From a virus: a DNA stretch of 64,000 nucleotides. This document shows, in pieces, positions 1-64,000 of the stretch (the first letter of the stretch is position 1; the number at the start of each line of letters is the position of its first letter). The notes under the pieces were generated by a model. That model was not told where the DNA came from, made no database searches, and saw only the letters and a list, made by a program, of their open reading frames with translations. The stretch spans positions 31,728 through 95,727 of IMG/VR virus record IMGVR_UViG_3300027996_000011. One strand, 5' to 3'. Both the position numbers and the translations under genes were made by a program.

Positions 1-2
1 CT

Positions 3-278
3 GATGAAGATAAGGACGTTATTTTTGAACAATTGGACGACATGAGTTATGTGGACTCTATAGAAGAGGCTGGTAATGATAAAGTATATATAGAAAATAA
101 CTATGAAACTTGGTTTGCTTTTAAGTTTGAGGCTTATGGTTCTTATGGTGAGCATAAGTTTATAGTTGAGGAGTATAGTGATGAACACGGTGGTGATGCC
201 ACTTTTGTAGAAGGTGAGGATAAATTTAGTGAAGAAGAACAAGAACTAATTTACGAAGCCGTAAACGAATATATGTAA
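3..278 (+). CDS. Hypothetical acidic protein, 5' end cut by window edge
   Basis: The frame is open from the first bases of the window and ends at TAA 276-278. The codons before the internal ATG (42) and TTG (33) read D-E-D-K-D-V and continue without a stop, and no A-rich leader precedes either codon, so the real start probably lies upstream of the window. The visible 91 residues are rich in Asp/Glu and aromatic residues, with no signal peptide or membrane segment. No family is recognised. It ends one base before the next small gene, which suggests co-transcription. Confidence 0.6.
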   Translation, partial: DEDKDVIFEQLDDMSYVDSIEEAGNDKVYIENNYETWFAFKFEAYGSYGEHKFIVEEYSDEHGGDATFVEGEDKFSEEEQELIYEAVNEYM

Positions 279-279
279 T

Positions 280-432
280 ATGGAAGTGTTAATGTGTTTG
301 TTTGTTGTTTTATTTATAATTTTTTTATGTAGATATGTTATGTCAGAGGGGTATAAACGGGAAAACGAAAAACAATTTCTTCATAACTTAGAAAACTTTG
401 ATAAAAAAGAAAAAGAAAATGAAACAAAGTAA
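280..432 (+). CDS. Small single-pass membrane protein (50 aa)
   Basis: An ATG one base after the previous stop opens a 50-residue frame. Residues 3-17 (VLMCLFVVLFIIFLC) form one strong hydrophobic helix, and the rest is a highly charged Lys/Glu/Asn-rich tail. This looks like a type III/II single-pass membrane peptide with a cytoplasmic charged tail; no family is recognised. Its end overlaps the start of the following gene (ATG 419) by 14 bases. The uninterrupted hydrophobic stretch and tight packing support it as real; its small size is the main doubt. Confidence 0.55.
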   Translation: MEVLMCLFVVLFIIFLCRYVMSEGYKRENEKQFLHNLENFDKKEKENETK

Positions 433-673
433 ATTACCAGTTTGGTTTGATGGGGAAACTTATAATGAAGGTGGTAAAGTAAGAAATAGGTTTTCAGGGG
501 AAGAATATGAATTAACACCAGAAGAATTGTCTATGTATGACTTTATAATGGGTAGCCAAATAGTTTTAGAAATGGGAATGATAGACAACCCTAAAATGGT
601 TGAAGACCTAAGAAAAGGACTAGAGTGGTTTAGGATAAATAATAGTAAGGCTTATATGGTCTTATTAGATTAA
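419..673 (+). CDS. Conserved small phage protein of unknown function (84 aa)
   Basis: The chosen start is ATG 419, preceded by an A/G-rich run (AAAGAAAAAGAAA), rather than the in-frame TTG at 398. The protein begins MKQSKLPVWFDGETYNEGG and contains an ELTPEELSMYDFIMG stretch. This arrangement (PVWFDG...G..V.N.FSGE...L..EELSMYDFI.G) resembles a short protein I associate with large environmental phages, but I know no function for it. It is soluble and probably alpha/beta. Co-directional with its neighbours. Confidence 0.7.
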   Translation: MKQSKLPVWFDGETYNEGGKVRNRFSGEEYELTPEELSMYDFIMGSQIVLEMGMIDNPKMVEDLRKGLEWFRINNSKAYMVLLD

Positions 674-698
674 TTAATAAAAAATAAAAAATTAAAAA

Positions 699-878
699 AT
701 GGCAGTAGAGATTAATATTATGGAAAATGGACCTATCTTGGTCAAAGGAGAAACCACAGTAACAAAAGGTGGGGAAAAAGTAGTGGTAAGTGAAAATTAC
801 GCATTGTGTAGATGTGGGAAAAGTAAGTCCCAACCAATGTGTGATGGAACACATAAATTAGAAAATTTTAAAGGATAA
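699..878 (+). CDS. CDGSH-type iron-sulfur protein (59 aa)
   Basis: A 59-residue protein whose C-terminal half carries a complete CDGSH zinc-finger-like motif: Cys37-x-Cys39-x8-Cys48-Asp49-Gly50-Thr51-His52. The spacing C-x-C-x8-C-x3-H matches the 3Cys-1His ligand set that binds a [2Fe-2S] cluster in mitoNEET-type proteins, including the Pro two residues before the third Cys. The N-terminal half (MAVEINIMENGPILVKGE) has the beta-strand pattern usual before the motif in short bacterial CDGSH proteins. Family members act in redox or Fe-S handling; the role in this phage is unknown. The start ATG 699 follows an A-rich leader and the stop is four bases before the next gene. No membrane anchor is present. 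Confidence 0.85.
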   Translation: MAVEINIMENGPILVKGETTVTKGGEKVVVSENYALCRCGKSKSQPMCDGTHKLENFKG

Positions 879-882
879 AAAT

Positions 883-1113
883 ATGTATTATCAAGCAATC
901 GTGGCATTCGAAACTGGAGTTATGGATAACGAAGGAAATGCTAAAGTTAAAAAATTTAAATATGTTGTGGAAGCTGAGTCTCTTTTTGAGGTTAATAAAA
1001 GGTTAGCATCTTACTTATCTGAAGACACTAGAGATTCAGAAATAGTATCAATTGCTAAGGCTCCTTTTGAGGATTTTTTACACCCGGAATTGACCCCTAA
1101 GTATTATGGATAA
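883..1113 (+). CDS. Hypothetical protein, possibly DUF4494-like (76 aa)
   Basis: A 76-residue soluble protein starting MYYQAIVAFETGVMDNEG. The pattern of a short strand, a charged VKKFKYVVEAESLFEVNKRL segment and a helix recalls DUF4494-type small proteins common in Bacteroidota and their phages, in which a V.A.S..EA....... helix follows the first strands. This is a weak resemblance. The last codons overlap the start of the dUTPase gene by eight bases, so the two are probably translated together. Confidence 0.55.
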   Translation: MYYQAIVAFETGVMDNEGNAKVKKFKYVVEAESLFEVNKRLASYLSEDTRDSEIVSIAKAPFEDFLHPELTPKYYG

Positions 1114-1711
1114 AGAAAGTAACACTTGGAAAGAGATAATGTCAATGGCTAAAAATAATCCAAAACAAATGGACGACACTTCACTATTAAAAAATTTGGG
1201 TTTGGATGGGGATACTTTAAAAAAAATCGAGGAGGACACTATTGAGTCCGCCAAAGAAGAGATTAAAGTTAAGGTTAGCTTTATGAATACCTCCACCAAC
1301 GAAGACCCAAAACACAAATATATAGATGACAGTGGGATGGATTTACGTGCTAATTTAGAAAATCAGGTACATCTTAAACCAAGCGAAATAAAATTAATCC
1401 CAACAGGACTACACTTTGAATTACCTGAAAGTATGGAAATACAAGTAAGACCTAGAAGTGGTTTGGCAGCAAAAAATGGTATTACTGTTTTAAATACACC
1501 AGGAACTGTAGATAGGGGTTATAGTGGAGAAATAAAAGTTATTTTAATTAATTTGGGTAAGGACACTTTTATAGTAAATCATGGTGATAGAATTGCACAA
1601 GCTGTAATTTCACCAGTAATATCTGGTAGGTGGTGTACACTAACTAAAAAAAATAAACTAGCAAATACCAAAAGAAGTGATGGGGGATTTGGTTCAACAG
1701 GTATAAATTAA
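1106..1711 (+). CDS. dut: dUTPase (deoxyuridine triphosphatase) with N-terminal extension
   Basis: Trimeric dUTPase that hydrolyses dUTP to dUMP and PPi, keeping uracil out of phage DNA and feeding dTMP synthesis. All five conserved motifs are present: DSGMDLRA (about 75-82), RPRSGLAA (115-122), GTVDRGYSGEIKV (133-145) with the catalytic Asp and Tyr, GDRIAQAVI (160-168), and RSDGGFGSTG (190-199), which closes over the active site. The core begins near residue 55, so about 50 residues of charged helical sequence precede it; most dUTPases are about 145-150 aa and this one is 201. The extension may bind a partner or be a small fused domain. The ATG overlaps the end of the upstream gene. Confidence 0.95.
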   Translation: MDKESNTWKEIMSMAKNNPKQMDDTSLLKNLGLDGDTLKKIEEDTIESAKEEIKVKVSFMNTSTNEDPKHKYIDDSGMDLRANLENQVHLKPSEIKLIPTGLHFELPESMEIQVRPRSGLAAKNGITVLNTPGTVDRGYSGEIKVILINLGKDTFIVNHGDRIAQAVISPVISGRWCTLTKKNKLANTKRSDGGFGSTGIN

Positions 1712-1720
1712 AAATATATT

Positions 1721-3163
1721 ATGTCATTATCAGTAGTATTCAGTTCAAAAGAAATAAATAAAGATTTTATAGAGTTAATAAAAAAAACCTCTGGGGTACA
1801 TAAAATAGAAATTTTACCATATGAAAATCCAGGAAAATATTCTTTAACTGATGTCTACAATATGGGTTTGAAGGACTCAAAAAATGACATAGTTTTATTT
1901 TGTCATGACGATATTAAGTTTGATACTAAAAATTGGGGTAGAAAGTTACTTAAACATTTTGAAAAAAGTGATTATGGTATATTAGGTGTTGCTGGATGTA
2001 GGTATTTACCTGAATCTGGAAAATGGTGGGAAATACCATCAGAAATGATGGGTCAGGTTTACCACGAAAATGATGGTAAAAGATGGTTATCAACATATAA
2101 CCCTAAATTTGGTAATAATATATTACCCTCTGTTTTAGTTGATGGGTTATTTTTTGCTGTTAATAAGAATAACTTATCTAGGGATTTTGACGAGTCCGTT
2201 AGGGGGTTCCATTTTTATGATTTAAACTTCTGTGTACAAAACTTCTTGTCTGGTGTTAAAATTGGTGTTATCTCTAATATTGACATTACCCACTTATCTA
2301 TTGGTCAAACTAATCAAGAATGGGAAAGGAATAGGATTTTATTTAGTGAAAAGTATAGTGATAGTTTACCATTAATGGTTAGCTTAGTTATGCCCGAATT
2401 AAAACCTAAAAAAAGTAGTCCTTTAGTTTCTATTATAATTCCTGTTTATAATTATGGAAAAACTTTAGATAGGGCAATAACTTCAGTATTTTCCCAAACC
2501 TATAAAAATTTAGAAATTATTATAATAGATGATGGGTCTACAGATAATTTTACAAAGTTAAAACTTAAAAATTTAAAATTACCAAATACTAAAATCATAT
2601 TTCAAGAAAATGGAGGCCCTTCTAAAGCTAGGAATGAAGGTATAAAAATTTCTAGTGGTGAATATATTTTACCTTTGGATTCTGATGATTTGATGCACCC
2701 TACTTACGTAGAACAGTGTATAAAAATTATAACTACAGATAAAAAATATAGCCCTATATATTGTGATACAGTACATGAGGGACAAATGAGGGGTATAGAA
2801 AAAAGGCCTGAGTGGAGTAAAGAAAGATTAATTAATGGCCCTTTTATCGTTAATTGTTCTATGTTTAGTAGAGAAGCTTTTGATTCTATAAATGGTTATG
2901 ACGAAGAACTAAAAGGTTGGGAGGATTACGACATGTGGTTACGAATGATGCAAGAAGGTTATGTGGGTAAAAGAATCCCAAACCCTTTATTTATTTATTT
3001 CCACCATGAAAGTGAAGGGACGGTATCCACTATAGCAAATCAAGATACTAAATCACTACACGAAAAAATATTAATAAAAAACAAGTTAATAACTGACCCA
3101 GCTAAAACATCTATTTACACTCCTTTAACGAATAATAACACATCATTTAATTCATTTGTATAA
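1721..3163 (+). CDS. Two-domain glycosyltransferase (GT2-type GT-A domains)
   Basis: A 480-residue cytoplasmic protein that appears to carry two GT-A domains. The N-terminal half (about 1-220) has a diverged fold with FCHDDIKFD (about 60-68) as the likely DxD-type nucleotide-sugar/metal site. The C-terminal half begins PLVSIIIPVYNYGKTLDRAI near residue 228, with the classic GT2 features IIDDGSTD, NGGPSKARNEG, LPLDSDDL (DxD) and WEDYDMWLRM. It probably transfers two sugars, or the N-terminal part has become structural. It opens the long carbohydrate run, eight bases after dUTPase, and is followed three bases later by another glycosyltransferase. The acceptor cannot be read from sequence. Confidence 0.85.
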   Translation: MSLSVVFSSKEINKDFIELIKKTSGVHKIEILPYENPGKYSLTDVYNMGLKDSKNDIVLFCHDDIKFDTKNWGRKLLKHFEKSDYGILGVAGCRYLPESGKWWEIPSEMMGQVYHENDGKRWLSTYNPKFGNNILPSVLVDGLFFAVNKNNLSRDFDESVRGFHFYDLNFCVQNFLSGVKIGVISNIDITHLSIGQTNQEWERNRILFSEKYSDSLPLMVSLVMPELKPKKSSPLVSIIIPVYNYGKTLDRAITSVFSQTYKNLEIIIIDDGSTDNFTKLKLKNLKLPNTKIIFQENGGPSKARNEGIKISSGEYILPLDSDDLMHPTYVEQCIKIITTDKKYSPIYCDTVHEGQMRGIEKRPEWSKERLINGPFIVNCSMFSREAFDSINGYDEELKGWEDYDMWLRMMQEGYVGKRIPNPLFIYFHHESEGTVSTIANQDTKSLHEKILIKNKLITDPAKTSIYTPLTNNNTSFNSFV

Positions 3164-3166
3164 AAT

Positions 3167-3862
3167 ATGGAAACACTAACAGTATTATGTTCAAACTACA
3201 ATTCAGATAGGTGGATTGATAACTACTTATTGTCACTTAACAACCAACTTCTTAAGGAGTTTACTATTATATTTGTTGACGCAAATTCTACTGACCACTC
3301 ACTTAAAACAATTAAAAATTATAAATTTAGAGAAGGTATCACCAAAAAAATTATAGAAAACGATAAAAGAATTACGATTTACGAAGCTTGGAATATGGCT
3401 ATAGAGGCTAGTAAAAGTGAGTTTGTAATTAATTTTAATACTGATGATAGATTGTTTCCCGGTGCCTTACTAACCCTATACCATTATATGGTACAAAATC
3501 CAAATGTTGACATTGCTTATGGTACTAGTTTAATTGTTGGTGATGAGGACCATAATAATATTAGAGGAATACAGAATTGGCCGGAACATAGCCACGAAAT
3601 ATTATTACAAAATTGTATTTGTGGACCATTTCCAATAGTAAAAAAATCAGTACTTGTAAATAATGGATTATTTAACCCAAAATATACTATATCAGGTGAT
3701 TATGAAATGTGGTTAAGACTATCTAAAAGAAATTACAAATTTAAAAAAATAATTGACTTTTTAGGTTCATACTACGACAACCCTAAAGGGGTTAGTTCCG
3801 ATAAATCCACACTACAAGAACACATAAAACAAGATACTGAAATAAGAAATTTACATAGATGA
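3167..3862 (+). CDS. Family 2 glycosyltransferase
   Basis: A 231-residue GT-A glycosyltransferase. It starts with LTVLCSNYNSDRWIDNYLLSL, continues with FVDANSTDHSL (the usual D.(G/N)STD motif), and has an EAWNMAIEASKSEFVINFNTDDR segment whose TDD is the metal/nucleotide site. GDYEMWLRLSK matches the late D..W..R motif of GT2 enzymes. No membrane segment is present, so it is expected to work in the cytoplasm. It overlaps the next gene by four bases (ATGA), consistent with translational coupling. Donor and acceptor are unknown. Confidence 0.85.
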   Translation: METLTVLCSNYNSDRWIDNYLLSLNNQLLKEFTIIFVDANSTDHSLKTIKNYKFREGITKKIIENDKRITIYEAWNMAIEASKSEFVINFNTDDRLFPGALLTLYHYMVQNPNVDIAYGTSLIVGDEDHNNIRGIQNWPEHSHEILLQNCICGPFPIVKKSVLVNNGLFNPKYTISGDYEMWLRLSKRNYKFKKIIDFLGSYYDNPKGVSSDKSTLQEHIKQDTEIRNLHR

Positions 3863-4545
3863 AAAAATTAATCTGTTATAGTTTGTGGGGTGATAACCCT
3901 AGATATACTGAAGGAGCTATTAGAAATGCTGAATTAGCTAAAGTAGTATATCCTGATTGGATTTGTAGGTTTTATGTTGGTAATTGTGTTCCGATTGATA
4001 TAATGAATAGATTAACTTCTTTTGATAATGTTGAAATAGTTGAGATGGGTGTTGTTGGTGATTGGACTGGTATGTTTTGGCGTTTTACCGCTGCTAGTGA
4101 TAAAGATGTTAGTATTATGTTATCTAGAGATACTGATAGTAGATTAACTTTACGGGAAAAGTATTCTGTGGATGAGTGGTTAAATAGTAAGTTTAGTTTT
4201 CATATTATGAGAGACCACCCTTATCATTCTACCGAAATTTTAGGTGGTATGTGGGGTGTTAAAGGTGACATATTAGACGGTATAAGTAATTTAATAACTG
4301 ATTATGTAAAAGGTGATTTTTGGCAAGTAGACCAGAATTTTTTAAGAGAAAAAATTTGGCCTTTAGTTAAAGAAAATTCTTTTACTCACGATGAATTCTT
4401 TAGTCATGTTTTTGGTCCTGCTAACCCATATAAATTTAAAAGAGACCCCAAACACTTTATTGGTCAAGCTTACGATGGTGATGATAAAATATTAGACGAT
4501 AATGTATATTTTAATGATTACTTAGATAAGTCTAAAAAAATATAA
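3859..4545 (+). CDS. Putative glycosyltransferase (DxD-containing)
   Basis: A 228-residue protein starting MKKLICYSLWGDNPRYTEGA, with R..R..A (AIRNAELAKVVYPDW) and FYVGNCVP, then IMLSRDTDSRLTLREK, where RDTDS resembles a GT-A DxD site. A GGMWGVKG stretch follows. This pattern resembles a set of poorly described GT-A enzymes found in polysaccharide clusters. Assignment rests on the DxD-like site and on the neighbours, all sugar-related. Starts inside the end of the preceding glycosyltransferase (ATGA overlap). Confidence 0.65.
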   Translation: MKKLICYSLWGDNPRYTEGAIRNAELAKVVYPDWICRFYVGNCVPIDIMNRLTSFDNVEIVEMGVVGDWTGMFWRFTAASDKDVSIMLSRDTDSRLTLREKYSVDEWLNSKFSFHIMRDHPYHSTEILGGMWGVKGDILDGISNLITDYVKGDFWQVDQNFLREKIWPLVKENSFTHDEFFSHVFGPANPYKFKRDPKHFIGQAYDGDDKILDDNVYFNDYLDKSKKI

Positions 4546-4549
4546 CAAT

Positions 4550-5377
4550 ATGAGAGTTTACGCAAATATAATGACAAAAAATGAGGAGCTACTACTAAAC
4601 GAACTACTCCCAATATGGAATAACTACCCAGTAGAAAAATTTATCTTTTATAACGATAATTCTACAGACGGTAGCGTTAACCTTATAAAATCCTACTTAG
4701 GTGATAGAGCTGTTATTCTTAATGATAATTTAGAAGAATTTAATGAATCACACAATAGGTCTAGAATGTTAGAATATAGTAGAGAAGATGGGGCTACTCA
4801 TGTTATAGCTTTTGATTGTGACGAATTACTCTCAAATAATACTATAACTAATTTTAATGAGGTTATTAATATGTATGAAACTAAAGACGTTTATCTTTAC
4901 TGGTATAATGTTGTAAATAACACTTTAAGTGAGACTAGGAATGACCCTTCTTACATACATAACTATCGTAGTTTTATATTACCACTTAAAAATACTGGTA
5001 AATTTAACTTAGCTTTATGGAAATACCACACACCTAGAACACCACAAATCAACCTACCTAAAAGCACAACTAAAGATTATGGTGTTATACACCTACAATC
5101 AATTAATACAAAATTTTACGCCTTAAAACAATTATGGTATAAACACTATGAGTATGTTAAATATAACCACCCGGTAACATTTATTAATCAAAGATATGAC
5201 CCAGTAATTAATAATTTAAATTTTATGTCTGTACAAACACCAGAAGAAATTCTTGGTGATATAAAATTTGACCACACGGTATATGATAAGATGTGTGAAC
5301 ATAAAGGATATTTAAAATTTATAAAAGAAAATTATAATAGTGAGTTAGTTACTTTTGGTTCTGAGTTTTTAGATTAA
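4550..5377 (+). CDS. Glycosyltransferase, GT2/GT92-like
   Basis: A 275-residue GT-A protein. MRVYANIMTKNEELLLNELL, FIFYNDNSTDGS (N.STDG) and HVIAFDCDELLS (DxD: DCDE) are the hallmarks of the Glyco_tranf_2_4/GT92-like group, which uses a DxD metal site. The C-terminal part holds a KQLWYKHYEYVKY segment also seen in this group. It probably adds a sugar to the same glycan as its neighbours. It starts four bases after the previous stop; the 38-bp gap after it is one of the longer gaps in the run. Confidence 0.8.
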   Translation: MRVYANIMTKNEELLLNELLPIWNNYPVEKFIFYNDNSTDGSVNLIKSYLGDRAVILNDNLEEFNESHNRSRMLEYSREDGATHVIAFDCDELLSNNTITNFNEVINMYETKDVYLYWYNVVNNTLSETRNDPSYIHNYRSFILPLKNTGKFNLALWKYHTPRTPQINLPKSTTKDYGVIHLQSINTKFYALKQLWYKHYEYVKYNHPVTFINQRYDPVINNLNFMSVQTPEEILGDIKFDHTVYDKMCEHKGYLKFIKENYNSELVTFGSEFLD

Positions 5378-5415
5378 AATATTTACGAATATAAAAATAA
5401 TATGTATATTTTAGT

Positions 5416-6042
5416 ATGGACCATCACGATAAACTAAACTTCGAAGAAATCACTAAATTTATTAAAGATGATAGTGTTGTTGTAGATGTTGGGGCACATA
5501 TAGGTGGTTATTGTGATTTTTTTTTAGAGAAGTTGGGTAAGTCAGGTAAAATATACGCTTTAGAAATACACCCAAAGAACTACGCTAGACTGTATAATAA
5601 ATATAAATTATTAAATAATTTAGTTTTGATTCATAAAGCTGCTTCTAATAATGACGGGGTTGAGGATGTGTATCATAACGGTAGTCCCGGACATACCCAA
5701 ACTACTAATATATTAGGTAAAGACACTAATGAAGTAAGTGTGCCTAGAATTGGTTCGATACAGAGTATTAAATTGGACACACTATTACATAATGAAAATA
5801 GTATAGATTTAGTAAAGATTGATGTTGAGGGTGCTGAGATAAAAGTTTTAGAAGGATTATCTAAAATACATAATAGAATTAATCATTTACTTATTGAATG
5901 TCATTTTGATAAGGATTGGGGCAGGATAAAAGACCTTTTACTTAATGAGTATAATTTTTTGTGTTACGATTTAAGTGATAAAAACAATATAGATATTACC
6001 ACTGACAAACGAGCTTATCAGTGTTTATGTAAAAAAAAATAA
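5416..6042 (+). CDS. FkbM-family SAM-dependent methyltransferase
   Basis: A 208-residue class I methyltransferase. VVVDVGAHIGGYCDFF (about 21-36) is the SAM-binding motif I, IYALEIHPKNYARL carries the acidic residue that holds the ribose, and IDLVKIDVEGAEIKVLEGL (about 132-150) is the diagnostic FkbM DVEGAE motif. FkbM proteins O-methylate sugars or polyketides; within a glycosyltransferase run, methylation of a glycan hydroxyl is the natural reading. ATG 5416 is chosen because the ATG at 5402 is out of frame. Confidence 0.88.
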   Translation: MDHHDKLNFEEITKFIKDDSVVVDVGAHIGGYCDFFLEKLGKSGKIYALEIHPKNYARLYNKYKLLNNLVLIHKAASNNDGVEDVYHNGSPGHTQTTNILGKDTNEVSVPRIGSIQSIKLDTLLHNENSIDLVKIDVEGAEIKVLEGLSKIHNRINHLLIECHFDKDWGRIKDLLLNEYNFLCYDLSDKNNIDITTDKRAYQCLCKKK

Positions 6043-6048
6043 TTTAAT

Positions 6049-6963
6049 ATGAAAAAAGTAATAGTTACAGGAGGGGCTGGATTTATAGGTTCACATTTAG
6101 TGGATAAATTAATATCTAAAGGTGTGACAGTTATTGTATTAGATAACCTATCATCAGGTAAAGAAAAAAATATAAATCCCAAGGCTACACACATAAATGT
6201 GGATTTAAGTACTATGGATACCAAAAAATTTCATTGGGAGTTATATCCTATGAAGTTTTTTAAAAATGTCGACACCGTTTTTCATTTGGCAGCTACACCA
6301 CAAGTACAATATTCCATAGAGAACCCAACAGATAACAATAATTTAGACTCTTTAATTAATATTTTAGATTTAAGTAGGGTTATAGAAGCAAAAAGATTTG
6401 TATTCAGCAGTAGTTCTGCTGTTTATGGTAACCCAACTTACACACCAATAGATGAAAATCACCCACTAAACCCATTAAGTCCTTATGCTCTACACAAATT
6501 AATTGGTGAACAGTATTGTAAACTGTACTCGAACTTGTATAATTTAGATACAGCGTGTTTAAGGTATTTTAATGCATATGGTAATAGAATGCCTAACAAA
6601 GGAGCTTACAGAAGTGTAATATCTATTTTTATGGAACAAACTGAAAAAAAACAACTACTTAATATTGTAAATGACGGTGAACAAAAAAGAGATTTTGTAC
6701 ATGTAGAAGACATTGTCCAAGCAAACATTCTATGTGCTGAATCAAAAAATAATCTTAATGGTGAAATATTTAATGTGGGTACCGGTAAAGCTTTTACTGT
6801 TAATGAAATAGCTAATATGTTTGGTGGTGAAAAAAAATATGGTGAGCTTAGGATTGAACCCAAGGATTCGGTAGCTGAAAACGCAAAAATAATTTTAGAC
6901 TTGGGTTGGTCACCTACGGGAAACTTAAATAATTGGATAAATAAAATATTAAATAATGAATAG
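6049..6963 (+). CDS. NAD-dependent nucleotide-sugar epimerase/dehydratase (extended SDR, GalE-like)
   Basis: A 304-residue extended short-chain dehydrogenase. TGGAGFIG (7-14) binds NAD(P), LDNLSSG (31-37) follows as in UDP-hexose 4-epimerases, FSSSSAVYG (119-127) gives the catalytic Ser, and YALHK (146-150) is the YxxxK pair. RYFNAYGNRM and RDFVHVEDIV are further signatures of GalE/WbpP-type enzymes. It probably inverts C4 of a nucleotide sugar (UDP-Glc/Gal or the N-acetyl or uronic form); specificity cannot be fixed. Overlaps the following gene by eight bases. Confidence 0.85.
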   Translation: MKKVIVTGGAGFIGSHLVDKLISKGVTVIVLDNLSSGKEKNINPKATHINVDLSTMDTKKFHWELYPMKFFKNVDTVFHLAATPQVQYSIENPTDNNNLDSLINILDLSRVIEAKRFVFSSSSAVYGNPTYTPIDENHPLNPLSPYALHKLIGEQYCKLYSNLYNLDTACLRYFNAYGNRMPNKGAYRSVISIFMEQTEKKQLLNIVNDGEQKRDFVHVEDIVQANILCAESKNNLNGEIFNVGTGKAFTVNEIANMFGGEKKYGELRIEPKDSVAENAKIILDLGWSPTGNLNNWINKILNNE

Positions 6964-7606
6964 TAAGACCATATCTTTATGTATTACGTGTTATGATGGT
7001 GATTATCATTTACTTAATACATTATTAAATGAGTGTAAAAAACAAACTGTACCACCTAATGAGATTATAATATCTTCTAGTGGTTTGGGTAGTGAATCTT
7101 TGTTAGGTATTGGTATGATAAAAATAAAAGGAGTGGAGGTGCCGATTATTAGTGTGAATTTTTTAGATAGACATTCTGAAGGTAGAGCAAGAAATGAAGG
7201 CGGTTTAAAATCAAATATGGACATTATACAGTTTTTTGATGTAGATGATACCCCACACCCCCAAAGAATAGAAATAACCAAAAAAATATTCGAGACTACT
7301 AATTGTGACGCTTTAGTCCACAGTTACCAAACTAATAATAAAGGGTTTGAGTCTTTAACTTTTACACCTTCTAAAGTTTTTGATTGTAGGTGGAACCCTG
7401 ATAATGGTTTGGGTGGTGGCCAACTTATAGCTAACAAAGAATGTAATATAGCTCATGGCCCTATAACAATAAAAAAAGAGATTTCAGAAAGTATAAAATA
7501 CACTTTTGATAGTAGAGCTGCGGATTGTAAATTTGCTGGCAAATTAATGGAAAATAACTATAAAGTATTTTATTATGATGATATATTAATGAATTATAAT
7601 TTATAA
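6956..7606 (+). CDS. Family 2-like glycosyltransferase
   Basis: A 216-residue GT-A domain. ISLCITCYDGDYHLLNTLL at the N-terminus, DRHSEGRARNEGG (the usual GRxxARNxG acceptor/donor loop) and IIQFFDVDDTPHPQR with DVDD as the DxD site support the call. The C-terminal half is short and lacks the usual W.ED motif. Soluble; one base separates its stop from the next gene. Confidence 0.78.
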   Translation: MNSKTISLCITCYDGDYHLLNTLLNECKKQTVPPNEIIISSSGLGSESLLGIGMIKIKGVEVPIISVNFLDRHSEGRARNEGGLKSNMDIIQFFDVDDTPHPQRIEITKKIFETTNCDALVHSYQTNNKGFESLTFTPSKVFDCRWNPDNGLGGGQLIANKECNIAHGPITIKKEISESIKYTFDSRAADCKFAGKLMENNYKVFYYDDILMNYNL

Positions 7607-7607
7607 C

Positions 7608-8363
7608 ATGGAAAACTACACTACATACTGTTGGTGGACAGGTGATAACGAACTATCAGAAAATAGAAAAAAGTCCTTAGAGACCATGAAAATAGCACCT
7701 GGGGGTAATATTGTCTTCATAGATAAGGACAATTTAAAAGATTATATATTACCGGAATCCCCATTACATGAAGGGTACCATTACCTTTCACCAATCCAAA
7801 AAGGTGATTATTTAAAATGTTATTTTATGCATCATTATGGTGGTGGTTATAGTGATATAAAACAAACTTCTAAACCGTGGACTGAATACTTTGATAGGTT
7901 AAATGAAAATAAAGATTTGTACGCTATAGGGTATGGTGAAAGGGAACCAAATCATGTAGCTTGTCTAGAAGATTGTAGGTTAGACCCTCAAGAATCAATT
8001 AAATGTAGAACCAACACACTTAGTGAAGATGGTAAATCGTGGACATCCCAACACCTAAGAAATAACTGGACTAAGTTAATTGGTTGTGGGTTAATGATTT
8101 GTAGAAAAAATACACCTTTTACTCGTGACTGGTGGGAAGCTTTAAATGAAAAAATGGATGGATACCTAGAAGAATTAAAAAAGTACCCCTCTCAATGGCC
8201 TCGAGATTCTCATAACCATGTAAACCCTAATACTGGTGAAAAATCTAAATATCCAATTGCGTGGGCGGTATTACACGGACATGTATATCATCCACTAACT
8301 TTAAAACACCATAAAAATATAGACCAGGATTTAACCTACCCTGTAATGAGTAATTACCAATAA
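7608..8363 (+). CDS. Capsular-polysaccharide/GT32-like glycosyltransferase with altered DxD
   Basis: A 251-residue protein resembling the DXD sugar-binding region and capsular-polysaccharide-synthesis families. It begins with TYCWWTGDNELSENRKKSLE and has KGDYLKCYFMHHYGGGYSDIK. In this group the last stretch normally reads YGG.Y.D.D; here it is GGGYSDIK, so the second Asp is Lys. That suggests a Caps_synth-type enzyme, where the motif is looser, or a changed metal site. A CGLMICRKNTPFTRDWW segment follows, as in family members. Co-transcribed with the next gene (two-base gap). Confidence 0.7.
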   Translation: MENYTTYCWWTGDNELSENRKKSLETMKIAPGGNIVFIDKDNLKDYILPESPLHEGYHYLSPIQKGDYLKCYFMHHYGGGYSDIKQTSKPWTEYFDRLNENKDLYAIGYGEREPNHVACLEDCRLDPQESIKCRTNTLSEDGKSWTSQHLRNNWTKLIGCGLMICRKNTPFTRDWWEALNEKMDGYLEELKKYPSQWPRDSHNHVNPNTGEKSKYPIAWAVLHGHVYHPLTLKHHKNIDQDLTYPVMSNYQ

Positions 8364-8365
8364 CT

Positions 8366-8926
8366 ATGAGTTCACATTCACACTGGTCTACGGCCACCGA
8401 TAAAATTTTTATTAAAAAAATATATGATAATATAGGGGCATACATCAATCAAGGAACTATCCTAGATTTAGGTGTTGAGGATTATAATTTTGATTGTAAT
8501 GGGTTTATTGATAACCAGTCTGTAAAATATTGGCAATTGGAACCTAATCGAGTTTGTGGAAATAATGATGGTTTTTTTAATTGTACCGTACAGGAATGTT
8601 TGGACAAGTATCCTGGTAATGAAAATAAATTTGATTCTATATTAGATTTTGGGGTTTTGGGTTGGAATGGAATTAGGTTTTCCCAAGAAGAACAAGAAAA
8701 ATATATTAGTGTTATCCTTAAACTCTTAAAACCTGGTGGTTTATATATTTTACATGGTGATAGAGTTGAGGAGGATGAAGAGTATAAAATTAATATAGAT
8801 AAATTTATATCTCCTAACTTTGAGTTGGTTTCGGTTATGGGGTTTAAGTCTCATGAGATTATAGAGTGCCCTAGATGGGGTACCGTATGGGATATAAGAT
8901 TTTTTAAGAAAAATATAAAAATATGA
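8366..8926 (+). CDS. Class I methyltransferase-like protein
   Basis: A 186-residue Rossmann-type protein. TILDLGVEDYNFD takes the place of SAM motif I (usually DxGxGxG; here diverged to DLGVED), FDSILDFGVLGWNGI is the motif II/III strand, and LLKPGGLYILHGDRV matches the LKPGG..... motif of SAM methyltransferases. The diverged glycine loop makes SAM binding uncertain. Position between a glycosyltransferase and an FkbM enzyme suggests glycan methylation. Overlaps the next gene by four bases. Confidence 0.65.
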   Translation: MSSHSHWSTATDKIFIKKIYDNIGAYINQGTILDLGVEDYNFDCNGFIDNQSVKYWQLEPNRVCGNNDGFFNCTVQECLDKYPGNENKFDSILDFGVLGWNGIRFSQEEQEKYISVILKLLKPGGLYILHGDRVEEDEEYKINIDKFISPNFELVSVMGFKSHEIIECPRWGTVWDIRFFKKNIKI

Positions 8927-9504
8927 AAAAAGTATTACTAGACTGTGGTGCAAATCATTTTCAAGGACTTAAAAAATTAATAACTGACTTAGATGTTGAT
9001 TCAGGGTGGGTTGTGCATTCTTTTGAACCTAACCCTAACATTAGTGTTCCTGCACCCCCCAACGTCACACTTCATCGTAAAGCGATATGGATAGAAGATG
9101 GTATACAACCATTTGCTGTAGAATCTTCAAGAGCGGAGACGGGGTGTGATATTAATACTGGTGGTGGTTCCACACTAAACCAGAATGAGTTAATTCAAAA
9201 CCTTTCCTCACCAGTAAGTTTTACTAAAATAGATGTACCAACCATAGACTTCTCCGAATTTATAAAAAATAATTTTTCAAAAGAGGATTACATAGTGGTT
9301 AAAATGGACATTGAGGGGGCTGAGTTTGAGGTCATATCTAAATTAATAGATACCGGGGTGGTACATTATATTAATTACTTACTTATCGAATATCACGATA
9401 AAACTTTTAAAACAGCACCTATAACACCTAGACCATTTTCACGAATTAAGTGTGAACAAATAAAATTTTTTAACGATAATAATATTAAATTTGAATTATA
9501 CTAA
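8923..9504 (+). CDS. FkbM-family methyltransferase (second copy)
   Basis: A 193-residue methyltransferase of the same family as the gene at 5416 but strongly diverged from it. VLLDCGANHFQGLKKL is motif I, VVHSFEPNPN carries the ribose-binding acidic residue, and IVVKMDIEGAEFEVISKL is the FkbM (D)xEGAE motif. GCDINTGGGSTLNQN is an insert not seen in the first copy. Two FkbM enzymes in one run suggest two O-methylation positions in the final glycan. It shares one base with the following gene. Confidence 0.83.
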   Translation: MKKVLLDCGANHFQGLKKLITDLDVDSGWVVHSFEPNPNISVPAPPNVTLHRKAIWIEDGIQPFAVESSRAETGCDINTGGGSTLNQNELIQNLSSPVSFTKIDVPTIDFSEFIKNNFSKEDYIVVKMDIEGAEFEVISKLIDTGVVHYINYLLIEYHDKTFKTAPITPRPFSRIKCEQIKFFNDNNIKFELY

Positions 9505-10106
9505 TGAAATACAAAAACACAAATAAATTAATGATTGTGGCTCATGCAGATGATGAGTTAATTTGGGCTGGTGAAACACTACTAAAAGAGAAAGGACAGT
9601 GGGATATACTTTGTGTTGTTACACCAGACCACCAAAGTAAATTTAGGATACCAATGTTTTTAGAGAGTGTAAGTAACTACCTAGAATGCAACACTACAAT
9701 GTTAGACTTTATAGATACTGGATGGAGGAGTAACACTCAAGCAAACCCAATCCGTGGTGATATAAACATACCTATTTTAGAAAAGATTAAAAGTAAAGAA
9801 TGGTCTATGATTTTAACTCACGGTGAATCCGGTGAATATGGTCATTACCACCACACTCAAGTACACCAATCAGTAAAAAGTATATTAACTGAAATTAATA
9901 AACTAGAAAAGCTTTTTGTGTTCGACCCAATTAAACACCCACATCCTTTAGTTTTATCTAAAGAAAAATTATCTTTGTTCGAAACCACATACGATATTGA
10001 AAGTAACTTACCACCAAGTCACCCTAGACAATGGATACATGGATGGAACACTAGTATGGGTTGGGAGGAGAGAATAGTAAATTACAAAACTAAAAAAATA
10101 TTATGA
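9504..10106 (+). CDS. PIG-L/LmbE-family N-acetylglucosamine deacetylase-like enzyme
   Basis: A 200-residue PIG-L-type zinc deacetylase. VAHADDELIWAG (12-23) holds the AHxDDE zinc/catalytic motif, and LTHGESGEYGHYHH (104-117) holds the later His residues (HGE..GEYGH.HH). Members remove an acetyl group from N-acetylglucosamine-containing substrates, for example in GPI, mycothiol or bacillithiol paths and in polysaccharide clusters. Here it would expose a free amine on a sugar of the cluster's glycan or glycolipid. Length is normal to slightly short for the family. Overlaps the next gene by four bases. Confidence 0.86.
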   Translation: MKYKNTNKLMIVAHADDELIWAGETLLKEKGQWDILCVVTPDHQSKFRIPMFLESVSNYLECNTTMLDFIDTGWRSNTQANPIRGDINIPILEKIKSKEWSMILTHGESGEYGHYHHTQVHQSVKSILTEINKLEKLFVFDPIKHPHPLVLSKEKLSLFETTYDIESNLPPSHPRQWIHGWNTSMGWEERIVNYKTKKIL

Positions 10107-10810
10107 AAAATGAATTATGTATACACCACCACTTAGGTTTAGGTGACCATTTTGATATGAACGGTATGGTTAGAAATTACCTTAAGGAATATGACAAAGT
10201 ACATATTTTTTCTAAACCAAATTACTACAAAATGATTGATTACATGTATAGGGATGAAGATAATATTTTAGTAGTTGAGATTCCTGGTGGTCCACAGGAG
10301 GTAATGCAGGCTGAGGAATATTATAGAAATAGTAATTGTGGTGAATTTTTGAGAATTGGTTTTGAGCATTATCCCTTTGGGCAAGAAGAATTATATGATA
10401 AGAATTGTTGGGAGTTTTTTTATGAACAGGTTGACGTTCCTTATGAAGTTAGAACTGATATGTTTCACGTGAAACGTGACAAAGAAGGTGAAAATACACT
10501 ACTTACTAAACTAAATCCAAACAAAGAAAAATTTATCTTTGTACATGATGATAAATCTAGGGGGTTCGAAGTTAGACGTAATTATTTTTTAGATAAAAAT
10601 TTATTAGTTTTAGAAAATGATGTTAGTGAAAATATTTTTCACTTTATAAAATTAATAGAAGAAGCTGAAGAAATACATTGTATGGAAAGTTCTATGAAGT
10701 CATTGATTGACCTTTATGCTAAAACTGATAATATTTTTTACCACGATTTTAGAAATCAGCCTATTGGTAACTTAACTCACAAAAAATGGAATGTCATAAA
10801 GTATGACTGA
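10103..10810 (+). CDS. Putative GT-B-like glycosyltransferase
   Basis: A 235-residue protein starting with LCIHHHLGLGDHFDMNGMVR, a Gly-rich loop like those opening GT-B enzymes (G.GD...). The second half has KEKFIFVHDDKSRGFEVRR and EIHCMESSMKSLIDLYAK, resembling the donor-binding end of heptosyltransferase-like GT-B folds. No family is firmly recognised. The gene contains a near-perfect bacterial parS palindrome at 10461-10476, encoding M-F-H-V-K-R. Overlaps the next gene by eight bases. Confidence 0.5.
   Translation: MKNELCIHHHLGLGDHFDMNGMVRNYLKEYDKVHIFSKPNYYKMIDYMYRDEDNILVVEIPGGPQEVMQAEEYYRNSNCGEFLRIGFEHYPFGQEELYDKNCWEFFYEQVDVPYEVRTDMFHVKRDKEGENTLLTKLNPNKEKFIFVHDDKSRGFEVRRNYFLDKNLLVLENDVSENIFHFIKLIEEAEEIHCMESSMKSLIDLYAKTDNIFYHDFRNQPIGNLTHKKWNVIKYD
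10461..10476. other. parS-like palindrome (ParB/Spo0J binding-site match)
   Basis: TGTTTCACGTGAAACG matches the bacterial chromosomal parS consensus (TGTTTCACGTGAAACA) at 15 of 16 bases, and the 14-bp core GTTTCACGTGAAAC is a perfect palindrome. It lies inside the glycosyltransferase-like gene at 10103, as parS sites often lie inside genes. It is GC-richer than its surroundings. Only one copy was noticed in the window. No parB or parA gene is visible here, so a host ParB would be the expected partner. Confidence 0.6.
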
Positions 10811-11639
10811 GTTAATAAATTATAACTTTATGACTAGACCCGCATCTCATTGTGTGGATTCTTCTGAAGAATTTTACAATTCTTGTGGTGTAAGTAGGGG
10901 GAACAAAAATGGGTTTTCCATAGAAACATTAAAAGATGGTGATGTTATTTTTGTAAAAACAGACTTTATACATAACGGTACGTTCCAAAAACAAATACTA
11001 CCACAAATAAAAACAAAATTTATTTTAGTTACTGGGGTATCTTCTTTTTCTGTTGACGAGGGGGATAGTTCGTACTTGGATATTTTAAATCACCCTAACT
11101 TAGTTAAATGGTTTTGTACTAACCCACCCATTAAACCCAACGAAAAAATAGTTTGGTTACCTATTGGGTTTGAGGAACGTGAACGTGATGGGGGTAATGT
11201 TAAAATTTTAAATAATTTTTACAAAAGCCACACGCCTTGGGATAAAAAAGAAAATAAAATTTACATACCTCACCATTCTAATACGTTTAAAGATAGAAAT
11301 TCTATAATAGAAAAATTATCTTTAGAGTCTTATGTAGTAACCGAACCAACTAGACTTTCTTTTGAGGAGTATCTAAAAAATATGGACAAGTATAAGTTTG
11401 TTTTGTCTTTGCGGGGTGCTGGGTGGGATTGTCATAGACACTATGAATGTTTACTAGTTGGTTCCGTGCCAATTATGGAAAAAGGCCCAATTCAAAAGTC
11501 TTTCGAAAGTAATGGTTTACCTAATTTAGAAATAGGTGAAATTTCACAGAATATATTTGATGACCATTATAATTTTTTATCAAGTAAGAATTTCTTGACA
11601 ATGGACCATCATTTTAATAAAATTAACAATATAAAATAA
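10803..11639 (+). CDS. Exostosin-like (GT47-type) glycosyltransferase
   Basis: A 278-residue GT-B-type protein. FVLSLRGAGWDCHRHYECLLVG followed by SVPIMEKGP is the donor-site signature of exostosin-like domains (F.LS.RG.G.D..R..E.L..G..P.). Upstream segments WFCTNPPI and WLPIGFEERER are also seen in this group. It probably transfers a sugar from a nucleotide donor in the cytoplasm. It is followed seven bases later by another glycosyltransferase. Confidence 0.75.
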   Translation: MTELINYNFMTRPASHCVDSSEEFYNSCGVSRGNKNGFSIETLKDGDVIFVKTDFIHNGTFQKQILPQIKTKFILVTGVSSFSVDEGDSSYLDILNHPNLVKWFCTNPPIKPNEKIVWLPIGFEERERDGGNVKILNNFYKSHTPWDKKENKIYIPHHSNTFKDRNSIIEKLSLESYVVTEPTRLSFEEYLKNMDKYKFVLSLRGAGWDCHRHYECLLVGSVPIMEKGPIQKSFESNGLPNLEIGEISQNIFDDHYNFLSSKNFLTMDHHFNKINNIK

Positions 11640-11646
11640 TAATACT

Positions 11647-12555
11647 ATGATAGACATATCTTTTGATAAAAACCCAATCCTTTATAGAGATTATGAAGCG
11701 TGTCAAAACATGCTATCTACTATAAAAAATGAAGACTATAATTACCCAGAAAACGTAACTTTATTTCACATATACACCGAATTTAGAACAGATAAAGAGG
11801 TAGAATGTTTAAAGTCTTTTTTGGCTACACAAAACCTAGATAAATGTAAGCTTATAATTTGGTCGGATTACGATATAAACGATAATCCACTAATCCAAAA
11901 ATATAAAAAATATTTAGATTTACGTTTATGGGACGCTAAAAAAGAAGCTGAGGGTACTGTTTTAGAAGGTATACCACATTTAGATGCTATAGATGATAAA
12001 CACTACCTACAAAGTGATTTATTAAGAATATTAGTTCTTTATAAGTATGGGGGTGTGTGGGTTGATATGGATATTATATTTTTAAGGGACTTTAGACCTA
12101 TCTTAGACCAAGAATATATGTACCAATGGGGTGGTGATACCGATTTTTCAAACCAGGGAGCTTGTGCTACGGTACTTTCCGGTTTTAAAGAAAGTGAGTT
12201 TATGTTTAAACTATTACAAGGAATAGTAGAGTCTAGAATTATTCCAGCTACTACAATATGGGGTAAAGATTTGTTCGCTACGTTATGGAAAAAATGGCCT
12301 AATTTTACTATTTTTCCATCACCATTTTTTAATACGGAATGGTTAATTAGTAAAAAAGATGTTAAATTAAGTGAAGATATAGAAAGTGGTTGGTTTATTA
12401 ATAATGGTGTTGGGGACAAACATTTATTTTTAGATTCATTTGCTTGGCACTGGCATAACTCAAGTAAAAAACATTTACCAATACAAGAGGGGTCTAAATT
12501 TTATGCTTTACAAAAATTAACAAATAAAAGATTAAAAGAAAAAGGAATATTATGA
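11647..12555 (+). CDS. DXD sugar-binding (GT32-type) glycosyltransferase
   Basis: A 302-residue protein with the Gly_transf_sug layout: FHIYTEFRTDKEVECLKSFL, KLIIWSDYDIND, then HYLQSDLLRILVLYKYGGVWVDMDI, which has the family's (S)DLxRxxxLYxYGG.WxDxD motif intact (DMD as the metal site). SGFKESEFMFKLL and ...TTIWGKDLF... follow. Unlike the related gene at 7608, both acidic residues are retained, so this copy should be active. Overlaps the DUF6165-like gene by four bases. Confidence 0.85.
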   Translation: MIDISFDKNPILYRDYEACQNMLSTIKNEDYNYPENVTLFHIYTEFRTDKEVECLKSFLATQNLDKCKLIIWSDYDINDNPLIQKYKKYLDLRLWDAKKEAEGTVLEGIPHLDAIDDKHYLQSDLLRILVLYKYGGVWVDMDIIFLRDFRPILDQEYMYQWGGDTDFSNQGACATVLSGFKESEFMFKLLQGIVESRIIPATTIWGKDLFATLWKKWPNFTIFPSPFFNTEWLISKKDVKLSEDIESGWFINNGVGDKHLFLDSFAWHWHNSSKKHLPIQEGSKFYALQKLTNKRLKEKGIL

Positions 12556-12938
12556 AAATAGAGGTTTCAATAGGAGAAGTGGTTGATAAGATTACCATAC
12601 TACAGATTAAAGAAGAAAAAATTATAGATTTATTAAAACTAGAACATATAAAGCATGAATTATTGGTTTTAGAAAATACGCTTACAGAATCAAAAATAGT
12701 GGTACCTATAAATCTAATAGAAAAACTTAAAGAAGTTAATTTAAAATTGTGGGATGCTGAAGATATTATACGTGATAGGGAAAATAGGAATTTATTTGAC
12801 GATGAATTTGTTAAATGTGCAAGACTAGACGCTAAGTTAAACGACGAAAGATTTTTAATTAAGAATGAAATAAATAATGCTTGTGAATCTAACATTAAAG
12901 AACAAAAATCATATGAGGGACTTTATTCCGCAAATTGA
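12552..12938 (+). CDS. DUF6165-family protein (coiled-coil, sugar-cluster associated)
   Basis: A 128-residue helical protein. It begins KIEVSIGEVVDKITILQIKEEKI and later has LKEVNLKLWDAEDIIRDRE and CARLDAKLNDERFLIKNEIN. This SxGExxDKITILxIK... LWDxED.IR.xE... NDxRxxxKxEIN pattern matches DUF6165, a family that recurs next to glycosyltransferase and nucleotide-sugar genes. Its function is not known; the coiled-coil form suggests a scaffold or partner rather than an enzyme. Its 3' end overlaps the start of the aminotransferase gene. Confidence 0.75.
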   Translation: MKIEVSIGEVVDKITILQIKEEKIIDLLKLEHIKHELLVLENTLTESKIVVPINLIEKLKEVNLKLWDAEDIIRDRENRNLFDDEFVKCARLDAKLNDERFLIKNEINNACESNIKEQKSYEGLYSAN

Positions 12939-14013
12939 GCCTTGGATAGACGATAATGAATTAAAACACTTAAAGAGAGTGGTGGATTCTACCTATGTTG
13001 TGGAACACGAACTAACTAAGGAATTTGAGTCTGTAATTAAGGAGTATACTGGTAGTAAACACGCTGTAGCCATGACTAATGGTACTATGGCTTTATATTC
13101 TTGCCTATTAGCTTTAGGACTTAAACCTGGTGACGAAGTAATTGTACCTAATCTGACTTTTATAGCTAGTTCAAACGCTGTTTTAATGGCTAATGGGGTA
13201 CCTGTATTATGTGAGGTAACTAAAGACACTTTGTGTTTGGACCCTGTTGAATTAGAGAAATGCATAACTAAGAAAACTAAGATAATAATGCCAGTACACC
13301 TATATGGTCAAAGTGCTGATATGAAATCAATTACAGAAATAGCTAAAAAATATAATTTAAAAATATTAGAGGATGCGGCACAGGGTGTTGGTGTTTTTTC
13401 TGGTGGTAAACATGTTGGTACTTTTGGGGATTGCGGGATACTTTCTTTTTATGGTAATAAAACAATTACTTGTGGTGAAGGGGGTGTTATTTTAACAGAC
13501 GATGATGAAATAGCTAAAGAATGTTATAGGTTAAAAAATCACGGTAGGGATAGAAAGGGTATTTTTGAACACGAGCATATAGGTTTTAATTTTTGTTTTA
13601 CTGAAATGCAAGCCGCTATTGGGATATCTCAAATGGAAAAATTAGATAGAATAATAGATAGAAAAAATACTTGTCACGAAAAATACAAAAGTGGTTTAGT
13701 GGGTATTGGGGACCTATCTTTCTTTGAGTTTACTGAGTCTACCCGACCTGTTCACTGGTTTACATCGATATTAACTAGTTACAAAATAGAACTTTCTGAT
13801 TATCTTTTAGAAAAAGGGATACAAAGTAGGTTTTTCTTTTATCCCCTTAATTTACAACCTTGTTATAAAAACGTTTTAGATACTAGTGGGGACTTTAATA
13901 TTAGTAGTGAAATGTATGATAAAGGTTTGTCGTTACCATCCAGTTATAACTTAACAGATGAGGAACAAAATTATGTTATTAAAACAATTAAAGAATTTTT
14001 TAAAAAGAAATGA
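12913..14013 (+). CDS. DegT/DnrJ/EryC1/StrS sugar aminotransferase (PLP Lys present)
   Basis: PLP-dependent nucleotide-sugar aminotransferase, 366 aa from ATG 12913 (an upstream in-frame non-ATG codon lies inside the previous gene). NGTMALYSCLLALGLKPGDE is the PLP-phosphate region, ILEDAAQGVG holds the Asp (154) that contacts the pyridine nitrogen, and SFYGNKTITCGEGG holds the Schiff-base Lys183. Sequence and length fit GDP-perosamine synthase (PerA)-type 4-aminotransferases. With GDP-mannose 4,6-dehydratase in the same operon, the obvious substrate is GDP-4-keto-6-deoxymannose, but this is inference. Overlaps the next PLP gene by four bases. Confidence 0.88.
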   Translation: MRDFIPQIEPWIDDNELKHLKRVVDSTYVVEHELTKEFESVIKEYTGSKHAVAMTNGTMALYSCLLALGLKPGDEVIVPNLTFIASSNAVLMANGVPVLCEVTKDTLCLDPVELEKCITKKTKIIMPVHLYGQSADMKSITEIAKKYNLKILEDAAQGVGVFSGGKHVGTFGDCGILSFYGNKTITCGEGGVILTDDDEIAKECYRLKNHGRDRKGIFEHEHIGFNFCFTEMQAAIGISQMEKLDRIIDRKNTCHEKYKSGLVGIGDLSFFEFTESTRPVHWFTSILTSYKIELSDYLLEKGIQSRFFFYPLNLQPCYKNVLDTSGDFNISSEMYDKGLSLPSSYNLTDEEQNYVIKTIKEFFKKK

Positions 14014-15164
14014 ATATACCATTAGTCAAAAATACAATAAATAAAGAAGATATAGATAAATTAATAGAGTGGTTAAAAACGTACCCTAGATTAACTAAAG
14101 GCGATTTAACAATAGAGTTTGAACAGTTATGGTCTAAATTTATGGGTGTAAAGCATTCTATTTTTGTTAATTCTGGTTCTTCTGCTAATCTAGTTATGGT
14201 TTATGCGTTAATAGAATCAGGTATTTTAAAAATAGGTGATGATATTATAATACCTTCACTATCCTGGTCTACAAGTTTAGCACCAGCTATACAGTTTGGA
14301 CTTAACCCAGTTTTATGTGATTGTAATAAGGAAGATTTATCGGTAGATTTAGAGCATCTGGTGTCTTTAATTAAAGATAGACAACCTAAATGTATGATGA
14401 TTGTACCTATATTAGGTCTAGTACCACAAATGGATAAAATAATGGATATCTGTGAAAAATATAACGTTGTTTTAATTGAGGATGCTTGTGAGTCTTTAGG
14501 TTCTAAATTTAATGATAAAAAATTAGGTTCTTTTGGGTTAATGTCGACTTTTTCAACTTATTTTGGTCATCACATATCTACTATCGAAGGTGGTATGGTT
14601 TGTACTAATGATGATGATTTTGCTAACTTATTAAAATCACTTAGAAGTCATGGTTGGGCTAGAGACATGGATACAAATGCTCAAGAAAAATTACGTAAAG
14701 AATATAATGTGGATGATTTTAATACACAATATACTTTTTACCACACTGGATTTAATTTACGGTCCACCGACCTTCAGGCTTTTCTTGGTATAGGTCAATT
14801 AGAAAAATTACCTATGGTGGTAAAAAATAGGTGTGATAATTTTAAACTATATTATGAATTATTGGATGACTCTTTTTGGAAACCAAAGCTAAGAGACACT
14901 GATTACATTTCAAATTTCGCTTTTCCAATAATACACGAAAAAAGAAATGAGTTAGTAAAACTATTAAATGATAATAATATAGAAAACAGACCATTACTAG
15001 CTGGTTCTTTAGGTAAACAACCCTATTGGTATAAAAAATATGGTATAAATAAGTTACCTAATGTAGATGATATAGATACCTTTGGATTATATCTACCTAA
15101 TAATCACGAAATGTCAGAAGAAGAAATAAAAAAAGTTTGTAACGTCTTAAACTCCATAGTATAA
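14010..15164 (+). CDS. DegT-family PLP enzyme with His in place of Lys: sugar 3-dehydratase (ColD/E1-like)
   Basis: A 384-residue member of the aminotransferase fold: NSGSSANLVMVYALIESG in the PLP-phosphate region and LIEDACESLGSKF with the pyridine Asp158. The Schiff-base position, however, reads STYFGHHISTIEGG, so the usual Lys is His (His187). In ColD (GDP-4-keto-6-deoxy-D-mannose 3-dehydratase) and the CDP-sugar E1 dehydratases, the same Lys-to-His change turns the fold from transamination to C3 deoxygenation. That makes this gene a probable 3-dehydratase that would make a 3,6-dideoxy sugar (GDP-colitose path) from the Gmd product. The substrate is inferred from neighbours only. Confidence 0.8.
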   Translation: MNIPLVKNTINKEDIDKLIEWLKTYPRLTKGDLTIEFEQLWSKFMGVKHSIFVNSGSSANLVMVYALIESGILKIGDDIIIPSLSWSTSLAPAIQFGLNPVLCDCNKEDLSVDLEHLVSLIKDRQPKCMMIVPILGLVPQMDKIMDICEKYNVVLIEDACESLGSKFNDKKLGSFGLMSTFSTYFGHHISTIEGGMVCTNDDDFANLLKSLRSHGWARDMDTNAQEKLRKEYNVDDFNTQYTFYHTGFNLRSTDLQAFLGIGQLEKLPMVVKNRCDNFKLYYELLDDSFWKPKLRDTDYISNFAFPIIHEKRNELVKLLNDNNIENRPLLAGSLGKQPYWYKKYGINKLPNVDDIDTFGLYLPNNHEMSEEEIKKVCNVLNSIV

Positions 15165-15607
15165 TGAGTGAGGCAAAACCAATACCCCAAGACTTATATA
15201 ATGAAATTTTGAGTACCATGCCTATAATTTGTGTAGATGGGATTATACAAAAAGGGGATGAGACACTTTTATTATTAAGGGATAATGAACCTGAAAAAGG
15301 TAAATGGTGGTTTCCTGGTGGTCGTGTTTTAAAAGGTGAAAGATTGGAAGATGCTATTATTAGAAAGATAAAAGAGGAGACTGGTTTACTTTGTGAAGTT
15401 TTAGAAATGTTAGACATCACCCAAACATCATTTACAACAGGACCTAATGATATACCAGTACACACAATTAATGTCTGCTTTACTTTAAAAATAAAAAGTG
15501 GTGTCGTATCTCTAGATAGTGAACATAATGAGTATGGTTGGTTTACAGAAGCTCCAGAGACCGCACATTCAGTAATAAAATATATTTTTAAAAAATTAAA
15601 AAAATGA
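15164..15607 (+). CDS. Nudix hydrolase, GDP-mannose mannosyl hydrolase-like
   Basis: A 147-residue Nudix protein. KWWFPGGRVLKGERLEDAII (48-67), followed by RKIKEETGL, aligns with the Nudix box Gx5Ex7REUxEExGU, but the E of RE is Lys68. The FVPGGRVxK.E entry and the altered box resemble GDP-mannose mannosyl hydrolase (Gmm), which cuts GDP-mannose (and GDP-glucose) to free sugar plus GDP and also has a non-standard box. It may trim the GDP-mannose pool in this GDP-sugar operon. The start ATG overlaps the stop of the PLP gene by one base. Confidence 0.78.
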   Translation: MSEAKPIPQDLYNEILSTMPIICVDGIIQKGDETLLLLRDNEPEKGKWWFPGGRVLKGERLEDAIIRKIKEETGLLCEVLEMLDITQTSFTTGPNDIPVHTINVCFTLKIKSGVVSLDSEHNEYGWFTEAPETAHSVIKYIFKKLKK

Positions 15608-16578
15608 AAACAGCACTAATAACAGGTATTAACGGTCAGGATGGTTCTTATCTTGCTGAATTTTTATTGGATAAGGGTTATGAGGTTTGGGGTATACTAA
15701 AACGTAATTCTGTGGCCGAAAATCAAACAGCTAGAATACCAGATAATATTTTTAAAGAGTTGAATTTAGTTTATGGTGATTTAACTGACCTTTCGTCTAT
15801 AATAAGTGTAATTCAAAAATGTGTACCTGATGAAATTTATAATCTAGCTGCACAATCTCATGTTAGGATTAGTTTTGACCAACCAATATATACTTCTAAT
15901 GTAACTGGTCTAGGTGTTTTAAATTTACTAGAAGCTGTTAGATTAACTGACCCTAAAATTAAAGTATACCAAGCCAGTTCTTCAGAAATGTTTGGTAATA
16001 GTATTGATGAGGATGGGTACCAACGAGAGACCACACCACTTAACCCTGTTTCACCATATGGTTGTGCTAAGGTTTTTGGTTACAACATATGTAGAAATTA
16101 TAGAAACTCGTATAATATGTTCATTTCTAATGGTATTTTATTTAACCACGAATCACCTAGAAGAGGAATTAATTTTGTAACAAATAAAGTCGCGAAAGAG
16201 GCTGTAAAAATAAAATTGGGGTTGTCTGATGAATTAAAATTAGGTAATTTAGATGCTAGTCGGGATTGGGGTCACGCTAAAGATTACGTTGAAGCGATGT
16301 GGTTAATGTTACAACAGGATAAACCTGGTGATTATGTTTGTTCGACTGGTGTTTCTCATAGTGTAAAAGACTTGGTAGAGTACGTGTTCAACTCATTAGG
16401 GTTGGATTGGTCCAAATATGTATCTGTGGATGAAAAATATCTTAGACCCGAAGAACTAAAACACTTAAAAGGTGATTGTTCTAAAATTAAAAAGGATTTG
16501 GGTTGGTCACCTAATTATAACTTCGAGTCTATGATGGACGAGATGATTGAGTATTGGGTAGAATATTATGAAAAATAA
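15604..16578 (+). CDS. gmd: GDP-mannose 4,6-dehydratase
   Basis: Extended SDR that turns GDP-D-mannose into GDP-4-keto-6-deoxy-D-mannose using bound NADP. TGINGQDGSYLAEFLL (7-22) with the GxNGQDG loop is diagnostic of Gmd; KRNSV follows at 33-37. YQASSSEMFG (122-131) carries the catalytic Ser/Glu, and YGCAK (152-156) the Tyr/Lys pair. FNHESPRRGINFVTNKV and LGNLDASRDWGHAKDYVEAM are near-invariant Gmd segments. Length (324) is close to the bacterial norm of about 340-370, with a slightly short C-terminus. It feeds the neighbouring GDP-fucose synthase and probably both PLP enzymes. Confidence 0.95.
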   Translation: MKTALITGINGQDGSYLAEFLLDKGYEVWGILKRNSVAENQTARIPDNIFKELNLVYGDLTDLSSIISVIQKCVPDEIYNLAAQSHVRISFDQPIYTSNVTGLGVLNLLEAVRLTDPKIKVYQASSSEMFGNSIDEDGYQRETTPLNPVSPYGCAKVFGYNICRNYRNSYNMFISNGILFNHESPRRGINFVTNKVAKEAVKIKLGLSDELKLGNLDASRDWGHAKDYVEAMWLMLQQDKPGDYVCSTGVSHSVKDLVEYVFNSLGLDWSKYVSVDEKYLRPEELKHLKGDCSKIKKDLGWSPNYNFESMMDEMIEYWVEYYEK

Positions 16579-17482
16579 TTTAGTTACTTTAGTTACTGGT
16601 GGTAGTGGGTTAGTTGGTTCTTCAATAACCGGTAACACCCTTAAGGTTGGTAGTAGTTTTGATTTACGAGATACATCTGTAACCAATAAACTATTTTCGG
16701 ACCTACAACCAGATAATGTTATACATTGTGCTGGTAGGGTAGGTGGTTTAGGTGGTAATATGAATATGAAGGGAGAATTTTTCTACGATAACATAATGAT
16801 TAATACTAATGTTATAGAATCATGTAGGAAATACGGTGTAAAAAAATTAGTTTGTTTTTTATCTACTTGTGTGTTCCCTAATGATGTTGAGTATCCACTG
16901 ACTGAAAAGAAAATTCATTTGGGTCCACCACACACCTCAAACGATGCTTACTCATATGCAAAACGTATGGCTGATATACAAATTCGTGCATACAGAGAAC
17001 AATACGGTCTTAATTACGTATCAGTTATACCAACTAACATATATGGACCTAACGATAATTTTGATTTGGTTAATGGGCATGTTGTGCCTTCATTAATTCA
17101 TAAATGTTATTTGGCTAAAAAAAATAACACACCTTTTAAAATATGGGGTAGTGGTAAACCTTTAAGAGAATTTATTTTTTCTAAAGATGTAGGAAAATTA
17201 ACAGAATGGGTTTTAAAAAACTATGAAGAGGAAGAACCTATTATATTTTCTACCTCACAAGAAGTTTCAATAAGAGATGTGGTTGGTTTGATTGTTAAAC
17301 ACATGTCTTTTACTGGTGACGTAGTTTGGGAGGATGATAAACCTGATGGACAATTTAGAAAACCTAGTGATAATAGTAAATTATTATCTTACTTACCGGA
17401 TTTTAAATTTACTAGTTTAGATAAAGGTTTAAAAGAAACTATAGATTGGTTTATAGATAATTATGAAAATTGTAGAAAATAA
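16568..17482 (+). CDS. fcl: GDP-L-fucose synthase (GDP-4-keto-6-deoxymannose 3,5-epimerase-4-reductase)
   Basis: Extended SDR, 304 aa, that epimerises and reduces the Gmd product to GDP-L-fucose with NADPH. TGGSGLVGSSI (10-20) binds the cofactor, AGRVGGLGGN (55-64) and CFLSTCVFP (96-104) carry the epimerase Cys101 and catalytic Ser, and AYSYAKRM holds the Tyr128/Lys132 pair. TNIYGPNDNFDLVNGHVVP and KIWGSGKPLREFIFSKD are classic Fcl segments. ColC, which finishes GDP-colitose, is an Fcl relative, so a dual or alternative role with the ColD-like gene is possible. It overlaps gmd by 11 bases and closes the sugar run. Confidence 0.93.
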   Translation: MKNNLVTLVTGGSGLVGSSITGNTLKVGSSFDLRDTSVTNKLFSDLQPDNVIHCAGRVGGLGGNMNMKGEFFYDNIMINTNVIESCRKYGVKKLVCFLSTCVFPNDVEYPLTEKKIHLGPPHTSNDAYSYAKRMADIQIRAYREQYGLNYVSVIPTNIYGPNDNFDLVNGHVVPSLIHKCYLAKKNNTPFKIWGSGKPLREFIFSKDVGKLTEWVLKNYEEEEPIIFSTSQEVSIRDVVGLIVKHMSFTGDVVWEDDKPDGQFRKPSDNSKLLSYLPDFKFTSLDKGLKETIDWFIDNYENCRK

Positions 17483-17500
17483 AAATTTAAATAAATAATA

Positions 17501-18238
17501 ATGGGAAGAAGAAGTAAAAAATTAAGTAGAGATGAACAACAAGAAGTAGAAGAGTGGATTTACCAAAATAACACTGAAGAAATTAGAATGACTGACACTA
17601 TGACCATAAATGTTAAGTGTAAAACAGAAAATCAAAAATCCTTAGTAAATTCTATAAAAGAAAAAGAAGTAACTATATGTTCTGGTCCAGCTGGAACGGG
17701 TAAAACATTTTTAGCTTGTGCCGAGGCTTTAAAATTAATTAAAAGATATGCAAAATATAAAAAGATTGTAATTGTAAAGTCAGTTACCACCCTAAAGAAT
17801 GAAGAAATTGGTTTTTTAAAAGGTAATTTAAGGGAGAAGATGGAACCGTTTATGTTTTCTTTTGTTCATAATTTTGAGAAGATTGTGGGACAAGCTATAA
17901 CATCAAGACTTAGGGAGTTAAAAACTATAGAAGAAATGCCTATCGCGTATATGAGGGGTATTAATCTAGATAAGTCAATTATAATTATAGATGAGGCTCA
18001 AAATATATCTCAAGAAAATATGAGGACAATACTAACTAGGTTAGGTAAGGATTCTAAAATGATATTCTTAGGTGATGAAAGACAACAAGATTCTAAAGGT
18101 GGTAATGGATTAACTTTTTTAATGGACCATTTTTCACACATTGATGAAATTGGGTGTGTCCAATTTAACAAATCTGATGTGGTTAGAAATCCATTAATAG
18201 CAAAAATAGAAAGAGTTTTTGATTCTTTACAAAAATAA
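17501..18238 (+). CDS. phoH: PhoH-like ATPase
   Basis: A 245-residue P-loop ATPase of the PhoH family, which is very common in large phages but has an uncertain role (RNA metabolism or phosphate stress has been proposed). CSGPAGTGKTFLACAEAL (60-77) is Walker A, and SIIIIDEAQNISQENMRTIL (159-178) is Walker B with the DEAQN form typical of PhoH. FLGDERQQD and the late VVRNPLI segment with its Arg also fit. The N-terminal about 50 residues are charged and variable. ATG 17501 follows an A/T-rich leader. Confidence 0.9.
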   Translation: MGRRSKKLSRDEQQEVEEWIYQNNTEEIRMTDTMTINVKCKTENQKSLVNSIKEKEVTICSGPAGTGKTFLACAEALKLIKRYAKYKKIVIVKSVTTLKNEEIGFLKGNLREKMEPFMFSFVHNFEKIVGQAITSRLRELKTIEEMPIAYMRGINLDKSIIIIDEAQNISQENMRTILTRLGKDSKMIFLGDERQQDSKGGNGLTFLMDHFSHIDEIGCVQFNKSDVVRNPLIAKIERVFDSLQK

Positions 18239-18259
18239 GATTTATAATTAGGTTTAAAT

Positions 18260-18838
18260 ATGAAAATTAGTGTAAATATAAATGGTGTACTTAGAAACGT
18301 ACTTTTAAAATTTCAACAGGTTTATGAGAAATACGAAGATAGGGATGTTAAGTCCGATGTCATCACACCAAACCTTATGGAATACACTCATTTTGACGAT
18401 GAAGAAAAACTATACAATTTTTTATATCAGGAAGCACCCATGGAGATATTTGGACAAGCTAAAGAAACATTCATTAATGTTATTTCTCACTTAGTAGAAC
18501 TTTACAAAAATATGCCATCTGATTATAAATTAAGGGTTGTAAGTGATGATTTAGGTAAAGCTAAACCCGCTACATTATGGTTTTTAGCAAAATATGGTTT
18601 AGTTTGTGATGAAATAGTATTTTACAACACAAAGACCTTAGAAAACATTTGGGACAATACTGATGTTTTTATAACAAGTGATGTTGATGTTATTGAGTCT
18701 AAGCCAAAAAATAAAAAATTAATAGTTGTTGACCAATCGTATAATAATTCATATGATTGTGACTTACGAATAACTAATTTAAAAGAATTAGATACATTAA
18801 ATATAGAAGATATATGGCGATTAAAAGAGATACATTAA
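18260..18838 (+). CDS. HAD-like 5'-nucleotidase-fold protein with degraded active site
   Basis: A 192-residue protein with a HAD-like layout: KISVNINGVLRNVLLKF at the N-terminus, where active 5'(3')-nucleotidases have DxDGV(L/I); LRVVSDDLGKAKPATLWFL in the middle; DEIVFYNTKTLENIW and VFITSDVDVIESKP followed by KLIVVDQSYN towards the end. The nucleophile and acid Asp residues are both replaced by Asn (N-I-N), so catalysis is doubtful and a structural or binding role is more likely. The fold call is from pattern only. Overlaps the next gene by 25 bases. Confidence 0.5.
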   Translation: MKISVNINGVLRNVLLKFQQVYEKYEDRDVKSDVITPNLMEYTHFDDEEKLYNFLYQEAPMEIFGQAKETFINVISHLVELYKNMPSDYKLRVVSDDLGKAKPATLWFLAKYGLVCDEIVFYNTKTLENIWDNTDVFITSDVDVIESKPKNKKLIVVDQSYNNSYDCDLRITNLKELDTLNIEDIWRLKEIH

Positions 18839-19116
18839 CTAATTTAAAGTTAAATGTTGGTAATGAACGTCTTTACTTAGACGTTGATGAGATGCTGGGT
18901 AATGTGGAAATATTTACCCGTGACAAAGAAGGTAGAGATATCATTGAATTGAACTTACCAAAATTTGAATTTTTTAAAATGATGTTAGATACGGTTTGTA
19001 ATACTGTAGAAGATGTAGATGATAATTTGGGTGTGGTGTCCTTAAATAAATTACCTGTTTCGTCTAAATTGGCGATTAACACCTTAATAAAATATAAAAT
19101 AATAAAAAAATTATAA
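18814..19116 (+). CDS. Hypothetical protein (100 aa)
   Basis: A 100-residue soluble, mixed alpha/beta protein starting MAIKRDTLTNLKLNVGNERL, with a strand-rich first half and a helical second half. No family is recognised. It overlaps the HAD-like gene by 25 bases in another frame and precedes a glycosyltransferase by six bases. The ATG at 18814 lies in the 3' end of the upstream gene; a later start cannot be excluded. Confidence 0.6.
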   Translation: MAIKRDTLTNLKLNVGNERLYLDVDEMLGNVEIFTRDKEGRDIIELNLPKFEFFKMMLDTVCNTVEDVDDNLGVVSLNKLPVSSKLAINTLIKYKIIKKL

Positions 19117-19122
19117 TTAAAT

Positions 19123-20184
19123 ATGGAACAACAATTAACTCAATTAGAGAACGGTTTAAAAAAAATTAAAAACAAAGAGAGTATGATTTATTTCTTAACT
19201 CAAGACACTAATGGGACTGCATCTGCTTCTGTTGCAAATACCTATCAGTATGTAAAATACCTAAGAGAAGCTGGTTACAAAGCAGAAATCTTGTATGAAA
19301 AGAAAGACTATAAAGGTGTGGGTGAATGGTTAGGTTCAGAATACACTGAATTACCACATTGTACTATAGAGGATGGTGAATTAAAAGTTGGTCCAGCAGA
19401 TGTTGTTGTGGTACCAGAATTGTACGGCCATGTATTAGAACAAATAACAAATATGCCTTGTACCAAAATAATGTTTAGTCAAGCTTATGATTACATTTTA
19501 GAAACTTTAAATCCTGGTTTTGGTTGGTCTAATTACGGTGTTACTAAATGTATAACAACATCTGATGCCCAAAAAGAAGAAATTAAAAAATTATTTCCAA
19601 CTGTAGAATCAACAGTAATCACACCCTCAATCCCAAGTTATTTTAAACCAAGTGAAAAACCTAAAAAGCCAATGATTGCTGTACATACTAGAGACCAAAG
19701 GGATACTATGAAGATTATTAAATCTTTTTACCTACAAAACCCACAATTTAAATGGATTACATTTAGAGATATGAGAGGTTTATCTAGAGAAGAATTTGCT
19801 AAAAATTTAGGTGAAGCATGTGCATCAATATGGGTGGATAGAATATCTAGTTTTGGTACTTTCCCATTGGAGTCTATGATGTGTAATACACCTTGTATCG
19901 GAACGCTTCCTATTATGAAACCTGAATGGTTAACTGAAGAGAATGGTATATGGGTTTTTGACGAATCTAAGGTTGTTGAGGTTATAGCTGGATTCTTAAA
20001 GAATTGGTTGGAGGATTCCGTACCAGTAAATTTATATGAAAAAATGAAAAAAACTACCGAAATGATATCGGAAGATAAAGAATCTAAGGAAGTGGTGAAA
20101 TTCTTTGACACTTTATTTGGTGAAAAATCTGTGGAGTTTGATTCCGCAATAAATAAACTTACACCTGTAAGTGAAAACTCTTAA
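19123..20184 (+). CDS. GT-B glycosyltransferase (GT4-like)
   Basis: A 353-residue GT-B protein. MIYFLTQDTNGTASASVANTYQYVKYLREAGY-type start (residues about 21-52), a middle linker with VVVVPELYGHVLEQI, then a second Rossmann domain starting near AVHTRDQRDTMKIIKSFY. SSFGTFPLESMMCNTPCIGT is the donor-binding E...G.P signature of GT4 enzymes (here F..ES..C..P.I). Its place between PhoH and the late sigma gene, apart from the main sugar run, is notable; it may act on virion proteins or DNA rather than on the surface glycan. Confidence 0.75.
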   Translation: MEQQLTQLENGLKKIKNKESMIYFLTQDTNGTASASVANTYQYVKYLREAGYKAEILYEKKDYKGVGEWLGSEYTELPHCTIEDGELKVGPADVVVVPELYGHVLEQITNMPCTKIMFSQAYDYILETLNPGFGWSNYGVTKCITTSDAQKEEIKKLFPTVESTVITPSIPSYFKPSEKPKKPMIAVHTRDQRDTMKIIKSFYLQNPQFKWITFRDMRGLSREEFAKNLGEACASIWVDRISSFGTFPLESMMCNTPCIGTLPIMKPEWLTEENGIWVFDESKVVEVIAGFLKNWLEDSVPVNLYEKMKKTTEMISEDKESKEVVKFFDTLFGEKSVEFDSAINKLTPVSENS

Positions 20185-20196
20185 AAAAATATTAAA

Positions 20197-20994
20197 ATGA
20201 ATAGTAAAGACATTACAATTATACTTCCGGTACACGATGTATCTGACGATTTTAACAACTGGTTTCCTAAATCTCTTAAAAGTTTAGAACAATCACAAGC
20301 AAAACCAGGTAAACTATTAATAGTTTGTGCTGAAAATAACTCCATAAAAGAATACATGAGCTCTTTAGAAAATACTACTGGTATCGATACTGAAATTGTG
20401 TACAATGATGGTGACACAACATATTGTGGACAAATTAATTTAGGTGTGTCCAAATGTAAGACTGAATACATTTCAGTATTAGAGTACGATGATGAATATT
20501 CTAATATTTGGTTTAAACAGTTTGATTTGTATGTGCCACATTATAAAGACGTAGATATATTTTTACCTTTGGTAGTAGATACTGACCAAGTAGGTCAATT
20601 TTTAGGTTTTACTAATGAAGCTTTATGGGCTATGGGATTCTCAGAAGAAATTGGATTTCTAGATAATAATACCTTATTAAAATATCAAAATTTCCAAGTT
20701 AGTGGTATGATTATGAGAAAGGATAAATTTGAGGAGATTGGTGGTTTAAAAGCTTCTATGAAACTTACTTTTAATTACGAATTTTTATTACGTGCTACTT
20801 ACAATGACACTACTATTATGACAATACCTAAAATAGGTTATAAGCATGTAAACCAAAGAGACAAGTCCTTATTTTGGAATTATAAATTTAAAGACGATTT
20901 AAAAATTGGCCAGGACGAAGCTAAGTTCTGGGTGGAAACAGCTAAAAAAGAATATTTTTTCACTAAAGATAGACAGGTTGAATTTGAGGGGTAA
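20197..20994 (+). CDS. Family 2-like glycosyltransferase
   Basis: A 265-residue GT-A-like protein. ITIILPVHDVSDDFNNWFPKSL opens the fold, LLIVCAENNS replaces the usual DDGS strand, and EYISVLEYDDEYSNIWF holds a YDDE that may serve as the DxD site. GMIMRKDKFEEIGGLKASM matches the mid-region R...F...GG. motif of GT2. Ends by overlapping the sigma-factor ATG by one base (TAATG). Substrate unknown; it pairs with the GT-B enzyme just upstream. Confidence 0.7.
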   Translation: MNSKDITIILPVHDVSDDFNNWFPKSLKSLEQSQAKPGKLLIVCAENNSIKEYMSSLENTTGIDTEIVYNDGDTTYCGQINLGVSKCKTEYISVLEYDDEYSNIWFKQFDLYVPHYKDVDIFLPLVVDTDQVGQFLGFTNEALWAMGFSEEIGFLDNNTLLKYQNFQVSGMIMRKDKFEEIGGLKASMKLTFNYEFLLRATYNDTTIMTIPKIGYKHVNQRDKSLFWNYKFKDDLKIGQDEAKFWVETAKKEYFFTKDRQVEFEG

Positions 20995-21698
20995 TGGGAA
21001 GAAAGCCACTTACTAAACAATATTTTGGTCCTGACCAAGAGTTTGCTGTTAGAGTTTTTTTAACAGCTACTACTTGGGATGAAAAAAATAAAGTTTATAA
21101 CACCTCTCTTCGTGACCCTCTTATAAAAATGATAGAAAGTATTATAAGAAGATATAGGTTATATAGACCAGGTATGGAGTTTACTGATATTCACACCGAT
21201 ACTCTTTCATTTTTAGTTACAAAAATGGAAAAATTTAAACCAGCTAAAGGTAAAAAAGCTTATTCCTATTTTGGTACTATTTGTAAAAATTATTTAATGG
21301 GTCAAATAATGAAGGATAATAGAGATAGGAATAGAAAAATTTCATACGAGGATATATCTGGTAGTATGGAACAAAATGAAAAATATTCATATAGTATGTT
21401 TGATGATGATTACCTACCTATTGAGAAGATTATAAAACGTTTAATTTTAGAAATTAAAGAATTTGTTTCTAATAATCGATTAAGTATTAATGAAGAAAAG
21501 ATTGGTTACTGTTTAATAGATGTTTTTGAAAATTACCAAACTATATTTATCGCGGGTAAAGGTAATAAATTTAACAAAAATATTATACTTTACCAATTAC
21601 GTGAAATGAGTGGGTTGACCACTAAAGAAATTAGGTCTGCTTTAAAACCATATAAAAACATATATAAAGATATACTGGGAACGATACTAAATCAGTAA
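20994..21698 (+). CDS. T4 gp55-like late-transcription sigma factor
   Basis: A 234-residue protein with a sigma-70 region 2-like core: DPLIKMIESIIRRYRLYRPG, then DIHTDTLSFLVTKMEKFKPAKG and AYSYFGTICKNYLMGQIMKDNRDR. The F.P.KG..A.SYF..I..N.......K..R form is typical of phage late sigma factors of the T4 gp55 type, which guide host RNA polymerase to late promoters without region 4. The C-terminal helices are not recognised. A copy of the ATATTTATA motif starts four bases after its stop (21702), in front of the first structural gene, which makes it the natural candidate to read that motif. Confidence 0.82.
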   Translation: MGRKPLTKQYFGPDQEFAVRVFLTATTWDEKNKVYNTSLRDPLIKMIESIIRRYRLYRPGMEFTDIHTDTLSFLVTKMEKFKPAKGKKAYSYFGTICKNYLMGQIMKDNRDRNRKISYEDISGSMEQNEKYSYSMFDDDYLPIEKIIKRLILEIKEFVSNNRLSINEEKIGYCLIDVFENYQTIFIAGKGNKFNKNIILYQLREMSGLTTKEIRSALKPYKNIYKDILGTILNQ

Positions 21699-21701
21699 TT
21701 A

Positions 21702-21711
21702 GATATTTATA
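21702..21711 (+). promoter_or_regulatory. Putative late promoter motif GATATTTATA
   Basis: GATATTTATA with only three bases (GGT) before ATG 21715. Same element as in front of many virion genes on both strands. Initiation at the normal distance from a -10 box would begin at or next to the ATG. Confidence 0.6.
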
Positions 21712-21714
21712 GGT

Positions 21715-22089
21715 ATGCCTAGACCAAAAAGAAAGGAAATAAAATTAACCCACGATAGTGCGGTATCCTTAATGCAGGAAATATACAATGAATGTGTGGA
21801 ACAAAGAACCACAGCTATACGTATACAAAATAAGATGATTGGGTTTATGAAAGAAGCTGCTGACATGGCTTTAATCGGTCCGGTACTTAAAGAACAACAA
21901 AAAATTATAGATTCTTCTATAGATAAAAAATTACAACTATCTAAACTATTAGCTACTATAGCTTCTAAAAATATGGAGGTTTCCGGCACTGGATTTACTA
22001 TCGACGGTGACATGAAAGAAGCTATTAATGAATTAGTAACAAAAACACAACAATCTCAAGAAGGTGATAATTTAAATTATAAAATTTAA
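21715..22089 (+). CDS. Small helical structural-region protein (124 aa)
   Basis: A 124-residue, mostly helical protein starting MPRPKRKEIKLTHDSAVSLM, with an RTTAIRIQNKMIGFMKE helix and a Gln-rich end. No family is recognised. Directly preceded by the late-type motif and followed two bases later by a large structural protein, so it is probably a virion or assembly protein; an accessory transcription or terminase small-subunit role is possible but unsupported. Confidence 0.6.
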   Translation: MPRPKRKEIKLTHDSAVSLMQEIYNECVEQRTTAIRIQNKMIGFMKEAADMALIGPVLKEQQKIIDSSIDKKLQLSKLLATIASKNMEVSGTGFTIDGDMKEAINELVTKTQQSQEGDNLNYKI

Positions 22090-22091
22090 TT

Positions 22092-24164
22092 ATGGCTGAC
22101 CCAATACAACAACAAAAAGACATATTTAGTAAAGTCCAAGGATTAATGGCATTTTTAGATGCTACCGATGAACAGCGTAATAGGGAAAATTTAGACCAGT
22201 GGAAACAAACTTTCGCCGCACTAAAAGACATAACTAACAACCCACTACCTTTTTTATTAGATTTATTAAAAAGTCTTAAATCACATAAAGGAAATAGAAT
22301 AAAATTTAAACGTAAAGGGTATACCATGTCTTCTGAGTTAGAAAAAGACAAAAAAGGAGTTAAAGGGGATGGTTTATACAAAAAAACTAAAAAAGCATTC
22401 AGTACTAGATTTGGTTTATCCACTAGTACCGACCCTTGGTTAAGACAATTAGACCAGATTATTAGAACTTCTATGTTAGAAGTTTTACCTAGGGTAGACG
22501 ATATTCTTTTTGAGGAATTGTTAAAGGCATTTAATTGTGATATGTCTATGTTAGTTCCTACCGTTGGTGATGGTTTAACTACAGCGTTACAAATAGATAT
22601 TGCTGAGGTAGACCTTTTAAAACAACTAAAGAATGACCCGTCTAGTAGTGTTGGTAAATATATGTATGAGCAAAGTCCTTGGGCTACTGGTTATCCTCCT
22701 GGGAGTACGCCATTCTCAATGAATAAATTTCTTCGTGATTTGTATTTTACAACACCTGGTGTAGCACAAACAGTATACGGTGCAAGTGGTAGGCCTTTAT
22801 TTGATATTACCGCTGCTGCTGGTGTGTATACAATATCACCATATTATAAAGAACAAACTGGTAACCCAGGAATTCAATCAGCACCTAACGCAGCTGACCC
22901 TCTTGCTACAAAATTTACTTTCGTTGAATTTCTTAAGGATTACTTTGATAGTATACGTGTGATAGAAATACAGAACATTTTAGGTGCTTTGATGGAGGTA
23001 CTTACTGGTTTTATGAGTGTTAGAAATAAATCTTTTAGTGTCGAAGATGCTTTGGGGTTAGAAAAATTTATGTCTGCTGTAGAAAATATGTTGGAGTCGT
23101 GTGATGGTGCGGACTTGTCAGGCCCTAACAGTGAATCGGTAAACTATTTATCTGAACTTTCTGATGACGATAGTTTTTTTGAATTTAATGTGGAGGAAGA
23201 AAGAAATATAATTCTTGAAGCGGAAAGAAAATCTAAAAATGTTTTGTCTTTGGTGAGTTGTGGTCAAGTTGATATTCCAGTAGATAACGGTGTAATTGAT
23301 GATGGGTGTGATGAAATACTAGCCACCCAAGTCTTAGATGAACAATTAAAAGCTTTTGACCTTGTATTACAAAAAGCGGCTTCATCCTCAGCTTCTAAAG
23401 CTGGGTATGATATAAGTTTAGGGTCTATAAGTTTACCAGTAGAAATAGATTTTAAAGAAAATTTAATTAAAAAATTACCACAAATATTAACTTATTGTGT
23501 ACTTAGTACTAAAGCTATTCTTCCTGTAGTACTTACTAGTAGACTATTAAATCAGAATGGTGCTTTAGCTACAAATATTGAGTTATTTGGTAAGTTATTT
23601 AAACGTGTTATTATAAGACTTGTTAAAGAGTTTTTAGCTAGAGTAGCTAGACATATATTAGTGTTAGTAAAAAACATATTACTTCGTTTAATTAGAGATT
23701 TAATAAAACGTAAGTTAGATGCTATGAATAAAAAGAAAATTCGATTACTTAGAAGATTGTTGGATATTTTACTACCTCTTATTATCGCCTTACAAAACGC
23801 TACAAGTTGTAAAGAAATATTTAACATTATTTTAGGTATTTTGGCTGCAAATATGCCAGATATACCTTTTGGTGTACCACCATTTTTACTAGCAGCTTCA
23901 AAATTAAAACCTGGGTCTAGTAATTTAGGTACTTTTGAAAAGTTTATAGGTAAAATGGAAGCTGCGGGTCTTCCTGTGGGTGATATGCCGGATGGGAGTA
24001 CCAACCAATTTACAAAAGCTTTATTTATGTATGGAGCTGCTCATGAAGAAGAAAGAGTAGATAATGAAAAGGTGAAAATAAGTATAATGTATGGACAGAC
24101 CTTACATTGGTCTGGTCCTGGATTATTAAAACCTGGAACTACCGGAGACGGTACATCATTTTAA
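22092..24164 (+). CDS. Large virion/baseplate-region structural protein (690 aa)
   Basis: A 690-residue protein. The first 120 residues are charged and helical, the middle (about 120-330) has an LRQLDQIIRTSMLEVLPRVD region and a Gly/Pro-rich loop, and residues about 450-600 are a long amphipathic helical part rich in Leu/Ile/Arg (ARVARHILVLVKNILLRLIR). The end is WSGPGLLKPGTTGDGTSF. The sequence is not recognised. Its position directly before an OB-fold baseplate-like protein and after the late motif suggests a tail or baseplate component. It is followed three bases later by a small coiled-coil gene. Confidence 0.6.
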   Translation: MADPIQQQKDIFSKVQGLMAFLDATDEQRNRENLDQWKQTFAALKDITNNPLPFLLDLLKSLKSHKGNRIKFKRKGYTMSSELEKDKKGVKGDGLYKKTKKAFSTRFGLSTSTDPWLRQLDQIIRTSMLEVLPRVDDILFEELLKAFNCDMSMLVPTVGDGLTTALQIDIAEVDLLKQLKNDPSSSVGKYMYEQSPWATGYPPGSTPFSMNKFLRDLYFTTPGVAQTVYGASGRPLFDITAAAGVYTISPYYKEQTGNPGIQSAPNAADPLATKFTFVEFLKDYFDSIRVIEIQNILGALMEVLTGFMSVRNKSFSVEDALGLEKFMSAVENMLESCDGADLSGPNSESVNYLSELSDDDSFFEFNVEEERNIILEAERKSKNVLSLVSCGQVDIPVDNGVIDDGCDEILATQVLDEQLKAFDLVLQKAASSSASKAGYDISLGSISLPVEIDFKENLIKKLPQILTYCVLSTKAILPVVLTSRLLNQNGALATNIELFGKLFKRVIIRLVKEFLARVARHILVLVKNILLRLIRDLIKRKLDAMNKKKIRLLRRLLDILLPLIIALQNATSCKEIFNIILGILAANMPDIPFGVPPFLLAASKLKPGSSNLGTFEKFIGKMEAAGLPVGDMPDGSTNQFTKALFMYGAAHEEERVDNEKVKISIMYGQTLHWSGPGLLKPGTTGDGTSF

Positions 24165-24167
24165 GAT

Positions 24168-24356
24168 ATGGAAGAATTTTTTAAAGAATATAAAAACAAA
24201 CCAAATAAAGAACTATTAGATATGCTGATGGTTTTAAAAGAGGAGTTTGATAAGACCAAGTCGGTACTTATTAATTTAACTTTACATATAGAAGATATAG
24301 AAAAAAAATTTAATTTAATAAATAAAGAACTAGATAATCGTAAACCTAATAAATAA
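24168..24356 (+). CDS. Small coiled-coil protein (62 aa)
   Basis: A 62-residue, highly charged, fully helical protein (MEEFFKEYKNKPNKELLDML...) with heptad-like Leu/Ile spacing through TLHIEDIEKKFNLINKEL. Probably an assembly partner or chaperone for one of the two large neighbours. Its stop overlaps the next ATG by one base, indicating coupled translation. Confidence 0.6.
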   Translation: MEEFFKEYKNKPNKELLDMLMVLKEEFDKTKSVLINLTLHIEDIEKKFNLINKELDNRKPNK

Positions 24357-26071
24357 TGGCTGGAACACAACCTTTTGACCATAGAAAAAATTCTGGAGTT
24401 GGTATTAAAATAAGTCAAATAATTAAATTTGCTGTATGTGTTGATAATAAGGACCCTCAAAGAGCCGGTCGTATTAGGGCAGTAATAACCAAAGGTGAGG
24501 GGTTAACAAAAAGTAAGATTGTTGACCCATTAAATGCTATTATAGGATTTGACGCTCAAGGAGTTAAAGATAAAACTTATTTACCTTGGGGGGCTGACGA
24601 CCCATATACATTTGCTCCTTTTTTACCATTACATTTAAATATACAACCTATTCCTGGTGAAGCAGTTAAAATAGTTGGGTTTGGACAAAGGGAAGGTAAT
24701 TTTAATGAAGAGTACGTTGGTCCTATGATTTCACAACCAGGTGAAATACGTACGGATAATTATTCTAGTGGACAACAGAATACAAGTTTTGGTACACAAA
24801 ATAAACCTTTACCTGATTTTGCTCCGGGTGGAATACCGTTACCTCAAGGTAAGGGATGTTTTCCTAATCCTGATGATATAGCTTTAATAGGTAGGGAAAA
24901 TTGTGATATTATTCTTGGTATGCGAGAAAAGGCCATAGTAGATGAGACTGATGAAAAATTAAAAGATTGGTACCCACAGATATTAATTAGGTCTGGGCAA
25001 TTAATAAAAAACGATAAATTTAGTTCAAGACCTAGATTTAACCCAAAACAAACCTTTATACAACTAAATACTTTCCCAACTACATTAACTTCTACAGTAA
25101 TAGAATTAGAAAAGACAGTACTAGAAGACGTACCCTTAACTACTTTACTTGAGTATCATTTAGATGATGCTCCCCTACAAGCTGGAATACTTACTGGTTT
25201 TATAAGAATATTAAAGATACCATTTGACAATAACTCAAAAATATATATGTCTGGTGACTTTAATAAAGAAATACAACTCCCTCCTAACACTATAGAAGCC
25301 TGTAGACTTAGTTTTACCAACGCTCCGTCAGTTACTGAGTTAGGTGGTATTATAACTCAGTACATTGCAGAATATGACGGTGGAGAATGGAGTAAGTTTG
25401 TAAAACCACCACCTTCTTGGGCTACAAAAACATACCACCCACAAGTAGATTTAAACAATAATAATAATGTTGGGTCTTTTATGGGTAAAACCCACCCATT
25501 ATATTTTAGACCAGATAGTGTAACTTTAAGATATATGGATAAAGCTATACCTGTTGGTGCACCATTGGTGTGGCCTAATATGCAAACTATAGTTAATAAT
25601 TTAAAAGATTTAATTGTGTTAGATGGGGTAAAAACTGATGGTTGGGGTCTAGCGTTTACTAGTGATGTGGGAGAAAGAAAGGTTAAGGAAAACAAAGTTA
25701 AAGAAAGTAAAAACGAAATAACTAGTGAAGATATGCAACAAGGTATTATTACCGCTGGTTCAGAAAAAATATATTTATTATCCCATAACTCAGCTGAACT
25801 TAATGGGAGAATAACATTAAGCACTAATTACGGTATCGACCAAGAAAAATTTGTAGTAGATATAGATGGTAAAACTAATTCACTAGTAAGGGGAGAAAAA
25901 CTAATGGAGTTATTGACAAAAATAGTAAGTTTTGTTTCTAGTCATACACACGCTTTTCCAGGACTAGCTCCAGTACCTCAAGGTCACGACGGTACTAGAG
26001 TAGAAGATATCAGTAGATTACTCGCGGATGCACCTAATACAATATTAAATCAAAATATTAGGATTAACTAG
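24356..26071 (+). CDS. Baseplate hub/spike-like protein with OB-fold (gp5-like)
   Basis: A 571-residue protein. The N-terminal region KISQIIKFAVCVDNKDPQRAG, RIRAVI... LPWGADDPYTFAPFLPLHL and IPGEAVKIVGFGQ has the DPxxxGR(I/V)+ ... PW ... G..V.V.. layout of the OB-fold in T4 gp5, gpV and VgrG-type spike/hub proteins. A Pro/Gly-rich linker (GGIPLPQGKGCFPNPD) follows. The C-terminal part (about 480-571) has IYLLSHNSAELNGRITLSTN, GEKLMELLTKIVSFVSSHTH and AFPGLAPVP, matching the gp5-type tail end. No lysozyme domain is evident. Probably forms the central hub of the baseplate. Confidence 0.72.
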   Translation: MAGTQPFDHRKNSGVGIKISQIIKFAVCVDNKDPQRAGRIRAVITKGEGLTKSKIVDPLNAIIGFDAQGVKDKTYLPWGADDPYTFAPFLPLHLNIQPIPGEAVKIVGFGQREGNFNEEYVGPMISQPGEIRTDNYSSGQQNTSFGTQNKPLPDFAPGGIPLPQGKGCFPNPDDIALIGRENCDIILGMREKAIVDETDEKLKDWYPQILIRSGQLIKNDKFSSRPRFNPKQTFIQLNTFPTTLTSTVIELEKTVLEDVPLTTLLEYHLDDAPLQAGILTGFIRILKIPFDNNSKIYMSGDFNKEIQLPPNTIEACRLSFTNAPSVTELGGIITQYIAEYDGGEWSKFVKPPPSWATKTYHPQVDLNNNNNVGSFMGKTHPLYFRPDSVTLRYMDKAIPVGAPLVWPNMQTIVNNLKDLIVLDGVKTDGWGLAFTSDVGERKVKENKVKESKNEITSEDMQQGIITAGSEKIYLLSHNSAELNGRITLSTNYGIDQEKFVVDIDGKTNSLVRGEKLMELLTKIVSFVSSHTHAFPGLAPVPQGHDGTRVEDISRLLADAPNTILNQNIRIN

Positions 26072-26082
26072 ATATTTATTAT
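26071..26082 (+). promoter_or_regulatory. Putative late promoter motif GATATTTATT
   Basis: GATATTTATTAT begins at the last base of the baseplate-like gene, with ATG 26096 about 15 bases after the ten-base core. Variant with T at the last core position. Confidence 0.5.
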
Positions 26083-26095
26083 ATAAAGATATTTC

Positions 26096-27601
26096 ATGTC
26101 AACACATAGGTCCTACTTTAGTAAAAATAACACAATAATAGCTAATAGTTATGTAAATACAGCAAAAAATCCTGTCACACAACTATTTTATGGTAAAAGT
26201 CCATTCCCTACATGCGTTTTTACTGGATTATCAGGTGATAGTTGTAATAATCAGAGTGGTTTTACTAGTACAGTAACAGAAGGTTTTAGTAGATTTATAT
26301 TTGACCTTGATTTGCGTGATTTGTCGGAAAAAGTAAATAATTGTTGTGTCGAGTTGAGTGATGTAGGAACTACTCACACTCTAAAAATGACAAATACATC
26401 TAGTTTTGATGATAAGTTATTAAATGATAAAGTTTTGGTTAATGACACTAGAAGGGCTACTTCTTTTGATTTAATTTTATTTAAATCGGTTAGTGGTCAT
26501 AGTTGGGATGAGGGGGTTGGTTATGACTACCTAGTACCTAACGGTATATTTGAACCAGAATTTGATATGACGTACTCTACACGACCTAGTCATTGGTTTT
26601 CTTGTACAACTCTTTCACATTGGACTTATCCTGGTACATACCTTAACACACTAAGTACTAGTTACGATATCTTAGATACTCAACATTTTGATAATGGTAA
26701 TGAGGATATCAACTTCTCTTCTCAGGCTTTAAAAGATGAGATTAATTTTTTATTAACGGCAAGTACTAGTCTTACTTCCGGTACAACTTATGGTATAGCT
26801 TTTAGTGGGGCGTATGAAAATATAACAGGTATAACAGAATCTTACTCTGTTGGGTTTTTTACAAAGTACACACAGACATTTTTTGAACCTTTTTTAGAGA
26901 CTTTGTGGGATGATGATATTATTGATAATAGAAATAATTTTAATTTATTTAAACTAAATAGGCTTTTTCTTTATGTTTCAGACCACAATGGTCAACCAAT
27001 ATGTTTAGATAAACTTCCTAAATGCCAAATATTTGACTGTAATGGTAATCCAGTTGCTAATTTAATTGTTAAGAAACTAACTTGTGGTGTTTATTATGTG
27101 GAACTAACACTCTCATCCCTACCACCGGGTCAATCAACACCAGTTTTATATGAAGATGTGTGGTCAAGTATTGATATTGGTGGTGTGACACAACCTAATG
27201 TCGAGAATGAGTTTATAATCTATGATAACGCTTTTTCTATAGGACCATCTGCAGCACAACCTAAAGTATATGGGTATTCTGTTTCTGGTATTAAAGAAGA
27301 TGAAAAAATAAGTAGTGGTGAAACAAGGAAAGTCTTTATTTCTACAAGAGTACCTTATACAACAGAAAAACAGGTCTTAGTGGATAATTTACAATACAGG
27401 GTTTATGTTACACAAGGAACAACACAAGTAGAGGTAATTCCATGGTCACAAGTAAACATGGGTAACGAACATAATTACTTACTTATAGACACTGGGTGGA
27501 TGATTCCTAACGAATATTACCTAGACATTAAAGCGACTTCTAATCAACAAGTAGATACTTATAGAAAAGCAATAAAATTCCAAATAATTAATCAATTATG
27601 A
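26096..27601 (+). CDS. Virion structural protein, beta-rich (501 aa)
   Basis: A 501-residue protein rich in Ser/Thr/Asn/Tyr, with repeated beta-strand patterns. It starts MSTHRSYFSKNNTIIANSYV and contains an N-terminal FSRFIFDLDLRDLSEKV segment, a Trp/Ser-rich middle, and Ig-like C-terminal sequence (CQIFDCNGNPVANLIVKKL..., TEKQVLVDNLQYRVYVTQG). This composition is typical of tail, neck or baseplate wedge proteins; no family is named. Its own late-type motif precedes it. The stop TGA overlaps the ATG of the next gene (ATGA). Confidence 0.65.
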   Translation: MSTHRSYFSKNNTIIANSYVNTAKNPVTQLFYGKSPFPTCVFTGLSGDSCNNQSGFTSTVTEGFSRFIFDLDLRDLSEKVNNCCVELSDVGTTHTLKMTNTSSFDDKLLNDKVLVNDTRRATSFDLILFKSVSGHSWDEGVGYDYLVPNGIFEPEFDMTYSTRPSHWFSCTTLSHWTYPGTYLNTLSTSYDILDTQHFDNGNEDINFSSQALKDEINFLLTASTSLTSGTTYGIAFSGAYENITGITESYSVGFFTKYTQTFFEPFLETLWDDDIIDNRNNFNLFKLNRLFLYVSDHNGQPICLDKLPKCQIFDCNGNPVANLIVKKLTCGVYYVELTLSSLPPGQSTPVLYEDVWSSIDIGGVTQPNVENEFIIYDNAFSIGPSAAQPKVYGYSVSGIKEDEKISSGETRKVFISTRVPYTTEKQVLVDNLQYRVYVTQGTTQVEVIPWSQVNMGNEHNYLLIDTGWMIPNEYYLDIKATSNQQVDTYRKAIKFQIINQL

Positions 27602-27933
27602 AAAAAATAAAAATTAAAGAAAATGAACTAGTAGAATTAATAGAAAAACTAGTAAAAGAAAATATAGGTTTTGCTTCTTCAGCTATAGGTAATGGTAATG
27701 GGCAAAACTTTGGTTTAATGGGTACCCCAACGGCAAAATACAAAGACCTTTTAGAAAAAGAAGATATTGAGGAAGATGATATGGACGACAATGAAAATGA
27801 AGTTAGTGAAGAAACACTAAATCTTAATGTGGATGACGAAACTCAAGATGGGTTAAATCAAGAAGATTATATGGAAAGTGTAAAAGAATCACGATTAATC
27901 TCTAGAATTAGAAAAAATTTAAATAAAAAATAA
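27598..27933 (+). CDS. Small acidic protein with capsid-targeting-like N-terminus (111 aa)
   Basis: A 111-residue protein starting MKKIKIKENELVELIEKLVK, then E21-N. This resembles the short amphipathic leader found on several other proteins here and ends LVKE, a possible S77-protease cut. A Gly/Asn linker, a highly acidic middle (EDIEEDDMDDNENE) and a basic end (SRIRKNLNKK) follow. Such a charged, mostly disordered protein would suit packaging inside the head or a scaffold role. No family recognised. Coupled to the upstream structural gene. Confidence 0.62.
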   Translation: MKKIKIKENELVELIEKLVKENIGFASSAIGNGNGQNFGLMGTPTAKYKDLLEKEDIEEDDMDDNENEVSEETLNLNVDDETQDGLNQEDYMESVKESRLISRIRKNLNKK

Positions 27934-27945
27934 AAAATAAAAACT

Positions 27946-28008
27946 ATGTGTGATTGTCAAATATGTAAATGTGGTACAAAGTGTGATTGTAGTTGTTGCG
28001 ATTGTTAA
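27946..28008 (+). CDS. Ultra-short Cys-rich (metallothionein-like) peptide, 20 aa
   Basis: ATG 27946 opens a 20-residue frame with nine Cys, at positions 2, 4, 7, 9, 13, 15, 17, 18 and 20, arranged as CxC, CxC, CxC and CCxC; the other residues are Asp, Lys, Gln, Gly, Thr, Ser and Ile. This Cys density and CxC spacing is what metallothioneins use to hold Zn(II) or Cu(I) clusters. It sits 12 bases after the previous stop, behind an A-rich leader of the kind used here for starts, and just before a strong terminator. No longer family member is recognised. Translation is not proven. Confidence 0.5.
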   Translation: MCDCQICKCGTKCDCSCCDC

Positions 28009-28027
28009 AACACTAAAATATAGATAT

Positions 28028-28058
28028 AAAAAAAACCACCTAATAAGTGGTTTTTTTT
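28028..28058. terminator. Rho-independent terminator (bidirectional form)
   Basis: AAAAACCAC, a short CTAATAA loop, then GTGGTTTTT with further T residues. The A-run/T-run flanks make it usable from both sides. It separates the rightward structural genes from the leftward head genes. Confidence 0.85.
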
Positions 28059-28061
28059 TGT

Positions 28062-28370
28062 TTAAATATCTTCGTCACTTTCGTCAACGTAATCATTGTC
28101 ATAATCATATTCGTGAGTTACAACAGTTCTACTAGGTGGCTCTGGTTCCTCAACAACCTCACCTTTCGGTGAGAAATTTTCTGAAGCTGTAAAACCAAGT
28201 CCAGCCATTACAATCCATTGTAAAGACTCAAATATATTATCGTCAATTGTGAAATCCCAAAAAAGATTTGCTGTATAACCAATTAACATAAATAGAAGAC
28301 ATACAAAGGTAACAAATCTTTTACTAGATACTTTACCTTCACTACTTAACATGTTTTTAAAAAAGTTCAT
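28062..28370 (-). CDS. Two-TM holin-like membrane protein
   Basis: Read from ATG 28370 (102 aa). A longer frame to 28415 would begin inside the terminator stem of the capsid gene, while ATG 28370 lies 12 bases after a late-type motif, so the shorter form is preferred. It has a basic start (FFKNMLSSEGKVSSKR), TM1 FVTFVCLLFMLIGYTANLFW, a short acidic loop, TM2 ESLQWIVMAGLGFTASENF, and an acidic Tyr/Asp-rich tail. The SSKRF...ANLF... GLGFTASE pattern resembles holin-like proteins I associate with Bacteroidota phages. Probable role: membrane holes at lysis. No endolysin is seen nearby. Confidence 0.65.
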   Translation of the reverse strand: MNFFKNMLSSEGKVSSKRFVTFVCLLFMLIGYTANLFWDFTIDDNIFESLQWIVMAGLGFTASENFSPKGEVVEEPEPPSRTVVTHEYDYDNDYVDESDEDI

Positions 28371-28382
28371 AATTGTTTTTAT

Positions 28383-28392
28383 TATAAATATC
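28383..28392 (-). promoter_or_regulatory. Putative late promoter motif GATATTTATA
   Basis: In the coding direction GATATTTATA, then 12 bases to ATG 28370 of the holin-like gene. It lies between that gene and the capsid terminator, so the gene can be expressed independently of the capsid transcript. Confidence 0.6.
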
Positions 28393-28401
28393 AGTACATA
28401 A

Positions 28402-28430
28402 AAAAAAGCCCTCATAAAGAGGGCTTTTTT
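28402..28430 (-). terminator. Terminator after major capsid gene
   Basis: AAAAAAGCCCTC, loop ATAAA, GAGGGCTTTTTT: a 12-bp stem with a U run on the leftward transcript, 22 bases after the capsid stop codon. Confidence 0.88.
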
Positions 28431-28452
28431 AAATATATAACTTATTCAGTTA

Positions 28453-30249
28453 CTAGAATCTTTTCAATTCTCTAATATCAAATGTTCTAACTCCATCAAC
28501 AGTGATTCTTCCGTAGAATCTATTGTTCACCATTTTCTTAGCGTATCTAGTCATGATACCTTTGATTGGTGTAAAGTTGAATGGGTTATACATTGTTGGA
28601 GTTAACTGTAATGGTACATACGGTGCGTAAACGTACCCAGTATCCAATAAAGATGTTCCTTTATGTCCAATTAACACTTGGTTAGCTGGGAAGTAAGGGT
28701 CTCTATATACAGTAAATCTTCCTGATAATGTTCCAATTTTCTCAATACCCATGTTATATGAATCTTGTTCTGGTGACGCATTTGATACGTGGAAGTATTC
28801 CAAGTCATCAAAAATTGCAGAAACCTCTGAAGAACATACAATCCAGTTAGCCCCACCTCTTAAAGTAGACTTGTGAATTTGAGCAGAAATTTGGTTTATA
28901 GTTGTAATCAATGTTTGATTCCAATCTTTTTGAGTATATGGAGCTTGACCAGCTGAGAATCTCTTCCAACCGTTGTAGTCCCATCTTAAGTCCCATGCTG
29001 CACCTTTTCTAAGGTCTCTCAAGATTTCTCTATCGATTTCAGCTGCAACTTCTTCAGATAATAAAGCTGTTAATTCAGCTTCAGCATCAATATTATGGAA
29101 TGCAGAAACATCTTGTGCAAGTTCTGGTGACCATTGAGCTCTTAACTTTCTTTCAGTAACAGAAACTGTAACCGCTTGTAAGTCAAAAGAAACTTCTCCC
29201 ATTTGGTCTTCGAATTCAAGACTGTTATACTGTCTCCATTTAGCCGTCATAACATAAGCTGTATCACCTGATGAACCAACATAACCGTCAACTGATGTAC
29301 AAGATACACAAGCTGGACAAGATAAGTCTAATTCAAGGAATACTGTTCCTGTAGAGTCACAAACATCAGTTCTATCAACAATACCAAATCCGTATTTTTG
29401 TGTAACTACACGGAATAAGATTGCTGATTCAGCAGCGTAAGTAACACCAGTAGTTACTGAACCACCTGCAGTTCCGTCAGTATCACAACAGTTAATTATT
29501 GTTGAGTTAGATACAACTAATGAAGATAAAAAGTCTTCATTATCCATCTCGTTACCTTTAGCGTCAGTTAATTTACCAGCTCCAGTAGTACTAAATCCAG
29601 TTAAAGAAACAACAATTGTTCTTCTACAAGCAACGTGATAAGTTGCCCAATTTGCAGCGTCAGTAACTAATTGGTTTCCTGACCATGCGTAAGGATATAA
29701 TACTTGTTGTGCTACAGTAAAACTTCCTTTTGAGTAGTCATATAAACCATCATTTGCTTCTTGTGGTGCATTTCCAGCGTAAAAATCATCATATAAAGAT
29801 GATGATGCTGCTGAGAATGAAGCTCCTGGAGTTTGTTGATACCCATCAGCTACCGTAGTACCTTCATTTTGAGGTGCTCCGTAAGGTGAGAATTGTACTC
29901 CTGTTGCAGCGTAAGCTGCGATTTTAGGTACAAAGTAAAATAACTTACCAATTGGTAAATTCATAGCTTGTACAGAAACGATGTCGTTTGCTAATAATTT
30001 AGAGAATACTCTCCTAATTATTGGAAAAACGACTGTTTCGAATGAACCTGAATCAGCAGCTGTAGTAGCTTCGTTGATTAGGTGTGTTGCTTGGTTTTCA
30101 TATAGCTGAGCTATATTTTCTTTAACGTGTCCTTTAAGACCGTCTAGGAATCCAAGTTTGTTCCATTTGTTTAAGGTATCTTCTTTAATAACTTTAAGGT
30201 GTTTTAACCCAATGTTACCGACCATACCTGATTCTAATAGTGCTCCCAT
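28453..30249 (-). CDS. Major capsid protein (T4 gp23-like)
   Basis: A 598-residue precursor of the HK97-fold capsid protein. The N-terminal part matches gp23 layout: LNKWNKLGFLDGLKG, IAQLYENQ, then THLINEATTAADSGSF, and FPIIRRVFSKLLANDIVSVQ, AMNLPIGKLFYFVP, as in T4 (LLNKW...IFENQ...RR..PNLIAFDI..VQPM..P.G..FA.R). LINE60/A61 fits the gp21 cleavage rule LxE/A and would release a 60-residue leader. The middle has a Cys/Ser-rich insert absent from T4 gp23. The gene lies directly after scaffold and protease genes, as in T4, and ends in a strong terminator, consistent with high expression. Confidence 0.93.
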   Translation of the reverse strand: MGALLESGMVGNIGLKHLKVIKEDTLNKWNKLGFLDGLKGHVKENIAQLYENQATHLINEATTAADSGSFETVVFPIIRRVFSKLLANDIVSVQAMNLPIGKLFYFVPKIAAYAATGVQFSPYGAPQNEGTTVADGYQQTPGASFSAASSSLYDDFYAGNAPQEANDGLYDYSKGSFTVAQQVLYPYAWSGNQLVTDAANWATYHVACRRTIVVSLTGFSTTGAGKLTDAKGNEMDNEDFLSSLVVSNSTIINCCDTDGTAGGSVTTGVTYAAESAILFRVVTQKYGFGIVDRTDVCDSTGTVFLELDLSCPACVSCTSVDGYVGSSGDTAYVMTAKWRQYNSLEFEDQMGEVSFDLQAVTVSVTERKLRAQWSPELAQDVSAFHNIDAEAELTALLSEEVAAEIDREILRDLRKGAAWDLRWDYNGWKRFSAGQAPYTQKDWNQTLITTINQISAQIHKSTLRGGANWIVCSSEVSAIFDDLEYFHVSNASPEQDSYNMGIEKIGTLSGRFTVYRDPYFPANQVLIGHKGTSLLDTGYVYAPYVPLQLTPTMYNPFNFTPIKGIMTRYAKKMVNNRFYGRITVDGVRTFDIRELKRF

Positions 30250-30275
30250 AGTTTTTTTTTTAGTTTAAAAAGCGT

Positions 30276-31751
30276 TTATTTAATTTTAGACATTAAGTCT
30301 TTCATCCTACTAAATTGTGGATTTTCGTAAACTTTTGATTCTAACAGTTTACCTCCACTAGTAGGAGTCTTAGTAATTTTCTTTTCCACTGACTCAGCAA
30401 TTGTTTTTGTAGGTTTAACTACTTCCTGAGTTAGTTCTTCTTTGATTACCTTGTACAAATCTTTAGAACCTTTTAATGAATTAACTCCATCAAAACGTCT
30501 TAAAACTTTGATTTTTTCCTGCTTGGTAGTTGAATGTTCTGTAAATAGACGTGTTACGTAAGCTAAATTTGAATTAAACACACCTACTTCATTCAGTTTA
30601 TCTTTAAAAGTTGTTAATGCTTTCTTATAATCAGAATTTTTAACTTTTAAAGTTTCTACCTCTTCTTTAAGAAGATTGTAGGACTTTCTAATACGACTTT
30701 CACCTAGGTTACGATTTGGTGTAATAGCTTTTCTAATACCAGAAGGTTTATGTTTACCACCAGACTCTCTTCCCAACCCTAAAGTTCTTGAAGCTTCTGT
30801 TGTATCATACTTTCTAGTACCTCTTGCCATTCTTGCTCTGGTTTTTAAAGACATTTTATCGTCTTCATGACCATGTTCTCCACCTAACATATCAGCCTCT
30901 CTATCCAAGTAACCTTGGTTAGAGTGTCCTTTATGGTTTTTGAGTCCATAGTCACCTTCTTCCATTTCGTGTTCACCTTCTCCCATTTCATCTTCAGGAC
31001 CTAAATCCATATCAGACTCTTCCCCCATTCTTTGTTTATTAATATCCGAATCTACACCGACTACTTCTGAATCACTACCGTCAAAGTCATCTCTGTCTTC
31101 GTGGTCTTCTTCTTCATAGTCTTCAGACAATTCAATTTCATAAACAACATCATCCATTTCGTCCATTTCTTTGTAACCTTCGTCCATGTTATCCATTTCC
31201 TCCATGTCCATTTCGTCCATTTTGTCCATTTCTTCCATGTCCATTTCGTCCATGTCCATTTCCTTAATTGATTTTTTCATTGTTTTTGATTTTTTTTCTT
31301 CGTCTAGTTTAATGATGTATTCAGTGTCTGTAGTAGTATCAGTCAACTCAATTTCTTCATCATCTTTTTGGATAATGATTCCATCTTCGTCTCCCATTGC
31401 TTTAAATACTTTTAACACTTCTTCATCGGATGCTAATGTTAAGTCTAGAGGTGGCAGTTCAGGTAACTCTACGTCGTCTGTCTCGTCCTCAATATCAAGT
31501 TCCATACTATCTAACACATCTAAATCCATTTCAGGTTCATCACCTTCCATTTCATCATCAACATCGATAATATCAACTTCTTCTTCTTCTTCTTGCTCCT
31601 TAAGGTAATCGTCTTCGTTTAACGATTCTTTTACTAATTCTTGAATTTCTTCCTTCATAGTTGAAGAAAGTATTTCTTTTGCATTAGACTTCATAGTTTC
31701 TTCCAACTGTTCCGCCTCGAGCAACGCTTTTTCTAAAATTGATTCACTCAC
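30276..31751 (-). CDS. Acidic prohead core/scaffold-like protein (gp22-position)
   Basis: A 491-residue protein from GTG 31751, which follows a long A-rich leader; the frame is open to TTG 31796, so a 506-residue form is possible. The first 350 residues are extremely acidic, with repeats of EMD/DMEEMD units (about residues 170-210), then a basic Arg/Lys/Gly segment (KTRARMARGTRKYD) and a helical end with ESRIRKSYNLLKEEVETLKV and SRMKDLMSKIK. It sits between the S77-type protease and the capsid gene, where T4 has gp22, and has the charge and coiled-coil makeup of a scaffold. Sequence identity to gp22 cannot be judged by eye. Confidence 0.65.
   Translation of the reverse strand: MSESILEKALLEAEQLEETMKSNAKEILSSTMKEEIQELVKESLNEDDYLKEQEEEEEVDIIDVDDEMEGDEPEMDLDVLDSMELDIEDETDDVELPELPPLDLTLASDEEVLKVFKAMGDEDGIIIQKDDEEIELTDTTTDTEYIIKLDEEKKSKTMKKSIKEMDMDEMDMEEMDKMDEMDMEEMDNMDEGYKEMDEMDDVVYEIELSEDYEEEDHEDRDDFDGSDSEVVGVDSDINKQRMGEESDMDLGPEDEMGEGEHEMEEGDYGLKNHKGHSNQGYLDREADMLGGEHGHEDDKMSLKTRARMARGTRKYDTTEASRTLGLGRESGGKHKPSGIRKAITPNRNLGESRIRKSYNLLKEEVETLKVKNSDYKKALTTFKDKLNEVGVFNSNLAYVTRLFTEHSTTKQEKIKVLRRFDGVNSLKGSKDLYKVIKEELTQEVVKPTKTIAESVEKKITKTPTSGGKLLESKVYENPQFSRMKDLMSKIK
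31155..31262 (-). repeat. In-gene tandem repeat encoding EMD/DMEEMD units
   Basis: The + strand repeats units such as TCCATTTCGTCCATG and TCCATTTCTTCCATG. The leftward gene reads them as Glu-Met-Asp units within the scaffold-like protein. Such a tract is prone to gain or loss of units. Confidence 0.7.
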
Positions 31752-31814
31752 GTTTTTTTTATTTTTTTTAAAAAGTTTATTATCAAAAAGCCACAAGCAT
31801 AAATGCGGTTTTAT

Positions 31815-31824
31815 TATAAATATA
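31815..31824 (-). promoter_or_regulatory. Putative late promoter motif TATATTTATA
   Basis: In the coding direction TATATTTATA followed by ATAAAA, upstream of the scaffold-like gene. 18 bases separate it from TTG 31796 and 63 from GTG 31751, giving a normal leader if GTG is the start. Confidence 0.55.
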
Positions 31825-31869
31825 ATAGTATTGTAAAAAAACCCAATTTAAATGGCTTTAGTGATAGAT

Positions 31870-32568
31870 TTATCTATTTAAGAAATTGTCCAACTTAGAC
31901 ATCATAGATAAAGATTTATTTAATTTTTGTTCTGGAGCTTTAGAAGATTCCAAAACTTCACCAGTTTCATCTACGCTATCTGGTGATTCTGTCTCTTGGA
32001 ATAGGTAAGAGCCTGGTGTTGAGGGGGATGATACTAAGTCAAAACAAATTAACTCAAAGTCTTCTTGGACTTGGTTGTAGTCTCCGTTTTTTGTTAGTGA
32101 ACCAACACCTCTAGAAGATATACCTAGAGTAACACCCTGCCTTAATAAATTAGCTGCTTGGTCACCAACACATGAAATAACCCCTTCTTTAATATATCCT
32201 GGTGATGTAAGTAGCTTAAGTTTACCAATTAATCTATTTCCATCCCACCAAGTTTCTGTGATTATATGAGAAGCTCTATCTAAGTCTATTAAAGATGATT
32301 CTGGATGATTAAGTTCAGATATCGCACCACCTTTTTTTATTACTTCTTGGTATCTTTCGTTTTCTCTTCTTAGTATTTGTTCTGGATATATTCTTCCGTT
32401 CCTGTTTGGGGTGTCGTATTTTTGTAAAATAGCTAACATATAAATCTCCCCACCGAAATCAGCATTTTTCATTTCTGAAATAATAGCTTTATTTTCGTCT
32501 GGTGATATGTACCCATCATGTTCTACTAAAATACCATGACCACTTTCTTTGGCTTCTAAAACTCTCAT
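31870..32568 (-). CDS. Prohead core protease (T4 gp21-like, peptidase S77)
   Basis: A 232-residue serine protease that matures the prohead. YDTPNRNGRIYPEQIL, GAISELNHPESSLIDL (His88 in the conserved NHPE/DHPE motif) and GVTLGISSRGVGSL (Ser151/152, the nucleophile region) match the T4-type prohead proteases. VQEDFELICFDLVSSPSTPGS is the family's late DL..SPS.P motif. Its likely targets are the capsid precursor (LINE/A) and other head proteins with [I/L]xE sites. An acidic/Lys-rich tail follows the catalytic domain. A late-type motif lies 13 bases before the ATG. Confidence 0.9.
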   Translation of the reverse strand: MRVLEAKESGHGILVEHDGYISPDENKAIISEMKNADFGGEIYMLAILQKYDTPNRNGRIYPEQILRRENERYQEVIKKGGAISELNHPESSLIDLDRASHIITETWWDGNRLIGKLKLLTSPGYIKEGVISCVGDQAANLLRQGVTLGISSRGVGSLTKNGDYNQVQEDFELICFDLVSSPSTPGSYLFQETESPDSVDETGEVLESSKAPEQKLNKSLSMMSKLDNFLNR

Positions 32569-32581
32569 AAATTACTTTTAT

Positions 32582-32591
32582 TATAAATATG
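32582..32591 (-). promoter_or_regulatory. Putative late promoter motif CATATTTATA
   Basis: In the coding direction CATATTTATA, 13 bases before ATG 32568 of the prohead protease, followed by ATAAAAG as in the neighbouring copies. Confidence 0.58.
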
Positions 32592-32617
32592 ATGCTATCT
32601 AAAAAAACCTTAGTGTT

Positions 32618-33055
32618 CTATTTTTTAGAACTATGAAATTTAAATATTTTTGATGTTAGGAAGGACTCTTCTATAACTTTATTGGTTATTTGGTGTATTG
32701 GTTCTGATAATTCTATAGATTTCATATCTATTTTTTGTTTTGGTTGTAGGAATAAGGTTATTTCACATCTAATAAAACTTCTTTTACCTTTTCTTATACC
32801 ACTAGCTCGTAAATCTAAGTCTATTATAGATATATCTTTAAACATAGAACTTTTTATGTTACCATGTACCGTAGTCTTTATTCTACTTTTAAATTTTTTT
32901 ACTCGTCTATTCCAGTTTTCATGGTCTTCATTTGGTTCTGCCCATGTTGATAGATTTATAAATAATGATTTTAGTGAACTAACATCTACAGTACCGTATG
33001 ATGTCCTAAATAACTTTGAAACTTGTGTTTTTACTTCCCTTCCTTGTTTTAACAT
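32618..33055 (-). CDS. Hypothetical head-region protein (145 aa)
   Basis: A 145-residue basic protein with FINLSTWAEPNEDHENWNRRVKK and, later, SFIRCEITLFLQPKQKIDM. It looks like a small alpha/beta domain, not recognised. Between portal and protease, T4 has gp67/gp68 core proteins, but this one is too basic and too large to be matched to them by eye. A degenerate AATATTTAAT element lies just before its ATG. Confidence 0.6.
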   Translation of the reverse strand: MLKQGREVKTQVSKLFRTSYGTVDVSSLKSLFINLSTWAEPNEDHENWNRRVKKFKSRIKTTVHGNIKSSMFKDISIIDLDLRASGIRKGKRSFIRCEITLFLQPKQKIDMKSIELSEPIHQITNKVIEESFLTSKIFKFHSSKK

Positions 33056-33096
33056 ATTAAATATTTTGTATAATAAAATATAAAAAATGTAGAAAC

Positions 33097-33840
33097 TTAC
33101 TTCAAGTCCTCTAACAAGCCCCTAACCCTGATATAAGATTTTTTGCTGTTTTTTAATGACTTAATTTCGTTTTTTACTTGTACTAACTTTCCGGAAAGTG
33201 ACTCATCTTGGGATTCTTTAATTAGGGAATTAATTCTATTTAAGGAAATATCTTTAATATTTTTAAATTCTGTTTCTAGTGTTTCCTCTGTCATAAGTAG
33301 AGTGTTTTTAAGAATTTCTTGTTCACCCTCTGAAAGTTGTTTACCATATACTTCACTGTAATTTTTACTTAATACGTGTGAAAGTATTTTAGGGTTATTA
33401 ATTTTACTTATAACTTTTTTTCTTTCTGTTATTAGGTGAGTTGTTAGTTTTTGTTTTGCTTCTGTAACAACATCTAATTTAGTAACGTCTTGGTTAAAAA
33501 CTACATCATCAATATTTTCATATATAGAATTTTTTCTTTCTATACAAAGTTCTTTTCTATCCTCTATTATTTTATCTAGTATTGGTTTTACTTTTTTTAA
33601 TTCACCCTTTCTATCTTTTAGGTAATTAAATGCTTCATTAAGATATGATGTACTTTTTTCTTTATTTGTGATAGTTTTACTTTCTATTTCGTTATATAAC
33701 GTAAAAAATTCTCTAAGAACTTTAGAGTATTTCATTGTACCCATTATAATCGACAGATTTTTTTTAAATTTATTACTATCTTTAAAAGAATTTTCTAATA
33801 TAGAATCTATACTATTTTTGTAGTGTGAGAAGTTTTTCAT
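33097..33840 (-). CDS. Helical head-region protein (247 aa)
   Basis: A 247-residue, almost entirely helical and Lys-rich protein, MKNFSHYKNSIDSILENSFK at the start. Heptad-like patterns run through KKVKPILDKIIEDRKELCIE and LVQVKNEIKSLKNSKKS. It is not recognised; its place between portal and protease and its coiled-coil form fit a prohead core or internal scaffold component. A late-type motif lies 14 bases before the ATG. Confidence 0.6.
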   Translation of the reverse strand: MKNFSHYKNSIDSILENSFKDSNKFKKNLSIIMGTMKYSKVLREFFTLYNEIESKTITNKEKSTSYLNEAFNYLKDRKGELKKVKPILDKIIEDRKELCIERKNSIYENIDDVVFNQDVTKLDVVTEAKQKLTTHLITERKKVISKINNPKILSHVLSKNYSEVYGKQLSEGEQEILKNTLLMTEETLETEFKNIKDISLNRINSLIKESQDESLSGKLVQVKNEIKSLKNSKKSYIRVRGLLEDLK

Positions 33841-33854
33841 AAAGTTACTTTTAT

Positions 33855-33864
33855 AATAAATATA
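33855..33864 (-). promoter_or_regulatory. Putative late promoter motif TATATTTATT
   Basis: In the coding direction TATATTTATT followed by ATAAAAGTAAC, about 14 bases before ATG 33840. The downstream ATAAAAGTAA is shared with the copy at 32582. Confidence 0.52.
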
Positions 33865-33865
33865 C

Positions 33866-35701
33866 TTAATCCTTTAATAATGTGTCAACCTCATCATTAA
33901 TACTATCAATATTATTTTTTGTTCTATTAAATAACTCATCTAAACCATCTTTAGATAACCCTCTACCTTCTAAAATTAAAGGTAGTTCAGAGTCAACATT
34001 AAAACCTTCAGCAGCCGCTACAGGGTCGGTTATCTCTTCACCAGCACCAGGAGCTTCAGTTTCTGAGTCACCCATATCAAAATTAGCGTCTTCTTCACTT
34101 CCCATATCTAATCCTGGTTCCTCACCTTCTGAATCAGTAGTATTTGTTACGGTCGGTGGTTCTCCATATAGTTTATCAACAGTATTAAATAACCCAGTCT
34201 TTTTAATTACATCACCCGTACTTTCTAATTCTGTAGATACTGCTTTTTCAAATCTTTGTTGTTGTAAGTCTAATTTAATTTCTTCATCACTCATACCTAA
34301 AATAAACTTTTTTGCCCATGTAGCTGAAACTGGTGCTATACCACTTCCTGGGTCACCCACAGCATCTTTATATAATGTTATTTTAGTTTGCCATTGTTCT
34401 AGTTTTAGTAGTTCTGATTGGGTTGATGGGTTAGTTAGACCTAAGGAAAAGTTTTCTAGTTCATCCTCGAACCCTAAAACATATAAATGAATTATAGCTA
34501 TTTTATTTAACTCTTGGATGATAGCTTTCTGAATCCTATTTATGGTTCTTGCGAATCTAATATCTAAAAGAGCTAGATTTTTACCTTCACCCACCACCTC
34601 CTCAAAACCTAAAAACGCTTTTGGTATTCTAAGAGAAGCTAGTAATTTTTTTTGTATATATTCTATATCTGCAATTTCACTTAAATTTGTTGCTCCAGGT
34701 AAAGTTTCTATAGGACTTGGAGCTGCTTGGTCTCTTACTGGTATAAAATAATCTTGGTCCACAGCCATTTGATTCATTCTTAAGTCCACATTTCCATTTT
34801 GTGGGTCTACTACTGGGTCCCTTTTAAACTTATTGGCTACTTTACCAATATAAGCTTCGACATCTTTGTCATCCATATTACCAACAAAGACTTTAAAAAC
34901 TCTTCTTTCTGGAGCTCTAGATGTTCTATATACTAACATAGCATCCTCAGCTAACAACAACTGTTTCCATATTCTTCTAGCTTTTTCCAACATAGAGGTA
35001 CCATAAGGTAATCTTCTATCATCACCTAAAAGTCTAAAATGTGCTATCTCCCAAGAATTAAATGTTAAGTCTTTTTCTCTCCATTTAAATTCTACTTGGT
35101 GAGCTTTGGCATCACTATTATCCATTTGGTTTAAGTAACTATGACCTTCTGTTCTTTCCATTTCAATATTAGGTAGCTGGTTGCACCCTATAACTCCTTT
35201 TTCTGGGTCAATTTTTAAATAAACAAAATTATCTCCGTATTTACAAGCATTACGAATCCACATGATTAAATTTGTGTCAACGTCTAATATGTTATTAAAT
35301 AAATCACCTAGAATTGACTTTATTCTAGTGGATTCAGACTGTATAGATAAAATGTAACCTTTTTCTGACGGGGTTGTGGATTCTTCTGCATATATATCCA
35401 AAGCAGCAGATATTTCCGGTGTAAACTCCATGGACTCATAGTCATAATAAGAAGCTAATCTAGTTGGTTCGTAATAAATAGATTTAGTATATAGTTCATT
35501 ATCTATTTTTTGCCATTGACTTGATAGGTACATGGATTGTTGCATTTGCAACTTCTTCTCCTCATAGTCTTTTTTAGAATCAGTTTTTAGTATTTCTTGT
35601 GAACCAAGTTTAAATTTTTGGAATGTTGGTTCTTGAGCTGTAGGTCCAGCAGGACCAAATAATTTTCCTAGTCTTTGATATATTGTTAAGTTTTCTGCCA
35701 T
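33866..35701 (-). CDS. Portal protein (T4 gp20-like)
   Basis: A 611-residue portal that forms the ring at the head vertex through which DNA is packaged. IYYEPTRLASYYDYESMEFTP, EISAALDIYAEESTTP, IMWIRNACKYGDNFVYLKID and AEDAMLVYRTSRAPERRVFKVFVG are hallmarks of gp20-type portals, as is KKLLASLRIPKAFLGFEEVVG. The C-terminal about 100 residues are acidic and Gly-rich (GSEEDANFDMGDSETEAPG). It lies directly downstream of terminase on the leftward transcript. Confidence 0.93.
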   Translation of the reverse strand: MAENLTIYQRLGKLFGPAGPTAQEPTFQKFKLGSQEILKTDSKKDYEEKKLQMQQSMYLSSQWQKIDNELYTKSIYYEPTRLASYYDYESMEFTPEISAALDIYAEESTTPSEKGYILSIQSESTRIKSILGDLFNNILDVDTNLIMWIRNACKYGDNFVYLKIDPEKGVIGCNQLPNIEMERTEGHSYLNQMDNSDAKAHQVEFKWREKDLTFNSWEIAHFRLLGDDRRLPYGTSMLEKARRIWKQLLLAEDAMLVYRTSRAPERRVFKVFVGNMDDKDVEAYIGKVANKFKRDPVVDPQNGNVDLRMNQMAVDQDYFIPVRDQAAPSPIETLPGATNLSEIADIEYIQKKLLASLRIPKAFLGFEEVVGEGKNLALLDIRFARTINRIQKAIIQELNKIAIIHLYVLGFEDELENFSLGLTNPSTQSELLKLEQWQTKITLYKDAVGDPGSGIAPVSATWAKKFILGMSDEEIKLDLQQQRFEKAVSTELESTGDVIKKTGLFNTVDKLYGEPPTVTNTTDSEGEEPGLDMGSEEDANFDMGDSETEAPGAGEEITDPVAAAEGFNVDSELPLILEGRGLSKDGLDELFNRTKNNIDSINDEVDTLLKD

Positions 35702-35725
35702 ATTGTTTAATAATACTGATTATTT

Positions 35726-35735
35726 TATAAATAGT
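35726..35735 (-). promoter_or_regulatory. Putative late promoter motif ACTATTTATA
   Basis: In the coding direction ACTATTTATA, then 24 bases to ATG 35701 of the portal gene; weaker match at the second and third positions. Confidence 0.45.
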
Positions 35736-35745
35736 AAATCATTTA

Positions 35746-37485
35746 CTATCGGATTTTACCGAATAGCCAAGCGTTCTGTTTATATTGTTCTTTAGTGTCT
35801 GAAGGTGTATTACCTGGTAATCCAAACATAGGTTTATTCTGTTGAGGTTTTCTATAGTCAGGTTCTTCGTTAGTAGAATTACTACTATTAATCCAACCGT
35901 CTAACATTGCTTTTGTCATACTGTCAGCTTTATGTAATTGACTAAAAGAGTTTTCACCAACATACAATGCCATGGCTATTGCCATAATTAAATCATCATG
36001 TTTACCTTTCATGTGATTTGGTTTTCCGTTTATATAGACAAATGTATACATCTCATTTAACAACCTTTTAGACCTTATTACAAATTTATGTCTAAGAGCC
36101 TCCTCAAAGGCTGCTATTATCTGAGTTCTTTTATTATTAAAGGCTAATCCAGGTGTTTTAGTACCTTCGTTTGGGTTATACTTCCATTTATCTGCCGTAT
36201 TCATACCCTCCACATATAAATCTTTATATCCTAATTCTTGTAATTTTCTAGATGTCGCTACACCCATACCCCCTGTTATATCAGTAACTACATAGGCATT
36301 ATACATACTTCCCCATTTATACACTATATCAGCGGCTAAATCTGGTGGAATTTTACCTAGATATTCAGCTACTTGACATCTAGAGTCAAAATCTATAATT
36401 ATTATAGATGTAAAATCTTCCGAATCACCCCTACTTACATCACACCCCAGAATATAACGATGACCCTCTATTGGCTTTTCCCAAATCCACATTTGGTTAC
36501 CCACAAACATTTCTTCAGGGTCCCTAATATCTTCATGTTTTATTTTTTCAATAGTTTCTACAGGTATAACGTTATCCCCCGAACCTAAAAAAGCACTTTC
36601 TAACTCTTGTGATATTTTTCTTCTATCATACTTAAGTTTTTTAACCATACTCTCAAACCAAGAAGAACAAGGTTTATAACCATCCCTAGATAATTCTTCA
36701 AATTTACTTAATTCTTTTTCATATAAAAACCCATCTTCATCATAATCCTCCCTATTTAATAAAAAATGTACAATATCTTTAGTCTTAACCCAAAAAATAT
36801 CTTTTGTAAATCTGGGGTCGTTTTGCCAATGAAGTTCTGAAATATGAAAACTATTTAAACCTTTTATAGATTGTTCGTATATTTCATAATAAATCTTATC
36901 GTACCCATTTGGTGTTGATATTACTATTACTTTACCTCCTGTAGATAATGATGCCATACATGCAGCCCAAAAATCGTCTCCCGCTTCTATGTATGCGGCC
37001 TCGTCAAATATTAATGTTGTTGGTGTAAACCCTCTAAGTGCATCTACGGAAGTAGCCACAGCTTTTACTTCACTACCATTATTTAATTTAAAATGCTTTT
37101 GTGAATCTTTTTCTTTTGAGAACCCAACGTTAATCCAATCAGGCCACTGATTTATAAAACCTCTAACTTTATTAGCGAATTCTGACGCGGTGTCCAGTTT
37201 GTTCGCAATTATAAGAATTTTTTCTGGTTTATTTTTAGAAGCGAATTGTAATTTTTTTGATACCCAAGCTGCAGTTGCTGTGGAAACACCCGCCTGTCTA
37301 TACTTTTTTGTGATGTTATCGTTATATACCTCAAAATTCCTTAACATCATCTTTTGTTCTGGAAACAAAATAAATGGTACGTACTTAGATTGGGTATTGT
37401 CGTAAGTTTCTAAATAGGTTTCAATAGCGTAATTTGTGTCTTGTAAGCACCTAGCATAGTCCTTTATTAAATCTTCTTTATTCAT
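35746..37485 (-). CDS. Terminase large subunit (T4 gp17-like)
   Basis: A 579-residue packaging motor: N-terminal ATPase and C-terminal RNase H-fold nuclease. ATPase: KKYRQAGVSTATAAW (61-75) at the Walker A position, TTLIFDEAAYIEAGD (156-170) as Walker B, ISTPNG (189-194) as motif III. Nuclease: RYILGCDVSRGDSEDF with Asp349, VVTDITGGMG with Asp402, and KHDDLIMAIAMAL with Asp497/498. The Walker A stretch lacks the usual GK[ST] Lys (it reads AGVST), a variant seen in some terminases. Head genes follow downstream (portal) and precede it (37517-41379). A late-type motif sits four bases before ATG. Confidence 0.93.
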   Translation of the reverse strand: MNKEDLIKDYARCLQDTNYAIETYLETYDNTQSKYVPFILFPEQKMMLRNFEVYNDNITKKYRQAGVSTATAAWVSKKLQFASKNKPEKILIIANKLDTASEFANKVRGFINQWPDWINVGFSKEKDSQKHFKLNNGSEVKAVATSVDALRGFTPTTLIFDEAAYIEAGDDFWAACMASLSTGGKVIVISTPNGYDKIYYEIYEQSIKGLNSFHISELHWQNDPRFTKDIFWVKTKDIVHFLLNREDYDEDGFLYEKELSKFEELSRDGYKPCSSWFESMVKKLKYDRRKISQELESAFLGSGDNVIPVETIEKIKHEDIRDPEEMFVGNQMWIWEKPIEGHRYILGCDVSRGDSEDFTSIIIIDFDSRCQVAEYLGKIPPDLAADIVYKWGSMYNAYVVTDITGGMGVATSRKLQELGYKDLYVEGMNTADKWKYNPNEGTKTPGLAFNNKRTQIIAAFEEALRHKFVIRSKRLLNEMYTFVYINGKPNHMKGKHDDLIMAIAMALYVGENSFSQLHKADSMTKAMLDGWINSSNSTNEEPDYRKPQQNKPMFGLPGNTPSDTKEQYKQNAWLFGKIR

Positions 37486-37489
37486 ACGC

Positions 37490-37499
37490 TATAAATATC
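37490..37499 (-). promoter_or_regulatory. Putative late promoter motif GATATTTATA
   Basis: In the coding direction GATATTTATA-GCGT-ATG: only four bases to the terminase start, one of the short-spaced copies. Confidence 0.6.
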
Positions 37500-37516
37500 G
37501 GAAAAATATTAACCTT

Positions 37517-38845
37517 TTACAAGTTATATAAAAAGTCTTTTTCTGCTTTTGTTAAAGAGCCCATTCCACTCTTATTAATCTTGTCTAGAATTGTGTCCAT
37601 ATCTAGTTCTGGTTCTGTTTGAGTTGTAGTGTCGTCTGATGTGTCTGGTGTTTGGGTTATTTCACCACTAGCGTCTTCGTAATCTTCTTGCTTTAATTGG
37701 TTTACTATGCCGTCAATCATTTTCTTAACTTGGTTTTTACCTTCCTGACTACCCGATAGTATTTCTTTAGCTAATTTAAGGAATTCTTCAGCTTCTAAAC
37801 TTACAAATTTAAAATAAAAATAATTTTTAATTCTTTTTTGTTCATCAGTGTTAAAAAAGTCTTCTGGATATACCTCTAAAAATTTTTCCCAAATTACTGG
37901 TCCTAATCGTAAATCCCAAATTTCAGCTGGTAAAGTATCCTCCATACCAATTACTTCTTGAGCCATGTCTGGGTCAGATGGTAGTCCGTGAGCAGAAACA
38001 TACTCCATAACACCTTTATATAATTCATGCACTAATATAGGAAACATTAATCCCTTTGCTTTAATTGTAGGTGGGTCTGTTTCTAAGTCTAATTCTTCTT
38101 TTCCAGCCATAGCTTGTTCTGCACCACCCCCACCAATCATACCTTCCATATCTGGCATTACCCAATACATTAAATCGTTAACTGACATTACTATAGAGTA
38201 TAACCCAACTAAATCTGGGTTTATATCATTTAATCTTTCATTTACTAAGTGGTACATGTAGTGAGCTTTTTTTGCTGACCCCTGTATTAAAGAATTTATA
38301 AATCTTCTTTTTTGTTTTTCTAAATCTAATTTTTGTAACCTTTTAGCAGCTTCATCCTCCATTTCAAAATTAGGAAATTCAAGCTCCTTCTTTTTCTTTT
38401 TTTCTTTAGGTTTTTGTTGCATTCCCGACATATTAGGTTTTTCCAGTTTTGCGTCAAACTGTAAATCACCTTCAGGTATACCCATTTCACCAACAACCAA
38501 CTCTACTGCGAGATTTTCTAAAACTTCTTTATTTTGTGATTCTATTTGTAATATTCTTTGAGCTGCTTGCATTAACATTGGTTGTAGAGACATGAAAGTT
38601 TGTGGGTCTATATTTTCTACCCCTGTCGCATCTTTTACTTTTTGTACAACATCTTGAAATCTTTGGGATGCTATTAACTCTTCGAAATTGTCTGGAATCC
38701 CATCTTTATCTACGTCTGGGAAAGCTTGATGCTTACCTAAAGGATGGTCTTGTGATTTTAATTTTGATTCTATGTCTGGTGACATTCTTTCTCTACCATC
38801 ACCATAATCAATCGGAGGTGCCTCATTTAACTTTTTCTTATCCAT
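37517..38845 (-). CDS. Virion-region protein with Ca-binding-like motif (442 aa)
   Basis: A 442-residue acidic protein starting MDKKKLNEAPPIDYGDGRER. KLNE/A near residue 8 fits the [I/L]xE/A rule. FPDVDKDGIPDNFEEL (43-58) is a D.D.DG..D loop like a thrombospondin-3/EF-hand calcium site. The middle has a Lys-rich KPKEKKKKKELEFPNFEM linker and the C-terminal half is helical, including MFPILVHELYKGVMEYVSA. Family unknown. Overlaps the next upstream gene by eight bases, so the four proteins from here to 41379 are probably one unit. Confidence 0.65.
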   Translation of the reverse strand: MDKKKLNEAPPIDYGDGRERMSPDIESKLKSQDHPLGKHQAFPDVDKDGIPDNFEELIASQRFQDVVQKVKDATGVENIDPQTFMSLQPMLMQAAQRILQIESQNKEVLENLAVELVVGEMGIPEGDLQFDAKLEKPNMSGMQQKPKEKKKKKELEFPNFEMEDEAAKRLQKLDLEKQKRRFINSLIQGSAKKAHYMYHLVNERLNDINPDLVGLYSIVMSVNDLMYWVMPDMEGMIGGGGAEQAMAGKEELDLETDPPTIKAKGLMFPILVHELYKGVMEYVSAHGLPSDPDMAQEVIGMEDTLPAEIWDLRLGPVIWEKFLEVYPEDFFNTDEQKRIKNYFYFKFVSLEAEEFLKLAKEILSGSQEGKNQVKKMIDGIVNQLKQEDYEDASGEITQTPDTSDDTTTQTEPELDMDTILDKINKSGMGSLTKAEKDFLYNL

Positions 38846-39833
38846 GTTGTGTTAATGCTTTACCTAGGTTAGTTGATGTTAACCAATCTGGTAATGAAGA
38901 TTTATTACCTTTAGCTTTTGGGTTTGGTTTTGTTTTTGGTTTTTGGAATGGGCCTCTTCTTTTTTTCTCTCCTGGTCTAGATGGTGCAATAGTAGGTGTT
39001 TTTAGTGGTGCTGGTGCAGTAGTTGCTTCTGGAGCTCCTATATATTCACCTTCATTATCTCTGTCGGTTTCATTTAAATCTATTTCACCAAGACCAAGAC
39101 CATTTAATTTTATATTACCTGAAGGACAAATATTTAAATCTATAACGTTATTATCCCCTTTTAAATATCCGTTAATGTGTCCGTCATCATCAAAACCGTC
39201 TACCTCAACACTCATAGGTGGGTCCATTTCTTCACCTATTTCTACCATAGTAGTAAATGATTCGTTTTGGTCTTCAGTTCCTACTATTTTTGATTTTTTA
39301 ATATTTGTTGATAAATTTTCTTTTATAGTTTTTATAAAGTTTTTTTTGGATATCTCCGGGTTTTCGTTAGCCTCAACTAGTGACATAACCCAATCTTCCA
39401 ATATCTTAGACTCGTCTACTTTTTCTGGTAAGTTTTCATAGTCTTCTGGTGTCATCTTTGACCCTAATTTTTCAGCAGCAGCAGGATTTACAGCGTATAG
39501 ATATTTTTGTTGTGCTTTACTAGCAAATTTTTCATCTATTTCCTTCTCCCTCAATAAAGGGGTACCGTCAATATCTACATCTGGATTTCCAGTCTTATCC
39601 GTTTCAATATCTAATTCTTCCTCCGTTTCATACTCCTCTAATTCTGCAGCTTTTGCCATATATAAAGTAGCTAATTCTTTTTCTTTACTTTTAATATCCT
39701 TGTCAGATACTTGCTCTTTAAAAATTTTATTATTTAATTGTTGTAGCTGTTGGTTGGAAAATAAAGATAGGGTTCTATGTGTGAACCCTTCATTTAAAAA
39801 CTTATCTATTAAATTTTTTCTAGTTTGTGGCAT
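38838..39833 (-). CDS. Virion-region protein (331 aa)
   Basis: A 331-residue protein starting MPQTRKNLIDKFLNEGFTHR; FLNE/G at 15-16 is a possible S77-type cleavage site. KYLYAVNPAAAEKLGSKMTP recalls short sequences in phage structural proteins, and an acidic VEIGEEMDPPMSVEVDG region precedes a Pro/Lys-rich end (PSRPGEKKRRGPFQKPKTKP). No family is named. It overlaps both flanking genes. Confidence 0.6.
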   Translation of the reverse strand: MPQTRKNLIDKFLNEGFTHRTLSLFSNQQLQQLNNKIFKEQVSDKDIKSKEKELATLYMAKAAELEEYETEEELDIETDKTGNPDVDIDGTPLLREKEIDEKFASKAQQKYLYAVNPAAAEKLGSKMTPEDYENLPEKVDESKILEDWVMSLVEANENPEISKKNFIKTIKENLSTNIKKSKIVGTEDQNESFTTMVEIGEEMDPPMSVEVDGFDDDGHINGYLKGDNNVIDLNICPSGNIKLNGLGLGEIDLNETDRDNEGEYIGAPEATTAPAPLKTPTIAPSRPGEKKRRGPFQKPKTKPNPKAKGNKSSLPDWLTSTNLGKALTQHG

Positions 39834-40230
39834 TTGTTAAAATTTTATCAAATTCTAATATTATATCTCTAGCATATAATTTGTCTTGGGTTTTTTTACC
39901 GTCTTCCCCAAAATGGAAAACTAATCTTTCTTCCTCATCATTTTCATAAGATTCTTCATAAGTTTCCCATCCTAACGCTACTACATTGTCTAAAGCATGT
40001 TCCATAGAAAAATAATCTGAATTTTGTACTAATTCTAACTTAATATTTTTTCCTTTTAACACACCCACTTTTTTTATAAATTGTATTTCTGGTGGACCTG
40101 GTTTACCGTGTGCCGGATTAGAGTCCCAATCCTCACCCCACATTTCTTCTAAACTGTCTCCAAAGATAAACTCATAAATGTTCTCATTTTTGTAATCTGG
40201 CCCAAGTTCATTTATAAATAAAAGTTTCAT
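39820..40230 (-). CDS. Hypothetical protein (136 aa), head-gene operon
   Basis: A 136-residue acidic alpha/beta protein starting MKLLFINELGPDYKNENIYE, followed by WGEDWDSNPAHGKPGPPEIQ and FSMEHALDNVVALGWETYEE. It resembles a small conserved protein I associate with T4-like phages near terminase, but with no known function. It overlaps the 331-aa gene by 14 bases and abuts the acidic gene upstream. Confidence 0.65.
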   Translation of the reverse strand: MKLLFINELGPDYKNENIYEFIFGDSLEEMWGEDWDSNPAHGKPGPPEIQFIKKVGVLKGKNIKLELVQNSDYFSMEHALDNVVALGWETYEESYENDEEERLVFHFGEDGKKTQDKLYARDIILEFDKILTNATN

Positions 40231-41379
40231 TTATTTTATAAACCCATTGGTTAGTATCCAAACCTTTTTATTTTTACTTTCTAATATTATTTTACCAGAA
40301 TCTGTTTTTCTTTTAAACTTAAAAGATTTATTTTCTTTTAAAAACTTTTCACAACTAAGTTCTTGTTCTACAGTCTTATATTTTTTTTTTAATTTTTTTG
40401 TCTCCTGTAAGTGTTTAATTTTAGATTTTAAGTATTGTTCTGCTGTATTAGGTGAGGACTTTGTTTTTTTACCAGTCTCAATATAAGATTCTAGTAAATT
40501 ACCAACCCTTTCTTTTAAAGACTCCATAGCTACTTCTTCATCATCCATATCAAGGTCCATACTATCTTCATCACCAACCTCTGTATCTAAATCCATATCT
40601 TCGTCACCCATATCGATATCAACATCAACATCTTCTTCATCACCATAAGCTGCTTCATCCTCATCAAATCTATCTAAAACATCGTCTTTGTCGTCTTCAT
40701 CTAAATTGTCTAAATCTACAGCTGATATTATAGAATTTAAAACATACTTAATGTCAGCACTCCCTAACTCCTCCTCAACGTCTCTAAGTTTTTGTCCTAA
40801 TTTACCAGTTAGTTTTTGGATTGGTTTCATAAACCCTTCCATTTCTTCTTCATCACCACCCTCTAAATCAACATCTAAATCTTCTTCTTCATCATCCATA
40901 TCCATATCCAAATCTTCATCTTCATCTCCCATGTCAAGGTCCATATCCACATCCACAGATTCTTCATCACCACCTTCATCTGGGACATTTAATACAAATT
41001 TTTCTTGTTCATCCATTTCACTTTCATCATACATAGACATTCCAGTACCTTCATTATATTCTTCATTTAAAGGTTTAAATATTAGATTCATTCTTTTTAA
41101 AGCTTTACCGTAACTTTTAAACCTGTCTCTTTTTTTGTTTTGGGGTCCACTAACGTATTCTAGTTCGGATTCGTTAATACCAGATTTTAGATAATACCCG
41201 TCACGTTCTAGTACTATAGAATAAACTCGTCCATCCGCACCTTTTTTAGTGAAATGATTTGTTTCTACCTGTAATTCTTTATTTCTAGTTGTTTCTCCAA
41301 AACGTGCTATTTCCATTATTCTTTGTACTTTAGCATCTCCTTGTAATTTTTCACTACCTATTGGTTTTAATCCTGACAT
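40231..41379 (-). CDS. Acidic Asp/Met-repeat virion-region protein (382 aa)
   Basis: A 382-residue protein. The first 110 residues are mixed, with a GADGRVYSIVLERDGYYLKSG domain; residues about 130-185 and 245-290 consist of Asp/Glu with alternating Met/Leu/Val (DVDMDLDMGDEDEDLDMDMD); the end is Lys-rich and helical. The repeats resemble those in the scaffold-like protein at 30276. A head-core, DNA-mimic or ion-binding role is possible; no family is recognised. It abuts the next gene downstream (40230). Confidence 0.6.
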   Translation of the reverse strand: MSGLKPIGSEKLQGDAKVQRIMEIARFGETTRNKELQVETNHFTKKGADGRVYSIVLERDGYYLKSGINESELEYVSGPQNKKRDRFKSYGKALKRMNLIFKPLNEEYNEGTGMSMYDESEMDEQEKFVLNVPDEGGDEESVDVDMDLDMGDEDEDLDMDMDDEEEDLDVDLEGGDEEEMEGFMKPIQKLTGKLGQKLRDVEEELGSADIKYVLNSIISAVDLDNLDEDDKDDVLDRFDEDEAAYGDEEDVDVDIDMGDEDMDLDTEVGDEDSMDLDMDDEEVAMESLKERVGNLLESYIETGKKTKSSPNTAEQYLKSKIKHLQETKKLKKKYKTVEQELSCEKFLKENKSFKFKRKTDSGKIILESKNKKVWILTNGFIK

Positions 41380-41406
41380 GTTAATTTGTTTTTTATTTTA
41401 TTTTAT

Positions 41407-41754
41407 TTAACTATTTAATCCACCACCACCAATTATGGTTGGTCTGAACATAGCTGTTGTTCCTGAATAATTATCTGAACGTGTTATACCTGACATAGGG
41501 TCACTACAACTACAATCATAACATAAGAAAATAGCTTTATCAGACGCTGTTACACCACCAGGATTTATAACAAGTTCCATAGTTGTTCCAGCAGCAAGAC
41601 CTAATATTAATCCTTGGTAGGTAAATGTAGCCGCTGCACCAGATGTAACAACTGACGTACATTTATACCCATCATAAGTTGTGGTGTTTACAAACTCATA
41701 ACCCTCAATAGCAATTGTAGGTATCGAGTTACCTCCGTAATTTCCTCCAGCCAT
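41407..41754 (-). CDS. Small beta-rich protein, possible capsid decoration or neck protein
   Basis: A 115-residue protein rich in Gly/Thr/Ser: MAGGNYGGNSIPTIAIEGYE, a TFTYQGLILGLAAGTTMELV middle and a CYDCSCSDPMSGITR loop with three Cys, ending IIGGGGLNS. It looks like a compact beta-barrel such as virion decoration or head-tail joining proteins have, but no family is recognised. A late-type motif precedes it by 26 bases. Confidence 0.55.
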   Translation of the reverse strand: MAGGNYGGNSIPTIAIEGYEFVNTTTYDGYKCTSVVTSGAAATFTYQGLILGLAAGTTMELVINPGGVTASDKAIFLCYDCSCSDPMSGITRSDNYSGTTAMFRPTIIGGGGLNS

Positions 41755-41780
41755 AATTAATTAATTAATTTTTATTTATT

Positions 41781-41790
41781 TATAAATATA
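41781..41790 (-). promoter_or_regulatory. Putative late promoter motif TATATTTATA
   Basis: In the coding direction TATATTTATA, 26 bases before ATG 41754; a GATATTTAGA near-copy lies just upstream. Confidence 0.5.
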
Positions 41791-41791
41791 T

Positions 41792-42538
41792 CTAAATATC
41801 AGAAACTTTTTCTTCGACAGTAAGAGTTTTGTCGATTAATTCATTTCTAACATCATTTATTTTCTTTAAATACTCATTTCTTCTTAAAAATTTAAAAGTA
41901 AGATTTTCATACGAATACTCACCCTCATCTTTTAAACCATCTCCACGATATTTTTTAAGTTTATTTTTTAGTTTTTCTATAGTATCTAAAACCACTAGTG
42001 GTTCTTTTCTTTTTGCATCGGTTTCTATGTTGTCTATTTTTTTCATCCACTCTCTAGATTTACTTAATAGTTTTTGGGTATCTATTTCAACATCTTCACT
42101 TTTAGTAGGATTTACAATCCAATCATCATATAAAACAGAGTATACTCCACTAGCAAAATGAGGTTCGTCAATGTCTTGTGCATAAACCTCAACGTCAAAA
42201 TCTTTAACGGTAACATCTCTAAGAGAATTCCATATAATCCTTCTACTATCTAAATATTTTTTAAGTAATTCATTAGACTCTGAAAAATCCATTATAATAT
42301 GTAAGTCTACGTCCGAAAAATCTGACCAATTAAAATTAGATAAAGAACCAGTAAGTGTAATATCTTCTATATCTAAATCTAAATCCGTAAAATCTTTATA
42401 ATTTTCTACTACCTCTAATAAGGCTTTCCTTATTTCTGGTTTCATTTTATAAATGTCACCATCTAAAAACCAAATTTTTGGGTTTAGTTCGTTTTGGACC
42501 TTGAAGCTTTTTACTATTTGTGTATTGGTTTTTGCCAT
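41792..42538 (-). CDS. Pol-beta-type nucleotidyltransferase-fold protein
   Basis: A 248-residue protein with a nucleotidyltransferase core. TLTGSLSNFNWSDFSDVDLH (62-80) holds the GS motif and the two metal-binding Asp (76, 78), and VKDFDVEVYAQD (111-122) gives the third acidic residue. The downstream part is helical, with KKIDNIETDAKRKEPLVV. Such proteins recur in large phages with no fixed role; NMP transfer to RNA, protein or a small molecule is possible. A late-type motif four bases before ATG 42538 suggests late expression, so it may be a virion protein. Confidence 0.78.
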   Translation of the reverse strand: MAKTNTQIVKSFKVQNELNPKIWFLDGDIYKMKPEIRKALLEVVENYKDFTDLDLDIEDITLTGSLSNFNWSDFSDVDLHIIMDFSESNELLKKYLDSRRIIWNSLRDVTVKDFDVEVYAQDIDEPHFASGVYSVLYDDWIVNPTKSEDVEIDTQKLLSKSREWMKKIDNIETDAKRKEPLVVLDTIEKLKNKLKKYRGDGLKDEGEYSYENLTFKFLRRNEYLKKINDVRNELIDKTLTVEEKVSDI

Positions 42539-42542
42539 ATTC

Positions 42543-42552
42543 TATAAATATA
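42543..42552 (-). promoter_or_regulatory. Putative late promoter motif TATATTTATA
   Basis: In the coding direction TATATTTATA-GAAT-ATG, a short-spaced copy (four bases) before the nucleotidyltransferase-fold gene. Confidence 0.57.
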
Positions 42553-42564
42553 TGGAAATATAGT

Positions 42565-42810
42565 CTATGACAATTTTTTATATTTATAGTTTTTAGATAT
42601 TTTTTTGGCAAAGAAGGAACCCTGACTTTCAGCTAGTCTCATTTTAGTAAAAATAGAGATAGGTACTTTTTCATAAGAATATTTACCCCCCTTTTTAAAC
42701 TCAACAATTAACTCACTTGTTTCTGTGTTATATTCTGAAGATTTTAAATTTGAGGAGTCGTATTCATTTATTATTAACCTACCTTCTATTTTTTCTTTTT
42801 TAATAGCCAT
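42565..42810 (-). CDS. KTSC-domain protein (81 aa)
   Basis: An 81-residue protein made of a KTSC domain: SSNLKSSEYNTETSELIVEF, then KKGGKYSYEKVPISIFTKM and SQGSFFAKKISKNYKYKKL. The order S(S)xL.S..Y......L.V.F..G..Y.Y..VP......., ending GSFF...I...Y, matches the family. KTSC domains are short and often fused or adjacent to nucleic-acid enzymes; function is unknown. Its start overlaps the stop of the glutaredoxin-like gene by one base. Confidence 0.85.
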   Translation of the reverse strand: MAIKKEKIEGRLIINEYDSSNLKSSEYNTETSELIVEFKKGGKYSYEKVPISIFTKMRLAESQGSFFAKKISKNYKYKKLS

Positions 42811-43259
42811 TACCCTTGTGCTTGTGGTTGAGCTGTTGATGGGTTAGGTTGTGGGTTGTTACCTTGTGGGTTATTAGCGATATTAGGTGTTCCAGCTGTT
42901 TGTTGTTGAATTTGTTGGATTTGTTGACCCATATTATTAAGTAGTAAAGCTATATTTTTTGTAGCATTTAGTACTTGTTCCATTCTTTCTTCTAATTTTA
43001 GTGCAGGCATTGGGTGGTCTACAAAATGTTTAACTCTAGCCACTAGTTCTTCTGGTGTTCTAAAGTCTCTATTTGGTAACCAAACTTCTTCTTGAAATTT
43101 AATTGTTGGTGTTACTGCGAGTCCAGTTATTCTTAATAGGTCGTTCCACTCATCGAAGTTTTCACTAGTAATAACTTCCTCAAAGTCAATTTGGTTTTCA
43201 ATTAATGCGTCTTTTACTTTTTTACAGTAGTGACATGATGGGTTTGTGTATAATTTCAT
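42810..43259 (-). CDS. Glutaredoxin-like protein with Gln/Pro-rich tail
   Basis: A 149-residue protein. The first 85 residues form a glutaredoxin fold: KLYTNPSCHYCKKVKDAL with the CxxC redox pair (Cys9, Cys12) and LAVTPTIKFQ with the cis-Pro. The remaining residues include a helix (LEERMEQVLNATKNIALLL) and a disordered Gln/Asn/Pro tail (QQIQQIQQQTAG), unusual for a glutaredoxin. It may reduce phage ribonucleotide reductase or keep virion Cys reduced. The tail could anchor it to a partner. First gene after dnaK on the leftward strand. Confidence 0.85.
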   Translation of the reverse strand: MKLYTNPSCHYCKKVKDALIENQIDFEEVITSENFDEWNDLLRITGLAVTPTIKFQEEVWLPNRDFRTPEELVARVKHFVDHPMPALKLEERMEQVLNATKNIALLLNNMGQQIQQIQQQTAGTPNIANNPQGNNPQPNPSTAQPQAQG

Positions 43260-43329
43260 AATGTTTTTTTTTTAATTATAGGTATTTTAATAATGAAAGG
43301 AAACTTAATTCCTTTCATTATTGATAAAT

Positions 43330-45195
43330 TTATTTAACTTCTTCGAACTCAACATCAGTAGTGTTTTCTCCCTCTGAAGGTGGTGGTGTCTCATCACCCC
43401 CACTTTCTTCATATAGTTGGGTTGATACTTCCTGCCATTTTTGGTTTATCTCCTCCATTGTAGTGTCTATAGACTCTAGATTTTTTTCTTCAATTGATTT
43501 TTTTAACCTACCTACAATCTCAGTCAATTTTTCTTTTGAGTCCTGGTCTAATTTATCTTCATACTCTTTTAATTGTTTTTCTGTTTGAAAAACCATCGAG
43601 TCTGCTTCATTTAACTTTTCCACCTCTTCTTTTTTCTTAGCGTCTTCTGATGCATTTACTTCTGCTTCTTTTTTCATTCTTTCAATTTCATCATCAGACA
43701 AACTACTACCAGACTCTATTTTAATATTATGTTCTTTTCCAGTACCTTTATCTAAAGCTTTAACATCAATAATCCCATTTGCATCAATATCAAACGTAAC
43801 CTCAATCTGAGGTATTCCTCTTGGTGATGGTGGGATATCTGTTAGTTGGAATCTGCCTAAGGTTCTATTATCTGGAGCCATTGGTCTTTCACCTTGTAAA
43901 ACATGGATGTCCACAGATGGTTGGTTATCTACAGCGGTAGAAAATATTTGGGATTTAGATGTTGGTATTGTGGTGTTAGATTCAATTAATGGTGTCATTA
44001 CCCCACCCATTGTTTCTATACCTAATGAAAGTGGTGTTACATCTAATAATAATACGTCTTTAACATCTCCAGCTAAAACACCACCTTGTATTGCGGCTCC
44101 CATAGCAACAACCTCATCTGGGTTAACTCCTTTTGATGGTTTTTTCTTAAATAGTTTTTCTACAGCTTCTTGTATTACTGGAATTCTTGTAGAACCACCA
44201 ACTAATAAAATTTCATCAATGTCTGTTACTTTTAATCCAGCATCTTTAATTGCTTTTCTACAAGGGGTAAGACTTTTTTTAACTAAATCCTCCACCATAG
44301 ACTCAAATTTAGCTTTAGATAATGTACGTACAAGGTGTTTTGGTCCTGTATTATCTGCGGTAATATAAGGTAGGTTTATTTCTGTTGTTGTTGAGTTAGA
44401 TAATTCTACTTTGGCTTTTTCTGCTGCTTCTCTTAGTCTTTGTAATGCGGAAGGGTCATTACTTAAGTCCATATTATTTTCTCCTTTAAACTCGTCTAGT
44501 AACCAGTCTATAATTTTTTCATCAAAATTATCACCACCAAGATGTGTGTCACCATTTGTTGACATAACCTCAAATATCCCATCACCAATTTCAAGAATAG
44601 AAATATCAAAGGTACCACCACCTAAATCATATACAGCAACCACTTTGTCTTCATTTTCATTCAACCCATAAGCTAGTGCCGCAGCTGTCGGTTCATTTAT
44701 AATTCTTAGTACTTTTAATCCAGCTATTTCTCCAGCTTCTTTTGTTGCATTTCTTTGTTCGTCATTAAAATAAGCTGGTACTGTAATTACAGCTTCAGTT
44801 ACTTTAGTACCTAAATAATCTTCAGCTGTTTTTTTCAAATTTTGTAAAACTACAGCTGAAATTTCTTGTGGTACATAGGACTTATCGTCTACTTTAATTG
44901 TAACAATGCCCTTACTACCTTTAACAACATCGTAAGACATTTTTTTAGCTTCTTTAGTTATTTCACTAAATTTACTACCTATAAATCTTTTTACCGAATA
45001 AATTGTATTTTTAGGGTTTGTAACACCTTGTCTTTTTGCTGGGTCACCAACAGACCTATCACCTTCTTTATACGATACTACAGAAGGGGTGGTTCTTTTA
45101 CCCTCTGAATTTACAATTATTACGGGTACACCCGCTTCAACCACCGAAACACACGAATTCGTTGTTCCTAAATCAATTCCAATTACTTTTGTCAT
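43330..45195 (-). CDS. dnaK: DnaK (Hsp70) chaperone, full length
   Basis: A 621-residue Hsp70 with every canonical part. The ATPase domain has [14 protein letters not shown] (5-18), [47 protein letters not shown] and [13 protein letters not shown]. The linker reads [19 protein letters not shown], the substrate-binding domain has [19 protein letters not shown], and the helical lid ends in DVEFEEVK. That tail is the form seen in Bacteroidota DnaK, so acquisition from a host-like bacterium is likely. It folds nascent or stressed proteins with DnaJ/GrpE, which are not in this window. A promoter with -7 TACTTTTG and a divergent clp gene share its upstream region. Confidence 0.95.
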
Positions 45196-45268
45196 TTTTA
45201 TTTAATTTTCTTTATTTTTATTTGTTTATGAAATTATTTTCATTAGTTTTGTAGTACAATTACCGTAC

Positions 45269-45300
45269 CAAAAGTAATAAAGAATAATTCAAATGTCAAA
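45269..45300 (-). promoter_or_regulatory. Bacteroidota-type promoter for dnaK
   Basis: Read leftward: -33 TTTG (45297-45300), a 20-base spacer, -7 TACTTTTG (45269-45276), matching TAnnTTTG. The transcript would have a leader of about 65 bases. The -33 element overlaps the TGTCA-type repeats. Confidence 0.6.
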
Positions 45301-45327
45301 CCTGACATAATATATGTCACTTTGTCA
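45294..45327. promoter_or_regulatory. Operator-like TGTCA/TGACA repeats between dnaK and clp
   Basis: Four pentamers lie in 34 bases: TGTCA 45294, TGACA 45303, TGTCA 45315 and TGTCA 45323. The middle two form a perfect dyad TGACAT-AATAT-ATGTCA (45303-45319). The cluster overlaps the dnaK -33 element and sits five bases before the clp -33 element, where a repressor or activator could act on both. It does not look like CIRCE. Confidence 0.55.
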
Positions 45328-45331
45328 GTTG

Positions 45332-45361
45332 TTGATTATTATAAGAAATATGTTAACTTTA
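45332..45361 (+). promoter_or_regulatory. Bacteroidota-type promoter for clp gene
   Basis: -33 TTG (45332-45334), an exact 19-base spacer, -7 TAACTTTA (45354-45361), seven of eight in the fixed and free positions of TAnnTTTG (last base A). ATG 45375 follows 13 bases later. Confidence 0.55.
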
Positions 45362-45374
45362 AATAAAAAATAAT

Positions 45375-47414
45375 ATGATAGATTTTAGTGCAGACTCAGA
45401 TATGGAAGAAATAAATAGTGGTGGTGAAAAACAAAAACCAAGTGTAGCGGATAGTGGTACACCAATTCTCGATAATTTTTCTCGTGATTTAACAGCTATA
45501 GCAGCTAGAGGTGAATTAGACCCAGTTATAGGTCGTGAAGATGAAGTTAAAAGAATAGTGCAAATTTTAGCTAGACGTAAGAAAAATAACCCAGTGTTAA
45601 TTGGTGAACCTGGAGCTGGAAAGACTTCAGTAGTGGAAATGTTGGCTACTATGATTCATCTTGGTAAATGTCCTAGAACGCTATTAAATAAAAGAATAGT
45701 ATTGTTGGAGTTATCCTCATTAGTTGCTGGTACTAAGTACCGAGGTCAATTTGAGGAAAGGATGAAAGCTATAATAGATGAATTAAGGGAAAATAAAGAA
45801 GTTATTATTTTTATAGATGAAATTCATACTGTGGTAGGTACTGGAAATTCTTCTGGTAATTTAGATGCTGCAAATATATTTAAACCGCCTTTAGCTAGAG
45901 GTGAAGTACAATGTATAGGGGCAACTACTATGGATGAGTATAGAGAAAAAATTGAAAAAGACGGTGCATTAGAGAGAAGATTTCAAAAAGTAACTATTGA
46001 CCCACCTTCTTTGTTTGATACCGTAAAAATTCTAAAAAATATAAAACATGTTTATGAGGAACACCATAATGTTAGTTATAGTAATGAAGTGGTTGAGTTA
46101 TGTGTTAAATTGGCTGACAGATATATAAGTGACAGGGCTTTTCCTGATAAAGCAATAGATGTACTTGATGAGGTTGGGTCCATGGTTCAGATAGAGGTTA
46201 AAACACCAAAAACGTTGGAAAAATTAAAAGGTGAGATTGATAATCTTAAATTAGAAAAGATTGAGGTTGTGAAGTCTCAAATGTATGAAAAAGCCGCTGA
46301 TTTAAGAGATGGTGAAAGAAAATTAACTGAGAAGTTACGTAAATTAACAACTGATTGGGAAGAAAAGCAATCCCTAAATAAGATAGATATTACTATTGAA
46401 AACGTTATGGATGTTGTATCTAAAATAACTAGGATACCTTTAAGTAGGATGAATAGAAATGAGAAAAAAAATCTTTTAAATCTAGATGGTCAATTAAAGA
46501 AAGAAGTTATAGGGCAAGATGAAGCTATAAACACTATTGTAAAAGCTGTAAGACGTAACTCTATAGGGATAAAAGAATTGGATAAACCAATAGGTTCCTT
46601 TATCTGTCTGGGACCTACTGGTGTTGGTAAAACTCATTTAGCTAAAAAATTATCTGAATTACTTTTTGGTAGTGAGGAGTCTTTAATAAGGGTAGACATG
46701 TCTGAGTACCAAGAAAAACACTCAGTTTCTAGACTAATAGGTTCACCTCCAGGATATGTTGGGTACAATGAAGGTGGTCAGTTTACTGAAAAAGTAAGAC
46801 AGAAGCCATATTCTTTAATACTCTTTGATGAGATAGAGAAAGGTCATAGGGATATTTTTAATATTCTTTTACAGATTTTAGATGATGGTTATGTAACAGA
46901 TGCTGCGGGTAGAAAAATTAATTTTAGAAATACTTTAATTATGATGACTTCTAATATTGGTGTTAAAAACTCCCAGGATTTTAGTAGAGGTCTAGGGTTT
47001 ACTACTAAATCATCCGAACAAACAGATAAAGAAAGAATTAGAAGTATTATATCAAAATCACTTAAAAATACATTTAATCCTGAATTTTTAAATCGTTTAG
47101 ATGATGTAATTATGTTCGAAACTTTGGATAGGTCTAGTGTGAAGAAAATAGTTAAAATAGAGTTGTCTTTTTTAACTTCTAGATTACTGGAAAAAAACTA
47201 TAGTATTAAATTTAGTCCTAGTGTTATTGACCATATTTGCGAGGTAGGTTATGACGAAAAGTTTGGTGCTAGACCACTAAAAAGAGCCATCCAATCAGAA
47301 GTTGAGGACTATATTTCATCTCAGATACTAAAAGATGGTATTATAGAAGGTAACAAATACAACTTAAGTTATTCTAAAAAATCTAATAAGTTTAAAATTG
47401 TCGACAAAGGTTAG
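45375..47414 (+). CDS. ClpC-like AAA+ unfoldase lacking the N-domain
   Basis: A 679-residue two-ring Clp/Hsp100 ATPase. Ring 1: LIGEPGAGKTSVVE (Walker A 77-84), VIIFIDEIHTVVG (Walker B), ALERRFQKV (Arg fingers). A short UVR-like insert, VVKSQMYEKAADLRDGE (298-314), marks ClpC rather than ClpB. Ring 2: CLGPTGVGKTHLAK (413-420), LILFDEIEKGH, FNPEFLNRLDD. RGLGF (538-542) occupies the ClpP-contact loop position (IGF/LGF/VGF in ClpA, ClpX and ClpC), so host ClpP docking is plausible. The usual about 145-residue adaptor-binding N-domain is absent, replaced by a 30-residue acidic leader. It diverges from dnaK. Confidence 0.9.
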   Translation: MIDFSADSDMEEINSGGEKQKPSVADSGTPILDNFSRDLTAIAARGELDPVIGREDEVKRIVQILARRKKNNPVLIGEPGAGKTSVVEMLATMIHLGKCPRTLLNKRIVLLELSSLVAGTKYRGQFEERMKAIIDELRENKEVIIFIDEIHTVVGTGNSSGNLDAANIFKPPLARGEVQCIGATTMDEYREKIEKDGALERRFQKVTIDPPSLFDTVKILKNIKHVYEEHHNVSYSNEVVELCVKLADRYISDRAFPDKAIDVLDEVGSMVQIEVKTPKTLEKLKGEIDNLKLEKIEVVKSQMYEKAADLRDGERKLTEKLRKLTTDWEEKQSLNKIDITIENVMDVVSKITRIPLSRMNRNEKKNLLNLDGQLKKEVIGQDEAINTIVKAVRRNSIGIKELDKPIGSFICLGPTGVGKTHLAKKLSELLFGSEESLIRVDMSEYQEKHSVSRLIGSPPGYVGYNEGGQFTEKVRQKPYSLILFDEIEKGHRDIFNILLQILDDGYVTDAAGRKINFRNTLIMMTSNIGVKNSQDFSRGLGFTTKSSEQTDKERIRSIISKSLKNTFNPEFLNRLDDVIMFETLDRSSVKKIVKIELSFLTSRLLEKNYSIKFSPSVIDHICEVGYDEKFGARPLKRAIQSEVEDYISSQILKDGIIEGNKYNLSYSKKSNKFKIVDKG

Positions 47415-47420
47415 TAATAT

Positions 47421-47430
47421 GATATTTATA
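47421..47430 (+). promoter_or_regulatory. Putative late promoter motif GATATTTATA
   Basis: GATATTTATA-GGTG-ATG, four bases before ATG 47435, almost identical to the copy at 21702 (GATATTTATAGGT-ATG). Confidence 0.6.
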
Positions 47431-47434
47431 GGTG

Positions 47435-48535
47435 ATGAAATTAATAATAACACAAAAACAGTCTAGGCGACTAATCAAAGAAGCTTTAGGTGTGCCTAAA
47501 TCTATTGAGTTTTGGGTTGACACGTTTTCTGAAGTTATTAATGATGGTTTAATGATGTTATTATCTTCTGATGATAAAGAAGTTTTTTTTACTGGAAATG
47601 ACATACAAGAAAAAGCTGTTTCTGGTGGCTGGAATAGTTCTAATGACAAATTTTTAGATTTTCCATTAGCAGAACCACAATTAAACCTAAAGTTAAATAT
47701 TGTACCTGATGAAAGTATAAATAGTGGTGATGATTATATTGATGCAGCTTCTTTTGATACTAGTGGAATTGATTTAATTGATGCTACTTTTGATGATGGT
47801 AAAACTTTACCTTTGGTAGTTGGTGGGATTATAAATATAGAAATTAATGTCCCCGAATCTTCATATGAAAATGGTTCATTTGTAGAACTTTATAATTCTG
47901 AAATAAAACCATATGCTGAATCTATTTTGTTTCATGAACTAACTCATGTTTATGAATTTTATAAAAGAATACTGAGTAATTCGGCAAAACCTAACTTTGA
48001 ACAGGTTGCTAATCTGACCCAGATGATGAATAAAATGGGTTCGGTTGATGATTGGGATGAGTTAATGTTTATGATTTATTTACATTTGAGTTTTGAACTT
48101 AATGCTAGAATATCTGAAGTTTATGGTTTATTAAGAAATAAAAATATTAGCTCTAAAGAAGAGTTTATAGAATTTTTAAAGACTTCTAGAGCTTTTTCTT
48201 ACGCTAAAAGACTTAATAACTTTAGTGCTGAAAAGTTTTTCGAAGATTTTGAGCTTTCTCAAGAAACAATAGATAGAGTTAGAGAGTACGATGGTAAAAA
48301 AACACCAATAGATGAAATAAAGAATGTGGTATTAGACCAACTAATTCAGAACTGGTCGGTAACATATGAAGATTTCTTAAAAGATTTTTCTGCTGATGAA
48401 ACTATAAAAATACCTAACTTACCTAGTAAAGTATTATCCTCACCACAAAACTTTCTTAAATTCTGGGAAAAACGCTTTAATAAAGCGGGACAAGATTCTT
48501 TAAGAAAAATTTCACGTTTATATTCGGCCATTTAA
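47435..48535 (+). CDS. Putative virion-packaged zinc metallopeptidase (HELTH motif)
   Basis: A 366-residue protein from ATG 47435 (GTG 47432 is directly upstream). KLIITQKQSRRLIKEALGV at the N-terminus resembles the short leaders of other candidate head proteins, with IKE16/A17 as a possible protease cut. ESILFHELTHVYEFYKRIL (162-180) holds an HExxH zinc motif (H167, E168, H171) in a helix; HLSFELNARISEVYG (about 206-220) may supply the third ligand (Glu). The rest is not recognised. The late-type motif and leader suggest packaging in the virion; targets are unknown. Confidence 0.55.
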   Translation: MKLIITQKQSRRLIKEALGVPKSIEFWVDTFSEVINDGLMMLLSSDDKEVFFTGNDIQEKAVSGGWNSSNDKFLDFPLAEPQLNLKLNIVPDESINSGDDYIDAASFDTSGIDLIDATFDDGKTLPLVVGGIINIEINVPESSYENGSFVELYNSEIKPYAESILFHELTHVYEFYKRILSNSAKPNFEQVANLTQMMNKMGSVDDWDELMFMIYLHLSFELNARISEVYGLLRNKNISSKEEFIEFLKTSRAFSYAKRLNNFSAEKFFEDFELSQETIDRVREYDGKKTPIDEIKNVVLDQLIQNWSVTYEDFLKDFSADETIKIPNLPSKVLSSPQNFLKFWEKRFNKAGQDSLRKISRLYSAI

Positions 48536-48546
48536 TATTTTTTTCT

Positions 48547-48554
48547 TATCTTTG
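48547..48554 (+). promoter_or_regulatory. Host-type -7 element, four bases before an ATG
   Basis: TATCTTTG (TAnnTTTG) lies four bases before ATG 48559 of the SprT-like gene; no clear TTTG is seen 19 bases upstream. Initiation at the usual distance would give a leaderless or nearly leaderless mRNA. Confidence 0.5.
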
Positions 48555-48558
48555 TAGT

Positions 48559-49059
48559 ATGAATTTAGAAAGAACAAGAAATATTGCAATTGACTTAATG
48601 AGACAACATGGTCTAACTGGTTACACTTTTAAGTGGGACAAAGCTGTTAGAAGATTTGGTTCTTGTAATGGTAGAACTAAAACCATAACTCTTTCTAGAC
48701 CAATGACTCAACACGAAACTAACGAAAAAAGAGTTATAAACACAATTCTTCACGAAATCGCTCACGGACTAGATTATAAAAATAGAGGGTACTCTAATCA
48801 CGACTCTCAATGGAAAAGAGTGGCTAGGTCTATCGGTTGTAGTGGTGAAAGATGTAGTAGTGGTTCTGGTGTTGACAAATCTAAATTTATGAAGTGGGTA
48901 GCTACCTGTCCTAATTGTGAAAAAGACGTTTATTACGCAAGAAAAACAAAAGTAGATAAAGCATGTGGTGTGTGTTGTAAAAAACACAACAATAACAAGT
49001 ACACATCAGAATATAAGTTTAACTGGGAATTAAATCCTAAAGTTGTAAAATATAAATAA
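48559..49059 (+). CDS. SprT-like zinc metalloprotease-fold protein
   Basis: A 166-residue SprT/Spartan-like protein. NTILHEIAHGLDYKN (61-75) carries the HExxH motif (H65, E66, H69) and NHDSQWKRVARSIG (80-93) the third zinc His81, as in SprT. The C-terminal part is a zinc ribbon, CPNC...CGVCC, with RKTKVDKA between the pairs. Spartan relatives cut DNA-protein crosslinks; the phage role may be DNA repair during replication. It begins a three-gene rightward unit whose members overlap or abut. A host-type -7 box precedes it, so it is probably early, unlike the gene before it. Confidence 0.85.
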   Translation: MNLERTRNIAIDLMRQHGLTGYTFKWDKAVRRFGSCNGRTKTITLSRPMTQHETNEKRVINTILHEIAHGLDYKNRGYSNHDSQWKRVARSIGCSGERCSSGSGVDKSKFMKWVATCPNCEKDVYYARKTKVDKACGVCCKKHNNNKYTSEYKFNWELNPKVVKYK

Positions 49060-49589
49060 TGGAAAAATTAGAATATAAAATAAAAAATGGACCAAGGGTA
49101 GAATCTGTAAATGAATTTACCCTTAGTGATGACACTAAAGTAGCGATGTTTCAGGGATTTAGAGGTTCTTACCCCGAATTAGACTTTATTGTGAAATATA
49201 AGGAGCCAACGAATAGATTGAGGACCCCTTCTCACACACATTGGATTGTAGACCTATTAGTTAAAGCAGAATTTAACAAGGAGATGGTTAGAGACTTTGT
49301 ACAGAAGTATTTGGATTTATATGACGTTATGACCCCTTTTGAGACTCAGGAGGAACGCAATAACTACCAACTACAACACATAGGAGGGTCTCTAACAGAC
49401 TTTCAAGGTATAGATGGTTGTGGGTATCTAAGTGTGGAGTTTCTCTCTAGTATCTTAGAATTATTCATTTTATGTGAAAAAAGGTCTGATGATGCGTTTA
49501 TGTTTAAAGGTTTATTACAATTAGTAATTGACTTCTGTGATGGTAAAAGAGATTACTATCAAGTGGTGGGTTACTCTAAAAGAGTTTAA
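49059..49589 (+). CDS. Hypothetical protein (176 aa)
   Basis: A 176-residue soluble protein starting MEKLEYKIKNGPRVESVNEF, with KVAMFQGFRGSYPELDFIVK, THWIVDLLVKAEFNKEMVRD and a Leu-rich SVEFLSSILELFILCEK helix. It is not recognised. Its ATG overlaps the SprT-like stop by one base, and one base separates it from the peptidase gene, so the three are co-transcribed. Confidence 0.65.
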   Translation: MEKLEYKIKNGPRVESVNEFTLSDDTKVAMFQGFRGSYPELDFIVKYKEPTNRLRTPSHTHWIVDLLVKAEFNKEMVRDFVQKYLDLYDVMTPFETQEERNNYQLQHIGGSLTDFQGIDGCGYLSVEFLSSILELFILCEKRSDDAFMFKGLLQLVIDFCDGKRDYYQVVGYSKRV

Positions 49590-49590
49590 T

Positions 49591-50397
49591 ATGAAAGAAA
49601 AATTAAAAGAATTGTTATCGATACCAACTAAGACTTGGGAAGAGGAAAGATTAATAAATTATCTTATGTCACATTTTGAAGAAATGGGATATGATTATGA
49701 AAAAGATGATTTGGGAAATTTGTATGTAACTAAAGGAGTTTCTGACTACTACCCTTTGGTCCTAGCTCACACAGATAGTGTTCATGATATTGTGGAGATG
49801 GAAGTTAGAGAAGAGTATTTACCTAATTCCCAGGGGGAAAGTAAATTAGCTCTAAAGGCTTATACAAAAGAAGATGGGACACCTACAGGGATAGGTGGTG
49901 ATGACAAAGCTGGGGTTTTTATATGCTTACAACTGTTGGAAAAATTCGATGTGATTAAAGCATTTTTCCCGGTTGCTGAAGAAACTGGGTGTCATGGAAG
50001 TAGGGGTGCTAAAGAGGAATTTTTTAAGGATGTTGGCTACGCCATACAATTTGACTCTACAGAAAATGATACGATGTCACTTTCTTTAATGGGAGTGAGG
50101 TTGTTTGAACAAAAATCCGAGTTCTTTAGTAAGACTCGTAATATAATTTTAGAGCATGGCTTTACTGAGTGGAGACATCACCCATATACCGACACTATGA
50201 TTCTTAAAGATAAATTTAATTTTGCTTGTTTAAACTTTGCTGCTGGATATTACAATTATCACACTTCTAATGAGTATGTTATTGTTGAGGATGTGAAAAA
50301 TTCTATAAAATTAGGTGAAAATGTTATAAGTAAGTTAGGTAACTCTTTTTATGAATTTAAGTCCAAGCAGAAAGAGTCTGATTTTTGGTTCGATTAG
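49591..50397 (+). CDS. M20-family metallopeptidase (PepT-like)
   Basis: A 268-residue di-zinc peptidase from ATG 49591; the upstream in-frame extension lies in the previous gene. LVLAHTDSVHDI (57-68) holds His60 and Asp62, GGDDKAGVFICLQLL (102-116) the bridging Asp, PVAEETGCHGSRGA (127-140) the catalytic Glu-Glu pair, FDSTEND (154-160) a further Asp, and YNYHTSNEYV (221-230) the last His224. All ligands of an M20 enzyme are present. It is shorter than typical PepT/M20 (about 370-410 aa): the lid/dimerisation domain appears very small. It could trim peptides or process signal molecules. Confidence 0.82.
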   Translation: MKEKLKELLSIPTKTWEEERLINYLMSHFEEMGYDYEKDDLGNLYVTKGVSDYYPLVLAHTDSVHDIVEMEVREEYLPNSQGESKLALKAYTKEDGTPTGIGGDDKAGVFICLQLLEKFDVIKAFFPVAEETGCHGSRGAKEEFFKDVGYAIQFDSTENDTMSLSLMGVRLFEQKSEFFSKTRNIILEHGFTEWRHHPYTDTMILKDKFNFACLNFAAGYYNYHTSNEYVIVEDVKNSIKLGENVISKLGNSFYEFKSKQKESDFWFD

Positions 50398-51032
50398 TAC
50401 CCTCCGTCCTCATCTCTATCATACTCACCTGTAGGGGTAACATCAAAAAAGTGTCTTGAGCTTTTTCCTCTATCAATTCTGTCTTGTGAATTTTGTTGTA
50501 CTACTAGACCATCTTTTTCTTCTGATTTAACTACACCGTGTAACCAATCAACAAAGGGACCATAAAGAAACATACTACTGTCACCAAATAATTGTTTATA
50601 ATCTTTAAACCCTGCACCACTTGTTCCACCTCCTAGTCCTTCATCTGGGTATAAACCTAGTTTAGTAACATCATCTACAATTACATCTACGATGGGTGAT
50701 AACCAAGTAGAGACAAAATTAAGACCTTTAGCTGCCCTTAACCTTTTTATTACCAAGTCTTTCCAATTCTTATCTAAATACTTTAAAAGGTAAAAATCCA
50801 TTTTTTCTTGACCCATCCCATCAGTTAATTTTTCTTCTTTTAGAACGTCTTCTAGAAACGTAAGTGTGTGTGGGTTCCAACCACTATCTTTATTTACAAA
50901 ATGTAAAACAGTAGCTACTTTACCATTCACCTCCAAAATATCAGAAATATTTTTGATTTCAGTTAATGTGTCCGGTTCGGAATTTTTAACTATATTGTCT
51001 ACTCGACTTAAAAGTTTTTTTATTTTACTCAC
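50394..51032 (-). CDS. Hypothetical late protein (212 aa)
   Basis: A 212-residue protein on the opposite strand, overlapping the peptidase gene end by four bases. GTG 51030-51032 is used, 11 bases after a late-type motif. It is helical at first (SKIKKLLSRVDNIVKNSEPD), then has WKDLVIKRLRAAKGLNFVST, LGLYPDEGLGGGTSGAGFKD and an Asp-rich end. No family recognised. The late motif suggests a virion or assembly role. Confidence 0.62.
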   Translation of the reverse strand: MSKIKKLLSRVDNIVKNSEPDTLTEIKNISDILEVNGKVATVLHFVNKDSGWNPHTLTFLEDVLKEEKLTDGMGQEKMDFYLLKYLDKNWKDLVIKRLRAAKGLNFVSTWLSPIVDVIVDDVTKLGLYPDEGLGGGTSGAGFKDYKQLFGDSSMFLYGPFVDWLHGVVKSEEKDGLVVQQNSQDRIDRGKSSRHFFDVTPTGEYDRDEDGGY

Positions 51033-51043
51033 TTATTTTTTAT

Positions 51044-51053
51044 TATAAATATT
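51044..51053 (-). promoter_or_regulatory. Putative late promoter motif AATATTTATA
   Basis: In the coding direction AATATTTATA, 11 bases before GTG 51032. It sits back to back with the host-type promoter at 51053-51083. Confidence 0.52.
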
Positions 51054-51083
51054 TTGATTATTAGAATAAGATACTTATATTTG
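51053..51083 (+). promoter_or_regulatory. Bacteroidota-type promoter (-33/-7) for basic protein and tmRNA
   Basis: TTTG (51053-51056), an exact 19-base spacer, TATATTTG (51076-51083): a perfect TTTG-N19-TAnnTTTG match. It would drive the small basic protein and probably the tmRNA four bases beyond it. Confidence 0.75.
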
Positions 51084-51109
51084 TAGAGAATTAAATATTA
51101 AATAGAATT

Positions 51110-51295
51110 ATGCCAAAATCAAGAAATAGAAAAAATCACAAGAAAAAAGTGTCTGCACGTAAACTTAGGGTAGAGTCCCAACAAAAACAGATGATTAAAC
51201 AGTTAGAGGAAATAAAAACTAAGTACGCGGAAGAACAACAATCAAAAGAATCGGAATCTACTGGTGAGGTACCTTTTACTTTAGATAAAAAATAA
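51110..51295 (+). CDS. Small basic protein upstream of tmRNA (61 aa)
   Basis: A 61-residue protein, very basic at the start (MPKSRNRKNHKKKVSARKLR), helical in the middle (QQKQMIKQLEEIKTKYAEEQ) and acidic at the end. The basic segment suggests RNA or ribosome binding. It lies between a perfect host-type promoter and the tmRNA, with the tmRNA beginning four bases after its stop, so both are probably on one transcript cut by RNases. Whether it works with the tmRNA (as SmpB does) is unknown; it is too small to be SmpB. Confidence 0.65.
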   Translation: MPKSRNRKNHKKKVSARKLRVESQQKQMIKQLEEIKTKYAEEQQSKESESTGEVPFTLDKK

Positions 51296-51298
51296 TAT

Positions 51299-51707
51299 GG
51301 GGGTGACTGGAATTGATTGGCATCCGTCGATTAGTGTCAGCACGTCGAGCCTGAGTTAAGCTCGTAAAATCTGATTCATTTTTTTAACTGGCAAAACAAT
51401 TGCTAAGTTGGCAACTCTAGGACTTGTCCGTGAAACGTCAACAGTGGCTGTAGCGTAACTAAGTTACGATATAGCTCCACTCCTTCTAAAGAATTTAAGA
51501 TTTGTGTCTTTAGTTTTTGGAGTGTCAAATAGACAAATCGAACCCGGCAATAATTGTTCCGTCGGAAAGTTGGAGAACAATTGCGAAGGTCCCCAAGGTT
51601 GTTTATTCTATAAGGGCATTCAAAGACAAAGGAATAAACTAAACGTGTAGGATAGACGTTAGTAGAAGATGAACAAGACGGGGGTTCGATACCCCCCACC
51701 TCCACCA
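51299..51707 (+). ncRNA. ssrA: tmRNA (transfer-messenger RNA)
   Basis: A 409-base tmRNA. The acceptor stem pairs GGGGGTG (51299-51305) with CACCTCC (51697-51703), including G3-U70 at 51301/51701, the alanine identity pair, and CCA is encoded (ACCA 51704-51707). The D-domain start GACTGGAATTGATTGGCA follows. The T-arm is GGGGG-TTCGATA-CCCCC (51680-51696). GAGC...GCTCGTAAAA (51347-51369) matches the first pseudoknot and its GTAAAA tail, and GTAAC-TAA-GTTAC (51455-51467) is the hairpin that holds the tag stop. It rescues stalled ribosomes with SmpB. A terminator follows at once. Confidence 0.93.
51390..51458 (+). other. tmRNA tag reading frame (atypical, 22 codons)
   Basis: The resume codon is proposed as GGC 51390, giving a 22-residue tag that starts GKTIAK and ends TSTVAVA before TAA 51456-51458, which lies in a hairpin loop/stem as in other tmRNAs. 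Bacteroidota tags usually read GENNYALAA; the DNA here (ACTGGCAAAACAATT) looks like that start with one G missing. A rival frame from GCA 51391 stops at TAG 51418 and would end in QL. Confidence 0.55.
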
Positions 51708-51712
51708 AAAAG

Positions 51713-51737
51713 AAAAGGACCACTAGGTCCTTTTTTT
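51713..51737 (+). terminator. Terminator after tmRNA
   Basis: AAAAGGACC, loop ACTA, GGTCCTTTT, then more T residues: a nine-pair stem right after the tmRNA CCA end. It also overlaps the stop of the leftward gene at 51736, so it may serve both strands. Confidence 0.9.
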
Positions 51738-53118
51738 ATTTTAATATTTTTTCCAAACCTATTGGTTTATTTTCCAATACTTTAGATAAACCAAGTTCAC
51801 TTTCTAATTTTAAATTACCGTTACGGTCAATTATTATATCATCTTCTTTACCATCTTCACTTAACTTACCATTAATATAACTATTAAATTTAACAATTAT
51901 ATTTTCTGGTACTTTGTGTTCTGTACCACTTTCTTCATCCAACTCATCAAACATTAGTTGTTTTAATCTAATTTGTAAAATTTCTCCACTTTCCCAAGCT
52001 TGTAACCCCCCAAAATTAGAAATACAATTAGTTCCGTTTTTTTGTGTTATATCAAATTGTCCGAGAGGTGTTGATTTACTGTCTCCTTCATATATAGTTA
52101 ATTCTCTAGGTATTGAGGTTCCTTTCATACAGTGACGACTTAACATTAAGACTAAAGCGTTATTTAAATCACTTCTTAAATTATCTACTCGTTCAAAAAA
52201 TTCATTATTGTAAAAACCTGGTGCGTTAGTGATAGGTGGGTACGACCCTGTTATTGGACTGTTTTCTATTTTTTCTCTAATTCTTTTTAGCGTGTTTTTT
52301 CTTGGTGCTTTTATAGTGTGAATACCAGAATCAAGTGTTTTACCTGGACCAGCAAACACATAAGTATTTTCTAACACTATTGTTTCTTCATAAGTACAAC
52401 CAGTGTGTATGTATGTAACACCATCAATATCTACTCTAGTAGAAATTCCAGTAAAATCAGAATCGTCTAATCCTTCTGGACATGTATTCGTTTTACACCA
52501 GTAAGATGGACTAGTACTATCAAAACAACCATAAATCTTACCAACTGTTGGAGTTGTGTCTATTACCGATTCGTCTTCACTTTCGTCTTTTTCGTATTTT
52601 GGTTTAAATTTATCACATATTTGTTTCCAATACTTTAATGCTGTTTTTGGTTTAAGTGAATTTTCGTTTTTTGCATAATTTAATAGTGTTGCTTTTACGT
52701 GACAAATATATTCGAGAGTTTCTGCTTCCTTACCAGTTAAAGGTTTATAGTTGTCCTTTTCTTTATCACTTAGAGAGTCCAACGGTTCTTTCGTGGTATC
52801 CACATCAAATAATACATCCTTAAGAAGGATTCTTTTTAACTCATCTTCTAAGTTTATAAGGTTACCCCCTTTTTTCATGTAAATGTCAGCAAAAGGTAAA
52901 TTATCAGAAGATTTAGTACCATCTTCGTTTTTTAATGCATAGAACATATTATCTTCTATTCTATCACTACACGTTATACATTTTTGACTTTCTGTAAGAC
53001 TTACATTAAATTGGGTTAGTACGGTTTGTACTTCTGAACTTTGCGTCTGTTTTTCTAGATACTCTTTAATCTTATCTAGATTTTGTTCTAAAATTATACT
53101 TAACCCTTCCTTTTTCAT
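51736..53118 (-). CDS. Candidate internal virion protein (460 aa)
   Basis: A 460-residue protein starting MKKEGLSIILEQNLDKIKEY; IILE11/Q12 resembles the [I/L]xE/Q junction of other candidate packaged proteins here. The rest is charged and has several Cys (CITCSD, YGCFD, YWCKTNTCPEG). LRSDLNNALVLMLSRHCMKG and LQIRLKQLMFDELDEESG are helical. No fold is recognised. It shares one base with the 703-residue gene upstream and belongs to a four-gene leftward unit (51736-58367). Confidence 0.6.
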   Translation of the reverse strand: MKKEGLSIILEQNLDKIKEYLEKQTQSSEVQTVLTQFNVSLTESQKCITCSDRIEDNMFYALKNEDGTKSSDNLPFADIYMKKGGNLINLEDELKRILLKDVLFDVDTTKEPLDSLSDKEKDNYKPLTGKEAETLEYICHVKATLLNYAKNENSLKPKTALKYWKQICDKFKPKYEKDESEDESVIDTTPTVGKIYGCFDSTSPSYWCKTNTCPEGLDDSDFTGISTRVDIDGVTYIHTGCTYEETIVLENTYVFAGPGKTLDSGIHTIKAPRKNTLKRIREKIENSPITGSYPPITNAPGFYNNEFFERVDNLRSDLNNALVLMLSRHCMKGTSIPRELTIYEGDSKSTPLGQFDITQKNGTNCISNFGGLQAWESGEILQIRLKQLMFDELDEESGTEHKVPENIIVKFNSYINGKLSEDGKEDDIIIDRNGNLKLESELGLSKVLENKPIGLEKILK

Positions 53119-55229
53119 TATTGTCCTGGTCTTAATTTACAATTATCATCACCTCCACCAGCGGCCGCAGCAGTATCGTATATTTTCTTTAAATTATCAA
53201 AACCATCTTTTCCTTTACAATACTCAACAAAATCTGAATTAGTTTTTACGCCCGCATTGTTTAATGCTATCCCAACATCCTTACTTACAAGTGTACCACC
53301 TATCTTACAACCACCATCATTACAATTACAATCATCACTACCAGATTTACAACCAGTACCACATTTTGCTAAAGGAATAGTTACTTCAAAATCACCATCA
53401 TCATATTTTATACTTTGTGGGTACTTTAATAGATACTTCTTATTTTCTTCTACTATTTCCATCCATGTATCATAATTTACGTCTGACGTGTCTGGGTCTA
53501 AATAAGGAAGTTTATTTATTTTTGTTTTAATGTCATCCCAGGTTGCTCCTTTGAATAGAGCAGCCCACTGATTCATATTTTGCATGTCATCGTATAAACT
53601 AGCGTTAAAGTTAGTTTCGTAGTAATCGGAAATTTGTGACATTTTTAAGATATCGGTTGCGTCTTTGTCCAGTATATTTTCTACAACCTCCTCGTCTGGT
53701 CTAAAAGTACCAGCCATATCCAAAATTACTTTGGTTATAGAGGGGACACCTAGTTCAAATTTATATTCACCAACAGTGTAATCTACTTCGTCATCACCTA
53801 AAATTGTCCACCAATTACCACCCGCGGCATTATTATTTAGTGTTGCGTATAAAGCTTCAGCTAACATTTTTACAGTATTTTCATCTTGTATAGAATACCT
53901 TTTTAAAAATGCTCTACTAAATTCTACATCATTACAGGTTACAACTGTGCTTGATTTATCAGCTTCTTGTGGAGTCCCGATTACATTTCTATATAATTTA
54001 CCTGTTAATGCATCACTAACCTTATCTGTACCCACACAATTTGAGAATGACTCAATAACTGATTTAAACCATTGCACCGGTGACAGTTGTGCTATATCTT
54101 TATCCCTTATACTACGATAGGTACCAAATATCCCCACCCCTATCATTAGAGCATAGGCTGAATCCCATACTTTATCTTTTGTTTTAATATTTCTGTTAAA
54201 TATTTTCGTAACATAGTTATACAAACCTTTTAAGACTGCACCTCCCATAACATAGTTATAGAATCCGGAAAGTAGTATTTCACCAGTTATTACTTTAAAC
54301 CACTGCTTATTTCCTACTACATTACCATACTTAATATTTCTAAACACTTTCATTGGGTCTACCGCTTTAGTTAAAAAACTAAAGTATTTTTCTAATGATT
54401 CACCTTCTTTACTTAGTAGTATACCTAAGTCATTTATTAACCTACTAGTTTTTTCCAACCCTAGAGTGTCTGCTACAGTTTCTATTAACTCATCGATTGT
54501 ATCTTTGTATTGAGCATATTTAACTCTTTTTGTAAAATCTGAACTAGACATTAAAGCTTTTTTTATAATTTTGGTAAATTGTGGGTTTGCTCCCATTAAA
54601 GCTATTATTGCTTTTTTAAGTCCGTCTGTTAACGGACCTCCTTTTAAGAAGGATTGTAGACTTCTCATAAATTCTTCTACAGTACTTATGGAACCATTTG
54701 TTACCTGCTTAAAGTATGATTCTAGTTCGTTAGTTGGTAGTCTTAGAAATGGTGGTATGGAGTAATATTCAGTATTATTCTCCACAATCTCTCTGTAAGT
54801 TTTTTCGTCTATTAATTGGTCTGGCTGGTTTGGAACTACTCGGTAGTAGTCCGTTTCTATTGCAATTTTTTCTCCCTGTTTGGTTGCTATCGTGGCTGAG
54901 TCCTTACCAAGTTCCTCACCTAACTCATTAAAATATCTAGTTATTGTCTTAATTTCAGTTCCTTTTTGTATTATCTCATTCCATTCGTCTTTACCCTTAG
55001 CAAAAATAATCAAGTCATCAAATTTGTTTAAGAAACTAGGTATCACACCATCAGTTTCAAAACCTAAATCATCCATGATTTTTACTAGTCCTTGTGGTGT
55101 TATAGCATCATCTAAAACTTTATTAATAATTTTAGCCTCAACTTGTTCCGATAATATATTACTAGAACTATTAACCATTATTTGGTTGATTCTATATAAC
55201 TCTTCGTTTAATGTTTTTTTACCTCGCAT
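53118..55229 (-). CDS. Candidate internal virion/ejection protein (703 aa)
   Basis: A 703-residue protein starting MRGKKTLNEELYRINQIMVN, with NILSE28/QVEAK as a possible prohead-protease cut. Long helical regions follow. The middle contains ILLSGFYNYVMGGAVLKGLY and DSAYALMIGVGIFGTYRSIR, moderately hydrophobic segments that could insert into a membrane. The C-terminus has a Cys/Gly/Asp patch, CGTGCKSGSDDCNCNDGGCK, possibly metal-binding. Large proteins with such segments are typical of phage-injected head proteins. Function inferred from layout only. It overlaps the 817-aa gene by 11 bases. Confidence 0.55.
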   Translation of the reverse strand: MRGKKTLNEELYRINQIMVNSSSNILSEQVEAKIINKVLDDAITPQGLVKIMDDLGFETDGVIPSFLNKFDDLIIFAKGKDEWNEIIQKGTEIKTITRYFNELGEELGKDSATIATKQGEKIAIETDYYRVVPNQPDQLIDEKTYREIVENNTEYYSIPPFLRLPTNELESYFKQVTNGSISTVEEFMRSLQSFLKGGPLTDGLKKAIIALMGANPQFTKIIKKALMSSSDFTKRVKYAQYKDTIDELIETVADTLGLEKTSRLINDLGILLSKEGESLEKYFSFLTKAVDPMKVFRNIKYGNVVGNKQWFKVITGEILLSGFYNYVMGGAVLKGLYNYVTKIFNRNIKTKDKVWDSAYALMIGVGIFGTYRSIRDKDIAQLSPVQWFKSVIESFSNCVGTDKVSDALTGKLYRNVIGTPQEADKSSTVVTCNDVEFSRAFLKRYSIQDENTVKMLAEALYATLNNNAAGGNWWTILGDDEVDYTVGEYKFELGVPSITKVILDMAGTFRPDEEVVENILDKDATDILKMSQISDYYETNFNASLYDDMQNMNQWAALFKGATWDDIKTKINKLPYLDPDTSDVNYDTWMEIVEENKKYLLKYPQSIKYDDGDFEVTIPLAKCGTGCKSGSDDCNCNDGGCKIGGTLVSKDVGIALNNAGVKTNSDFVEYCKGKDGFDNLKKIYDTAAAAGGGDDNCKLRPGQ

Positions 55230-57672
55230 ACTTCAGTTTTAATTGTTCTTCTCTTTGATTAATTTCTTCTTTCTTATTTATAAATACTTGGTCAGTATCC
55301 ATTAATAAATCTATCATCGTATCTAAATCATCCTCGTTACCACTATAAATACCTTTTAGTATTTTTTCAAGTTCTATTTCTCCTTTTTCTAAGTCATTGT
55401 CACCAAGTGTGAACAACCAATATTCCAATATTTCTTCATCTTCTGCATGGGCTTCTATTGTAGCTCTCCATAAACCATTAATATTATCAGTATAAGCGTT
55501 ATTTATTTCTTCAACAATTTCATTCACCTCTACTATTGAGAGGTCCTCACCCTCAACATTTACGGTAATTTCAGTACCATCATCAGATACGGTTACATCA
55601 CCATCAATTTCTTGGTTTAATATATCCTCTAATTCTCGTACTTCATCTAGGTTTTTACTCATAAAATTCTTTTGTAGGACAGCAAATAAAGTACATGTAG
55701 CACTTTCACCTATTTGTTCGGAGTCCAACTTAATTTTTATTGTTTTTAGTCCCACTATAGGTGCAGTATTTGATGCGACTGCAAGTGTGTCCAATAACAC
55801 ATTTTTACCATTTATATTTAAAGTTAAATCGAAACAACTTACTGTGTTTTTTATAGCAACACCCGCTAAAGTCGCTAAAATCATTTTAAATGGTACACCT
55901 AAATTATATTTCATTTTACCAACAAAACTTCTCCAAGCTTTTCTATTTGCAAATAATACTGATGACAGTTCATCTGCCCCTTTACTAAACTCAGTATAAG
56001 GTAAATTTTGTGTAGATTTTTTAAATGCTGGATTAAGTCTTCTTAAAGCATGAAATTCAACAACGTCTAGTGTTGAGAATCTTTTTAGAAAATCTATACT
56101 GGTTTTAGTATCTATATCCAACAATTTCATCATTTCCTCTTTGTTTTCTTTTAAAGCCTTAAACACTACCTGGCCATTTTTACCATATTTCGCAACCATC
56201 GATTTTTTACCATTTTCTAAACCATATGTTAAAATTTTAGCTAATTTTTTATCACTAATTTTAGCCACTTTAATAATATTTGATAGTTTTAGTACTTTTA
56301 AGAATGGTATAGTTTCTAATGCTATACCTAACACACCCCAGGCTGTTTGTCCTTGATGTAAGTCAAAAGCACCACTTGCTACACCCATTCCTGTAGATAA
56401 AGCTATTAGTGCAACCCCAACCGGTGCACCAACACCTGTAGCGGTAAGTACGAAACCTACGACTACCATCGCAACTGAAACCATATCCCACCAAAATTGA
56501 ATTTCGTCTTCTTCTTCTATTGTCATTTCTCTTTGTTCGAACTCACTTTCTGTTTTATCCATCCAGTCACTTTTTTCCTTTTCACTCATCGAGTCCCAAT
56601 TTTCTGGTCTTTCCTCGATAAACGCAAATACATCTCCAAATTTTTCCCTAATGTCTACCTCTTCATTTGATAGGGATTTTTTTCCAACACCAAACCCACA
56701 ATTTGTTTGTAGTAACATCTCAGCAAAATTTCTCATATCTTTAAAATAACGTCTATGTTGTTCTTCGTTAAGTGGGTAAGATTCAGATTCTTCTTTTTTA
56801 CCTCCAACCATATAAGCCCACTGTCCTGAGTTATAATCTTTTTCTTGGTTGTTAGTTCTATTCTTTATATAATTGGATACTAACTTTAGTACGTCATAAT
56901 CGTTAGAATCGGATAATTTTTTTTGTAATGCTTGTAATGTTTGTTCTTTACCACTATACCAATCTTTTTTATTAACACCTAAATCTTTTCCTGTTTTTGT
57001 GGAATAAGCTTTTTGTAGGTACATTAGGACTTTTGGTTTTACATTTTCTGGTATTTCAGCATCACCCACCAGATAAGGTCTACAAAAATATTTTGTATTC
57101 ATTTTTTCTCCACCCTCAAAAGCAAAAAGTGAGGGTATAACAACTTGACTGTCATCAACCTCAAACCCTGACATTTCATGTGTACCATCTAAAGCTAAAC
57201 CTGTTTTACAATTTATTTTTTTACCTGTTTGTCGATTAAAACAAACCTCTACTTCACCCAACATTACTGTTTTAATACCTGGTATGTACTGGTATAGTGC
57301 TTGTCCTTCAGCAATAGCATTATTTCTAAAAAAACCTTCTTTAGCGTTAAAGGGGTATAGATAACCTTGTAAATATATTTTAACTCTGGATGGTAATTTT
57401 TCATAGGTTGTATGAGGAATAACCGAAAATGGTTGTATGCCTAACTTTGTCAAAGCATTTTTAACCCCACTATCTAAATTTTGCCAAGCTTTCATAGCTT
57501 CTTCTTTAGTTCCACCATAACTTTTGATTGGTTCACTGGCTTTTACCGTAAGGTAAGAAAATTGAGGTTCTGTTTGTTCTTTTATTCTTTGAGCACGAAA
57601 TTCCATAATAGTTTCAGCTATAAACTTTACCATTTCGTGATGTGGTAATTGTATTTTTTTCTTTTTTACCAT
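55219..57672 (-). CDS. Large candidate ejection protein with glycine-rich membrane hairpin (817 aa)
   Basis: An 817-residue protein. The N-terminus MVKKKKIQLPHHEMVKFIAE leads to QRIKE32/QTEPQ, a possible prohead-protease cut. Residues about 390-430 form two hydrophobic, Gly/Ala-rich segments (MVSVAMVVVGFVLTATGVGA and PVGVALIALSTGMGVASGAF) like the membrane hairpins of pore-forming toxins and injected phage proteins. A helical region with KLSNIIKVAKISDKKLAKIL follows, and the C-terminal third is highly acidic. No enzymatic motif is seen. It may form part of the DNA or protein path across the cell envelope. Confidence 0.55.
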   Translation of the reverse strand: MVKKKKIQLPHHEMVKFIAETIMEFRAQRIKEQTEPQFSYLTVKASEPIKSYGGTKEEAMKAWQNLDSGVKNALTKLGIQPFSVIPHTTYEKLPSRVKIYLQGYLYPFNAKEGFFRNNAIAEGQALYQYIPGIKTVMLGEVEVCFNRQTGKKINCKTGLALDGTHEMSGFEVDDSQVVIPSLFAFEGGEKMNTKYFCRPYLVGDAEIPENVKPKVLMYLQKAYSTKTGKDLGVNKKDWYSGKEQTLQALQKKLSDSNDYDVLKLVSNYIKNRTNNQEKDYNSGQWAYMVGGKKEESESYPLNEEQHRRYFKDMRNFAEMLLQTNCGFGVGKKSLSNEEVDIREKFGDVFAFIEERPENWDSMSEKEKSDWMDKTESEFEQREMTIEEEDEIQFWWDMVSVAMVVVGFVLTATGVGAPVGVALIALSTGMGVASGAFDLHQGQTAWGVLGIALETIPFLKVLKLSNIIKVAKISDKKLAKILTYGLENGKKSMVAKYGKNGQVVFKALKENKEEMMKLLDIDTKTSIDFLKRFSTLDVVEFHALRRLNPAFKKSTQNLPYTEFSKGADELSSVLFANRKAWRSFVGKMKYNLGVPFKMILATLAGVAIKNTVSCFDLTLNINGKNVLLDTLAVASNTAPIVGLKTIKIKLDSEQIGESATCTLFAVLQKNFMSKNLDEVRELEDILNQEIDGDVTVSDDGTEITVNVEGEDLSIVEVNEIVEEINNAYTDNINGLWRATIEAHAEDEEILEYWLFTLGDNDLEKGEIELEKILKGIYSGNEDDLDTMIDLLMDTDQVFINKKEEINQREEQLKLKYAR

Positions 57673-58367
57673 AGTGGGTTTCCTTTTCCTCTTGTTGTTT
57701 GGTAAGAGTCACCCCATTTAGTATTTGCTACTTGGTTGGCTACTCCTCTGGCTATACCAGAATCCCAAACACCAACTGAAGCTGTACCAGCACCAGCACC
57801 ATCATCTGACTCACCACTCTCAGTCCCTTCCTGTTCACCCAGTTCATACCCTAATTCCATATTATATTCATCAGAAGAGTCCATATAACTATCTTCAGGA
57901 CCATCACTATTAAAATTATAACCTTTTTTAATTTTAGAGTAGTTAGTTGGGGCTTCTTCAAAACCTTCACCATCTAATTCGGGTTGTGAACCTAAGGCTC
58001 CTTTACTATTAAAATCGTAACTTGACACGTCATCTGTGTCTGGGTATCCACCCTGTAGTCCAGACATGATATCCTCCTCAATAGTACCACCACAAGACAT
58101 TTGTTTTTCTTCTACTTCATCATAATCAAAAGAATTTACAACACTATCTATGTTGTCAGCCATTTGGGCGATTTTAGATTCCATCCAGTCATCTAATTCT
58201 TCACCTTTATCTAACCTATCATACATACTCTGAGATTTTTTAGCTATATTGTAAAGCTGACTTTTAGCCATATATGACTTTTGGTGGTTACCTTCTTTTA
58301 ATGGTTCTTTCTGTGAAATACCCATTATTTCTTTTACACGATTTATTTGTTCTTGTATTTTTGGCAT
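57666..58367 (-). CDS. Acidic candidate head protein (233 aa)
   Basis: A 233-residue protein starting MPKIQEQINRVKEIMGISQK, ending its leader in PLKE25/GNHQ. A basic helical part (MAKSQLYNIAKKSQSMYDRL) and a Gly/Ser/Asp/Tyr-rich disordered half follow (YNFNSDGPEDSYMDSSDEYN), ending in a Gly/Ala stretch. The first 20 residues resemble those of the protein at 62653 (INRxxEIMG), so they may share a targeting signal. First gene of its unit, with late-type motif 13 bases before ATG. Confidence 0.6.
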   Translation of the reverse strand: MPKIQEQINRVKEIMGISQKEPLKEGNHQKSYMAKSQLYNIAKKSQSMYDRLDKGEELDDWMESKIAQMADNIDSVVNSFDYDEVEEKQMSCGGTIEEDIMSGLQGGYPDTDDVSSYDFNSKGALGSQPELDGEGFEEAPTNYSKIKKGYNFNSDGPEDSYMDSSDEYNMELGYELGEQEGTESGESDDGAGAGTASVGVWDSGIARGVANQVANTKWGDSYQTTRGKGNPLW

Positions 58368-58380
58368 AACTAGTTCTTTA

Positions 58381-58390
58381 TATAAATATA
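58381..58390 (-). promoter_or_regulatory. Putative late promoter motif TATATTTATA
   Basis: In the coding direction TATATTTATA, then 13 bases to ATG 58367; a second overlapping TATATTTAT lies just upstream. Probably drives the four-gene unit down to 51736. Confidence 0.57.
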
Positions 58391-58423
58391 AATATACCGA
58401 TATTGGTGTTAAAGCCTATGTTT

Positions 58424-58702
58424 TTACCCTTCTAAAACATCAGGATTATCTTCGATATATCGATTTAACCCTTCTTGTAGTTCTAATGTGTCTACATTTT
58501 TTTGTATCGTTACAGTTGAGGTGTAGTCTTCTTCGTAATCTACCCAATCTACATTATCAAATAATTCACAATATTCTTCTAAATCATCTAAAAATATTTC
58601 TAGGTTTATTAATTTTTTTGTGTCTTTTTCCGAATATAATAATTCTACAAAAATGCTACCTCTATAGTCATCTATTGTGTGGGAAATAATTTCTTCTACC
58701 AT
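58424..58702 (-). CDS. Small acidic protein (92 aa)
   Basis: A 92-residue acidic alpha/beta protein starting MVEEIISHTIDDYRGSIFVE, with LEIFLDDLEEYCELFDNVDW. Not recognised. It lies between two candidate head proteins but lacks both the leader and a clear late motif. Could be an anti-host or regulatory protein. Confidence 0.6.
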   Translation of the reverse strand: MVEEIISHTIDDYRGSIFVELLYSEKDTKKLINLEIFLDDLEEYCELFDNVDWVDYEEDYTSTVTIQKNVDTLELQEGLNRYIEDNPDVLEG

Positions 58703-58749
58703 AATATAAAATCTTTGTTGATTAAATATTAGGTTAAGTGTGAAAAGTA

Positions 58750-59163
58750 CTAGAGTCTACGTGATTTTAACCAGAAAATTTCTCTACCAGCTCTAGTTTC
58801 TAAAGCTCTTAGTTTTTGTTTAGATTTTCTTAGTTCTGAATTTTCGTTTTTTTCCAGGTCGGCCATTAAAAAAGAAACAAACTCTAACATATCTGCATTT
58901 AATTCTTCTACGTATTGTACTCTAGATTGCAGTTGTGTAATTTGTTCTTCCATTAAACCAACTATTTCTTCTGGTGAAAGAATTTGTTCTATTTCATCTT
59001 CCAAATCAGATAAAGTATTTTCATCTTCTAAATCCTCATCACCCATATCTACATCCAGGTCATCCATATTAAATAAAGTTTCATCAGCATCCATATCCTG
59101 TTCTAATATGTTTTTGATAACTTTTGTTAATTCTTCTTCCGATAGTGTTATTTTTTTTGCCAT
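58750..59163 (-). CDS. Acidic coiled-coil protein with capsid-targeting-like leader (137 aa)
   Basis: A 137-residue protein. MAKKITLSEEELTKVIKNIL-E21/Q is the clearest example of the short amphipathic leader in this window. An acidic region (DMDADETLFNMDDLDVDMGD) and a long coiled coil (VGLMEEQITQLQSRVQYVEE, then LMADLEKNENSELRKSKQKL) follow, ending basic (GREIFWLKSRRL). A late-type motif lies 13 bases before ATG. Probably a packaged or scaffold protein; no named family. Confidence 0.65.
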   Translation of the reverse strand: MAKKITLSEEELTKVIKNILEQDMDADETLFNMDDLDVDMGDEDLEDENTLSDLEDEIEQILSPEEIVGLMEEQITQLQSRVQYVEELNADMLEFVSFLMADLEKNENSELRKSKQKLRALETRAGREIFWLKSRRL

Positions 59164-59176
59164 AATCTTTTTTTTA

Positions 59177-59186
59177 TATAAATATA
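59177..59186 (-). promoter_or_regulatory. Putative late promoter motif TATATTTATA
   Basis: In the coding direction TATATTTATA then 13 bases to ATG 59163. Divergent from the host-type promoter at 59199-59229. Confidence 0.57.
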
Positions 59187-59198
59187 CAGATAATTATA

Positions 59199-59229
59199 TT
59201 TGGTATGTGTTTTATTTTTGTTACCTTTG
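59199..59229 (+). promoter_or_regulatory. Bacteroidota-type promoter (-33/-7), four bases before a GTG
   Basis: TTTG (59199-59202), an exact 19-base spacer, TACCTTTG (59222-59229), then TGGG and GTG 59234. Perfect consensus with room only for a leaderless or near-leaderless transcript. Confidence 0.72.
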
Positions 59230-59233
59230 TGGG

Positions 59234-59395
59234 GTGAAAGAAAAACTTAAAACACATAAACTGATTGGGGTCTCTAGTAGTGACCAAATAAAATTAGTTA
59301 GTGTTGGTAAATTAAAACAACGAGGTTTGGCTCATGTGGCTTACTGGAGTATGGGTAAAACTTATTTTTGGGTAAAACGTGGAAATAAAATTTAA
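59234..59395 (+). CDS. Small protein with leaderless-type GTG start (53 aa)
   Basis: A 53-residue basic protein, VKEKLKTHKLIGVSSSDQIK at the start and YWSMGKTYFWVKRGNKI at the end. GTG 59234 is chosen because it lies four bases after a perfect host-type promoter; an upstream extension of the frame would start within the divergent gene. Function unknown; probably an early gene. A 12-base gap separates it from the next gene. Confidence 0.6.
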   Translation: MKEKLKTHKLIGVSSSDQIKLVSVGKLKQRGLAHVAYWSMGKTYFWVKRGNKI

Positions 59396-59407
59396 ATAAC
59401 TAAAACT

Positions 59408-59605
59408 ATGGGACATTACGAAGATTTATTTTATGAAATACATGATGATATTAAGAGCAAAGGACTAAATAAGGAATTTCAAGCTCAATTAGAAAAAATG
59501 AAACACCAACCTAAACACCAATATAAGGAAGTTAGGGATAGGTGGAGTTATGCTCACAATAAAGTTACTACCAAATCTATAAGCAATAAAAAAGCCCTGA
59601 ATTAA
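59408..59605 (+). CDS. Small helical charged protein (65 aa)
   Basis: A 65-residue protein, MGHYEDLFYEIHDDIKSKGL, rich in Lys/His/Gln with two helices and a basic end. Not recognised. Follows the 53-aa gene on the same likely transcript. Its last codons form part of the terminator stem at 59588-59617, an economical overlap. Confidence 0.6.
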   Translation: MGHYEDLFYEIHDDIKSKGLNKEFQAQLEKMKHQPKHQYKEVRDRWSYAHNKVTTKSISNKKALN

Positions 59606-59617
59606 CAGAGCTTTTTT
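59588..59617. terminator. Bidirectional terminator
   Basis: AAAAAAGCCCTG, loop AATTAA, CAGAGCTTTTTT, with one C-A mismatch. It overlaps the end of the rightward 65-aa gene and serves the leftward outer-membrane protein gene as well. Confidence 0.82.
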
Positions 59618-59638
59618 ATTAATAAGTAATTTAGTTAC

Positions 59639-60064
59639 TTAGAATTTGTATGATAAACCTAGGTTGAAAGTTCCCTCTCTGTCCCCAGCTTCGTCTTCTT
59701 TTAATCCCATACTATAGTTTGGTTCAACATTAAGACCTTTCCAAACATTGAAAGAGTATCCAAGTCCAACCGTTAGGTTGTCCATTAAATCTTCTTGTGG
59801 TGCTTGTAAGGAAACATACAAATCATTCTTCATGTTGTATCTTGCCCATAAGTCATAAATAGTTTCACCATCTACGTCCTCACCATTTTGTATTAAACCC
59901 AAAGTCCATGTACTGTTAACAGCGTAACCAAAACCAAAGTTTTGAGTTAACATGTCCATAGTTTCTTCTTGGTCACCGTCATAAGTAGACACAACCATAA
60001 AGTTTTGAGCTGAAGCAAATAATGTTGATAGTGCTATAGCGGATGTTAAAAATAATTTTTTCAT
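59639..60064 (-). CDS. Outer-membrane beta-barrel protein with signal peptide (141 aa)
   Basis: A 141-residue exported protein. MKKLFLTSAIALSTLFASAQ is a textbook Sec signal peptide (basic start, hydrophobic core, ASA-Q cut after residue 19). The mature part alternates polar and hydrophobic residues in strands (WTLGLIQNG, YDLWARYNM, LYVSLQAP, LTVGLGYSFN, LNVEPNYSMGL) and ends FNLGLSYKF, with the terminal Phe read by the BAM machinery. Six to eight strands are likely. Such a protein would sit in the host outer membrane and could mask or occupy the phage receptor or alter permeability. No family is named. Confidence 0.75.
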   Translation of the reverse strand: MKKLFLTSAIALSTLFASAQNFMVVSTYDGDQEETMDMLTQNFGFGYAVNSTWTLGLIQNGEDVDGETIYDLWARYNMKNDLYVSLQAPQEDLMDNLTVGLGYSFNVWKGLNVEPNYSMGLKEDEAGDREGTFNLGLSYKF

Positions 60065-60147
60065 TTTATAATTTTCTTTTAACTTTTATACTTTCTAGTT
60101 ATTTTTTACGAGATGTTGGAAAGTCTTCATCTCCTATTTTCACCTAT

Positions 60148-60375
60148 TTACTTTTTAGTAGTGAAAAATGATGCTAACAACACTAATACTACTAGACCAA
60201 CAAAACCTCCATTTCCTAGAGAGTTGATAAGAGCAGTAAGGTTACCTACCACATCCATGTTAAAAATAGCACCGCCTGATAATACGAACCAAAGAATTGA
60301 TACTGGGATTACTGCCATTAAAATTGACCCTAATCCACCAAAAAATCCTGTGATGTATTTAATTACTGAATCCAT
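60148..60375 (-). CDS. Small two-TM membrane protein (75 aa)
   Basis: A 75-residue protein. Residues about 5-36 form one hydrophobic Gly-rich segment (ITGFFGGLGSILMAVIPVSI, LWFVLSGG), a short polar loop NMDVVGNLTALINSLGNG follows, and the second TM is GGFVGLVVLVLLASFF with a TKK end. It could be a holin, antiholin or envelope-stress peptide. A strong hairpin lies in its 5' leader (60402-60430). It is next to the outer-membrane protein gene. Confidence 0.62.
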   Translation of the reverse strand: MDSVIKYITGFFGGLGSILMAVIPVSILWFVLSGGAIFNMDVVGNLTALINSLGNGGFVGLVVLVLLASFFTTKK

Positions 60376-60401
60376 ATTTTTTATTTTTTTTTTCAGTTTA
60401 T

Positions 60402-60430
60402 ATCTCTTTAGTTCCGGTAACTTAAGAGAT
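60402..60430. promoter_or_regulatory. Leader hairpin upstream of the two-TM protein
   Basis: ATCTCTT-T-AGTT-CCGGT-AACT-T-AAGAGAT: an 11-pair stem with one T-T mismatch and a five-base loop, 27 bases before ATG 60375 on the leftward strand. No T-run follows on either side, so a regulatory leader or RNA-stability element fits better than a terminator. Confidence 0.5.
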
Positions 60431-60625
60431 GACTTCTTTCTTTTGGATACCCATTTTTAGGAAGTCTTGTTAATATGTACGATTAAATAATGAAAAGTCA
60501 ATATTTTTAAGAAAATAGGTGTTTTAAGTATAAAACATGGTATAAATTTATGGGTTAGGTGTGGTATTTACGACAAAACTACCTTGATTCTAAGCCAAAT
60601 TTGTATTATTTTTATAAAAAATGTT

Positions 60626-61606
60626 ATGGGATTAAAGAAAATAAAACTACAAAATAAAGAATATGATGTGTCAATTTTAGATTTACTAAGATTATTAGAC
60701 CCATCTAAAACAGGTAAATTTATGTCGATTTTACTTAATGAACTTAAAAATATTCCAGCGTATGAATATGGTGATGACACCCAAAATCTAAATTTAAATG
60801 TAGATTCCTTACCTGGAGTTAATAAAGTAATTCTTAATTACTTAGTTGAGTTAGTTGGTGGTGTTGAGGTTATTGAGTCTTTGAATAAGTTTAATGACTT
60901 TCTAGATAGAAAGTTAATTTCTAAAAATGATGTACAACAATATTTGGATTTATCTGAAATTGTTGATGTAACTTACAAGAAAGAGTTAGAGTTAAAAAAC
61001 TTCCCTACAACACCGCATACTCAAATAGTTAAAGATGGTGATTACCTTATTTTAAAACCATTAAACATTATATCTAGTAGAAAATATGGGTCCTTAACTA
61101 AGTGGTGTACTTCTAGTAATAACCCAGAAACTTTTTACAGTTATTCTAAAAAAGGTATATTACTTTATGTTATTCCTAGGTCTAGTAAAGATAAGTGGGC
61201 GGTCTATTATGAACTTAGTAGTAAAGAATTGTCTTGGTGGGATAGTAAAGATAATAGGGTAGATGGTTTAATGGTTAACATACCTAAAACCGTGAAAAAC
61301 CACATTTTAGAGTGTGTTTTAAACGAAAAAAACCCTAATAGTTATTACTTTAATGAAGAAACTAAAAAATTAACTAATAAACCAACAAATGAAATGGTTA
61401 TAGTAGATGGTGAGGGTGATAATCAAGAAGTTGTGGTTAACCCACAACCTTTTACAGGTGTTTGGAGGAGAGACGTTAATGGCCAATCTTGGGGTTCAAC
61501 TACCACACTTAATAATCATGATAGGATTGATGAGTTAATAAACAAGACCTTACAGTACCATTACACTATAAATGCTTTAAATAAGGGTGGGGAAGAAATT
61601 AGTTAG
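60626..61606 (+). CDS. Conserved phage protein with KWCT motif (326 aa)
   Basis: A 326-residue protein from ATG 60626; the frame is open slightly upstream but has no start with an A-rich leader there. IISSRKYGSLTKWCTSSNNP, followed by ETFYSYSKKGILLYVIPRSS, is a (S)xxKWCT......F..Y...G.L.Y.I pattern that I associate with proteins in large phages and their hosts, with no settled function. The N-terminal 140 residues are helical. It overlaps the thioredoxin gene end by eight bases on the other strand. The 250-bp gap before it holds the hairpin at 60402 and no other gene. Confidence 0.68.
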   Translation: MGLKKIKLQNKEYDVSILDLLRLLDPSKTGKFMSILLNELKNIPAYEYGDDTQNLNLNVDSLPGVNKVILNYLVELVGGVEVIESLNKFNDFLDRKLISKNDVQQYLDLSEIVDVTYKKELELKNFPTTPHTQIVKDGDYLILKPLNIISSRKYGSLTKWCTSSNNPETFYSYSKKGILLYVIPRSSKDKWAVYYELSSKELSWWDSKDNRVDGLMVNIPKTVKNHILECVLNEKNPNSYYFNEETKKLTNKPTNEMVIVDGEGDNQEVVVNPQPFTGVWRRDVNGQSWGSTTTLNNHDRIDELINKTLQYHYTINALNKGGEEIS

Positions 61607-61913
61607 TGTAGTACTTTAATTTTTCTGAATAAACTGATTCTGGTTGTACACCTTGTAATGTTTCTTGTACTTCACCGTTTTTAAATATTTTTACACTAGG
61701 AATACCTCTAATACCAAATCTTTGAGCTATTTCTTTTTGTACGTCCACATTTACTTTAAATACGTTTTTTGGGTAGGTTTCTGACAGTTTACTTATTGTT
61801 GGTGTCAACATTCTACATGGCCCACACCAAGGAGCCCAAAAATCTATAAGGACAGCTTTCCTTTCCTTATCGTTAATAATTGTGTCAAACTCTTTTGTTG
61901 TTGTAATATCCAT
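61599..61913 (-). CDS. trxA: Thioredoxin
   Basis: A 104-residue thioredoxin. VLIDFWAPWCGPCRMLTPTI (21-40) contains the WCGPC active site (Cys30, Cys33), FKVNVDVQKEIAQRFGIRG the middle helix/strand and GIPSVKIFKNGEV the cis-Pro loop. Full length and canonical, so it should be an active disulfide reductase, probably supporting ribonucleotide reductase or virion protein folding. T4 carries its own thioredoxin-like protein too. It overlaps the rightward gene end by eight bases. Confidence 0.95.
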   Translation of the reverse strand: MDITTTKEFDTIINDKERKAVLIDFWAPWCGPCRMLTPTISKLSETYPKNVFKVNVDVQKEIAQRFGIRGIPSVKIFKNGEVQETLQGVQPESVYSEKLKYYTN

Positions 61914-61968
61914 AGTTAATTTTTTATAATAGTAAGAATAGTTTATTCCATAATAAATAGACTTTTAG

Positions 61969-61999
61969 TTGTGTAAGTCCTTTTTTTTGTTTATCTTTG
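61969..61999 (+). promoter_or_regulatory. Bacteroidota-type promoter for CAP-like secreted protein
   Basis: TTG (61969-61971), a 20-base spacer, TATCTTTG (61992-61999). The transcript has a leader of about 90 bases before ATG 62096, unlike the near-leaderless promoters elsewhere. Confidence 0.6.
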
Positions 62000-62095
62000 T
62001 AGTACAAACAAAGGACATAATGTAACCACCAAGATAAATTTTACGTATACTATAATATAACAACCAAGTCTCTAACCAATTAAAATAAAAATAAA

Positions 62096-62605
62096 ATGAA
62101 AAACCTACTCCTAACACTTCTAAGTATCTTAACTCTAACAGTTTATGGTCAAGATTTTACTACTTGTACAAAATTAGATTCTTTAATCTGGGAAAAAGTT
62201 AACGAGTATAGAACAACAGAAGATGCAATAACTAAAGGTTATGGTACACCAAATACTATAACTAAGTTTGGTTTAGGTGATATGAGAGAATATTGTTATG
62301 ACGTAACAAAGATGAACGCTAAACTTTCATTCGAGACAATGAGACACTCAACTTACGAAGAACTTACACCTACAGCTAATGGTGAGTGTTTATATAAGTT
62401 AGTAAGAAATAAATGTATATTGGACTTATCAGATGATGAAACTTTGGAGTATTTAGCTTCTAAGGTAGTTAATGGTTGGATTAATTCCTGGACTCACCGT
62501 ACAGTTATTGGTTGGTTGGATAGAGTTGAGTCTACTGTAACTACGGTATTTCATTTCCCTACTGAGGGAGGTACTCATATGAATGTTACATTTCATGCAA
62601 AATAA
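62096..62605 (+). CDS. Secreted CAP/SCP-like protein with signal peptide (169 aa)
   Basis: A 169-residue exported protein. MKNLLLTLLSILTLTVYGQ is a Sec signal peptide (cut near residue 18-19). The mature part resembles the CAP (PR-1/SCP) domain: LDSLIWEKVNEYRTTEDA as helix 1 (..VN.YR..), MNAKLSFETMRHSTY near the first His, and LASKVVNGWINSWTHRTVIG, equivalent to V..W..S..H+..L. It would act in the periplasm or outside the host. CAP domains bind sterols or lipids or act as proteases; here the role is unknown. It has its own promoter and terminator. Confidence 0.65.
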   Translation: MKNLLLTLLSILTLTVYGQDFTTCTKLDSLIWEKVNEYRTTEDAITKGYGTPNTITKFGLGDMREYCYDVTKMNAKLSFETMRHSTYEELTPTANGECLYKLVRNKCILDLSDDETLEYLASKVVNGWINSWTHRTVIGWLDRVESTVTTVFHFPTEGGTHMNVTFHAK

Positions 62606-62627
62606 AAAAGACCCGAAAGGGTCTTTT
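62606..62627 (+). terminator. Terminator after CAP-like gene
   Basis: AAAAGACCC-GAAA-GGGTCTTTT: nine-pair stem with a GNRA tetraloop, directly after stop 62605. The A-run on the left allows use by the leftward gene as well. Confidence 0.9.
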
Positions 62628-62652
62628 ATTATTTTATTAAAAATGATTTTTA

Positions 62653-63846
62653 CTATTGTAATCCAATAACATAACTAAATATGTTTGATTTTCCTGATTT
62701 AACCACCTTATCACCTTCTATAGAAGTTTTAATAATAATAGTTTTAATCTTATCTTTTTTATCTACATTTAACATTAAATCTATAAATTGGTCTGACTGA
62801 TTTTGACCTTCAACTTTCCAGTTTACAACATAATTATCAAATCCTGGATGTCCTTTAGCTTTTAATCCTTTGTTAACAGCCATCATAAAGTTATTACCTC
62901 TATCAAAAGCTAATTTTTGGTTTTTACCTTCATTACCTTCAGCGTATCCAGTATCACCTTTACCATCACTGTTAGGTAATTTTTCTGACCCCCAGTTAGC
63001 ACTTGCACCAGCTTGTAATGTAAACACGTCTATATCAACTTCCGGTGGGAACATTTGGGAAATCTCATTAACAGCTTTAGTTACAAGTTTAGAATCTGGT
63101 GTAGAATCTCCCGCTCTATAATCTGTGTCATATTTTCCAGTTGCCTCATACCCTTTTTCTACAACATCTTCAGTACCTGTTTCTGCTGTTTGTTTCATAC
63201 CTTTTGTTAAAGAGTAGATTACTAATAACCCACCTGGGTCATTAGGTCCTTGCATAAAGTTTAAGAACCCACCATCATCCATAGTCTCTACATCATATAT
63301 TTCACGGTCATTTGCATATGCTGTCATATTAAAACCATTTAAGTACGTTACTAATGTACTAGGTGGTGTACTATTATTCATCGCTCTCCTACCGTCAGTC
63401 TTAACCTGACTTTGCATTACATTACCATGTGTTGCTATTGCACCACCCTTAAGATTAACTGGTAATGTTTTTTGGTCAACAAAAAGTGATTGTCCTTGCT
63501 CTTTAATAGCTCTTAAGAATGCTTTAGCACCCGTCTTTATATTACCACCACCCATATGTTGTACTATAGCTGATATAATATTTTCCGGTATTAACTTTCT
63601 ACCTTTACTACCACCTATTGTAACCGGGAATGTCACAAATCTAGCTGACTGCATTAATGTTTGTAGTTCATTGTATCCTGGTATTGCCTTAAGACCTCTA
63701 ATGCCTTTTTTTCTTAAATACTTATCGATTTTCTCTCCAGCATCTTTAACCATACCTTCTGATTTTATTTCGTAAGCTTCACTGATTAAATCTAAACCCA
63801 TTATTTCACGGTTTCTGTTTATTTCAACTAATATATTCTTTTCCAT
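62653..63846 (-). CDS. Candidate packaged virion protein, OmpA-like segment (397 aa)
   Basis: A 397-residue protein starting MEKNILVEINRNREIMGLDL-ISE23/A24, an [I/L]xE/A junction fitting the prohead-protease rule. The middle holds LNGFNMTAYANDREIYDVET and GPNDPGGLLVIYSL. FTLQAGASANWGSEKLPNSD, followed by NQKLAFDRGNNFMMAVNKGL, resembles the G.AS..G.....N..L...RA..V...L block of OmpA-type peptidoglycan-binding domains, though weakly. If real, the packaged protein might bind host cell wall after injection. A late-type motif lies about 19 bases before ATG. Confidence 0.55.
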   Translation of the reverse strand: MEKNILVEINRNREIMGLDLISEAYEIKSEGMVKDAGEKIDKYLRKKGIRGLKAIPGYNELQTLMQSARFVTFPVTIGGSKGRKLIPENIISAIVQHMGGGNIKTGAKAFLRAIKEQGQSLFVDQKTLPVNLKGGAIATHGNVMQSQVKTDGRRAMNNSTPPSTLVTYLNGFNMTAYANDREIYDVETMDDGGFLNFMQGPNDPGGLLVIYSLTKGMKQTAETGTEDVVEKGYEATGKYDTDYRAGDSTPDSKLVTKAVNEISQMFPPEVDIDVFTLQAGASANWGSEKLPNSDGKGDTGYAEGNEGKNQKLAFDRGNNFMMAVNKGLKAKGHPGFDNYVVNWKVEGQNQSDQFIDLMLNVDKKDKIKTIIIKTSIEGDKVVKSGKSNIFSYVIGLQ

Positions 63847-63864
63847 AATTCTTTTTTATTTTAT

Positions 63865-63874
63865 TTATAAATAC
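63865..63874 (-). promoter_or_regulatory. Putative late promoter motif GTATTTATAA
   Basis: In the coding direction AAGTATTTATAAATAAAA, about 19 bases before ATG 63846. Matches the ATTTATA core but has GT instead of AT at its start. Confidence 0.42.
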
Positions 63875-63892
63875 TTAACAATAGTTAAATAT

Positions 63893-64000
63893 CTAATTCC
63901 ACATAACTGATATGTGTTTATCGTTTAAATCTATTTGTAGAGCTGTTGGTAGTATGGTGTGATACCTCATGTCTTCTTTTTCGTCTTCGTAGTGCCACTT
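63893..64000 (-). CDS. Partial gene at right edge (C-terminal 35 residues)
   Basis: The leftward frame is open from the window end to TAG 63893-63895 and reads KWHYEDEKEDMRYHTILPTA and onward to HISVMWN. The start lies outside the window. It looks like a soluble protein; no family can be assigned from this fragment. It ends about 20 bases before the late-type motif of the next leftward gene. Confidence 0.55.
   Translation of the reverse strand, partial: KWHYEDEKEDMRYHTILPTALQIDLNDKHISVMWN

Follow-up and report, generated by a model that had tools for sequence, protein, structure and literature searches.

Phage-encoded tmRNA is itself established. Ten tmRNA phages had been listed by 2014 (PMC4131195), tmRNA together with SmpB was reported from huge phages in 2020 (PMC7162821), 402 of 18,146 phage genomes, given as 2.3%, were counted with a tmRNA in 2021 (PMC9004378), and the tmRNA database of 2025 holds 79 phage sequences (PMC11915505). 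An initial annotation of the DNA analysed here called tmRNA genes rare in phages, which is fair with the qualification that the 2021 count and the huge phages of 2020 bring. The ssrA gene of Melnitz and the pelagimyophages is, like the one described below, that of a marine myophage; it is two-piece, circularly permuted, of the alphaproteobacterial type and has a glutamine riboswitch, whereas the present gene is one-piece (PMC9004378). Standard phage tmRNAs like the present one are also found in the Streptomyces BE1/BE2 phages, Bacillus phage G, Prevotella Lak-C1 and the huge phages LR756504 and LR756508, some of them with ClpP and/or ClpC. Streptomyces phage Sushi23, whose tag is ANSKFAFALAA, lacks both ClpC and ClpP. 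Phage G has the tag AKLNITNNELQVA, ending QVA, with ClpP present and a ClpC of the kind described below absent, and Lak-C1 has DDEIDFRMAA with ClpP and no ClpC. LR756504 has the 24-aa tag DNVNSFEQSILNELFAPVEMAVAA, ending AVAA, with both ClpC and ClpP, and LR756508 a tag ending KPAAV with ClpC and a weak ClpP match (the last three tags were read in this analysis). Mesoplasma florum likewise has a long tag that does not end in LAA, and there the reader is Lon (PMC9382460); the related phage records, on the other hand, have ClpC, and ClpP in the larger ones, and no Lon (0 of 18 records), so that a phage Lon as tag reader was rejected. Our literature search, of incomplete coverage, returned no description of a linked tmRNA-ClpC-ClpP set in phages. 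What is distinctive at the present locus is the tag family.

The window, i.e. the whole stretch of DNA analysed, has 64,000 nucleotides and covers 31728-95727 of a virus record that is 95,727 bases long. Since this record encodes a gp23 capsid protein, a gp20 portal, a T4-type terminase and an S77 prohead protease, we assign the virus to the T4-like myoviruses. The closest capsids among named isolates belong to a Microcystis phage and to Flavobacterium phages, at about 42-43% identity, and no isolate of the tmRNA-bearing lineage was found. The window also encodes, at 1721-3163 on the plus strand, a glycosyltransferase-like protein that matches GtrB-type O-antigen conversion families. ARAGORN finds a single tmRNA and zero tRNAs in the window, and cmscan matches RF00023 at exactly the same coordinates, over model positions 1-374 of 374, with 108.2 bits (gathering score 47 bits) and an E-value of 2.4e-41; Rfam families other than RF00023 were not matched in the window. 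The gene and its parts are as follows.

51299-51707, plus strand: one-piece tmRNA (ssrA), full-length by ARAGORN and RF00023
51299-51305 with 51697-51703, plus strand: acceptor stem of 7 pairs including the G3.U70 alanine identity pair, from the sequence
51346-51364, plus strand: PK1 hairpin CGAGC...GCTCG (strands 51346-51350 with 51360-51364), by covariation
51390-51458, plus strand: tag frame GKTIAKLATLGLVRETSTVAVA with resume codon GGC and TAA stop, from the Rfam alignment, relatives and pN/pS
51454-51468, plus strand: helix over the tag stop codon, CGTAAC/GTTACG, by covariation
51680-51707, plus strand: T-arm (51680-51696), 3' acceptor strand and encoded CCA (51705-51707), from the sequence

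The tmRNA at 51299-51707 is thus complete and genuine, and the hallmarks for which it was first noticed (G3.U70, encoded CCA, PK1, T-arm and a terminator) can all be read in the sequence. That it is phage-encoded was likewise borne out, both by gp23, gp20, TerL and the prohead protease on the same contig and by the recurrence of the locus across virus records, with RF00023 above cut-off in 21 of 32 related ones. The gene resembles bacterial one-piece tmRNA (RF00023) in its full-length match, the tRNA-like domain with G3.U70, PK1, tag frame, T-arm and CCA; it differs from the RF00023 consensus in the D-loop region, which is GGAATTGAT here and GGaUUCGAC in the consensus. A blastn search of the tmRNA region against 50,697 phage records gave no match.

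In order to assess the structure, the named stems were compared among 19 aligned relatives. Overall 93.4% of the cells pair and 10 of 23 pairs are doubly changed; the covariation score is 0.227, compared to 0.080 +/- 0.013 in shuffles, and slid registers pair at no more than 54% in every case. Stem pairing and covariation therefore far exceed chance. The acceptor-stem G.U is present in all 19 relatives, with compensatory changes at other pairs of this stem, and PK1 shows double changes in four of its five pairs. The helix over the tag stop has 88% of its cells paired, with double changes in three of six pairs, whereas T-stem pairing is 100%, one position showing four pair types.

ARAGORN's own tag for the window gene is AKLATLGLVRETSTVAVA. 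We rejected its start, AKLAT..., in favour of GKTIAKLAT, which begins four codons earlier, because the Rfam consensus resume codon aligns with GGC at 51390, ARAGORN itself begins the tags of two relatives at GKTLAKL, and relatives of the lineage have a GGN codon at the homologous spot. The start given by ARAGORN is thus probably wrong, and reading from 51390 yields a tag of 22 aa ending VAVA, compared to a commonest length of 10 aa in the tmRNA database (PMC11915505). Nearly all related tmRNAs keep the same tag frame. Their tags, which include GNVLDTMATLGLVREGSSVAVA, GDVYSQMELMGLVSVDSKVAVA and GDLFANLVNEGLLKTEGQEVAIA, have 20-25 aa and differ by whole codons, and a stop closes every frame examined. 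In the nine closest sequences purifying selection acts on the tag frame: pN/pS is 0.48 in this frame, compared to 1.21 and 1.09 in the two others.

The window tag ends in AVA and not in a canonical ssrA degron tripeptide of the LAA/VAA type. The related tags end mostly in V-A-V/I-A rather than L-A-A (VAVA in 11, VAIA in 3 and VTVA in 3 of 23 tags); the penultimate A is replaced by V or I in 19 of the 23, the final residue is A in 21, and small or hydrophobic residues precede it. An LVA ending, whose penultimate residue is also V, remains a strong degron in enterics: among the LVA, AAV and ASV variants it was degraded fastest in Salmonella, and to some extent even when ClpXP was missing (PMC11003136). 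A penultimate V alone does not abolish a degron.

The tmRNA lies in a putative transcription unit with the following elements.

51053-51083, plus strand: candidate Bacteroidota-type promoter TTTTG-N19-TATATTTG, the sole match to the pattern and kept in relatives
51110-51295, plus strand: small basic ORF of 61 aa between promoter and tmRNA, from the sequence
51710-51737, plus strand: intrinsic terminator of 12 pairs followed by a T run, from the sequence

The pattern TTG-N18-20-TATATTTG has a single match in the 64 kb, from 51054, upstream of the tmRNA. At most 350 bases upstream of the tmRNA it is found in 13 of 24 relatives, where dinucleotide shuffles give 0.025 on average (the relatives are non-independent; spacers vary between them and both boxes stay). 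The looser TTTG-N17-21-TANNTTTG is not clearly enriched window-wide, with 8 matches versus 4.2 expected and 6 of 100 shuffles as high. We take the TTTG/TAnnTTTG motif to be the Bacteroidota primary-sigma promoter type, which suggests a host of this phylum; judging from the promoter type and the distant capsid similarity, the virus probably infects Bacteroidota. A T4-late-type TATAAATA box upstream, at 51044, was given little weight because the motif is common in the AT-rich window (27 found versus 17.5 expected). The 61-aa ORF, which has no Pfam match, is probably part of the same transcript as the tmRNA. A similar ORF starts after the promoter in several relatives, and in L051 and L062 the promoter directly adjoins the tmRNA. 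The terminator starts two bases past the tmRNA 3' end and forms, on the opposite strand, a terminator-like stem for the converging gene.

The initial annotation connected the tmRNA with two other genes of the window.

45375-47414, plus strand: ClpC-type double AAA+ unfoldase of 679 aa, by Pfam and a match to residues 155-807 of ClpC 6em8
43330-45195, minus strand: full-length DnaK (Hsp70), by Pfam and the NCBIfam DnaK equivalog

Since the alignment to the solved ClpC begins at residue 155, the window ClpC lacks the N-domain. The [LIV]GF loop docks ClpP in ClpA, ClpC and ClpX. This ClpP-docking loop ([LIV]GF/L in D2) reads LGF in the window ClpC and is kept in relatives, the extracted phage D2 sequences having [LIV]GF between the TSN and PE[FL] motifs. 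ClpC is encoded in 12 of the 13 tmRNA records that were retrieved with the tmRNA 5' pattern and independently of a ClpC query; the sole one without it, G023, has the canonical tag ANDDFQLAQAA. ClpP is present in five of the six tmRNA records of at least 197 kb (G017, G018, G019, G022 and G025; not G006) and also in G012, which has ClpC and no tmRNA above cut-off. None was found in the window's own 95.7-kb record, which is a fragment. In four inspected ClpPs from relatives the Ser-His-Asp motifs GMAASMG, HQSSGG and RD-W are intact, and for the one ClpP scanned the ClpP housekeeping models outrank head-maturation models, though below curated cut-offs. We rejected ClpP as prohead protease because tens of kb or more separate it from gp23, because the one scanned best matches housekeeping models and because a separate S77 gene (31870-32568, minus strand) fills that role.

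DnaK was found in 12 of 22 records tested. In G019, DnaJ, ClpP, tmRNA and two CUA-anticodon tRNAs all lie within 8 kb. These tRNAs (L114 8405-8480 and 9896-9969), which ARAGORN calls tRNA-Pyl, are downstream of the other three genes; amber suppression or recoding is a possible role. Between ClpC and the tmRNA of the window we also observed a SprT-like metalloprotease (48559-49059, plus strand; significant Pfam match) and a gene at 49528-50397 on the plus strand with a weak, below-cut-off likeness to M28/M42 peptidases, giving this stretch the appearance of a proteolysis cluster. The proposed link of DnaK and ClpC to the tmRNA has gained support from conserved linkage across the lineage, from the ClpP-docking loop of the phage ClpCs examined and from the ClpP genes of the larger records. 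The further proposal of a phage takeover of host quality control exceeds the data: no SmpB is encoded, and host pathways remain. SmpB was found in 1 of 26 records (G010) and is absent from the window's record; this near-constant absence suggests that host SmpB would be needed. G010 also has 26 tRNA genes near ClpC (L013 8385-14463; L081), and its tag ends KVAA.

The reading that we favour, with a probability of roughly 0.78, is that the phage performs its own trans-translation with host SmpB, and that tagged chains are disposed of by host and/or phage Clp protease. During infection, the tmRNA would be transcribed from the host-type promoter and then trimmed, host AlaRS would charge it with alanine, and host SmpB would bind. 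The RNA would then load on ribosomes stalled at cut or incomplete mRNAs, and translation would restart at GGC (51390), so that the stalled chain acquires Ala plus GKTIAKLATLGLVRETSTVAVA and the ribosome is released at TAA. The tag would probably target the chain to an ATP-dependent protease, either host ClpXP/ClpCP or phage ClpC docked on host or phage ClpP, or both, with DnaK handling unfolded chains. At the level of genomes, genes for ribosome rescue and for Clp proteolysis are carried together by at least one lineage of large phages, probably Bacteroidota-infecting, with a tag that is conserved in the lineage in a form unlike the usual one. This makes testable why phages carry their own tmRNA and whether the degron has been rewritten to route rescued chains to a chosen protease.

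A different reader of the tag is an attractive possibility, although we consider it unlikely: a degron read mainly by the phage ClpC without N-domain, acting with phage or host ClpP, would divert rescued chains from the host protease. The long tag ending VA[VI]A throughout the lineage agrees with this, as do ClpC in every lineage tmRNA record tested, the canonical ANDDFQLAQAA in the ClpC-less G023, and ClpP in most large records; the tag switch from ClpXP to Lon in Mesoplasma/Mycoplasma is a precedent (PMC9382460). However, the association within the lineage is confounded by common descent, enterics degrade LVA tags fast (PMC11003136), and the link fails outside the lineage. Phage G, with QVA and ClpP and no such ClpC, and LR756504, with ClpC and ClpP and a tag ending VAA, break a strict rule by which a non-canonical tag ending goes with phage ClpC; we rejected the rule. 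Outside the lineage, a given tag ending thus does not strictly go with a phage ClpC. A fully self-contained orthogonal branch, with private tag, own tmRNA and own N-domain-less ClpC on own ClpP, is doubtful; if true, phage and not host machinery would dispose of chains stalled in infection.

We consider it improbable that rescue takes place without disposal, i.e. that the altered C-terminus is a poor degron, ribosomes are recycled and tagged proteins stay stable. Although the change of the penultimate A to V or I in 19 of 23 tags would fit this, A keeps the final position in 21 of 23 and follows small or hydrophobic residues, a pattern shared with known degrons; LVA, moreover, acts as a strong degron in enteric bacteria (PMC11003136), and Clp genes are present in these phages. 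A very improbable alternative is that the RNA acts as a decoy, titrating the SmpB of the host and so stopping its trans-translation, a role suggested for the DS6A RNA, which has no tag. A DS6A-like RNA does inhibit tmRNA, perhaps via SmpB titration (PMC4131195), and no SmpB was found in the window's phage record; the full tag frame under purifying selection and the intact stems nevertheless favour a working template. The possibility of a gene without phage function, whether recently captured from a host, left as a prophage scar or present through bacterial contamination, is already largely refuted: ssrA fragments are frequent in integrated elements, but this gene is complete rather than a 3' remnant, many virus records have it with conserved tag and promoter, and in an 84,980-genome bacterial collection no contig has a tmRNA of this 5' end, the sole match being a chance, non-tmRNA sequence.

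Two further calls in other phages may be noted. The tmRNA called in Maribacter phage Panino (PP540027.1 27557-27889, L121) overlaps tRNA-Asp and tRNA-Thr, is probably a false call and was left out. LR756508.1, a 484-kb phage, has besides its full-length tmRNA (L100) a second locus at about 414804-414915 (L103), a 112-base tmRNA consisting of the tRNA-like domain only, with 58 bits to RF00023 and no room for a tag, which is reminiscent of the DS6A inhibitory RNA.
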